Origin: a virus | IMG/VR virus record: IMGVR_UViG_3300025098_000123 | Location: 1 to 37,445 of that record | DNA: 37,445 nt | Direction: 5' to 3' (one strand) | Shown here: piece by piece, positions 1 through 37,445 of the stretch | How the letters are laid out: each line of letters starts with the position of its first letter | How positions within the stretch are numbered: position 1 is the first letter of the stretch | The notes under the pieces: model-generated | Told to the model about the DNA's origin: nothing | Databases searched by the model: none | The model's input: the letters and a program-made list of their open reading frames with translations, nothing else | Position numbers and translations under genes: made by a program

Positions 1-1
1 A

Positions 2-79
2 TCTGCCTTAGCATTCGCTGAATTAAGAAATCCTTTTACTGACGAAATTAATCGCATGATACATATATTTATGCAGTAG
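2..79 (+). CDS. C-terminal end of an upstream gene (partial)
   Basis: The only frame open from the left edge encodes about 25 residues ending in ...NRMIHIFMQ before TAG at 77-79. It lies directly upstream of the tail tube gene, where T4 has the tail sheath gene, but the fragment is too short to identify. Confidence 0.4.
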   Translation, partial: SALAFAELRNPFTDEINRMIHIFMQ

Positions 80-153
80 ATCTATAATAGTCCACCTGTA
101 TAAAATATTATACAATCAATTGTAGTTCTTTTTGTTAATTTTCGTGTTGGAAG

Positions 154-161
154 ACTAAATA
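154..161 (+). promoter_or_regulatory. T4-type late promoter box, ACTAAATA
   Basis: The box is followed by exactly 5 bases and then the ATG of the tail tube gene. There is no Shine-Dalgarno in the spacer. In T4 late promoters transcription begins about 6 bases after the box, which would place the first base of the message on the start codon. Confidence 0.6.
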
Positions 162-166
162 TTGAT

Positions 167-706
167 ATGCCAGTTAATCAGACAATTCAAAATTTCTACC
201 GCACTGCAGCAGATCGTGACTTTTCTCGAGATTTTCTCTTCCGTGTTACACAAATGCAACTTCAAGGAGTACCAGCTTTAACAGAAAATGATCTTGTATA
301 CGTCAAGACAGCAGCTCTACCTGGACGTAGTATTACAAATGTAGCAGTACCTTATATGGGCCTTGCATTAAATGTACCTGGAACAGTGACATACCCAGGT
401 TCAGATGGATATGCTCTTAATTTTTATCTTGATGCGGATAGTGAACTTCGCAATTACTTTGAAGGAGCTTCACGCTCTTTATTTGATGATTTAAACTCTA
501 CTGGTGAATATGGTACTCCTGATGACGATTTCTTTATCCAGCTCGCACAGTTAGATAAAGAGCTTGAGCCTATTGCACAATACAAGCTAGTAGGAGCTTC
601 TTTACGTAATATTGATAATATAGGCTATAATATCTCCGACGGTACTGGTGCTACAGTTGAAGTTAATGCAACTATAGCGTACCACTACTATACAAAAGAG
701 CAGTAA
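167..706 (+). CDS. 19: Tail tube protein (gp19-like)
   Basis: The product is 179 residues (T4 gp19 has 163). It would polymerise as the inner tube through which DNA passes. The N-terminal half carries FLFRVTQMQLQGVP followed by a segment around VYVKTAALPGRSITNVAVPYMG. This beta-rich pattern, with a conserved positively charged 'P-G-R' turn, is typical of the T4 tube/Hcp fold. The C-terminus returns to strands (TVEVNATIAYHYY). It is first in a run of tail genes, ahead of a second tube-like protein, hub assembly proteins and the tape measure, which supports the call. A late box sits 5 bases before the ATG. The assignment rests on pattern and context, and a tube initiator is the main alternative. 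Confidence 0.7.
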   Translation: MPVNQTIQNFYRTAADRDFSRDFLFRVTQMQLQGVPALTENDLVYVKTAALPGRSITNVAVPYMGLALNVPGTVTYPGSDGYALNFYLDADSELRNYFEGASRSLFDDLNSTGEYGTPDDDFFIQLAQLDKELEPIAQYKLVGASLRNIDNIGYNISDGTGATVEVNATIAYHYYTKEQ

Positions 707-711
707 TATAG

Positions 712-1449
712 ATGGGACAACCTATTAAACAGCGCCTCCGTGTCCATCAAGATTGGTCTGGAGATATACCTCTCAAAAATCTTTGGGGAGTGCAATTTCA
801 GAGTAGGACTGGTCCATCTATGACTGAAGTTGGTAATCGTATTCGCAAGGTGCTTGAGGAGTACCAACCAAGAGCTTATCAAGTTGTTCCAGATTTAATT
901 GATAAATTTTCAGAAGATAGAGAAGGTTACTTATTGGCGCAGACTATTGCAATGCCTACTGAGAATGTTTCTATAAACACTACAGGGGTTGGTTCTGGAA
1001 CTGGTGGGTTGATAGACGGATATTACGCTGATAATAGAGGTACTTATGGTAGTGGAAATCAAATTAGTATTAGCTTTTTAGAAACTAATATTGATGTTGT
1101 TGATTATTTTATCAAGCCGTGGATTGTTGCAACTGCTTATAAAGGTTTAATTGAAGATGGTGATGCTGATACTGATATTAAATGTAATATTGTGGTAACA
1201 CAATATACTCGAGCAGATAACCATTATGAGGATAAGCTAGGATCGTCACAAAATGCTGCTATAAGAAATGAGACGAATGTAATTGATTATAAATTACGTA
1301 AAGCTACTACATTCTATAATTGCGCGCCATATAATACTCAAGGTGGTGATCAAATGAGTTATAACGCTATTAGTTTATCTGATATAACTAAGACTGTGGG
1401 TTGGATATTTTCCGATTACAAGCTAAGTACTCCAGGCTTGTACACATGA
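712..1449 (+). CDS. Tail-tube-fold protein (tube initiator or hub, gp54-like)
   Basis: The product is 245 residues. It resembles phage tube-family proteins: a basic N-terminus, a central strand-rich part with ISISFLETNIDVVDYFIKPW, then a C-terminal segment RKATTFYNCAPYNTQGGDQM and DITKTVGWIFSDY, which recall the 'aspect of tube' region where these proteins end. It starts five bases after the tail tube stop and overlaps the next ATG by four bases (ATGA), so the genes are probably translationally coupled. It is the only plus-strand gene here whose stop is TGA. It could be gp54 (tube initiator), a tube terminator or part of the hub; the sequence does not settle which. Confidence 0.5.
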   Translation: MGQPIKQRLRVHQDWSGDIPLKNLWGVQFQSRTGPSMTEVGNRIRKVLEEYQPRAYQVVPDLIDKFSEDREGYLLAQTIAMPTENVSINTTGVGSGTGGLIDGYYADNRGTYGSGNQISISFLETNIDVVDYFIKPWIVATAYKGLIEDGDADTDIKCNIVVTQYTRADNHYEDKLGSSQNAAIRNETNVIDYKLRKATTFYNCAPYNTQGGDQMSYNAISLSDITKTVGWIFSDYKLSTPGLYT

Positions 1450-2267
1450 AGTTTGATATTGAAGTAAAGTTACCTAGTAGTAAAATAAAAAGAATCCAAG
1501 AACTTAGTAATAAGGACTATCTCACTATAGTTAAATATATTAACAACGGTGATTACTATGGACTTAATAAATTTTTCGAAAACACTGTCATTGATGATGA
1601 TTTAAATATTTTCGATAGGCTATATTTACTTCTATATTATAGAATGACTTTTGTCGATAGTATTATTACTATGGATAAAGATGGTAAACAAATAGATATC
1701 AGCTTAGTGGCACTTCTTAATAAGCTAGAAGAAAACTATAGAGACTTTGAACTTACATTTAGCGAAAAGAATATTGAAGTTACGCTCGATCTACCTACTA
1801 TTTCATACTATAATACAATAGATGAACTATTTATTTCAACAATACAGAAGGTGAAGATAGGTAATAAATCTTTAACCTTTTATGAATTACCTGCTGCAGA
1901 GCAATCACAAATCCTTGACAATCTCCCTGTAGAAGTTTTCAATAAAATTAAAGCTTATATTGAATCTATATCAAATGATTTGCTCGATGTAACTGTTATT
2001 GCTGAGAATAAAGCGGTAGGAGTTGAAAGATTTGGTATTAATATTATTAGTAACGGTCTTATTGAATTAGTTGCAAATATTTTTACAACAGATTTAAATC
2101 AATTTTACAAACTGTTATACTATTTTCAAAATACTATTACCCCTGGCTCAAATATATTTTTCGATTTATCACCTATTGAAACAAAAATTATATTGAATCA
2201 ACATAATCTAAGAATCGAGGAAGAAAATAAAGAGCTTCAGAAAAATCAACAACAACAGCAACAATAG
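1446..2267 (+). CDS. Baseplate hub assembly protein, gp26/gp51-like (paralogue A)
   Basis: With the ATG at 1446 the product is 273 residues, starting MKFDIEVKLPSSKIKRI. The 'LPSS/PST-K' opening followed by a helical region resembles the T4 gp26 baseplate assembly family common in marine myoviruses. The stretch IGNKSLTFYELPAAEQ...LPVEVFNKIKAYIES closely parallels LGETSLSFNDLSVYER...LPLSLNNSIIDYISS in the next gene, so the two are probably paralogues. The protein ends in a run of glutamines (CAA/CAG repeats just before the TAG). The start overlaps the stop of the preceding gene by four bases. An earlier in-frame start at 1401 lies deep inside the upstream gene and is less likely. Confidence 0.5.
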   Translation: MKFDIEVKLPSSKIKRIQELSNKDYLTIVKYINNGDYYGLNKFFENTVIDDDLNIFDRLYLLLYYRMTFVDSIITMDKDGKQIDISLVALLNKLEENYRDFELTFSEKNIEVTLDLPTISYYNTIDELFISTIQKVKIGNKSLTFYELPAAEQSQILDNLPVEVFNKIKAYIESISNDLLDVTVIAENKAVGVERFGINIISNGLIELVANIFTTDLNQFYKLLYYFQNTITPGSNIFFDLSPIETKIILNQHNLRIEEENKELQKNQQQQQQ

Positions 2268-2286
2268 TTGCAATTTGAAAACATAT

Positions 2287-2294
2287 CATAAATA
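2287..2294 (+). promoter_or_regulatory. T4-type late promoter box, CATAAATA
   Basis: The box ends 5 bases before the ATG at 2300, in a 32-base gap between the two gp26-like genes. No Shine-Dalgarno is visible between box and start. Confidence 0.55.
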
Positions 2295-2299
2295 AAGTT

Positions 2300-3037
2300 A
2301 TGAACGCCGATGTCAAATCCTTCTTAAATGATCTTAAGCAAGTTAACGATGCAAGTACAGTATCGATTAAAGTACCATCAACTTCGAAAAAGGCTACATT
2401 TAAAAAATTTAATGTGACACAACAAAAGAAACTCCTCAAGTCTGCTTTTGATGGTGTGCAAGGATCAGTAGAAAGTTTAAACGTATTTAGCGATATTGTT
2501 AAAGATAACTGCCAAGATGATGTAGAGTTTTTAGTATGTGATAGAATACCAATTTTGCTTGAATTGCGTAAAGCGACATCCGGTAACACGTTTTTAATCG
2601 ATGAAAAAGATTATGATTTAAGCGAACTTCCAACATATAACATTAAAGATGTTAATCTTACAGCAACTATTGAGGATAGTGGTATTGAAGCCACATGTAA
2701 GGTACCAACTATTGATACTGATATAAAAATTAATAAAAAGATTATTACGGAGTTAGGCAAGCTTACACAAGAACAGCAAGAAAAGCAAAGTATTGAGCTT
2801 GTATTAACTTATGAAATTATTAAGTTTGTTGATGCAATTAAGCTAGGTGAAACATCTTTAAGCTTTAATGATCTTAGTGTCTATGAAAGAGTTAAAGTGG
2901 TTAATGAACTTCCTTTATCGTTAAATAATTCTATAATCGATTATATATCAAGCGTTAAAAAAGTTGAAGATAGATGTCTTACTTTTGATGATGATGCAGT
3001 AGTGAATATTGATGCTGGATTCTTAGCAGCAGACTAA
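2300..3037 (+). CDS. 26: Baseplate hub assembly protein, gp26-like (paralogue B)
   Basis: The product is 245 residues. The segment VSIKVPSTSKKATFKKFNV followed by a helix with lysines (TQQKKLLKSAF) matches the start of the T4 gp26-type baseplate family, in which a 'PST-KK-' strand leads into 'F+PF-V+-EK'. In T4 this family (gp26, gp51) assists assembly of the central baseplate hub. A region near residue 190 repeats a motif found in the preceding gene, consistent with tandem duplication and divergence. It lies directly before the tape measure gene, as expected for hub assembly functions, and has its own late box 5 bases upstream of the ATG. Confidence 0.6.
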   Translation: MNADVKSFLNDLKQVNDASTVSIKVPSTSKKATFKKFNVTQQKKLLKSAFDGVQGSVESLNVFSDIVKDNCQDDVEFLVCDRIPILLELRKATSGNTFLIDEKDYDLSELPTYNIKDVNLTATIEDSGIEATCKVPTIDTDIKINKKIITELGKLTQEQQEKQSIELVLTYEIIKFVDAIKLGETSLSFNDLSVYERVKVVNELPLSLNNSIIDYISSVKKVEDRCLTFDDDAVVNIDAGFLAAD

Positions 3038-3046
3038 TGCTCTAAG

Positions 3047-3054
3047 ATTAAATA
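3047..3054 (+). promoter_or_regulatory. T4-type late promoter box, ATTAAATA
   Basis: The box ends 5 bases before a GTG start at 3060. The fixed spacing supports GTG as the genuine start of the tape measure gene. Confidence 0.55.
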
Positions 3055-3059
3055 TATTT

Positions 3060-4844
3060 GTGGCTGATGATATATCACAAATAGTTGATGGCTTGAGAAT
3101 TATTACTGCTCAGAAGTCAATTGAAGACGAGGCCTCTGGTACAAAAACTAAAGGTAAAAAGGGCGTAATTATTGATTCAAAGGCTGGTAATAAAAAGTCA
3201 CGAGAAAAAGAGAAACCTGTAAGTGCCACACTCACATCAAATGAGACGACGAGGTACACTAAGATATTCGAAATCCTCCGTAATGTCATTAACCCTGATC
3301 CAGAAGCTGCAAGAACTGGAGATACGTCTGCTAAAGACAAAGTTAAAGGTATGTCTGCAACTACTGAAGGAGCTGCCGGCGCTAAGGAAGCTGAAGGAGG
3401 GCTACTTGAGAAGCTAGGCGCGTTAGGTGCTTTGCTTGCTACGTTAGGTCCATTACTATGGGGTTTAATTAAGAAAAAGTTTTTCGAATACATGGGTAAG
3501 TTTCTCAAGTTTCTTAAAGGTGCTTTTGTTAAGCTTTTTAAGGGTATTGGTAGGTTATTGGCAAAGTTTGGGCGATTTTTATTTAACGGTGCTAAAAAGG
3601 CAGCCAAGGCTATTTGGAGAGGTCTTAAAAAAGTTGGTAGAAGATTGCTAGGATTTCTTAAGAATGCGGCAAGTAAAGTAGGGGGCGCGATTAAAGGCAT
3701 GTTTAGCGCGCTATGGAATTCGAAATGGGCTAATGCTTTAAAAGGTGCAGTTAAAGGTGCTTTTAATTCAATGAAGGGGTTTTTGTCTAAAGCTCTTAAT
3801 ATGGTTAAGGGAGGTGCAAAAGCTGTAGCCAGTAGTGCTTCCGCCGCCGTCAATGCAGCGCGTGGTGGTGGAGGAGGGGGTGGTGGGTCAAGTAGGGGAT
3901 TTTGGGGAACTCTATATGATAAAGGTTCGAACCTTGTCAAGTCAGGAATTGATAAAACGAAGTCCGCTATAAAGACTACTGTTAAAGCAGTTAAAGCAGC
4001 TCCCGGAGTTATTAAGCAAGGTCTTCAATCAGGAGTAAATATGGTTAAGTCTGGTGTAAAGTATACCAAAGGAGCAGTACAATATGTAGGTGGTAAAATT
4101 TTAAAAGGTGTAGGACAAGCAAAAACGGCCTTAGGTAAAGTCTTGAAACCGGCATTAAAAACTGGGTCTAGAAAGTTATTAACAAAAATTCCTATTGTTG
4201 GTTCAGCTCTTGAAGCTGCGTTTACTGCTTACGATGTAAACCAATATGCTGATAACCCAGAACTCGGTATTGAAGAATTAAAGACAAAAATAGGTAATCG
4301 AGTTGTAAAGGGTGTTGGTGGAGTCGCCGGCGGTGCCATGGCAGCTGCATTAGTAAATGGAGTTCCTGGTGGTATACTTGTTTCTATCCCAGCGTATATG
4401 ATTGGTGATTATCTTGGAAGATTTGTAGCTGATCAGCTGACTCAAGTTTTCCCTATGACGAAGCTTGGAGGTGTAGTAATGGATGCATTTGGCATAACAC
4501 CAGCATCTTCCCCAGAGGAGGTTGCATCTCAGGTCAAGAAAGTTGAGGATGGTGTAATTACTCATGGTGGTCAGACAGTAAGAATTAATAGTAGGGATGA
4601 TGTATTAGCTCTTAAGACGGGAGGACCTCTTGATTCGTTTTTAAAGAGTAAAGATTCTAATGGAATACAAGATGCAGCAGTCTTTAACGATATTAAGAGT
4701 GTTAATATAGCTCAGCTTCAAATTCTTACTAGTATAAGAGATGGTATCATGGCTTTAGGAAGAGCCGGTCAAGCAAGTACATCAAGCGGACCATCAACGG
4801 TAAACCTTAAACCTAATCTCGCAACAATAGAATATTACGCATAA
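3060..4844 (+). CDS. 29: Tail tape measure / hub protein (gp29-like)
   Basis: The product is 594 residues, very close to the 590 of T4 gp29. The start is GTG, chosen because a late box lies exactly 5 bases upstream. Residues 1-110 are polar and charged. Residues about 114-250 form a long Leu/Phe/Lys/Gly amphipathic and partly hydrophobic region, typical of tape measures that insert in the host membrane. An eight-glycine run lies at 269-276, followed by another Lys/Val/Gly-rich stretch to about residue 370. A hydrophobic segment follows at about 410-450 (VAGGAMAAALVNGVPGG), then a polar C-terminal region (VEDGVITHGGQTVRI). The position between gp26-like genes and gp48 fits. The last base of its stop is the first base of the gp48 start. 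Confidence 0.6.
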   Translation: MADDISQIVDGLRIITAQKSIEDEASGTKTKGKKGVIIDSKAGNKKSREKEKPVSATLTSNETTRYTKIFEILRNVINPDPEAARTGDTSAKDKVKGMSATTEGAAGAKEAEGGLLEKLGALGALLATLGPLLWGLIKKKFFEYMGKFLKFLKGAFVKLFKGIGRLLAKFGRFLFNGAKKAAKAIWRGLKKVGRRLLGFLKNAASKVGGAIKGMFSALWNSKWANALKGAVKGAFNSMKGFLSKALNMVKGGAKAVASSASAAVNAARGGGGGGGGSSRGFWGTLYDKGSNLVKSGIDKTKSAIKTTVKAVKAAPGVIKQGLQSGVNMVKSGVKYTKGAVQYVGGKILKGVGQAKTALGKVLKPALKTGSRKLLTKIPIVGSALEAAFTAYDVNQYADNPELGIEELKTKIGNRVVKGVGGVAGGAMAAALVNGVPGGILVSIPAYMIGDYLGRFVADQLTQVFPMTKLGGVVMDAFGITPASSPEEVASQVKKVEDGVITHGGQTVRINSRDDVLALKTGGPLDSFLKSKDSNGIQDAAVFNDIKSVNIAQLQILTSIRDGIMALGRAGQASTSSGPSTVNLKPNLATIEYYA

Positions 4845-6007
4845 TGAGTACAATTTTAGTTAATACAGGCCAATCTACAGTAGTCGAATCTGTCGATATA
4901 TTAGTACCTGGCGCAGGAGATATAAAAACATTAAAACTACCTAACGAGGATGTTCAGCCAAAATTAGCACCTAATGGTATTATTGATGTCGTTAATGATT
5001 TTAGTTGGTATGCTGGACCTAAAGCAAGTGCAGCGGTTTTAGATAAGACACCGTGTGTATTTTTAACAGAACGAGAGCAAAAAATTAGCTCTTTGATTTC
5101 TGGTGCGATATATTATTTAAAAGCAGCAGCTAAAGGGGTTAAAGCTGTTAGCGATAATGTTAATGATGTATTTGGTGTTGATCCTATAGCATTACTTGGT
5201 AAACTTAATTCTCAAGGTAGTGAGGGGGGTATGATGAGTAATATAAAAGGCACTGTTGGTAAATTTAAAGATGCGCTTGATGAGTATGCGGTAGAAGATA
5301 CTGAGTTACTAGCAGCTCATAATCTTAAATCGTTAGAGGGTATTTATCTAACTACCAAAACCGGATTTCAATATAGATTACCTTTTTATGATCCTCAGCA
5401 AACAATAACGAGTGAATGGGGCGAGAAACGAGAGGAAACAGGAGGAGTACTAGGTGGTTACATTACTGGGGCTATGAGTAAGGGAGAACAATTTTCCGAA
5501 ATAATGAACATTACTCAGCCGGGTGTTTATATTGAAAAGCCTAAATATTTTCAGCATGCTACCGATGGTATGAAGAGAACAATTAAGTTCCCGCTCTTAA
5601 ATACTATTCGTAGGGCTGATGTTAATCAAGTACAGCAAAATTATGAATTACTTTGGTTATTGGCTTTTCAGAATAAATCTTATAAAACTTCTTTTGCTAA
5701 AAGCCCACCACCGAAACTATACACAATTTCAGTGCCAGGTCAGTTTTCCATGCCGTATGCCTATATTTCAAACTTATCGATTAACTTTTTAGGTACTGTG
5801 AGACGTGCATCTGTTTCTACACCTATACTTTCTGATAAAACAGTAATATCTAAACCAGTTCAAGTACCTGTACCGGAGGCGTATGAGGTAACAATAGAAT
5901 TTACATCACTAATTGGTGATTACGGTAATACAATGATGAGTGACGCGTTTACTACATCTATTATTAACGACACAGTAACCCGAGGAACAGCTCCGGCGAC
6001 CAATTAA
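4844..6007 (+). CDS. 48: Baseplate tail tube cap (gp48-like)
   Basis: The product is 387 residues (T4 gp48: 364). In T4, gp48 sits on the hub and, with gp54, forms the platform for tube polymerisation. Diagnostic-looking segments are an early FSWYAGPKASAAVLD, then YRLPFYDPQQTITSEWG, a central MKRTIKFPLLNT, then NYELLWLLAFQNKSYKTSF, PPPKLYTISVPGQFSMPY, and a terminal strand VPVPEAYEVTIEFTSL that matches the 'IPDA-xV-I-FT-L' ending of this family. The start overlaps the tape measure stop by one base (TAATG), indicating coupling. The tape measure-gp48 order is the T4 order. Confidence 0.65.
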   Translation: MSTILVNTGQSTVVESVDILVPGAGDIKTLKLPNEDVQPKLAPNGIIDVVNDFSWYAGPKASAAVLDKTPCVFLTEREQKISSLISGAIYYLKAAAKGVKAVSDNVNDVFGVDPIALLGKLNSQGSEGGMMSNIKGTVGKFKDALDEYAVEDTELLAAHNLKSLEGIYLTTKTGFQYRLPFYDPQQTITSEWGEKREETGGVLGGYITGAMSKGEQFSEIMNITQPGVYIEKPKYFQHATDGMKRTIKFPLLNTIRRADVNQVQQNYELLWLLAFQNKSYKTSFAKSPPPKLYTISVPGQFSMPYAYISNLSINFLGTVRRASVSTPILSDKTVISKPVQVPVPEAYEVTIEFTSLIGDYGNTMMSDAFTTSIINDTVTRGTAPATN

Positions 6008-6011
6008 AAAC

Positions 6012-6383
6012 ATGAGTACAATAATAAATGGAAAAGCCCAAAATGAGATTACAGATTTAGCCACTTTAAGTCGTAATTTGTATGAAAATATATTTAATGT
6101 TAACTTAATTGAAGATAATAATGTTTATTTTTATAACCTTTTAAACAAGGTAATTTTCCCAGACGATATAAGTGATGAGTTTACTGATGAAATTACTTTA
6201 ATGTCTGATAAGCCTTGGACTATGTTATCCTTTCAATTATATGGTACGATTAATTTATGGTGGACAGTTTACCTTTTAAATAAACCTGACTATATATTTA
6301 AAGCACAGGCTAATAATACATATAAATTTATTAAGTCTAAGTATATAACTAGTGTGCTAAATAGAATTACAATAAAAGATTAA
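6012..6383 (+). CDS. 53: Baseplate wedge protein (gp53-like)
   Basis: The product is 123 residues, shorter than T4 gp53 (196). The central part, with WTMLSFQLYGTINLWWTVYLLN followed by a short helix and ANNTYKFIKSKYITSVL, has the 'Y-x(3,5)-LWWxI...N' pattern of gp53/LysM-like wedge proteins, which clamp the wedge gp25-gp6-gp7 complex. It begins four bases after gp48 with no Shine-Dalgarno and ends one base before the hub gene. The short length suggests only the core domain is kept. The call is from motif and context. Confidence 0.55.
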   Translation: MSTIINGKAQNEITDLATLSRNLYENIFNVNLIEDNNVYFYNLLNKVIFPDDISDEFTDEITLMSDKPWTMLSFQLYGTINLWWTVYLLNKPDYIFKAQANNTYKFIKSKYITSVLNRITIKD

Positions 6384-6384
6384 T

Positions 6385-8631
6385 ATGGTTATTTATAGCA
6401 ACAATCTTCATGAAAAACTTCAGGGTATTGCAATAAGTAGAGATTACTTAAAGTACAATACTCCGTTTTGTGATATAGTTGACGATCCTGATTTTCAATT
6501 AGATATTGACTTAGCTGTTGGATATAACAACGCAATTAATGGTAATCTTGCCGTAGCTGAAAACTTCGTACAGAATTTAGTTCTTAACAGCGGGCAGTTA
6601 GACTGGTCTACTTTAGATTTTTATACATCTAAAATTGTTAATAATCCAATCTTTGACTCAATAGTACGCGATATTAAAAGTCGATTTGATAATCCTGAAC
6701 TTTACTCAGACGGGTATCAGGAATCTCTTAATGATCAGCTAAAGGATTGTCTTAATTCACCATGTAATTTGTTTTTAGATACTAGTGATAGTATTGGTAG
6801 AATGGCTCAAGCTGCTTCTACTAAATCTGCTGCTAATACTTTCGGAGTAGGAGATCTAAAAGATACTTTTACTAATATGATCGGTGAACTTGATCAGGCG
6901 GTTTTTAATAAAATTCCTGCACTATTTCAAGATGGGTTTGTCGAGGTTACTCAACTGGCCAACAAGGCTTGGACTAATACTCAAGCTGTGCTAGCAGGTA
7001 AAAAGAACCTATCAGAACTTTCTAAGTTAGCACAAGGAGGACAATCCCTTAGAAACACAGATAAAGTCTATAGATATACTCCTGATATTAAATCTTATTT
7101 TGATTTTAACACTACTGGGTCTGCAATCCTTAATAAGGTTAAAGAAAATCTAGGAGGGTGCTTTGACAAATATCAGAATAAGTATCGATACAATCCATAC
7201 ATTGATAACACATCGTTTCCATCTGGGACACATCCAGTGTATGTTAATGGTGAAACTATTGAAGCAGATGGAGCTAATAAAGTTCAAAGGGTAACTGACA
7301 ATAATAAGAATATGAGAGGGCAGACTGGCAACTTTTCCAGTTTACCACCATATGATAATACCCCTGTTAATGGTAAGGGATACTCTGACGGTAAAGTAGC
7401 AATTTCAAAGACATTTACTTTACAATCAAAGAAACGGGGTGTAACATCTCATTACTCTGTTTTTGCTGGTCTTGTAGACTATGGGGAGAAACGAATTTGG
7501 TATGAAGATTATTCTGCTTTAGCTGGTGATAAAATGACTTTGAAAGGTATTAGTAATCTAGGTGAAAATACATACAGGCTTGGTGCATCATATATGAGTT
7601 CTGGTGGTTTAACCGAGTTAGGAAAAGCTATTAAAGGGCAGTTATCAGATAGTGATAAAAGGTCTATTGGTCTTAATAATGTGACTGGTGCTATTGCGGT
7701 GGGTTGGAAGCATGATCTTACTGACACGGGTATGGAAAATCTTTACAATACACCTAAATCTGGTATTGTTAATGATGGTGTTGCTATAAGTCAGACTCTA
7801 TTTAGACGGTTTACAAATGATCCAACCGTTACACCTTTAAGTAAGAACTACAAAACTCCCTTACAACTTAGTAATGAATTTTTTGCTGCAATGAGAGTAC
7901 CTAATGGTAAGTGGTATTACTATAAAGTTATTGACTGGAATGGTCAAAAAGAATCTAACGTTGATATGACAGTTGGTGCATATCAACATTTTATGAGAGC
8001 AAATGACTTAGGTGAACTTGGTGGAGCTAGCAAAGGTGTGCCTATTAGTGATACTGGATGGACTCGTATTAAAAAGATTGCGCATGATAATCTTGGTACT
8101 ATTGAGGTCAAGCTTTGTCAAGGTAGTATTGACAATATTAAAGCGCAAATGGGTGATATGCCTGAAGAGCTAGTTGAAACTAACCCTAATGTTAGTTATG
8201 CTTTGAATGGAACTCGTAATAAACCTATTCAACCAAAATTAGCTAATATGATTAATGCAGCTAGTGCAAAATCTGGCTATAAGATAGTTGTCTATTCAGG
8301 TGGTCAAGTCGCAGCACGCGATGGTGGCCGTAACGGTGTAAACCGAACAGGTTCAAAGAGGCATGATGATGGTTGGGCTGCTGATATAAGGGTGTATGAT
8401 GGAAGTACTAGATTAAGTGCAGAAAATCCAAACCATTTTGATAAGCTCTATCAATTTTCTAAAATACTTAAGAGTGTTGGTATTGAGAGTATTGGAGCTG
8501 GTCCAGGTTATATGGCAGGAAACTTACACATTGATATCGCTATTAGTAATGGTAGGAGTGGTGCACAAGCTACAAAATGGGGTGTTAATGGTAGAAGTGC
8601 TAATACACCACGGTGGTTAAGAAGTGTTTAA
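6385..8631 (+). CDS. Baseplate hub protein with C-terminal M15-type peptidase (gp5 functional analogue)
   Basis: The product is 748 residues. The first 250 residues are mixed helical and resemble no domain I can name; the middle (about 280-600) is strand-rich. The last 130 residues look like a D-Ala-D-Ala carboxypeptidase/M15 zinc peptidase. YKIVVYSGG (632-640) corresponds to the 'SGYR' strand; SKRHDDGWAAD gives H660 and D667 with H-x6-D spacing; GNLHIDIA gives H715 and D717. These are the usual zinc and catalytic ligands. Placed after gp48 and gp53, it is probably the tail-tip enzyme that opens peptidoglycan during DNA entry, where T4 uses a gp5 lysozyme. The gene ends convergently with the minus-strand gene, sharing bases 8629-8630 in opposing stop codons. 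Confidence 0.65.
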   Translation: MVIYSNNLHEKLQGIAISRDYLKYNTPFCDIVDDPDFQLDIDLAVGYNNAINGNLAVAENFVQNLVLNSGQLDWSTLDFYTSKIVNNPIFDSIVRDIKSRFDNPELYSDGYQESLNDQLKDCLNSPCNLFLDTSDSIGRMAQAASTKSAANTFGVGDLKDTFTNMIGELDQAVFNKIPALFQDGFVEVTQLANKAWTNTQAVLAGKKNLSELSKLAQGGQSLRNTDKVYRYTPDIKSYFDFNTTGSAILNKVKENLGGCFDKYQNKYRYNPYIDNTSFPSGTHPVYVNGETIEADGANKVQRVTDNNKNMRGQTGNFSSLPPYDNTPVNGKGYSDGKVAISKTFTLQSKKRGVTSHYSVFAGLVDYGEKRIWYEDYSALAGDKMTLKGISNLGENTYRLGASYMSSGGLTELGKAIKGQLSDSDKRSIGLNNVTGAIAVGWKHDLTDTGMENLYNTPKSGIVNDGVAISQTLFRRFTNDPTVTPLSKNYKTPLQLSNEFFAAMRVPNGKWYYYKVIDWNGQKESNVDMTVGAYQHFMRANDLGELGGASKGVPISDTGWTRIKKIAHDNLGTIEVKLCQGSIDNIKAQMGDMPEELVETNPNVSYALNGTRNKPIQPKLANMINAASAKSGYKIVVYSGGQVAARDGGRNGVNRTGSKRHDDGWAADIRVYDGSTRLSAENPNHFDKLYQFSKILKSVGIESIGAGPGYMAGNLHIDIAISNGRSGAQATKWGVNGRSANTPRWLRSV

Positions 8632-9104
8632 ATATCAATTACTTCTTCTTTCTCTTCACCATTAGTAAGAGCTTTGAGAACCTCTTCTCTTGACATTACA
8701 AGCTTTGCGGTATTGTCAAGGAGGTTAAGTTCTTTTTTCGAATCAATATCCATCTGCTTAACGTCTTTACGTACTTGAATGTTCTCTTTATTAGCATGTA
8801 TCTTCTGCATTGTCTCAATAGCGCCGTTAGCAGAACGCATTAATTCGGCTAAAGAGGCTACATCTCTGTTCTCAGGTGCAGATGATATATAGTCCTTAAC
8901 ATTATCCACAGCATCTAATGTAGTGTCGATAAGTCTCGCTGTAGTTTTAACAAGATACTCTTCTAGTTCATCTGTTCCAGGTACTTCAGCAGATTGTTTT
9001 GCTTTTGTCTCTGAATTATTTTGCGTACTCAATTGGGTAATGATATCGTCAACTGCATTGTCAACGTCATTATTAGGATCAAAAGATGAATTATAACCTT
9101 CCAC
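8628..9104 (-). CDS. 16: Terminase small subunit (gp16-like)
   Basis: With a GTG start at 9104 the product is 158 residues (T4 gp16: 164). T4 gp16 has a central coiled coil that forms rings recognising DNA for packaging, with a line of the type '[21 protein letters not shown]...REILKLHKDM' and a tail 'NATVFMGSPTELMDEI'. Here YISSAPENRDVASLAELM, ETMQKIHANKENI and a tail NTAKLVMSREEVLKAL align in order. The N-terminus is acidic and unstructured. I chose GTG at 9104 over GTG at 9137 because a late box (9110-9117) ends exactly 5 bases before it. The gene stands alone on the minus strand; no large subunit is seen in the window. Similarity was judged by eye. Confidence 0.55.
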   Translation of the reverse strand: MEGYNSSFDPNNDVDNAVDDIITQLSTQNNSETKAKQSAEVPGTDELEEYLVKTTARLIDTTLDAVDNVKDYISSAPENRDVASLAELMRSANGAIETMQKIHANKENIQVRKDVKQMDIDSKKELNLLDNTAKLVMSREEVLKALTNGEEKEEVIDI

Positions 9105-9109
9105 CCATA

Positions 9110-9117
9110 TATTTAAT
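9110..9117 (-). promoter_or_regulatory. T4-type late promoter box, ATTAAATA (minus strand)
   Basis: Reading on the minus strand, the box is followed by 5 bases and GTG at 9104. It fits the same spacing as plus-strand boxes and decides the start of the small terminase. Confidence 0.5.
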
Positions 9118-9144
9118 CTATATTTAATAAAATCCACAACGTAG

Positions 9145-9172
9145 TTGAATTTTTTTATTAGTAGTATATCAT
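9145..9172 (+). promoter_or_regulatory. Sigma-70-like promoter of the early dUTPase-gp44 module
   Basis: TTGAAT at 9145-9150 and TATCAT at 9167-9172 are separated by 16 bases and match the -35 (4 of 6) and -10 (5 of 6) consensus. Counting -7 at 9172, position +1 falls at 9179, the second ATG of the dUTPase gene. No T4-type late box precedes this gene, consistent with early expression by host polymerase. Confidence 0.45.
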
Positions 9173-9178
9173 ATGTGT

Positions 9179-9601
9179 ATGAAGTTAAAGTTTGAAAAGA
9201 CTCATGTTGATGCGGTGTTGCCGGGGAAAAATCATAGCAATGATACAGGTATGGATGTTACTTCGGTTGAAAGTGTAACTATCCCTGCACGTGGTTCTGC
9301 GGTTGTTGGTGTTGGTCTTAAGTTTGCTTATATTGAGGAGGGATTCTGGGTTAAAGTAGAAGGACGCTCTGGTCTTGGATTTAAGCATGGTATTATACCA
9401 CATCCAGGTATCATCGATGAAGGCTATCGTGGTGATGCTGGCGTTAAGCTCTATAATCTAACTGATAAAAATTATGAAGTAAAAGCTGGAGATCGTATTG
9501 CTCAGTTCGTGGTATATGCTAACTACCCTGTTGAAGTATCAGAGGGTTCTGTTGAAGAATCTGTTCGTGGTGATAAAGGTTTCGGTAGTTCAGGTAAATA
9601 G
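9179..9601 (+). CDS. dut: dUTP diphosphatase (dUTPase)
   Basis: The enzyme hydrolyses dUTP to dUMP and pyrophosphate, keeping uracil out of phage DNA and supplying dUMP for thymidylate. All five trimeric dUTPase motifs are present in 140 residues: motif 1 DTGMDVTS (22-29), motif 2 GRSGLGFKHGI (62-72), motif 3 GIIDEGYRGDAGVKLYN (77-93, with catalytic-region D80 and Y83), motif 4 AGDRIAQFVV (103-112) and motif 5 RGDKGFGSSG (130-139). The length is normal for the homotrimeric family. The start at 9179 gives the usual MK-x-KF opening; an in-frame ATG at 9173 adds only Met-Cys and abuts the putative -10 box. The gene forms a two-gene early module with gp44, three bases downstream. Confidence 0.95.
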   Translation: MKLKFEKTHVDAVLPGKNHSNDTGMDVTSVESVTIPARGSAVVGVGLKFAYIEEGFWVKVEGRSGLGFKHGIIPHPGIIDEGYRGDAGVKLYNLTDKNYEVKAGDRIAQFVVYANYPVEVSEGSVEESVRGDKGFGSSGK

Positions 9602-9604
9602 ATT

Positions 9605-10531
9605 ATGATTGAGTTTGACAAGATTTGGGTTGAGAAGTATAGGCCGGCTAAGTTAGATGATCTTATCCTCGATGATAAGTCTTTAAGAATAGTATCACAA
9701 TTTAAGGGTGAGATTCCTAACTTATTATTTGTAGGTAGTCCTGGTACTGGTAAAACTACTCTTGCCAGGATAATTGTTAATGACATTCTAGGATGTAATT
9801 ATCTTTATATTAATGCTTCAGATGAATCTGGTATTGATACTATCCGGCATAATATTACTAACTTCGCTCAGACTAAGTCATTTGATGGGGGCGTAAAAGT
9901 AGTAGTATTAGATGAAGCTGACGGGCTAACCTCTCAGGCACAGGCTGCGCTACGCAATACTATGGAAACGTATGCTAAGTACTGTCGGTTTATTCTTACT
10001 GCTAACTATAAGCATAAGATTATTCCAGCCCTACAATCCAGATGTCAATCTATCGATTTAAAACCTGAGATTAAACAAGCAGCAAAGCGCTGCTTCAATA
10101 TATTAAAACAAGAAAGCGTAACAGTAAGTGATGAACAGAAAATTAAATTTGGTCAGTTGGTTAAAAGAACATTCCCTGACCTCCGAAAAACTATCAACGA
10201 AATCCAAAAGTCAGTTATTGATGGCGAGCTTTGCATTGATAGCAATGGGAGTGACAGTGAGCTACTTAACAGCGTCTTCGAAGGTATCAAAAAAGACTCG
10301 TTAAAGGTAAGGAAGCATCTTATTGAGAAGGAAGATCGCTTTCAAGGAGACTATGATACATTGCTAGCTAATTTACTAGACCATATTTATAGTCAGCCGA
10401 TAGATGAGTTTAAGAAAAAGCAAATGATTACTATCATTGCTGATCATTTGTATAAGACGGCGTTTGTGGTAGATAAAGAAATTAACTGCTTTGCATGTTT
10501 AGTTGCTTTAGAATTAGCTCTAAAAGCATAA
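9605..10531 (+). CDS. 44: Sliding-clamp loader ATPase subunit (gp44-like)
   Basis: This is the large subunit of the T4-type clamp loader (T4 gp44, 319 residues; here 308), an AAA+ ATPase that loads the gp45 clamp on DNA. In T4 the clamp also activates late transcription. The start WVEKYRPAKLDDLI is the RFC/gp44 signature. Walker A is GSPGTGKT (44-51), Walker B VVVLDEAD (99-106), sensor 1 LTAN (131-134), and the arginine-finger SRC motif lies at 145-147. The C-terminal third is helical, as in the collar domain. Neither gp62 nor gp45 appears in the window. A late box overlaps the stop codon, so late transcription of the next island starts inside the end of this gene. Confidence 0.95.
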   Translation: MIEFDKIWVEKYRPAKLDDLILDDKSLRIVSQFKGEIPNLLFVGSPGTGKTTLARIIVNDILGCNYLYINASDESGIDTIRHNITNFAQTKSFDGGVKVVVLDEADGLTSQAQAALRNTMETYAKYCRFILTANYKHKIIPALQSRCQSIDLKPEIKQAAKRCFNILKQESVTVSDEQKIKFGQLVKRTFPDLRKTINEIQKSVIDGELCIDSNGSDSELLNSVFEGIKKDSLKVRKHLIEKEDRFQGDYDTLLANLLDHIYSQPIDEFKKKQMITIIADHLYKTAFVVDKEINCFACLVALELALKA

Positions 10532-10534
10532 ATA
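10527..10534 (+). promoter_or_regulatory. T4-type late promoter box, CATAAATA
   Basis: The box overlaps the TAA stop of the clamp loader gene and ends 5 bases before the ATG at 10540, separating early from late transcription. Confidence 0.55.
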
Positions 10535-10539
10535 TATGC

Positions 10540-11547
10540 ATGAAGTTTGATGAGCTCTATAAAGAGATAGTAGAAAGTACATCTAAAGCTCCTAAAGGAG
10601 ATTCCTACGATTCACAAAACAATTGGAAGCCAAGTGGTGTAGATTCTGCCTCCGATGGTTCTGGAGGTAGGTACAGACGCACACGTCCTAATAAGCAGGG
10701 TAGATCAAAAGCTACTCATGGAGGCCGTGGTGTTGAAGATGCTGAGACTATGGGTAGTGCTATGCGCGGTCTTGATAAGATATCCGGCGAGCAAGAAGCT
10801 GATAAGTTATATGGTGCAATACATGCAGAGGTGGAGGGTGGTAAGTCAGTAGAAGAAGTCCTTAAGGATATGAACTATCCTGAACAAAACCATAAAGCTA
10901 TGAGCATTTCTTATAAGAACTGGCTTGCTTCGAATAACCCATCAGAAGGTGATGTGTTAGATGATCATTATAATGACCGTGAACTTGAAAGAATGAAGAA
11001 GGGTGAAGATGCTGAAGATAAAGTAGATGCTGCTTACGAAAAAGGTGACATTGATAAAGATGATGTTAGAATGATTAAACGTCTCCGTGATGAAGAAGAT
11101 GCTGAAGGTCAATCACTAGCAGATGATTTTATGGAGTTTGCTTCTCTAGTATCTGCTGCAGAGCAAGGTCAGGAAGTTGATATCGACAAATTGAGAATTG
11201 AGCTTAATGCTCTAGATGAAAGGCTTGAAGCTCTTAAGAGTGAAGAATCCGAAGAGACTTTTAATCAACTATATGATAGGTATATAACAACTAACGAGGA
11301 AGATGCTGAGAGAGTAGACAAGGATCGTATGAAGTGTAACTCACCTCGTAGAACATCTGGTGGCTCTAAGAAGTTTGTTGTTAAGGCTTGTAAAGATGGT
11401 AAAGAGAAGGTTGTTCGTTTTGGTGATCCAAACATGAAGATTAAGAAGAGTAATCCTAAGCGCCGCAAGTCATTCCGCGCACGTCATAAGTGCGATCAGA
11501 AAAAGGATAAGTTTTCTGCTGGTTACTGGAGCTGTAAAAAGTGGTAA
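10540..11547 (+). CDS. Candidate internal head protein with EDAE-separated modules and C-terminal Cys/Lys-rich domain
   Basis: The product is 335 residues. The N-terminus MKFDELYKEIVEST resembles T4 capsid targeting sequences, and IVE-S fits the T4 prohead protease rule (I/L-x-E before A/G/S). EDAE recurs at residues 66-69, 156-159, 186-189 and 254-257, each between distinct regions: a basic Gly/Arg/Ser segment, a helical domain, a short charged helix, a coiled-coil-like segment and a C-terminal basic domain. The last, about 72 residues, has MKCNSPRRT, FVVKACKDGKEKVVRFGDP and AGYWSCKKW with four cysteines. I recall similar short domains from marine T4-like phages but cannot name a function. 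A late box 5 bases before ATG 10540 selects this start over a longer in-frame one at 10495. It is followed by two related small genes. Confidence 0.6.
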   Translation: MKFDELYKEIVESTSKAPKGDSYDSQNNWKPSGVDSASDGSGGRYRRTRPNKQGRSKATHGGRGVEDAETMGSAMRGLDKISGEQEADKLYGAIHAEVEGGKSVEEVLKDMNYPEQNHKAMSISYKNWLASNNPSEGDVLDDHYNDRELERMKKGEDAEDKVDAAYEKGDIDKDDVRMIKRLRDEEDAEGQSLADDFMEFASLVSAAEQGQEVDIDKLRIELNALDERLEALKSEESEETFNQLYDRYITTNEEDAERVDKDRMKCNSPRRTSGGSKKFVVKACKDGKEKVVRFGDPNMKIKKSNPKRRKSFRARHKCDQKKDKFSAGYWSCKKW

Positions 11548-11548
11548 T

Positions 11549-12025
11549 ATGAAAACATTTAAGGAATTTTTCGCTGAAAGTTTATGGGCTAACATTAACG
11601 CTAAGAAGAAGCGTGGTGGTAAGAGTGCTCGTAAAGGTAGTAAAGCATATAAGGCGGCTAAGAAAGCTGGTAATAAGCTTAATAAGACCAAGCATTCAGA
11701 TGAGGAGGATGCGGAAAGCAGTCCAGGACGTGTTAAACGTGCAGGTGCTAGTTGTAAAGGTACCGTAACAGAGCTTCGTAAGAGAGCCAAGAAGTATGGT
11801 GGTGAGAAAGGTAAGATGTATCACTGGTGTGCTAATATGAAGGGTGGTAAGAAGAAGTCTGAAAGTGAAGAGATTCCTGAGGAAGATGCTGAAAAGAAGA
11901 AAAAAGTATCAAAGACGCGCGCTAAATGTCAAGCTAAAGCAAAGCGTAAGTATGACGTATGGCCATCAGCTTATGCATCCGGTTATGTTCAGAAATGTGT
12001 AAACCGTGGTGGAAATATTAAATAA
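11549..12025 (+). CDS. Candidate internal head protein: capsid-targeting N-terminus and three basic modules
   Basis: The product is 158 residues and strongly basic. The first 11 residues, MKTFKEFFAES, closely match the shared N-terminus of T4 internal proteins IPI-IPIII (MKTYQEFIAEA), which targets them into the capsid and is cut after E10 by the prohead protease gp21. Three modules follow: 11-52 (WANINAKKKRGG, Lys/Gly/Ala-rich), 57-111 (with ASCKGTVTELRKRAKK and YHWCANM) and 116-158 (AKCQAKAKRKYDVWPSAYAS, ending near a second Cys). They are separated by EEDAE at 53-56 and 112-115, the same linker as in the gene before. The gene starts one base after that gene's stop. The DNA-bound or ejected role is inferred; the modules themselves are of unknown function. 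Confidence 0.6.
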   Translation: MKTFKEFFAESLWANINAKKKRGGKSARKGSKAYKAAKKAGNKLNKTKHSDEEDAESSPGRVKRAGASCKGTVTELRKRAKKYGGEKGKMYHWCANMKGGKKKSESEEIPEEDAEKKKKVSKTRAKCQAKAKRKYDVWPSAYASGYVQKCVNRGGNIK

Positions 12026-12286
12026 ATGACCTGTAAAGAAGCATTATTGTTGAGTGAAAATCTACGTGATTGGTTTAAAACGCGTACTGATAAACGTACA
12101 GGTAAAAAATTTAAAGGATGGGTTAACTGTAAAACAGGTGGCCCTTGCGGTCGAAAAAAAGCTGGTAAAAAAGGAGCATCCTATCCTGCTTGTCGGCCTA
12201 CTCATGCAGCTTGTAAGAAAATTAAGAATAAGAAGTATAAAAAGCGAGGTCCTGCAAGGAAGAGTTGGAAAAAGAAAGGTAAATAG
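12026..12286 (+). CDS. Small basic Cys-containing protein, candidate internal protein
   Basis: The product is 86 residues with a very high Lys/Arg content. MTCKEALLLSEN could be another short targeting peptide (L-S-E before N), though it fits less well than its two neighbours. The body has WFKTRTDKRTGKKFKGWVNC, TGGPCGRKKAGKKG, YPACRPTHAACKK and a terminal Lys-rich run, giving regularly spaced cysteines. Similar small domains occur in marine phages, but I know no function. It begins directly after the TAA of the preceding gene (TAAATG), so the three genes 10540-12286 form one operon. A competing frame at 12054-12344 has no such composition and is a shadow. Confidence 0.6.
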   Translation: MTCKEALLLSENLRDWFKTRTDKRTGKKFKGWVNCKTGGPCGRKKAGKKGASYPACRPTHAACKKIKNKKYKKRGPARKSWKKKGK

Positions 12287-12328
12287 AACTTTCTCTGCAG
12301 ATATACTTGATTACCGGAAGTTATATTA

Positions 12329-12336
12329 TATAAATA
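12329..12336 (+). promoter_or_regulatory. Perfect T4 late promoter box, TATAAATA
   Basis: This is an exact match to the T4 late consensus. It lies 1 base before the first ATG (12338) and 7 bases before the second (12344). A T4-like start site would leave only two bases before the second ATG. Confidence 0.65.
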
Positions 12337-12337
12337 G

Positions 12338-13078
12338 ATGGTAATGACGAAAAACATCGTATTGACAATGATAGCTGCAGCAGGTATTGCCTCTGCAGGA
12401 AGTGCTTCAGCTGATAGTATCGCAATTCTACCTGATAGTGTTGCGACAGGACTATCTTATGGAGTTGTAGGAACATATAGTACCCAAGATATTTGGCGTG
12501 GCCAGAAACAGGGTGATGACGATTTCCGTCTAGGGGTTACTGCTGAGTTAGGACTCTTCGGAGTACCGACTAATGCAAAACTCGCATGGAGTGAAAACGA
12601 CTTGCAGAATGAGTTTGAATTCAGTCTAGGTACTGCTCGTGACTTCACTCTCCCAGTAGTGGGTGATGTAGTTGGTCATGTAACATTTAACTACTACTCA
12701 GAAGGTACTGATGTAGTTGGTGATGTTGAGTCAGAGCTCGGTGTCGGATTCGGCAAAGATCTTGGATTAGCTAGTGTATCACTTACCCAGTTTATTGCTG
12801 TTGAAGGTGATAATAGCGGATATGGTGAGATTGGAGCTAACTTTGGAGAGGTATATGAAGGTATTTCACTTACCGGTACCCTTGGTTACGTGCTGGATGA
12901 TTTTAAAGCTACTCATGTTGAGTTGACTGCTGATCTTCCTAACTTACCATTTGAAGTTCTTGATACTGCATTTACTCCGTTCTTAAAAGGGGTATATACT
13001 TTTGATGGTCGTGAAGGTATTTGGGCTAATGATGGAGCTGAGTTTATCGGCGGAATTAGTCTCTCACGTTCGTTTTAA
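12338..13078 (+). CDS. Phage-encoded outer-membrane beta-barrel (porin-like, resembles TorF/Gcw_chp family)
   Basis: The product is 246 residues (244 from the ATG at 12344, which I favour as the start because of the promoter position). A clear signal peptide, MTKNIVLTMIAAAGIASAG followed by SASA-D, has n, h and c regions with a type I cleavage site. The mature protein alternates strands and short turns, with STQDIWRGQKQGDDDFRLGV near its start, recalling the 'YxxRG-S' strand of TorF-like putative porins, and many aromatic-flanked strands. It ends ISLSRSF with a terminal Phe, the usual beta-barrel assembly signal. It has a perfect late box, so it is probably made late in infection. Changing host permeability, masking a receptor, or helping lysis are possible roles; none is shown here. 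Confidence 0.75.
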   Translation: MVMTKNIVLTMIAAAGIASAGSASADSIAILPDSVATGLSYGVVGTYSTQDIWRGQKQGDDDFRLGVTAELGLFGVPTNAKLAWSENDLQNEFEFSLGTARDFTLPVVGDVVGHVTFNYYSEGTDVVGDVESELGVGFGKDLGLASVSLTQFIAVEGDNSGYGEIGANFGEVYEGISLTGTLGYVLDDFKATHVELTADLPNLPFEVLDTAFTPFLKGVYTFDGREGIWANDGAEFIGGISLSRSF

Positions 13079-13093
13079 GTAAAATAATAATAC

Positions 13094-13101
13094 TATAAAT
13101 A
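13094..13101 (+). promoter_or_regulatory. Perfect TATAAATA box without a start codon
   Basis: Unlike the other boxes it is not followed by ATG or GTG. The expected start site, about 13107, falls at the foot of a perfect hairpin. It may make a short structured RNA or serve as a second promoter for the gene at 13168. Confidence 0.4.
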
Positions 13102-13108
13102 ACAGGAG

Positions 13109-13128
13109 CCCTGAGAAATTTCTCAGGG
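13109..13128 (+). terminator. Perfect 20-base palindrome, possible terminator of the outer-membrane protein gene
   Basis: CCCTGAGAAATTTCTCAGGG is fully self-complementary, forming a stem of 8 or more pairs, followed by TTTCCTATTGTTTTC. The T-run is short and interrupted, so it could be a weak terminator or a 5' stabilising hairpin. Confidence 0.45.
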
Positions 13129-13154
13129 TTTCCTATTGTTTTCTATGCAATTAG

Positions 13155-13162
13155 ACTAAATA
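13155..13162 (+). promoter_or_regulatory. T4-type late promoter box, ACTAAATA
   Basis: The box ends 5 bases before the ATG at 13168, supporting this as a genuine gene start. Confidence 0.55.
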
Positions 13163-13167
13163 ATAAT

Positions 13168-13641
13168 ATGGCACAACATAATAATTTTAAACAAGATGTC
13201 GATATGCTAGCAGAAGCATACGGATCTATGCACCAATCAAAAGAGGTAGTTGTTGAATCAACTGACGCTCCTAATCCAGTTGAGGATAACGGTGAAGCTG
13301 CCTTTAAAGGTGGTAACATCGAACACGATTGAGCATCTCATATTGAAGCACCTCAGTTTGAGGGCGTTAAGAAAATCCTTCACCACAATCTTACTGAAGG
13401 TGGTCTTATTGAGGAGTATTACATTGAGCATAATGGTAAATTAGCCGCTGTATTAGCAGAAGATGTTAATATTGTAATGTATGAAAGTCATGGCGATGAA
13501 GAAGAAAAGCATGATGAAGAGGAAGATGATGATAAGGATAAAAAGGATGAGGAAGAAGAAGATGAAGAAACTATCTTCGGTGGGGCTAGCCCAGCTCATG
13601 GTGTAAAGCCAAGGCTTCAAGGAGTGCCTTTACTTAAATAA
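13168..13641 (+). CDS. Acidic late protein interrupted by an in-frame TGA
   Basis: From ATG 13168 the frame encodes 54 residues, meets TGA at 13330-13332, and then continues openly for 102 more codons to TAA at 13639-13641. The reading frame after the TGA looks coding: it contains FEGVKKILHHNLTEGGL, EEYYIEHNGKLAAVLAEDV and a very acidic Glu/Asp/Lys stretch. The start MAQHNNFKQDVDMLAEAYGS contains LAE-A, a match to the T4 prohead protease rule, so it may be another internal protein. A single TGG to TGA change would explain the break. It may be a recent nonsense mutation, a sequencing error or readthrough. A short hairpin (13351-13363, CCTCA-GTT-TGAGG) lies just after the TGA. Function unknown. 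Confidence 0.55.
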
Positions 13642-13661
13642 ATTATATAAAATTACAACAT

Positions 13662-13690
13662 AAAAAAAGCCGGGCTTTGCCCGGCTTTTT
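13662..13690. terminator. Strong bidirectional rho-independent terminator
   Basis: GCCGGGC-TTT-GCCCGGC (13669-13685) is flanked by seven A on the left and five T on the right, giving a terminator on both strands. It separates the convergent genes 13168-13641 (+) and 13707-16040 (-). Confidence 0.9.
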
Positions 13691-13706
13691 GTTGTTATGT
13701 TAATCT

Positions 13707-16040
13707 TTAGCAACAGCAGTTACAATAGCATGTACTGCAGCTACAACAAGTACTACAGCAACTAGTGTTGTAATTACAACAATAGGTACAGCAGCTACCA
13801 CAGATAGTAGCGGAGGATGATGGGCAGCTACAACAATAGGTACTGCAGCTGCAACTATAACTACCGCAGATGGAAGCAGATGGTGTTGGTGATGGGCAGC
13901 TACCACATATAGTTATAGAAGGTGTTGGTGATGGTGACGGTGAATAGCTACTTTGGATAGTAGCAGATGGTGTTGGTGAGGACGAATAGCTACTTTGGAT
14001 AGTAGCAGATGGTGTTGGGTCTAGATCCTCTTTTAAATTAACTATCTGCTTTGCGAAATCTAGCTTTACAGCTTTAGATGTTCCAGCTAAACCTAAATAA
14101 ACGTTATCGCCAACTGTAATAGCAGCTGTTGTAAATCCTGTACCAATGCTCATAATACCAGAACCTTCTTCAATAGTAGCTTTACCATCCATAAATTCCT
14201 CACTATAATCTCTCCATTGGATTTCGTATGTGTTAGGATTAATTCTGAAACATTTTGTATCAGCCCAGAATGCACTATAGAGCCAACCGTCAGGAGCTAA
14301 GTATCCATTAAAGTTTTTATTTTTATTAGCCACTGCGAGATAATCTGCCGGTAAGTCAACTTCCTCATAAGAATCATCTACACAATCTATAATTAAAATC
14401 GTCTTCCCAGTTCTAGGTAAGCAAAATACTTTGTTAACACTCTCAACGTAAGTAGCACCTACATATTTAACATCAAATCCAGATACGCCCGATTTAATTG
14501 GGTCACCTGTTAATATTGAAACTTCACCATTAGTATCTATCTTGAGAATTTTTTGACTCAATGCTGGTGGCATATAGATGTTACCTTCTTTATCTGCTGC
14601 AGCTCCCCAAACATGACCATAAAACCCGGGTTGTGGTGGTGTGATTACACCAGTCTCGCCAGTATTTGTATTATATGTATAAATTTTTAAAGTCTTAGTA
14701 TAAGATGGCATATAGATAATACCATTAGCTCCTTCTGCTCCGGAGCGTACTTGAGGTATACCTGAAAACTTCTCTTCTAATGTAAGCTTACCTGTCTTTC
14801 TCTCTAATTTAGCCAACGAACTAGAATAAGCCGGTAGGTAATATGTATAACCATCAGATGCATGAACATTACCAATAAAACCTTTATAACCAACTTCTCT
14901 CTTACTTATATTATCTTGTACGGTGTCTGTAGTAATATGATAGTCAGACTTATAGCCTAGTGAATGAATAACACCAGAGTCGTCTAAACCTAATGTACGA
15001 GTTTTAGTAAGATTACCTACGATTTCACCTTCTAAATATTTGAATGTAGGCCAATGTTCGGTTAAGTCAGGAGATAAATCTGCTTCAGTAACCGTATAGT
15101 TAGTTGTCACACCTGCCTGCTTATCAGCGGTCGTGATCATTCCGTTAATGTCTGAAATGTAATTTGCGATAGGAGTACCAGCTCCTGCACCTCCAAATGT
15201 CCAAACAGTTACAAGCACCGGCTCTCCTTTGAAGATTAAAAATGCTGGATTACCACTATCACCTTTAATCTTACTCTCATTGAAAATAAGTCTTTTGGAA
15301 TCTGTAGGCGTTCTCATCCGACCACCGTTAGCCCAATCTATAATAAGAGCTTTTTCCTCTTGGTCAAATCCAATACAAGGTATCTTGCTCTTATATATAT
15401 TATCAAAGTACTTACTGTAATCGCTAGGCAATACCGAGTAGGGTTTTATAGTTGAAGGAAGATCACTGTCTAAGGTATAAATTGTTAAGTCTGGATTGTA
15501 GTTCTTACATTCTGGATGTCGTACCTTTCCTACCACAGTACGGTCATGCACAATACCGGCATCTTTTTCTACAAATCTAACTACAGTACCTACAGAATAC
15601 TCATAATGAGCAGCACCTATAACATGTCTTGGAGTTATTAGAGTTCCTGCTTTCTTGTGACCTCCGCTACTATTCCAAGGAGATAGTCCTGTGAGGTCCA
15701 AGTCTGCACACCACAAATCTTCGTTTCTCATATACCCACGAGTCGCATGATCCTGAGAGATGAATACCTTACCATTAACTTCCATACTCATCGACTCATC
15801 TAGCATGTCATCAATTTGTTTGGCGCAATGAAGAGAAATGGATGGCGGTTGAGTTGTATCTAGAGGTAAAACAGACAAACTTGGACTTGGTGCTGGAGGA
15901 ATACTAGCTGGCGTAGCTGATGGAGATGGTGTAGCTGATGGAGATGGCGTAGCTGATGGAGATGGTGTAGCTGATGGAGATGGCGTAGCTGACGGGGATG
16001 GTGTAGCTGACGGGGTAGGAGTTATAGGCTTTGTACTCAT
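13707..16040 (-). CDS. Virion-type serine protease / beta-propeller protein with repeat stalk and Cys-rich tail
   Basis: The product is 777 residues from ATG 16040, which lies 5 bases after a perfect TATAAATA box. Residues 8-46 are PSPSATP repeats. A chymotrypsin-like domain follows: LITPRHVIGAAHYE gives H145, NPDLTIYTLD gives D184 and KGDSGNPAF gives S262, the complete triad in order. Residues about 330-705 hold at least five blade-like repeats of the type 'DG-xxYLP...xLxKLDxxTGxxx', suggesting a beta-propeller. The C-terminus drifts from TIQSSYSSSPTPSA repeats into residues 710-777, where 23 of 68 residues are cysteine. No signal peptide is seen. It is likely a tail-attached adhesin or surface-cleaving enzyme, but a virion location is inferred. 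Confidence 0.7.
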   Translation of the reverse strand: MSTKPITPTPSATPSPSATPSPSATPSPSATPSPSATPSPSATPASIPPAPSPSLSVLPLDTTQPPSISLHCAKQIDDMLDESMSMEVNGKVFISQDHATRGYMRNEDLWCADLDLTGLSPWNSSGGHKKAGTLITPRHVIGAAHYEYSVGTVVRFVEKDAGIVHDRTVVGKVRHPECKNYNPDLTIYTLDSDLPSTIKPYSVLPSDYSKYFDNIYKSKIPCIGFDQEEKALIIDWANGGRMRTPTDSKRLIFNESKIKGDSGNPAFLIFKGEPVLVTVWTFGGAGAGTPIANYISDINGMITTADKQAGVTTNYTVTEADLSPDLTEHWPTFKYLEGEIVGNLTKTRTLGLDDSGVIHSLGYKSDYHITTDTVQDNISKREVGYKGFIGNVHASDGYTYYLPAYSSSLAKLERKTGKLTLEEKFSGIPQVRSGAEGANGIIYMPSYTKTLKIYTYNTNTGETGVITPPQPGFYGHVWGAAADKEGNIYMPPALSQKILKIDTNGEVSILTGDPIKSGVSGFDVKYVGATYVESVNKVFCLPRTGKTILIIDCVDDSYEEVDLPADYLAVANKNKNFNGYLAPDGWLYSAFWADTKCFRINPNTYEIQWRDYSEEFMDGKATIEEGSGIMSIGTGFTTAAITVGDNVYLGLAGTSKAVKLDFAKQIVNLKEDLDPTPSATIQSSYSSSPTPSATIQSSYSPSPSPTPSITICGSCPSPTPSASICGSYSCSCSTYCCSCPSSSATICGSCCTYCCNYNTSCCSTCCSCSTCYCNCCC
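13710..13913 (-). repeat. Cys-rich degenerate repeat tail
   Basis: This stretch encodes the last 68 residues of the protease-propeller protein, 23 of them Cys, with ICGSC, ICGSY and TYCC repeated. The plus-strand DNA shows a duplicated segment ACAACAATAGGTAC 54 bases apart (13776 and 13830), in frame, so the tail probably grew by tandem duplication. Confidence 0.6.
15903..16019 (-). repeat. PSPSATP tandem repeats (N-terminal stalk)
   Basis: Repeats of a 7-residue unit with period 21 bases or a near multiple occur at the start of the protease-propeller gene. The same motif family recurs in the plus-strand adhesin genes at 35.8-37.4 kb. Confidence 0.85.
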
Positions 16041-16045
16041 ACCCT

Positions 16046-16053
16046 TATTTATA
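16046..16053 (-). promoter_or_regulatory. Perfect late promoter box, TATAAATA (minus strand)
   Basis: The box ends 5 bases before the ATG at 16040, and selects this start over an in-frame ATG at 16103. Confidence 0.7.
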
Positions 16054-16089
16054 TCTCTTAGCAGGTTGAGCCAATATTTCCAATATTTG

Positions 16090-16137
16090 CTACTCCAAAA
16101 CATTTTTAATACCCTTCCATTTATCAGCTTTAACCAT
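16090..16137 (-). CDS. Possible 15-codon leader ORF ahead of the protease gene
   Basis: A second perfect TATAAATA box (16143-16150) is followed by exactly 5 bases and ATG. The frame encodes MVKADKWKGIKNVLE and then TAG. It overlaps, in another frame, the upstream extension of the protease gene. It could be a true micropeptide, a translational leader, or a remnant of a longer gene. It is called only because the promoter-to-start spacing matches that of real genes. Confidence 0.3.
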   Translation of the reverse strand: MVKADKWKGIKNVLE

Positions 16138-16142
16138 ATGTA

Positions 16143-16150
16143 TATTTATA
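16143..16150 (-). promoter_or_regulatory. Perfect late promoter box, TATAAATA (minus strand)
   Basis: The box ends 5 bases before ATG 16137. Together with 16046-16053 it gives tandem late promoters for the protease-propeller gene. Confidence 0.6.
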
Positions 16151-16156
16151 CATAAA

Positions 16157-16849
16157 CTATATAATATCCTCTAGTTCTGTAGCATATTTTAATCGCTTTT
16201 GAGTGTGTGGTGTACCAGCCTTTTCGTAACGCTTTAAGAAAATCATAGTAGCGTCTTTAACATTATCTGTTTGATTTAACATCTGCTTCACCTTCTTATA
16301 TTCAGGATGTCTCTCCATTTCATATAAGATAAAATCTATTTGAGTGTCTAAATCACTCCAATCTGTACCTTTTTTCTTAGCGAATTTAGTTAAGTTAATA
16401 GGGTCTGTATCATATCTACCACCTTTTTCCCATTGGGCTAGACCTCGGCCCGGTCCCCCACTTAGTTGTTTAATGGCAGGGTCTAAATTAGATTCTGCTT
16501 TTAAGTTTGCTACAACCCCTATGGCAGCAGTTTTTGTTAGCCCTCCAGCAGTTAATCTATTAACGATATATTTTGTAGATCCTTTAATTGGAGCATCATC
16601 AGGCTCAGAATTAATTTCAGTAGGTGGTTTTTCGATTTTGAGCTTTTGCAATATTTCCGATGCGACCTTATCAAATTTAGGAGAAGATATTAATTCATCA
16701 GCCTTTTCTACAGCATCTATTTTTTGTTCTATTGGCTCTGGCCTCTCTTTAAGAGCCTTGAGAATATAATCAGTTTCATAAGCAGTCGCACCTAAAGATA
16801 ATAACCCCATAAGTATCTCTTTATAGCCTTCGTCAAACTGCTCAGTCAT
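16157..16849 (-). CDS. Phage lysozyme-fold peptidoglycan hydrolase
   Basis: The product is 230 residues. The first 85 residues are helical and charged, with no signal peptide. Residues about 92-228 look like the 'phage tail lysozyme' family (Phage_lysozyme2). The domain holds IVNRLTAGGLTKTAAIGVVANLKAESNLDP with the candidate catalytic E119, then GPGRGLAQWEKGGRYD, a helix with TQIDFILYEMERHPEY and a final MIFLKRYEKAG. This fold cleaves glycan strands. It may act as the endolysin or be packaged in the virion; the missing signal and the neighbouring structural genes leave both open. It is the second murein hydrolase of the window beside the M15 domain in the hub gene. No late box is evident; it may be transcribed from promoters further upstream on the minus strand. 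Confidence 0.7.
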   Translation of the reverse strand: MTEQFDEGYKEILMGLLSLGATAYETDYILKALKERPEPIEQKIDAVEKADELISSPKFDKVASEILQKLKIEKPPTEINSEPDDAPIKGSTKYIVNRLTAGGLTKTAAIGVVANLKAESNLDPAIKQLSGGPGRGLAQWEKGGRYDTDPINLTKFAKKKGTDWSDLDTQIDFILYEMERHPEYKKVKQMLNQTDNVKDATMIFLKRYEKAGTPHTQKRLKYATELEDII

Positions 16850-16861
16850 CGATTTTAGGTA

Positions 16862-17008
16862 TTATTGTTGATCTATCCACTCCTGTGCTTCCTCTTCTGT
16901 GCAGGTGGAAAATACCCATTGATCAGAAGAGTCTAATATCTTAAATGGAGGTGCCTCGCCGCCTGCTGTTAGGGGTAGGTTAGTTGTATCAACTATTGTA
17001 TATGCCAT
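16862..17008 (-). CDS. Small hypothetical protein (48 residues)
   Basis: An ATG at 17008 opens a frame MAYTIVDTTNLPLTAGGEAP... ending with EEEAQEWIDQQ and TAA at 16862-16864. The composition is protein-like, with an acidic C-terminal helix, and the gene fills the gap between the lysozyme and the gene at 17087-17590 on the same strand. It resembles small phage proteins, but I do not recognise it. No late box or Shine-Dalgarno precedes it. Confidence 0.5.
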   Translation of the reverse strand: MAYTIVDTTNLPLTAGGEAPPFKILDSSDQWVFSTCTEEEAQEWIDQQ

Positions 17009-17086
17009 GTTTGCTGAATTTTTATATTACCAATACTGACCGTATGCATATAGGAGCTCGTTTTGTTGTTTTTGCTCCTTTACATA

Positions 17087-17590
17087 TCATTCAGGCAGAT
17101 AAAGATCAGCTACATAACTCTCTTTCTCTAAAGTAAGCTCTGTCTCCGTAAGTTTACCATCTCCTTTATCAGTCTTATTAGATAAATTTTCTTCATCTTG
17201 CTCAACTTCTTTAGGAGTAATATTAACATCATCTTTACGTTTTTGAGCATCACATGTAGATGGTAAGTTAATACCGAAATCAACAGGCTCTCCGAGGTGG
17301 CAAGGTACATCAACCGTTCCAACATAGCGACCACCTCCATGATCAACAGACAATGTTAATTTATCACCCTCAGGGCTAATACCTCTTACACGAAGATGTA
17401 ACCCGGTATCAATAAAATCATCAATAATTTCTTTTACATTAGTTGGGATACTTTTGTAAACTTCATCACTTTTAAAATTATCATTAAACTTGAACACGTC
17501 ATTCTGCTGAAATCCGCTTTGGATACCACGTGCGGGGTATTTTGCCATGTAATATTCAAACAGATGGAGAAATTTTTTGTCTTTAGCCAT
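17087..17590 (-). CDS. Conserved-looking phage protein of unknown function
   Basis: With ATG at 17590 the product is 167 residues, opening MAKDKKFLHLFEYYMAKYPARG. The segment LFEYYMAKYPARGIQSGFQ followed by DVFKFNDNFK resembles a protein I recall from marine T4-like phages, but no function is known. The C-terminal third is acidic and likely unstructured. The start is chosen from the late box exactly 5 bases upstream (17596-17603); a longer TTG-initiated frame to 17626 would run into the divergent gp25 promoter. The gene is divergent from gp25, and its neighbourhood suggests a virion or assembly role. Confidence 0.6.
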   Translation of the reverse strand: MAKDKKFLHLFEYYMAKYPARGIQSGFQQNDVFKFNDNFKSDEVYKSIPTNVKEIIDDFIDTGLHLRVRGISPEGDKLTLSVDHGGGRYVGTVDVPCHLGEPVDFGINLPSTCDAQKRKDDVNITPKEVEQDEENLSNKTDKGDGKLTETELTLEKESYVADLYLPE

Positions 17591-17595
17591 ACTAT

Positions 17596-17603
17596 TATTT
17601 AGT
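17596..17603 (-). promoter_or_regulatory. T4-type late promoter box, ACTAAATA (minus strand)
   Basis: The box ends 5 bases before the ATG at 17590. It is separated by only 6 bases from the plus-strand box at 17610-17617. Confidence 0.55.
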
Positions 17604-17609
17604 CTTTTA

Positions 17610-17617
17610 GATAAATA
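17610..17617 (+). promoter_or_regulatory. T4-type late promoter box, GATAAATA
   Basis: The box lies 13 bases before the gp25 ATG at 17631, longer than the usual 5. It makes the second half of a divergent late promoter pair. Confidence 0.4.
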
Positions 17618-17630
17618 TTTATACAAATTT

Positions 17631-18116
17631 ATGTCGGTAAGATTAGATAATTTAGAAAGATCCTCAATCGAGCAAAAATCCTTACAGGATGGCTATCTCT
17701 ATAAAGATATAAAGTTTGATTTAGATTTTAGTCGTTACGTAAAACCTGAGCTGTATTCTCAGTCCGGTCCAAAAGATCTTGCAGAGATACAAGATGGGCA
17801 AGCTGTCATTAACTCAATTAAAAATATTTTAACTACAACACCAGGTCAAAAATTACTTAACCCACTTCTTGGATTAGACTTTAGAAGCTATCTATTCGAA
17901 CCTATCAATACAACAACATCATATTTTCTTAACGAGTTCATTTATTTAAATTTAGGTGTGCAAGAGCCTCGTATTTTTCTCAATACTGTTAGTGTCAAAG
18001 GATTGCCTGAAGAAAACCAATATAACATTGAAATTGGGTTTAGTATACCACAACTCGATATTAACAATTTATCCTTAAACGCTACACTCAATAAAGATGG
18101 CTACGTTGTTGTATAA
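17631..18116 (+). CDS. 25: Baseplate wedge protein gp25
   Basis: The product is 161 residues (T4 gp25: 132). It is the small wedge core protein with a gpW/gp25 lysozyme-like fold, also found in type VI secretion (TssE). The signature lines are present: INSIKNILTTTPGQKLLNPLLG, then DFRSYLFEPIN and, after a helix, LGVQEPRIFL with the conserved EPR motif, ending with strands YNIEIGFSIPQ. ATG 17631 gives MSVRLDNLERSS. An earlier in-frame start at 17577 would overlap the divergent gene. The gene leads the wedge run with gp6 next, 26 bases downstream, as in other T4-like phages. Confidence 0.9.
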   Translation: MSVRLDNLERSSIEQKSLQDGYLYKDIKFDLDFSRYVKPELYSQSGPKDLAEIQDGQAVINSIKNILTTTPGQKLLNPLLGLDFRSYLFEPINTTTSYFLNEFIYLNLGVQEPRIFLNTVSVKGLPEENQYNIEIGFSIPQLDINNLSLNATLNKDGYVVV

Positions 18117-18128
18117 CAATGCCACTAG

Positions 18129-18136
18129 ATTAAATA
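18129..18136 (+). promoter_or_regulatory. T4-type late promoter box, ATTAAATA
   Basis: The box ends 6 bases before the ATG at 18143. Confidence 0.55.
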
Positions 18137-18142
18137 TATACA

Positions 18143-19969
18143 ATGAGCCTTCAAGATTTTACAGACTATAGCCTTCCGAAGAATGCTTATCTCACTTTTG
18201 ATGCTAGTTCTCTTAAGACATTAATTATTGATAGACTTAATGAAAACGAAACATTTACAGATCAAAATTTTGAAGGTTCGAACTTTAGTGCGTTTATTGA
18301 TGTTGTAGCATATATGTATCATGTTTTGCTTTTCCAGCTCAACACAACATCTAATGAATCTACATTTAGTACAGCAACTATTTATGAAAATATGAACAAG
18401 CTTGTATCCACAATTGGATACAATCCTCTCGGTGATCAAACATCTTTAGTTAACATATCTTTATCAGCTGCAGATTTAGCTTCAAATGTTTATACCGTTC
18501 CACGTTTTAGCACAGTAGCAGCTAATGGAGAAACATATGTAGCTACTGAAGATATTACTTTTGAAAAGACTGTAGATAACACTTTAGAAGCTGTCGCTCC
18601 GTCTAATAATACTTTATATCAGGGGACAATTTCTGAAACAACCTTTAGAGCTACCGGGGAGCCGTATGAAAATATTATCTTAATTGATACTTTCACTTCC
18701 AAGCAATTTAGACAAAGTACGTCAAATGTTCGCAATACAAAGTTTATTAGTGATAATGCTTTTAATGTTTTTGTACAAAATGATACTACGAGAGAGTGGA
18801 CAGAATACGAAGAAACTTCTTCGCTCTTTTTGGAAGGTGCAGAGACTAGGAAATATGAAAAGCGTTTAAACGGTAGTGGAAACTACGAATTTAAGTTTGG
18901 TAATAATATAAACGGTAAACAACTAGAAGCCAATGATACGGTTTTAATATTTTACGTTGTCTCGGATAATGAATCTGGATTAATTGGTCCTAACACCTTT
19001 AACAATGCTTCTTTTGCGCTATATGGCTCTCCTAATTTCAATGGTGTTAAAACAGCAATTTATGACACTAATCAGACATTAATTACCCCATCACAATTAG
19101 GTAATTTGACGATTAATAATCGATTTGCTTCTTCACCGACAAAATTAGCTGAAACTGTTACGGAGATACGACGTAATGCTCCGAAAGTATTTGCAGCACA
19201 AAATCGTTTAGTAACCAAAGAAGATTACGAGTATCAAATTAATAGAAACTTTAATAATCTTACCCGAGATGTAAAAATATTATCTAATAATGATTATACA
19301 TCAAAGGTGTTGTCCTATTATAATGACATAGCCTTTATACCTGGTAATGATGACTCAAGAGTGTTGTTTTCACAGGTTTTATTCTCTGCATCAACATCAT
19401 TTAATAATGTTTACGTCTATACAGTACCGAATAGTAATCCTACTCTAAACGGACGCACACCAAATTACTTGAATTCTGCCCAGAAACAACTTATTGCAGA
19501 ATTTTGTGAAAATAAAAAGGATGTTACGCAAAACGTTGTAGTTTCAGATCCAGTATTTAAAGCATTTGCATTCGGTGCAGCCAGTGTAGATGATAATTCA
19601 GTAGATGACACGGTTAATAATACACGGCTTCGCGTTACTTTAGATAAAAATCAAGCTACCAACGATGGTGCTGTTAGATCAGCAATATTTAACATAATTA
19701 ATAACTATTTTGCAGCCGTTCAGTTAGGTGATATAATTGATGTAGCTGATCTTACACGAGATATTATTAATATTCCCGGTGTTACAGATCTTCATACAAT
19801 TAACGGTGATACGGAAGTTCCAAATTTAAACTTTATTATATGGAATCCTGATTATAAAGAAGAAGATAACGTTTTACAATCTTTAAATTATCAATTAGAA
19901 GATTTTCAATTTGCATATTTCTACGATCCTCAAAATATCACGAATAAGATTGCTATACGACGATTGTAG
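18143..19969 (+). CDS. 6: Baseplate wedge protein gp6 (baseplate J family)
   Basis: The product is 608 residues (T4 gp6: 660). gp6 forms the inner ring that ties the wedges together. Recognisable parts are the N-terminal helix FSAFIDVVAYMYHVLLFQLNTT, in which membrane-like aromatic spacing is typical of gp6, followed by TATIYENMNKLVSTIGYNPL. Then come central YVATEDITFEKT strands and the J-like core APKVFAAQNRLVTKEDYEYQ ahead of NNLTRDVKIL. The C-terminal part has YVYTVPNSN and further strands. It starts 26 bases after gp25, with its own late box 6 bases before ATG. The gp25-gp6 order is standard. Confidence 0.85.
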   Translation: MSLQDFTDYSLPKNAYLTFDASSLKTLIIDRLNENETFTDQNFEGSNFSAFIDVVAYMYHVLLFQLNTTSNESTFSTATIYENMNKLVSTIGYNPLGDQTSLVNISLSAADLASNVYTVPRFSTVAANGETYVATEDITFEKTVDNTLEAVAPSNNTLYQGTISETTFRATGEPYENIILIDTFTSKQFRQSTSNVRNTKFISDNAFNVFVQNDTTREWTEYEETSSLFLEGAETRKYEKRLNGSGNYEFKFGNNINGKQLEANDTVLIFYVVSDNESGLIGPNTFNNASFALYGSPNFNGVKTAIYDTNQTLITPSQLGNLTINNRFASSPTKLAETVTEIRRNAPKVFAAQNRLVTKEDYEYQINRNFNNLTRDVKILSNNDYTSKVLSYYNDIAFIPGNDDSRVLFSQVLFSASTSFNNVYVYTVPNSNPTLNGRTPNYLNSAQKQLIAEFCENKKDVTQNVVVSDPVFKAFAFGAASVDDNSVDDTVNNTRLRVTLDKNQATNDGAVRSAIFNIINNYFAAVQLGDIIDVADLTRDIINIPGVTDLHTINGDTEVPNLNFIIWNPDYKEEDNVLQSLNYQLEDFQFAYFYDPQNITNKIAIRRL

Positions 19970-19970
19970 G

Positions 19971-19978
19971 ATTAAATA
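19971..19978 (+). promoter_or_regulatory. T4-type late promoter box, ATTAAATA
   Basis: The box ends 6 bases before the ATG at 19985, overlapping nothing but the 15-base gap after gp6. Confidence 0.55.
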
Positions 19979-19984
19979 TGTTAT

Positions 19985-22225
19985 ATGTCGTTAAGTTCTC
20001 TACAACTCGATTCATCTGGTGAATTCGATTTGCTATACAATTTTTTCTATGTGCGAGACTATAGAAATGTAGAGACCTACGAGACCTTTGCGCTTCCCTT
20101 TACACCTCTTTATTTTACACCCAATTTAAATGATGGGATAGAAGATTTTGTTTCTAATAAGCGACTTGTATGGAATTTTGGTGATGGTACTACAGTAGAA
20201 AGTGTTACTGCATCACATGCATATGACAAACCGGGACAGTATAAGGTAACCTGTCATTTATATGATAAGACAGGTACCGGTTATTTTGATACATTCTCTT
20301 CAAAGGTAGATATTAAAGATTATATTGAGGATACTCTCGATATTAGCGTTAGTAACACCTTATCATCTACATTATCTGCAGATACAGGTCAGCTAGATAA
20401 TCCAATTACCATTGATAGGTATAATTCATATAGATCTCTTGAGCTTGGTATCCCGTCAATAGTAGCATATTCTTCTGCTGGTACTGATAACGATTATTTT
20501 CGGAATGGTTACTCTAATGAAACATATGGTCATTTAAAGCCATATTCCTCTTTTGTACAAAAATTAACATCCGGTGGAGTTGTTGAGAACATTGAAGTTG
20601 ACAGTGTTATTACTGAAGATACTCCAATTTATATTAAACTAAGCAGCACTGAGATTGTGCAAACTACGAAAACAGATCCTGATGCTTATTATGCAGGCTT
20701 AACAGGTACGGCAGATATTTATTTTAAGAGTGATTATCCGGGTAAATATAATCTCATATTTGGCTACAAGCAAGGAGATATTTTTGAATATGCTAATACG
20801 ACCAACTATGGCGTATCTTCCACTACAATTTCTAATAACACGTATGACAAGCTTTCCTTTTCATCCAACGGGTTAGATGGAGAAGGTCCTAACAATTCGT
20901 TTACAACTTTTAATATTGGTGCTACAAAATTTGCTACAACAAAAATAGCATTTGTAACTAAAGTGAAGGATGACAATAACTTTACTCAAAAGAACATGCC
21001 ACTATTAAGTGCAGGAAGTGGTCCTAAGTTAAATCTTGTTTTAACAAATGGTACAACCAATTACGATATTGATATATCATCTAATTTCTTAGATCTATCA
21101 ACTCTCAATACTGGTGGATTTTATAAAGGTTATTTTGTAAGTAATAACTCTGATACCTTGGAAGATGTATATCTTTCTGGACATACGACGTATTCTGGTA
21201 ATTTTATATCTGGCGCTAGTAGTACGTTTACTATTTACCCAAGTAGCTTTTATACAGTTTCCAAGAAAGGAGAAAATATAGATTTCAAAGCCGCATTTAA
21301 GGATATTGCAGAACAACCATTATTTACTGACGCAAGGGTTTTGATGAGTGATTTTATTGGATCGATTTTTGGAGATTTGAGCTCTACACAAGATTCTATT
21401 GGTAAAGCAACGTATGAAAAGATACAAAACTTTTTTGATAATAATACATCCATCAACGAAAGTAACGTTGATGAGCTAGACGGTATTTTACAAATGCTTA
21501 ACTTACCAGAGTTAAATAAATATTCCTTTCCACCTAAGCTTAATAGGCTCATTGATTTATTATCTATTAGTAAATCTGAATTATTTGGTCGTCGTAATAG
21601 AAATCAAACCCACTACCAATCTTATGGTTATCGAAATAATGAGTTTTATGGCTTTAACTTAGGTGACAAACTAGATGCAAATAGTATTATTGTTGCTGGG
21701 CAGCCAATAATAGCTTCTGAAAATTATAGTGGTAAATTTACAACGTTAAATACTACTCTCCCCCTTAGTGCTAGAACCACCCCTACTATTACTATTACTG
21801 ATGGGGTTGTATATGGCACATCAACGGGTCAGCTAGTATCTGCTATATCAGAAGAACTTAATAGCGGTACTCCTATTACACTTGAACAATTTGGGCAATG
21901 TGAAGTTCTTACTGAGGGTGGATATGATCTTTTAACTCAACCACTATCGTCAAGCTCACAATTCTATAGATTAGGTGATTATAATGCTACATGGGGATGG
22001 CCGCTTTTATCTGGTGGTGGGCGTGATATTTTCGATATATATAATTTTTACTATCAGAAAGATGTAACTACTGATATTGAAAACTCTATAATTGATTTTA
22101 AGGATCCCAACAACACTATTTCATATAGTCTTACATCTTATAATGATTGGTCGAAAAATGACGGTACTATGTCAAACATCTTCTCACAATCATTATACGA
22201 AGGCCTCAAACTTTTTGAAGATTAA
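19985..22225 (+). CDS. Large baseplate/tail protein with a PKD-like domain
   Basis: The product is 746 residues, strand-rich throughout. A PKD-type Ig domain is visible near residues 60-110: LVWNFGDGTTVES, then SHAYDKPGQYKVTCHLYD. The middle is a long chain of beta segments (Asn/Thr/Ser-rich), followed by a helical stretch near residues 430-530 (SDFIGSIFGDLSS..., DELDGILQMLNLPELNKY) and a terminal region with FYRLGDYNATWGWPLLSGGGRD. Following gp25 and gp6, it occupies the place of gp7/gp8-type wedge genes, but no motif proves that. PKD domains usually mediate protein or glycan contacts. Probably a virion surface or wedge protein. Confidence 0.6.
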   Translation: MSLSSLQLDSSGEFDLLYNFFYVRDYRNVETYETFALPFTPLYFTPNLNDGIEDFVSNKRLVWNFGDGTTVESVTASHAYDKPGQYKVTCHLYDKTGTGYFDTFSSKVDIKDYIEDTLDISVSNTLSSTLSADTGQLDNPITIDRYNSYRSLELGIPSIVAYSSAGTDNDYFRNGYSNETYGHLKPYSSFVQKLTSGGVVENIEVDSVITEDTPIYIKLSSTEIVQTTKTDPDAYYAGLTGTADIYFKSDYPGKYNLIFGYKQGDIFEYANTTNYGVSSTTISNNTYDKLSFSSNGLDGEGPNNSFTTFNIGATKFATTKIAFVTKVKDDNNFTQKNMPLLSAGSGPKLNLVLTNGTTNYDIDISSNFLDLSTLNTGGFYKGYFVSNNSDTLEDVYLSGHTTYSGNFISGASSTFTIYPSSFYTVSKKGENIDFKAAFKDIAEQPLFTDARVLMSDFIGSIFGDLSSTQDSIGKATYEKIQNFFDNNTSINESNVDELDGILQMLNLPELNKYSFPPKLNRLIDLLSISKSELFGRRNRNQTHYQSYGYRNNEFYGFNLGDKLDANSIIVAGQPIIASENYSGKFTTLNTTLPLSARTTPTITITDGVVYGTSTGQLVSAISEELNSGTPITLEQFGQCEVLTEGGYDLLTQPLSSSSQFYRLGDYNATWGWPLLSGGGRDIFDIYNFYYQKDVTTDIENSIIDFKDPNNTISYSLTSYNDWSKNDGTMSNIFSQSLYEGLKLFED

Positions 22226-22230
22226 TAATT

Positions 22231-25152
22231 ATGTCTGACCAATCTATAAGAACAGTTCTAGTTAAGTATTCTATCACTAACCCTGATATTACAGATGGTG
22301 TGTATAGAGATACTATTGCACCGTTTTCGTTTTTAGACTTTATTACTAATACTCAAGCTGATTATTCGCCAGACGAATATAGCTCATTCTATAGTCAATA
22401 CCTTCAAACCTGGTATTCTAATCAAGATGCATCCGAAGAAGAGCAGCAAACGCAATTTAAAGATTATTACAGACAGTTCATTAGAGAGATAGTGATTAAC
22501 TATACAACTGAAACTGAAAAGCGTTTCTTGGAAAAAATAAATTTCAATGATCCAGCTGATTTAGATGTCGCTATACCATTTTTCGCAAACCGTCTTAAAG
22601 ATATTGCATTATTCTATAAGAAAAAACGTGATGAAGGTAAATATGTAATTGATAGAAATAAACTTAAAGGTAGCTCCGTTGGCTTGGAAAAAGCTATTTT
22701 TGACAATATTTATAATTTTATTTTTAATACTGAAGATTCTTTAAATACGGAAAATTTGACGGTTTTCGATGCAATTAAAGATTTAGGGATAGAGGTTGAA
22801 GAATTTGTTGATGTATATGGCGATTACTTTGATGTACCCACTGCTATTAATGAAGCAGCTAACAGAAATGAAATTGAAGCAAAATACTTTTTAGATCCAG
22901 CTGGTATTGAAGCTATTTCTGGTGATAATAATTTTTTAACTAATCTACGAGCATTTAAAATTAATCCCAAGGCATTAACACCCAGTGAGTTTGATGCTAT
23001 TTGTAATCCTGATAATGAATTAGTACAGCTAGCTAATCAATTTAGAAAAGGTGGATTATCAGTATCTGAATTATATTCTTTAAAACGAGCTCTAATTTCA
23101 AAATATATAGGTACAGATATTTACTATATTAACACTACAACAAGCCCTGCTACATCAGGTATTTTAGTTAGAGCAGATACACCAGCTGCTAATGCTCTCA
23201 ATTTACAAGCTGCTAATACAGCTACAGTAGAAAGTAATGAGATCCAACTACTCAGAGATACGGGTCTTAATTTTAAACCTGATGATATTGGTTTATTTAA
23301 ATTGCATGCTGAAGATTACACATATACAATAGACACTAATGCTATAGTGTCGGATGAGGTATATATTTTCCCAGATCCTTCTAAGTTTGGAAACGTTTCT
23401 ACAAACCCTACGGATAATTACCCAGTTTATTACAAGTTTGATTATAGATTTAATACAAGAAACGTATCAAGTGGTTTTGCAACAGGCGATCCTAGAGTTA
23501 CGAACAAATCTACAACTTACGAATCTTACACTACTAAAGAGCGTAATGATTCGCAGTTAGTAGAGCGTAATGATATTAGCTATAAACTAAACTTTACAGA
23601 CTTATACAATCAAGGACTAGTATCGAAATATCAAACTGATATTTACGGTAATGAATATGCATTATTTAAAGCGGAACCTTTAAAACCTATTGACGAAAGT
23701 ATATCTTCAAATATTAAAAATTTACTTTTAAATGGTCATGTGTTTTTCGATGAAGTTGATGGTTATAATTTTAACTATTCTTTAACGGGAGTTAACGGTA
23801 CAACGATTAGATCAGGACTTAGCACATATACTAACGGTGTAACTGCTCTAGATACTCCACTTACTCTATATATGAGAGAGTTTTATCCATATCAAGAGCT
23901 CCTTCAAGACACCAGAAACCTATTACCATACTGGCGAGATGGTGGTGCATTTACATACCTAGATGGTAGTGAACTTCCGAACCCACTTACAGGTCTAGGG
24001 CCTGGATATCCTGCATCCGCCAATTACTATTATACAGTTTTAGTTGAAGGTACATTCCCTACTCCTGTTGATATTCAAACAGAGCAAACACCTTTATCTG
24101 ATATTACAACAGAAGCTGACTTCAATATTATTACAGAGAACGCTGAATTAACTTTTGCAACAGATATACGATATTATCTTTCTGCTGGTGGGCAATATAA
24201 GCGTTACGAAGGAGGGTATTTTACTGATGAGGTTGTAATGCCTAATGATTTTATATACTCAGATAACTACCGTTATTTAGATAGCATTGATTCAAGAGGT
24301 TCAACTATTGTATCCAATCTCACGTCGTCAAATACAACACTTACCAAAGAAGAACAGCAAACATTAATAGGTAGTCTTTACGTTAAGAATGGTACATACT
24401 CTACCTCTGAGTTACTATCATCTGCACTTGAAAAAACTATTACGAAATACGCTCCTTCAATTCAAAATCAAATTAATTACGAGCTGCTAGATTTTGATAT
24501 TATACAAAACACCATATTCCTCGAAACTAAGTCAACCCTCATTATTGACAAAATTTCATATAAAGATGGTGCCTTTACTAAGCCATCAACTATAAATACT
24601 ACATTTTCAGTTAATAGTGCTAATATGGTTGAGGTGTTTACAAATAGGTTTTATAATGAAAAAACTGGTAAGGTGTATTTTGCACGCTTTAAGGATAATG
24701 TTAATGATACATGCGCACCACTAGCGGATAATTATAAAGCAGTATATCCAGAAATCTACGAGTATGATATTCAACAAAATTCAACATCTAAGCTATATCC
24801 AACTGGTGCAGATGATATAACATTGAGTGCTTTTGAATTAAATGTAGAATCTCTTTCATCACGAAATTATACGCCAGATTCTGTACATACTCCTAATCTA
24901 ACTTATAATAAGTTAAATGATATATTTAAACTAACGTATATGGTGTGTGATAAAAACGACTTTACCCACTTAGTGGATGCTTCGTTTAAGATGTCGGATA
25001 ATAAGCTTATCGTTGTGGATTCAAATAGATATGAACCATTAAATAATATTACCAGAACTTCTACATTTGGTGATACTACAAACTTTAGCTTTATTTCTGC
25101 AAGTAATGGATCATTTACTAGAGATTCAAGACACTTCACCCTTACTATATAA
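22231..25152 (+). CDS. Large baseplate protein of unknown type (gp7-like position)
   Basis: The product is 973 residues. The first 250 residues are mostly helical and polar, with repeated phenylalanines and PFFANRLKDIALFYKKKRD, a segment that resembles lines I recall in large tail proteins of marine T4-like phages. From residue about 300 to the end the protein is beta-rich and Asn/Thr/Tyr/Asp-rich, like long fibre or baseplate proteins. There is no recognised enzyme motif. It starts six bases after the preceding gene, and its stop overlaps the next ATG by one base (TAATG), so it belongs to a tight operon. Function is inferred from position only. Confidence 0.55.
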   Translation: MSDQSIRTVLVKYSITNPDITDGVYRDTIAPFSFLDFITNTQADYSPDEYSSFYSQYLQTWYSNQDASEEEQQTQFKDYYRQFIREIVINYTTETEKRFLEKINFNDPADLDVAIPFFANRLKDIALFYKKKRDEGKYVIDRNKLKGSSVGLEKAIFDNIYNFIFNTEDSLNTENLTVFDAIKDLGIEVEEFVDVYGDYFDVPTAINEAANRNEIEAKYFLDPAGIEAISGDNNFLTNLRAFKINPKALTPSEFDAICNPDNELVQLANQFRKGGLSVSELYSLKRALISKYIGTDIYYINTTTSPATSGILVRADTPAANALNLQAANTATVESNEIQLLRDTGLNFKPDDIGLFKLHAEDYTYTIDTNAIVSDEVYIFPDPSKFGNVSTNPTDNYPVYYKFDYRFNTRNVSSGFATGDPRVTNKSTTYESYTTKERNDSQLVERNDISYKLNFTDLYNQGLVSKYQTDIYGNEYALFKAEPLKPIDESISSNIKNLLLNGHVFFDEVDGYNFNYSLTGVNGTTIRSGLSTYTNGVTALDTPLTLYMREFYPYQELLQDTRNLLPYWRDGGAFTYLDGSELPNPLTGLGPGYPASANYYYTVLVEGTFPTPVDIQTEQTPLSDITTEADFNIITENAELTFATDIRYYLSAGGQYKRYEGGYFTDEVVMPNDFIYSDNYRYLDSIDSRGSTIVSNLTSSNTTLTKEEQQTLIGSLYVKNGTYSTSELLSSALEKTITKYAPSIQNQINYELLDFDIIQNTIFLETKSTLIIDKISYKDGAFTKPSTINTTFSVNSANMVEVFTNRFYNEKTGKVYFARFKDNVNDTCAPLADNYKAVYPEIYEYDIQQNSTSKLYPTGADDITLSAFELNVESLSSRNYTPDSVHTPNLTYNKLNDIFKLTYMVCDKNDFTHLVDASFKMSDNKLIVVDSNRYEPLNNITRTSTFGDTTNFSFISASNGSFTRDSRHFTLTI

Positions 25153-25673
25153 TGAGTACAATTTTTATTAACCTCTCCTCTATAACTGAAAACACAAACG
25201 TGTCTAAAGAGGAAATATTATTCAAAGGAGCTCCTACAATAAATTTTGTATTAACTGGTGTATCAGAAGCAACTAATTCCGCTCTTACGTTGGACATTAA
25301 CTGGGGTGATTCAAGCGCTATACAATATGCTCAAAAAGACATTGTCTTTAATTATAAGACCAAATCAATTTTTGATGAGGTGTTATATGGTAAAGTTGGT
25401 GGTACTATTTTAAATCAATATGAGCATACATATGTACCAGCAGTAAGTTCTTTCTTTACTAACTTAACTGCACAATTTTTAATTCATTACAATAATGGAT
25501 TTTACGCTAACGTAATACAACCTATCAAATTGATTCGTGAAAGTTACTACGACAATATACAAAAGCTCGGAATTACGTCAACCCAAATGGTAGGTGCATC
25601 TGCTAGCAACACCATTGCCAACTTACAATCGAAGTTTAACAATTCTACATATATCACTTTCTTGAATAATTAA
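25152..25673 (+). CDS. Small beta-rich structural protein (PKD-like)
   Basis: The product is 173 residues. TLDINWGDSSAIQYAQ is a PKD-like 'W-GD' core, and a later NQYEHTYVPAVS matches the 'Y-H-Y' half of the same fold. The rest is strand-rich, ending in a helical tail with LGITSTQMVGASAS. The gene overlaps the previous stop by one base (TAATG), indicating coupled translation, and is probably assembled together with its large neighbours. I cannot name a homologue. Confidence 0.5.
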   Translation: MSTIFINLSSITENTNVSKEEILFKGAPTINFVLTGVSEATNSALTLDINWGDSSAIQYAQKDIVFNYKTKSIFDEVLYGKVGGTILNQYEHTYVPAVSSFFTNLTAQFLIHYNNGFYANVIQPIKLIRESYYDNIQKLGITSTQMVGASASNTIANLQSKFNNSTYITFLNN

Positions 25674-25693
25674 TTGTGTTTCGTGTTTGTACC

Positions 25694-25701
25694 ATTAAAT
25701 A
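25694..25701 (+). promoter_or_regulatory. T4-type late promoter box, ATTAAATA
   Basis: The box ends 9 bases before the ATG at 25711, an exception to the usual 5-base spacing. Confidence 0.45.
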
Positions 25702-25710
25702 TGTATGTAA

Positions 25711-28700
25711 ATGGCGAATACCAATACATACTCAGTTAGCTCAATAGCATTCCCAACTGCAGAATATAATGATAGATATATCACTATTGAGCAAACTAAA
25801 TCCACCTTGGAGCAAGGGTTAAATATCAATCTTATTGATGCTCTTTCCGGTACTCGAGATAGTAAGATAAATAACTATTCTTCTCACTATCTTACAGGTA
25901 AAAATAAGTTAGAAAACTTTATATCCCTGTCAGCTACTACTAGTGATACGACTGCTTCATTGGTAACAAGGATTGGTTTCGAGCGTCCTAATAACGAGCA
26001 ACATCAATATTTATACATTTTTAAAAGTCTTGCAGATCAAACTACGTCGCAAAGGGCTTTAGGTATACAACCTCTCAATAAAACTGGGCTATTAGCCAAC
26101 AATTACTTTTTTGAAATAGAAGCGCTAAATAACAACTTATGTCGAATTAAACATAATAATGGGGTGTTTGATTTTTATCTCAATTATAATAATAACGTAA
26201 ATAAGTTTGTGTTTTATCAAAATACAGATAATTATAGAGATATTACCCGAGAGCAGAGTGATGTGTTTAGATACGTTTTAGATGATGATGGGTATTTACA
26301 ACTATTCAAATTTGAAGATAGTGTTCTTAATATTGTTACGTTAAGTGGAAGTGAACTTATTCTTACACCTTTAGTATCAGGAAGTTTAAATCGTGGTCTC
26401 AACAATCTAATGCATATTGATTATTCATTAGATCAAAATATAGATGCAATTAATAAAAGTTTTATAACTTACAATGTTAATAAAACATCCAATTTAACTC
26501 TCAATACTGAAGCCAGTAATTTTAATGAAGATGGTCAATATGTTTTTACAACAGCCTACAATACTGTTTCAGCAGAGTCACTACCACTAAACTATTTTTC
26601 ACTAGATACAAATAGATCAGAATTTAACTATATTAAGCGTGGCTCAAATATGGTTGATAGCTCGATTGGATTAGGACGAGATCCACGTGAATATTATAAT
26701 TTAAATTCGGGCAACGATCAGGAGAAAGGTTTAGATAAGATTAGTTTAAATTATAATTTTTATGACAAAGATGTGTATGTGGAAAATGGCAGTGATACTT
26801 ATTTCATTGCTCCCTCTTCAATTTACCCATATGATAAGCTCAACATTAACGACACCACTTTCGTTAATAATGGTGCTTTTGCTGGGCCTACTCCTGTTTT
26901 AGCTGATAAAATTTCTATAAAGAGGCAGAACACTACCCAATATGATAATGGTAGGTATCTCTGCACTTGGTTATCTGGTGGGGGGTTAGGTGACGCAGGT
27001 GTATGGGTAGATAGGTACTACTATCCAGATAAAATTTCTAAAGGAGCAGCATTGTCTGCTACCCCTACTTATGCACCATCCTTTTATGATAGCGTGGATA
27101 CATTAACTTTAAATGCTTCTGATGCTATACTCAATCGAGAAAAATTCTTTGATAAACTAAGTGATGCAGCAATTGAACCTAATATTGCAATTAAATATCA
27201 CCGTATTGGTAATGCTGATATAAAAAAGATTGTTGATAGTTCATCTCCGCTAATTTCGTCTTTTGATACCTTTACCACCTCGAAAATAGTGAGAGGGGAG
27301 ACGGAGAACTTCTGTGTGGATGTTGATGCTAGAGAACTTACTTTTGATGGTGATAGATATAGTGTGCTCAATGTTTCAGAGAAGATTGATGAGACTAAAA
27401 ACTTTACCTTAAATTTTGATATGTATTTAGATCCTACTAATAAGTATGGATTTCAATTATTAGGTAACAATACTAATAAAGGATTTGGTATTTTCCAAGA
27501 TCAGACTGTTACACCATTTATTCACGTGGTAAGTGATCAGACGCTATATATCTACAATACTGATTTTGAGTTGAGAAATAAAGTTGAGTTTAAAACTAAA
27601 ATCAAACAGGTATTTAAAAGAAGTGCTTTAGATGATTATATTGTTACTACTTCTGGAAACCTATTTTATAAAGTTAACACACAAGGTAATAAAATTAAGC
27701 TAGACTGTGGTAGTGATATTTTATCATATATCGGCTACTATCAAATGCATGATCATATCGACTTCATCTCTAGTGATCAAGTAGTTCGTAGAATTAATAC
27801 CAATACATTTTCTGTATCAACCTTATCATCAGCTGAATTTGATGTATATGAAAAACAGTTCTGTTTATACGATAATGTTTTAGAGTATAACGATGATACC
27901 TACAAATTACCTGGTGCTAACAATAACTGGGAAAACGATTCCACTGTATTCTATCAAGTTAGTGACTTTATTGTAAAACATAATTTAGATGGGGCTCCAG
28001 AAGCTTTTCTTAAGTCTAATATTAAAGACTTTTTAGTTGCTCAAAATAAAGTTTATATTTTAAAACCTACTGAATATTTTGTATTCAATACAAGTGGTAT
28101 TTTTGAGTTATCTGGGTCAATTGGTAGTCTTGACAGCCCTGGTTCAGATACAGAACCTGATACAGAGCTATCAGTAGGACTTTCAGGTGGTGAGTTTATA
28201 TCGATAGATTGGGTAAATGAATATGTAAATGGTGTAAACTATCAGTATCCCATTTTACTAGCAAAAGATAATGAAAATAGCTTGTATATGTACAAGAATT
28301 TAAATAACACAGCTGTTGCACTATCTGGAGCCTCATTCGGTCACAATACACCTAACTCTAAGCTAACCAATTATAATGTACTTAATCATTTGTACGATTC
28401 TTCTTCAATTGACTTTAAATTAACGTTGAAGAACTATTTAGACAATGAAGATATCCTTACTAAAACTATTTCTTTTGATCCTAACAACTTTGAGCCAGGG
28501 TTCTATAATTTTACATATAGGTTAGATACAGTACAAGGTAATTCAACGTTATATATTAATGCAGAATTATACGATAATCAAAATTTTGCGCCGGGTAAAT
28601 ATATGATACAGGATATATTTAGCGATGAATTTTTTATTGGATCTACAGGCTTCCAAAGTAATATGGATCTCTCAACTTACCTTAAACAACCAGGTTACTA

Positions 28701-29031
28701 TTATACTAAAGATCTTACTATAAGAAATCCGTATGTTTATAATGAAGCTATTAGTACTGAATTGGTATATGCTTTATATCTATTAGAAAAGCGTATTGAT
28801 GATTTAGTGTTATCTATACCTGCTGGTCAAAGAACTTCAAAAACTGAGATACAGCAGTTCTTTAAGTTTAATAGAAATAATTCTTCAAATACTATTGATA
28901 TTGTTGTAAAAAATCTCAATATTACTGACCAACCTATACGAGAGCAGATAAAGGCGTCCATTTTAGCCGAAGCAGGAAATTTTATACCTACAGGTGTGAC
29001 AATTAACGATATTGTATTTAGAGACTATTAG
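25711..29031 (+). CDS. Very large beta-rich baseplate or fibre protein
   Basis: The product is 1106 residues, the longest in the window. It is nearly all beta-strand and loop, Asn/Tyr/Asp/Thr-rich. The middle (around residues 555-760) contains segments of the type 'FTLNFDMYLDPTNKYGFQLL' and 'DDYIVTTSGNLFYKVNTQGN' that look like lectin or propeller modules. The last 100 residues become partly helical: YYTKDLTIRNPYVYNEAIS, LVYALYLLEKRIDDLVLSIP, and a short QQFFKFNRNN segment ending in strands. Such C-termini often dock fibres to a baseplate. It ends one base before the next ATG. No family can be named with confidence. Confidence 0.55.
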   Translation: MANTNTYSVSSIAFPTAEYNDRYITIEQTKSTLEQGLNINLIDALSGTRDSKINNYSSHYLTGKNKLENFISLSATTSDTTASLVTRIGFERPNNEQHQYLYIFKSLADQTTSQRALGIQPLNKTGLLANNYFFEIEALNNNLCRIKHNNGVFDFYLNYNNNVNKFVFYQNTDNYRDITREQSDVFRYVLDDDGYLQLFKFEDSVLNIVTLSGSELILTPLVSGSLNRGLNNLMHIDYSLDQNIDAINKSFITYNVNKTSNLTLNTEASNFNEDGQYVFTTAYNTVSAESLPLNYFSLDTNRSEFNYIKRGSNMVDSSIGLGRDPREYYNLNSGNDQEKGLDKISLNYNFYDKDVYVENGSDTYFIAPSSIYPYDKLNINDTTFVNNGAFAGPTPVLADKISIKRQNTTQYDNGRYLCTWLSGGGLGDAGVWVDRYYYPDKISKGAALSATPTYAPSFYDSVDTLTLNASDAILNREKFFDKLSDAAIEPNIAIKYHRIGNADIKKIVDSSSPLISSFDTFTTSKIVRGETENFCVDVDARELTFDGDRYSVLNVSEKIDETKNFTLNFDMYLDPTNKYGFQLLGNNTNKGFGIFQDQTVTPFIHVVSDQTLYIYNTDFELRNKVEFKTKIKQVFKRSALDDYIVTTSGNLFYKVNTQGNKIKLDCGSDILSYIGYYQMHDHIDFISSDQVVRRINTNTFSVSTLSSAEFDVYEKQFCLYDNVLEYNDDTYKLPGANNNWENDSTVFYQVSDFIVKHNLDGAPEAFLKSNIKDFLVAQNKVYILKPTEYFVFNTSGIFELSGSIGSLDSPGSDTEPDTELSVGLSGGEFISIDWVNEYVNGVNYQYPILLAKDNENSLYMYKNLNNTAVALSGASFGHNTPNSKLTNYNVLNHLYDSSSIDFKLTLKNYLDNEDILTKTISFDPNNFEPGFYNFTYRLDTVQGNSTLYINAELYDNQNFAPGKYMIQDIFSDEFFIGSTGFQSNMDLSTYLKQPGYYYTKDLTIRNPYVYNEAISTELVYALYLLEKRIDDLVLSIPAGQRTSKTEIQQFFKFNRNNSSNTIDIVVKNLNITDQPIREQIKASILAEAGNFIPTGVTINDIVFRDY

Positions 29032-29032
29032 A

Positions 29033-30991
29033 ATGAGAGATTATTTAACATATAAAAAAGTTTATACGTCCGGGGAAATGTTTACTCTAACCGGGTCAGA
29101 TTTTCACGGTTTTGTAGAAACTGGAAACATTGGAAGTGCAAGAGAAGTATCAACTGGTAAGAGTCTCACCTCTAAAAATACCTATGAAACGGATTTATTT
29201 TTCTCTATAGATTTTAAAGATCGAGTTATTAGCGATATTAACATTACATTACCTAATCAGCTTGACGATTGTCTATTTGCTCTTAATGATAATTTTACTT
29301 ATGAACTTTTTAGATATAAACTGCAAAATTTAAGGGAAAACAATACTTTCGTTTATTCTGAATTGTTTATAAGTTCTAATAAACTACCATATACAGATTC
29401 TTTAAGATATGCCTCTCTTTCCTCTAATACTTTAACAGCGTTTGAAATTAGAACATCAGATGCAACTACCCCACAATTTGTTAGCAATATTAAATTTGAA
29501 AATAGTCACCATTTGAGTGCATTTGGATATATTGTAGGTGCAACTGCTCAACCTAATTTAGAGCATGATGATAGATTTTCGTTATTTGTTTGTACATCAT
29601 CAGACCTTATATGTCTTACTGGTTCCAATACTGATTTAACTATCATAGAAGATACTACTGGCTACGAGACAACAGAAGAAAATAATTTAACGTTTAAAGA
29701 GCTAGGTGGAATTGCATCAACTGATAAATATTTATATCTTTCTGATACTGGTAATAATACCGTACTTCGTTATGATATAGCTGGCTATGTTAACAACGAT
29801 AGTTCTCTTAGAAACAAGCGTAATTATATTGAACTTGTAGGAGGATTCGGGGATTCAAGACGTCAAACTAAATTTGTAAGACCAACTAAATTAGCAGTAA
29901 GACCTGATACAGTAGCTGTATTTGATTCTGGTAATAAGGTAGTTAAGCTTTTTGATGAGAAGTTTAACTATATTACTCGCATTACATCCATTAACTTTAA
30001 TACAGAGACATTTGGCGCTATGGGCTTTGATCCAGATTTCGGATCGTTATATATCTTAACTCATAAGGACGTAGTTACTAACAATATTAATAATAGAATA
30101 GCTTATTTATATCGATACAGTGGTGATAACTTTAGGTTTAAAGAAGAGATTATTTTAGATGATAAGCTAGACCTTGACGAATATATAGTAGATATTTCAT
30201 TTTCTGGTACTGATAGTAACTATTGGTATTTTGCTACAAATAAAACCGTATATAAAAAGTTTAAAACCAGACCCACTAAAGTAATCGGCAAGTATCGTGC
30301 CGAGCGGTTGTATCTTTTAAACCTTGCCACCCAAGATGTTGTAAATGAGCCTATAACTATTAATAATCGTTGGAATTTTAGCGATATTAATTTTTCGCAA
30401 GCTCAGTTTATTTGGAACTTAGGCACTAAGTTTGGAGAAGCAGCAGCAGCTGAGCAAGTTACTGGGTTGTTGGACTCTACAATTAATAGTTACTCTATTT
30501 TCCAATCTACAAGTAGTTTTGATAAGACATATATGTTGACTGATGGTCGTCTATACTTCTTCGACGAGCCAATAACCGCGTCATATCAAAGAGTATTAAA
30601 AGATGTAAACTATACCAACTACGGTAGTGAAGGATTCTCATTAAACCCTGATAGTTTTATTCAACAATCAACAATTAATCTTGAAATTCGTAAACTAATC
30701 GATGATATCTTAACTCTTAAAAATAATATTATTGGAAGATTTTCCGGATCCTACAATAATGACATTTTAGAGCTTGCAGATTACAACTATAACGTGGAGT
30801 TTGATAAATTTATAACACAGGAAATTGAAAATTTTTATATTCATGGTAATGAAGAAAATTTAAATGGTGTTTTAAATAGATGCTTTAAGTTAATTTATGA
30901 GCTACAGTCTAAATTAATTAATTTTGTCCAACCAGATATTGATTCTTCTGTACAACGCTCATATACTGTAGGAGGTATTATAGAAATTTAA
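29033..30991 (+). CDS. Tail/baseplate protein with NHL-like beta-propeller
   Basis: With ATG 29033 the product is 652 residues; a longer TTG frame from 29012 overlaps the previous gene and is unlikely. The centre shows NHL/propeller blades: LGGIASTDKYLYLSDTGNN followed by VLRYDI, VRPTKLAVRPDTVAVFDSGN followed by KVVKLFDEKFNYI, and FGAMGFDPDFGSLYILTH. Each shows the 'GxA/D...YxxDxxN..VxxFD' pattern. The C-terminus changes to long helices (NLEIRKLIDDILTLKNNI, CFKLIYELQSKLINF), likely for attachment. NHL propellers bind proteins or glycans, so a host contact or a docking role is plausible. It starts one base after the preceding stop. Confidence 0.6.
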   Translation: MRDYLTYKKVYTSGEMFTLTGSDFHGFVETGNIGSAREVSTGKSLTSKNTYETDLFFSIDFKDRVISDINITLPNQLDDCLFALNDNFTYELFRYKLQNLRENNTFVYSELFISSNKLPYTDSLRYASLSSNTLTAFEIRTSDATTPQFVSNIKFENSHHLSAFGYIVGATAQPNLEHDDRFSLFVCTSSDLICLTGSNTDLTIIEDTTGYETTEENNLTFKELGGIASTDKYLYLSDTGNNTVLRYDIAGYVNNDSSLRNKRNYIELVGGFGDSRRQTKFVRPTKLAVRPDTVAVFDSGNKVVKLFDEKFNYITRITSINFNTETFGAMGFDPDFGSLYILTHKDVVTNNINNRIAYLYRYSGDNFRFKEEIILDDKLDLDEYIVDISFSGTDSNYWYFATNKTVYKKFKTRPTKVIGKYRAERLYLLNLATQDVVNEPITINNRWNFSDINFSQAQFIWNLGTKFGEAAAAEQVTGLLDSTINSYSIFQSTSSFDKTYMLTDGRLYFFDEPITASYQRVLKDVNYTNYGSEGFSLNPDSFIQQSTINLEIRKLIDDILTLKNNIIGRFSGSYNNDILELADYNYNVEFDKFITQEIENFYIHGNEENLNGVLNRCFKLIYELQSKLINFVQPDIDSSVQRSYTVGGIIEI

Positions 30992-31011
30992 TTGCCTAAT
31001 ACTGCCACTCC

Positions 31012-31019
31012 CATAAATA
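31012..31019 (+). promoter_or_regulatory. T4-type late promoter box, CATAAATA
   Basis: The box ends 5 bases before ATG 31025 and favours this start over an in-frame TTG at 30992. Confidence 0.6.
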
Positions 31020-31024
31020 TATAT

Positions 31025-31714
31025 ATGGCAAGTGAATCACTAACTAACACCAACATCTCAGAGACATATGTCGGTGTGCTTCACGCTAAAGGTGAAGCTA
31101 TCCCAGCTTCAGGGCTACAGGATGTATATGATGGCTTTGGTAATAAGACTTCATTGAAGATTGGTAGAGCTGGTCAAGGTATTAGTATAGATGGTAATTT
31201 TGCAGCGGATAAAGTAATAGTTGGAGATGAAAGTCAAAATCATTGGTATTTTGAAGATTCAAGTAATTCATTATATCTTCGTCGCAATACTGGTGGAGTA
31301 GTTACAACAGCGCTTACAGTTGATACGAACCGTAAAGTTACTTTAGATGTACAAGGTACAGCTGATAAACATCTTATTGACAAGAAATATGTCGATGATC
31401 AGTTTGGGGCAAGTACTGCACAGCTTACTGAAAATGGATATCAAAAATTGCCAAGCGGTTTGATATTGCAATGGGGAACTACAGCAGCAGGTACTGATAA
31501 TACTAATGCAACTGCTATATTAGTTACATTTCCTATACCGTTTCCTAATGGTTGTTTAAATTTAGTGACAGGAATGATAAATGCTACTGATAGTAACCCC
31601 AACTATATGACTCATGCTAAAGAGATAACAAGCACGAATTTTAGAATGGTTTATGACACTACTGATAGAGCTCGTGGGACTATACAAGGGTCTTGGCAGG
31701 CTTATGGATATTAA
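31025..31714 (+). CDS. Tail fibre protein with gp53-like C-terminal receptor-binding domain
   Basis: The product is 229 residues from ATG 31025. The N-terminal 130 residues are strand repeats of fibre type (GISIDGNFAADKVIVGDES, ALTVDTNRKVTLDVQG, LIDKKYVDDQFG). The end is a classic fibre tip: NGYQKLPSGLILQWGTT (137-153), then ILVTFPIPFPNGCLNLV, TNFRMVY and finally WQAYGY. This pattern ('GYQKLPSGLIxQWG...FPxPFPN...WxAxGY') is found at the tips of many phage fibres and binds the host surface. It is a member of a modular adhesin cluster with the next two genes. Confidence 0.8.
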   Translation: MASESLTNTNISETYVGVLHAKGEAIPASGLQDVYDGFGNKTSLKIGRAGQGISIDGNFAADKVIVGDESQNHWYFEDSSNSLYLRRNTGGVVTTALTVDTNRKVTLDVQGTADKHLIDKKYVDDQFGASTAQLTENGYQKLPSGLILQWGTTAAGTDNTNATAILVTFPIPFPNGCLNLVTGMINATDSNPNYMTHAKEITSTNFRMVYDTTDRARGTIQGSWQAYGY

Positions 31715-31738
31715 AAAATAATATAACAATTTAAAACA

Positions 31739-32761
31739 ATGCCAGATATTGAAATAGTAAAATTAAAATTAAGAAGAGGTACTGATACTCAGAGGCAGGC
31801 TATTACTCTTGAGCAAGGTGAGCTTGGTTATACAACTGATGCAAAGCGAGTTTGGGTAGGAGATGGATTTACAATTGGTGGTGTTAATGTGGGTAATGTC
31901 GCACATGCACCAGTAACTGCAGGTAGTAGAACAGATCTCGATTATGTAATCAATGGGGATTTAGTATATGATAATAATTTACTATACCAACTCTCTGGTA
32001 CATATGCAGATAATTTATCATCATGGGCATTTATTGGTTCACAAACGGATACATCAACTATTGAATATAACGCAAGTAATCAACTACATATAGTTGATAA
32101 CGGTATCGGTATTGCACAATTAAGTAGTAACGTCGTTCGTGAAAATGGTGGGTTATTATATACTTCTTCCGGACTTTCAGCAAATGTTGATGGTTCTACT
32201 ATGACTGTTAATTCTAATACAGGTCAACTAAGTGTTATTGGTGGTACCATTAGTACTAGTAATGTAGGTAATGGATTAAGTGGTGGTGGTGGAGATCCCC
32301 TTGGTGTTTATACTACTGATTCGTTTACTTATACAGGCACTAAATTAGAGTTAAGAAATGCTCCAGCAAATACAGTTGATGCTGGAGCTATTCAGAATTC
32401 TGCCCTTGGTAATGGTCTTGAAAAGAGTGGATCTACTATACGCCTTGAAAATATTGGAGGTGCTACTATTAAACCGTTCAACTCAGCTGTTTATGATAGT
32501 ACTGGTAGGGTTACCTCAACAACAACTGCAATTGAGCAGAATCTTTCAGGTGCATCCACTTCCGGAACTAGTCAACTCTTCTTCGGTTCATTAGATGAAT
32601 CAAATCCCGGAGCCAGTGGTGAAACTGTTGTAAATGTTCTCTCTGCTAATAGCGATCGATCATCAGCAGTTACTATATCTTTATCATCTGCAGGCTTTGT
32701 TCAAATTGCCTCAGGCATTCTTGGAGACTTTGCAATTCCAGTATTTAAAATACCAACTTAA
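31739..32761 (+). CDS. Tail fibre/adhesin with N-terminal 'RRGT' docking domain
   Basis: The product is 340 residues. Residues 7-52, with LKLRRGTDTQRQAITLEQGE, LGYTTDAKRVWVGDG and IGGVNVGN, match the short N-terminal domain found in many fibre and tropism-type proteins of T4-like marine phages, which docks the fibre. The rest is a chain of strands rich in Ser, Gly and Asn (IVRENGGLLYTSSGLSANVDG, and a SVIGGTISTSNVGNGL segment), typical of trimeric fibre shafts, and it ends with a short GDFAIPVFKIPT tip. The shared N-terminus with the following gene shows that the two adhesins were assembled from a common docking module. No late box is visible upstream. Confidence 0.75.
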   Translation: MPDIEIVKLKLRRGTDTQRQAITLEQGELGYTTDAKRVWVGDGFTIGGVNVGNVAHAPVTAGSRTDLDYVINGDLVYDNNLLYQLSGTYADNLSSWAFIGSQTDTSTIEYNASNQLHIVDNGIGIAQLSSNVVRENGGLLYTSSGLSANVDGSTMTVNSNTGQLSVIGGTISTSNVGNGLSGGGGDPLGVYTTDSFTYTGTKLELRNAPANTVDAGAIQNSALGNGLEKSGSTIRLENIGGATIKPFNSAVYDSTGRVTSTTTAIEQNLSGASTSGTSQLFFGSLDESNPGASGETVVNVLSANSDRSSAVTISLSSAGFVQIASGILGDFAIPVFKIPT

Positions 32762-32770
32762 TTTAATAAA

Positions 32771-34393
32771 ATGGCTAAAAAAATCGAAATTCTCGAAAAT
32801 ACACTTCTCAAATTACTCGTTCGTCGTGGTGACAATGGAGATCGCGTTAATGTTACCCTATCGGAAGGTGAGCTAGGATACACTACTGATGGTAAACGTC
32901 TTTTTGTTGGAGATGGTCAAACTGCAGGTGGTATAGTAGTAGGTAATAAATGGAAAGGATCAGTTACTGATGTTGCTACTATTACAGATGCTATCAACGG
33001 AGATTATGCATTTGAATCTACAAGCAATATTTTTTACGTCCGTACAGAGACAGAATGGCTATCTGCTGGTCGTTTTTTAGAAGCTGGAGACACTACTATC
33101 GATATTAATGATAGCAATGGTACTATATCTGTTGGAACTATTTCAGGAGCTAACGTCTCCGTTAATGCTTTAGGTAATTCAATTGATCTCAGTAGTACCA
33201 AAATTTCGTTAAGTAGCACGCAAATTAAAACAGATAGAGTTTCTGCTCATTCAGTTTCACACCTTAAATTACCACAGAATATTAACATCAACAACGTTGA
33301 TTATCAATTTCCTGTTGGCGGTCTAGGTGGTGCTAATGTATTTTTACGTTCAGATGCTAATGGTAATCTTCGATGGACTACTCCTGAAGCAAATGCTACA
33401 GTATATTTTAACTCTTCATCTGTTATTCCAGTTGGAACTATTATACCTGTTGCTTCGGGGTCGAGTGTACCGTCGGGATACTTGCTTTGCAACGGTCAAT
33501 CGGTAGCAGGTGCTTTCTTTCGTGATTTATCTGCTGTTATTGGCTCACAATATGGTGGTAATGATGTAACTATGAATTTACCTGATTACGAAAACTCGGT
33601 TTTATATGGAGTTAACTCAAACCCATCTGGTAGTACTGAACACCCCTTGAATACCAGCACTACTACCGGTTTAAGTGCTAAAGCTGTAACATTCTTTATT
33701 AAAGCTTTACCTGATAATGTTGCTACACCAGCTTTTACTCTTAGTGGTAACTTAAAAGCATCAACAAATGGTACAGCAGTAACAGAAGGTGCGTCTTTTG
33801 ATCCTTTTGCAAATAATGTTGTTATCTCTACACCAGTACCTGGAGTTGCAGTGTTTGACACAACTACTGCTGTGCTATCAACATTTACGACAAAAGCAAC
33901 ATATACAAAATTCTGGATTACAGGGTCTGGTGCTAAAGGTGGTACACGTACAGGTGGTGCTGCTGCTACAGTTACAGGAGTTCTTTCAGCTCCTATCGGT
34001 ACTGACGTTAAATACTTTGTTGCTCCTGGTATTACAACAAGTAATACAGATGGCGAAGCTTCTTATATTTCTGTTGGTGGCACAGAACTTGCAAGATCAG
34101 TTGGTGCTGAATTTCAAACTAGTGGGTTAGTACCAGATGGTACTACTAATACCGGTAATCTTTCAACAAATGGTACAGGTCTTGCAGGAGGTGAGTCAGC
34201 TTACATTCTCGGTGGTCATGTTATTGAAGGTGGTCGTGGTGGTTGGGATACTGACGGTAGCGGAAACGAAGAAGTTGGTAGTACCGCTTCTTTCTGGGGC
34301 GCTGATTCGGTTGCAGGTGCTGGTGGAGGTGGACATGCTGAGGTATCAAATGATACTGCTGACGGACTTGTTAAATTTGAATGGGGCATGTAA
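32771..34393 (+). CDS. Tail fibre/adhesin with tail collar domain and glycine-rich tip
   Basis: The product is 540 residues. Residues 15-58, with LVRRGDNGDRVNVTLSEGE, LGYTTDGKRLFVGDG and GGIVVGN, copy the docking domain of the preceding gene. The middle has a phage tail collar domain: IPVGTIIPVASGSSVPSGYL, LCNGQSVAGAFFRDL, GSQYGGNDVTMNLPDY (about 217-272). The C-terminal 160 residues are Gly/Thr/Ser-rich (KFWITGSGAKGGTRTGGAAA, GGHVIEGGRGGWDTDGSG, AGAGGGGHAEVS), recalling gp38-like adhesins in which Gly-rich loops make up the variable receptor-binding tip. The gene follows the previous one by 9 bases and is probably a host-range determinant. Confidence 0.75.
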   Translation: MAKKIEILENTLLKLLVRRGDNGDRVNVTLSEGELGYTTDGKRLFVGDGQTAGGIVVGNKWKGSVTDVATITDAINGDYAFESTSNIFYVRTETEWLSAGRFLEAGDTTIDINDSNGTISVGTISGANVSVNALGNSIDLSSTKISLSSTQIKTDRVSAHSVSHLKLPQNININNVDYQFPVGGLGGANVFLRSDANGNLRWTTPEANATVYFNSSSVIPVGTIIPVASGSSVPSGYLLCNGQSVAGAFFRDLSAVIGSQYGGNDVTMNLPDYENSVLYGVNSNPSGSTEHPLNTSTTTGLSAKAVTFFIKALPDNVATPAFTLSGNLKASTNGTAVTEGASFDPFANNVVISTPVPGVAVFDTTTAVLSTFTTKATYTKFWITGSGAKGGTRTGGAAATVTGVLSAPIGTDVKYFVAPGITTSNTDGEASYISVGGTELARSVGAEFQTSGLVPDGTTNTGNLSTNGTGLAGGESAYILGGHVIEGGRGGWDTDGSGNEEVGSTASFWGADSVAGAGGGGHAEVSNDTADGLVKFEWGM

Positions 34394-34429
34394 ATTGTAT
34401 TTTATCTGACTTGAATATTAGATTATCAG

Positions 34430-34437
34430 ATTAAATA
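34430..34437 (+). promoter_or_regulatory. T4-type late promoter box, ATTAAATA
   Basis: The box ends 5 bases before the ATG at 34443. Confidence 0.6.
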
Positions 34438-34442
34438 TCTGT

Positions 34443-36860
34443 ATGGATTATCCAACAGATCTACCTCTATCTGCTGTAGCTGTGCAGGTGTTTGAGGAAG
34501 GCATGTCACCTCAGTATGATATTACATGGTCATTTACTTATGAGTTAAGTGCACATACTGTTGGAGATCAATTTGGATATTGCATGTTTTTGCAAGATGC
34601 AAGCTTTCCTCTGAGTGGTGGTGGTGTTGGCCCTGATCTTGGATTTACTGGTAATACTTTACTATCCGCCTCACTTTCTTCACAACCTCTTAATAAGCCG
34701 ATATTAGGTATCGGATTTGATAGTCTTGGTGTTTTTGCATCAGAACTCACGTATACTGATGGACCTACTCGTACAGGGGTATCATATGAACCTAATAGTA
34801 TTACGTTAAGAGATAAGAACTTTAATATAATTACAACACAAGCAATTAGTGCCTTTGATTTAGTTAGTCCAGGTAAGAAAACAATAAGAGCACGTCTTGG
34901 AAACTATGGTCGTAGAGTTGCTGTTGATTATAAGAATGAAACTGATACATTCTATACTCAAATACTTACACAGGAACTAACTGGCATTGATGTATACCCA
35001 GGCTCTCGATATAGACCTGGTGTTTCGTTTGTTAAACCACTTTCTAGCCCTAATACAAACGGTATTATTGTAACAACTGGCTTTCACGTTGAAGGTAATA
35101 GTATTGAAACAGATGAAAGTGAGTTTACCTTTAACCCGTTAACAGCTTTCGCAGTTAATAATACGACTACCGGGGAGGTTCCTCAAGGAACACCGGATTT
35201 TGAAGATAGACCTACATTACCGTTTTTAGGTATGGAGCCAAATATAGGGTGTCCGGACAATACATGTGATTTAACAACTCTCGGTTCGACTTATCCAGGT
35301 ATCTTTGTAAATTCTATTTTATATGGAATGTCTGCTTATATTGGAGATATTGATTTGAAGTGGAGTACACCAGTAAGCCCATATCGCTTTGTATATACTT
35401 ATGATGATATTATACGCTTAGATACAGGGTTTGTTGGTGACGAAACTTGGAATTATGGTGGTGCACTAAGAAGTAGCTTTAATACTGGACTAGAAAATTC
35501 TCTAAAATATACAAGTTATCCTCCGATCAGCCTCGCTCCTGATGGATATCCCTATGTCAATAGTTCTTTAACTACGGCAACAAGCTCTATTTATAAAGAT
35601 ACTGATACATCCCGTCTTAAGGTTACTGTATATGCTCCAACTTCAGCAGCTGATTGGGAAGTATTTGTCGGATGCCCGTTTTATACACTTTCATGTGGAA
35701 TAACTGATGAATATTTATGTGATGTTTCGCGTAGATTTGAACAACTGCGACGCGTTGTACTCAGTCCTATTAATCCTTTCCCTGAATGTTCCGTTCCCGT
35801 CACTCCTAGCGTGACGCCTTCCGTTTCACCTACTCCATCAGTATCAGTCACACCTTCAGTTTCAATCACACCCTCTGTTTCAATTACGCCTAGTATAAGT
35901 ATAACACCATCCGTAACTGTATCCGTTACACCGTCTGTAGGAACATCCTCTACACCTAGCGTTTCACTTACACCTAGTGCTTCGGTTACACCTTCCCCCT
36001 CATCTACTCCTTCGGCGAGCGCCACACCTTCTCCTTCTGCTACTCCCTCAGCGAGTGCTACACCTTCACCTTCAGCTACACCTTCACCGTCAGCTACACC
36101 GTCGCCATCGGCTACACCTTCTCCGTCAGCTACTCCAGTAGCCTCACCTACTCCATCAGCTACACCTCCTGCTACTCCTCCAACATCACCAACACCTTCA
36201 GCTTCCCCACCCGCTTCACCAGCAGCTTCACCAACACCTTCAGCTTCCCCACCTGCTTCACCAGCAGCTTCACCAACACCTTCAGCTTCCCCACCTGCTT
36301 CACCAGCAGTTTCTCCACCGGCTTCACCACCAACGTCACCAACACCTTCAGCTTCTCCACCGAGCTCGCCTGCAGCTTCACCAACACCATCAGCTACTCC
36401 ACCAGCTTCTGCTACTCCACCAGCTTCCGCGACACCTTCACCATCAGCTACACCTTCACCATCAGCTACACCTTCTCCGTCAGCAACGCCATCACCATCA
36501 GCTACACCATCCCCATCAGCTACACCATCCCCATCAGCTACACCACCAGCCTCACCACCACCAACTGTTACGCCTTCGGTAGGAACATCGGCGACACCAC
36601 AAGCTTCCGCAACACCTTCACCATCGGCTACTCCGTCAGCGAGCGCCACACCTTCGCCTTCAGCTACACCTTCACCTTCAACTACACCGTCGCCATCGGC
36701 TACACCTTCTCCGTCAGCTACACCTTCACCTTCAGCTACACCTTCCCCGTCAGTTACACCACCAGCTTCCGCGACACCTTCACCATCGGCTACCCCGTCT
36801 CCTTCCGCTACCCCGTCTCCTTCCGCTACTCCACCAGCCTCACCACCTACACCTTCATAG
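34443..36860 (+). CDS. Lectin-like adhesin with a long Pro/Ser/Thr/Ala repeat stalk
   Basis: The product is 805 residues. Residues 1 to about 450 form a folded beta-rich part; an early region FGYCMFLQDASFPLSGGG, then VGPDLGF, then GIGFDSLGVFAS, is reminiscent of legume/L-type lectin folds ('F...GGGxGPGLGF...EFD'). Cysteines cluster late (CPDNTCDLTT, FVGCPFYTLSCG). From residue about 452 to the end the chain is low complexity: first TPSVSVTPSVSITPS units, then PSPSATPSPSATP, then PTPSASPPASPAA. The stalk is about 354 residues with no other structure. It may act as a long flexible, possibly glycosylated spacer. Its own late box and position downstream of the fibre genes point to a virion adhesin. 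Confidence 0.65.
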   Translation: MDYPTDLPLSAVAVQVFEEGMSPQYDITWSFTYELSAHTVGDQFGYCMFLQDASFPLSGGGVGPDLGFTGNTLLSASLSSQPLNKPILGIGFDSLGVFASELTYTDGPTRTGVSYEPNSITLRDKNFNIITTQAISAFDLVSPGKKTIRARLGNYGRRVAVDYKNETDTFYTQILTQELTGIDVYPGSRYRPGVSFVKPLSSPNTNGIIVTTGFHVEGNSIETDESEFTFNPLTAFAVNNTTTGEVPQGTPDFEDRPTLPFLGMEPNIGCPDNTCDLTTLGSTYPGIFVNSILYGMSAYIGDIDLKWSTPVSPYRFVYTYDDIIRLDTGFVGDETWNYGGALRSSFNTGLENSLKYTSYPPISLAPDGYPYVNSSLTTATSSIYKDTDTSRLKVTVYAPTSAADWEVFVGCPFYTLSCGITDEYLCDVSRRFEQLRRVVLSPINPFPECSVPVTPSVTPSVSPTPSVSVTPSVSITPSVSITPSISITPSVTVSVTPSVGTSSTPSVSLTPSASVTPSPSSTPSASATPSPSATPSASATPSPSATPSPSATPSPSATPSPSATPVASPTPSATPPATPPTSPTPSASPPASPAASPTPSASPPASPAASPTPSASPPASPAVSPPASPPTSPTPSASPPSSPAASPTPSATPPASATPPASATPSPSATPSPSATPSPSATPSPSATPSPSATPSPSATPPASPPPTVTPSVGTSATPQASATPSPSATPSASATPSPSATPSPSTTPSPSATPSPSATPSPSATPSPSVTPPASATPSPSATPSPSATPSPSATPPASPPTPS
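35797..36859 (+). repeat. Pro/Ser/Thr/Ala tandem repeat region
   Basis: Three sub-blocks follow one another: TPSVS(V/I) repeats of 18 bases, PSPSATP repeats and SPPASPAASPTPSA repeats of 42 bases. The codons of the same residues vary freely, so the protein repeat is kept while the DNA differs. Confidence 0.9.
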
Positions 36861-36890
36861 TATTAAATTTCTTATACAATCTAATGCAAT

Positions 36891-37445
36891 ATGTCTTCAC
36901 AAACACCGACACCTACTCCCTCGGCTACTCCTTCTCCTTCACCGACACCTAGCCCCTCGGCTACTCCTTCTCCTTCACCAACACCTAGCCCCTCGGCTAC
37001 CCCTTCTCCCTCGACTACCCCTTCATCCTCGGCTACTCCTTCTCCTTCGACTACTCCTTCATCCTCGGCTACTCCATCGGTAAGTGTTACACCTTCAGTA
37101 TCGGTTACTCCTTCCGTATCGGTTACCCCGAGTGTGAGCGTGACACCTTCTGTAAGTGTTACCCCCTCTGTCTCCGTTACCCCGAGTGTGAGCGTGACAC
37201 CTTCTGTAAGTGTTACACCATCAGTATCGGTTACTCCATCTGTAAGTGTTACACCTTCTGTATCGGTTACTCCTTCTGTTAGTGTTACTCCAAGTGTATC
37301 TGTAACACCTTCTGTAAGCGTTACACCTTCTGTATCTATTACACCTTCTGTATCGGTTACTCCTTCTGTTAGTGTTACTCCAAGTGTATCTGTAACACCT
37401 TCTGTAAGCGTTACACCTTCTGTATCTGTAACACCTTCTGTAAGT
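36891..37445 (+). CDS. Repeat protein, partial (runs off the window)
   Basis: An ATG at 36891 opens a frame with no stop before the end. It begins MSSQTPTPTPSATPSPSPTP, continues with PSPSATPSPSTTPSSS, and from residue about 62 is a nearly perfect chain of TPSVSV units. It follows the lectin-like gene after a 30-base gap, has no recognisable late box (only TATTAAATTTC upstream) and encodes no folded domain before the edge. It could be a stalk whose folded domain lies beyond the window, or an independent low-complexity protein. Confidence 0.7.
   Translation, partial: MSSQTPTPTPSATPSPSPTPSPSATPSPSPTPSPSATPSPSTTPSSSATPSPSTTPSSSATPSVSVTPSVSVTPSVSVTPSVSVTPSVSVTPSVSVTPSVSVTPSVSVTPSVSVTPSVSVTPSVSVTPSVSVTPSVSVTPSVSVTPSVSITPSVSVTPSVSVTPSVSVTPSVSVTPSVSVTPSVS
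36903..37445 (+). repeat. Hierarchical TPSVSV repeat array
   Basis: The base unit is 18 bases (6 residues). Larger identical blocks recur at multiples of it: a block around 37122 recurs at 37176 (54 bases), and one at 37261 recurs at 37351 (90 bases). This is the footprint of recent in-frame unequal crossing-over or slippage. Confidence 0.85.

Follow-up and report, generated by a model that had tools for sequence, protein, structure and literature searches.

The window, a 37-kb IMG/VR fragment (37,445 nt), comes from a marine T4-like myovirus and carries on its minus strand a gene in which a serine protease domain is joined to a beta-propeller. We lean towards reading its product as a virion-borne, cell-surface-directed serine protease equipped with a surface-binding propeller, in a phage whose probable host is a planctomycete of the Pirellulaceae. 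The phage is only distantly related to cyanophages, to which its gp6-like protein is 24–32% identical.

Layout of the protein and its two domains

The open reading frame encodes 798 residues, and its features are collected in Table 1. The first-pass annotation had started the protein at M22 (16040), but by extending the gene 63 bases in the 5′ direction a better start was obtained at 16103, because sister phages retain this upstream start (MFWSSKYWKYWLNLLRDINKGM; in them MFWGSKFLKYWLKLLRDINKGM, MFWGSRYLLKVLRDINKGM and further variants), and it is preceded by a GGAAGGG-type ribosome-binding site. With the longer N-terminus, the residues previously numbered H145, D184 and S262 become H166, D205 and S283. 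No hydrophobic stretch was found there (maximal 11-residue Kyte-Doolittle mean of −0.14), in agreement with the earlier statement that a signal peptide is lacking. The two near-identical contigs L009 and L010 encode 804 instead of 798 residues, the difference being a single 18-bp PSPSATP unit, and the protease and propeller of the window protein are connected by a short linker only. The C-terminal Cys-rich tail, possibly a disulfide or metal-linked anchor, has counterparts in L049 and L083–L087, which likewise consist of ICGSCPSSSAT repeats and, where complete, end in CC, CCC or CCCC before a terminator. A frameshift origin of this tail was rejected, since the tails of the sister phages are in-frame and end in CC/CCC before a similar terminator.

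Table 1. Positions of the protease-propeller gene, its parts and the conserved or tail-fibre genes of the window
Feature	Position (nt)	Strand	Basis or remark
Whole gene: N-helix, PSPSATP linker, serine protease, beta-propeller, Cys-rich repeat tail	13707..16103	−	ORF list; same-slot homologues in sister phages
N-terminal 21-residue segment MFWSSKYWKYWLNLLRDINKG	16041..16103	−	Kept in sister phages; not a signal peptide
PSPSATP stalk, 18-bp tandem array, 5.7 copies	15909..16010	−	One unit more in L009/L010
Serine protease domain, residues 96–343 (H166, D205, S283)	15075..15818	−	PDB and profile searches, invariant triad
His166 codon (RHVIGAAH)	15606..15608	−	
Asp205 codon (PDLTIYTL)	15489..15491	−	
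Ser283 codon (GDSGNP)	15255..15257	−	
Beta-propeller domain, residues 351–683, probably seven blades	14055..15053	−	AF2 model, Foldseek
C-terminal repeat tail, 115 aa, 23 Cys, ending CYCNCCC	13710..14054	−	Sister phages likewise have Cys-rich tails
Strong intrinsic terminator, 12-pair	13664..13690	−	Directly 3′ of the gene
Phage_lysozyme2 gene (PF18013, E=5e-33)	16157..16849	−	Directly upstream; conserved lineage neighbour
Conserved upstream gene, function not assigned	17087..17587	−	Same lineage
Mtd_N and Collar tail-fibre genes	31739..34393	+	Adjoin 34443–36860
Tail-fibre-module protein with PSPSATP-type repeats	34443..36860	+	No protease domain here

When the window protease was searched as a single sequence, salmon trypsin was the top PDB match (E=0.004), its His and Ser blocks aligning with those of the window domain, and trypsins and other S1 peptidases again came first with profiles built from relatives (E=0.001, and E=0.003 for a profile of 38 diverse members). 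The ungapped HMMER alignment places D205 two residues away from trypsin D102, and the assignment of Asp205 therefore relies on its D-hydrophobic motif and its invariance. Among 75 aligned sequences, whose rows are not independent and whose identities reach down to 23–40%, His, Asp and Ser were invariant in 74/74, 75/75 and 74/74 of the relatives covering each site; in the 38 diverse members, the corresponding columns H71, D110 and S188 were invariant as well. Homologues lacking the triad had been named beforehand as a point to check, and none of the covered relatives lacks H, D or S. The pairwise dN/dS of 0.10–0.23 shows that the domain is under strong purifying selection. The set of triad motifs recognized in the first-pass annotation is thus real, and we propose, from these sequence comparisons, that H166, D205 and S283 form the catalytic triad of an S1-like serine protease.

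The family resembles the S1 (chymotrypsin/trypsin, PF00089) peptidases in the H-D-S order, in the xxAAH, D-hydrophobic and GDSGxP motifs and in its best PDB and Pfam matches, but differs from them in its extra conserved PRH and DQEEK blocks and its phage-tail setting, and its fold is a prediction from sequence. The window domain gave no Pfam match at E≤10 and no PHROG match, and because the PF00089 gathering score was not reached, it was filed as S1-like and not as a curated member. Among the 38 diverse members, PF00089 was the commonest Pfam match (7/38, best E=1.8e-4), and L124 scored 15 bits against the Pfam cut-off of 20.6; no Pfam or PHROG family model covers either the protease or the propeller. 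Six residues before Ser283, a site that by counting corresponds to trypsin Asp189, the window has Ser and close relatives mostly Asn. The absence of Asp at this position means that Arg/Lys specificity is not implied, so that the earlier term "trypsin-like" is kept for the fold class and dropped for specificity. A pseudo-protease that serves solely as a binding scaffold would fit a family with no known activity and an AF2 protease model of pLDDT 34; the latter was obtained with an alignment of only 15 close relatives, which probably explains its low score, while an invariant H, D and S in all covered relatives down to 23–40% identity and a dN/dS of about 0.1 speak against a scaffold, which we regard as very improbable.

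The propeller claimed in the first-pass annotation was borne out by the AF2 model of residues 351–683 (pLDDT 89, pTM 0.89), for which Foldseek returned 1598 PDB matches at E≤0.001, the top ones being seven-bladed; the modelled domain probably has seven blades as well, a number taken from the grouping of DSSP strands. The closest solved folds are YncE, virginiamycin B lyase (TM 0.71–0.72 by query, 0.78–0.80 by target) and WDR5, and the closest propellers by sequence are of the NHL type, with PknD at E=0.008–0.03 in profile searches. Compared with these NHL-type and virginiamycin B lyase-like propellers (PknD sensor, 2z2n, YncE), to which it is similar with TM values up to 0.72/0.80 and with NHL as the best profile matches, the window propeller is only 12–14% identical and has no Pfam NHL match. 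The prominence of virginiamycin B lyase among the top Foldseek matches could be taken to mean that the propeller is itself the enzyme, of lyase or lactonase type, with the protease as its accessory. We consider this improbable, given the low identity, the similar scores of the binding propellers WDR5 and G-beta, and the alignment of 21 propellers, in which two His alone are invariant. The best viral structural match (TMq 0.78) was the Hokovirus "collagen triple helix repeat" protein A0A1V0SG21, which, judged from its collagen-repeat name, apparently combines a repeat stalk with a propeller; it differs in being 17% identical, in belonging to a giant virus of eukaryotes and in showing no protease.

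The protease family and its tail-fibre context

The first-pass annotation had considered a trypsin-like triad unusual for a phage protein, but relatives of the window protease at 35–100% identity, as found with a profile including diverged members, occur at at least 120 IMG/VR places, 80 of which were kept. Among 50,697 deposited phage records, one match to the family was found, UOF78081.1 of podovirus ct3Et533 (MW202510.1). It shares the protease domain (28% identity to the L103 domain) and its gene lies near structural and internal-virion-protein genes, but it has another N-terminal domain and no propeller and is annotated as hypothetical.

Within the family, the protease stands alone or follows a domain of some 150 residues in proteins of about 400 residues, and it is also found after collagen-like GPQGKT tail-fibre repeats (L142), within a 1156-residue FN3 protein (L155) and, in L152, joined to a long tail fibre distal subunit N-terminus (phrog_1699, E=7e-11). 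For 66 selected neighbouring genes of protease relatives, Mtd_N was the commonest Pfam family (9), and many matches were to tail-fibre, structural, T4 gp9/10 and tail-sheath-stabiliser proteins. A large phage contig (L165:4539–8359) holds two protease-family genes (one of 403 aa, the other at 7064–8359) with one gene between them, the start of the 7064–8359 product matching the L170 family protein.

The lineage of the window itself provides the closest link. In sister phages, homologues of the tail-fibre-module protein begin with a serine protease domain (L103, L104); in the two sister phages L050 and L083, the gene directly after Collar/Mtd_N encodes a protein of 970–982 aa whose N-terminal protease is 31–35% identical to that of the window and whose remainder is 89% identical to the window product of 34443–36860, which starts where the protease ends. 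It is mainly this protease-bearing fibre-module protein of L050/L083 that supports a virion location. The enzyme domain is thus seen within tail or fibre proteins of relatives (the fibre N-terminus in L152, the fibre-module protein in L103/L104), and the window protein itself is tied to tail fibres only through its lineage and through the PSPSATP repeat, which also occurs in this phage's tail-fibre-module genes. The virion association suggested in the first-pass annotation is accordingly upheld as an argument from relatives, in which the protease is fused to or lies beside tail-fibre proteins. A 76-kb sister-phage record with the fibre gene yielded no protease to the A4/A6 profiles, so that the domain appears not to be essential to the lineage, as far as this possibly incomplete record can tell. 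The tail-fibre module closes with genes (window 36891–37445, L103:3–2474) that consist nearly entirely of TPSVSV/TPSVTPS repeats, in L103 over 824 residues without other sequence.

One gene slot in three phage lineages

Protease and propeller had initially been taken as one fixed protein; they are in fact independent cassettes, found alone, adjacent or fused, that share one gene slot across three lineages of unrelated phages. In most same-slot homologues of the window lineage, the protease is absent and the N-terminal segment runs directly into the propeller (L049, L050, L083–L087). Two further phage types, the first carrying holin, CHAP endolysin and lambda-like minor tail genes and the second sulfotransferases, glycosyltransferases and an amidase, have either the propeller or the protease in the slot gene, usually after a helix and repeats. 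The two cassettes are adjacent genes in L105, and L021 has a protease with the remnant of a propeller behind it. A diverged propeller (profile E=1.8e-23), SxE-repeat linkers and a protease make up the 866-residue product of L156:3333–5930(+), an independent fusion of diverged modules in the order opposite to that of the window. This repeated joining argues that protease and propeller may act on the same structure.

The tree groups the window protease with the proteases from the two further lineages (support 99/97 for this clade) and sets the fibre-module copies (34% identity) apart on a deep branch of their own. This indicates that the window's own lineage (A) gained the domain at least twice, and a move within the lineage from the fibre gene to the window gene was rejected on these grounds. 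The repeats VGIGSTS and TSAEYTSAE were considered as genome-wide recombination linkers and dismissed, since outside the window lineage they are mostly limited to the slot gene. A short linker, TPY[KQ]FG[YH][TI]A[EKG]Y, adjoins the protease or the propeller in varied contexts (L021, L022, L035, L156, and L090 as TPFKFGHIAEY). In lineage B (L029, L042, L044, L051, L070, L075), Core-2/I-branching (PF02485), Galactosyl_T (PF01762), Glyco_transf_25 and Sulfotransfer_2 genes surround a protein with Ser/Thr-rich tandem repeats, a linker that possibly bears mucin-like glycosylation; a GT31 frame and the repeat protein are fused in L029 and separate in L028. Near the same slot but in different phage lineages, window 12338–13078(+) and L077:5123–5812(+) encode exported proteins with signal peptides, apparently unrelated to each other and both probably beta-barrel outer-membrane-like.

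The modular arrangement also bears on the proposal, raised in the first-pass annotation, of a self-processing adhesin, in which the protease would cut its own chain at the protease-propeller junction or in the stalk to mature a tail protein. The direct connection of the two domains in the window protein by a short linker would suit such a role, but the protease occurs alone, N-terminally and C-terminally with no shared cleavage site or common cleavage neighbourhood, and its order is reversed in L156; we therefore give self-processing little credence.

The slot has a further property that has to be weighed, in that the window gene lies on the strand opposite to the tail genes and beside a lysozyme gene. 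The slot comes after the Phage_lysozyme2 gene in the window lineage, follows a holin-like/CHAP endolysin cassette in the second and has an amidase endolysin nearby in the third. Because lysozyme, holin or endolysin genes are thus close by in all three lineages, the chief rival to a virion-borne enzyme is a factor acting at lysis or in the infected cell, one that would be released or would act on the envelope late and aid lysis or dispersal from a lysis-associated accessory locus. The signal-peptide-like N-termini of chromosomal relatives of both domains would also be compatible with it. However, the phage forms are without a signal peptide, the protease family overall tracks tail-fibre genes and the sister phages have a fibre-module copy, and we hold such a lysis-time role to be unlikely, while assigning it more weight than the other alternatives.

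Host, proposed role and significance

The host is probably a planctomycete of the Pirellulaceae, as suggested by two kinds of sequence evidence. First, the propeller is present on Pirellulaceae MAG contigs, with two complete copies 73–74% identical to that of the window; some of these contigs also carry ychF or rpsI. Second, genes inserted in sister phages at the same slot, between the tail lysozyme and propeller genes, encode DUF1549/DUF1553 (L085:4993–7933) and DUF1501 (L046:6584–7780) proteins, families typical of Planctomycetes and relatives. The Pirellulaceae propellers have a strongly hydrophobic, signal-peptide-like N-terminus, and protease relatives with signal-peptide-like N-termini were found in 2 of 392 Planctomycetota genomes; both domains are taken as functioning outside the cytoplasm. 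With the propeller present in 3/241 Pirellulaceae genomes, a native planctomycete housekeeping gene is unlikely. Near the propeller carriers in Pirellulaceae, no protease was found in 3 genomes. A match on a 3-kb Flavobacteriaceae MAG contig (L093) that also holds a phage-neighbour gene was set aside as a mis-binned phage contig. On the Pirellulaceae contig L095 (4657–5289 and 7803–9950), a signal-peptide segment and its 522-bp downstream block are present twice, in one copy with the propeller between them and in the other without it, the latter resembling an empty-site copy.

For the favoured virion-borne protease, we infer the catalytic activity, the presence in the virion of this phage, the target and the parts played by helix and tail. 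The protein would be made late, without a signal peptide, and attached at the tail or baseplate region, with the helix at its N-terminus or its Cys-rich tail as candidate anchors. During adsorption, the propeller would bind a surface molecule, the PSPSATP stalk would provide reach, and the protease would cut a host surface protein, much as depolymerases on tailspikes cut polysaccharide. The proposed logic, an enzyme together with a binding domain on tail fibres, is shared with the tailspike and tail-fibre depolymerases, which the window protein presumably resembles in function; it differs in an unrelated fold and in a substrate that would be protein and not polysaccharide.

Known tail-borne enzymes cut mainly sugars or peptidoglycan. 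Neither the catalytic type nor the propeller fold is new; in the literature searched, that outside subscription, no prior description was found of tail-borne serine proteases, planctomycete phages or propeller tail proteins; new with respect to that literature are a large tail-associated S1-like family with no library model and the exchange of cassettes with a host-shared propeller. As a more speculative generalization, about which we are somewhat doubtful, tail-borne S1-like proteases may constitute a large undescribed family of "protein depolymerases" directed at the protein surfaces of bacteria with few cultured phages (Planctomycetota and kin), repeatedly paired with a host-exchanged propeller, the binding and cutting cassettes being swapped in one slot behind peptide-repeat linkers. 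At least 120 tail-associated serine proteases, with one in 50,697 deposited phage records, would make up a so far unrecognized class of infection enzymes and would give a handle on the phages of Planctomycetes. The swapping of protease, propeller or both in one slot of three phage types makes the question of surface targets testable, namely whether different cassettes direct these phages to different host surface proteins.
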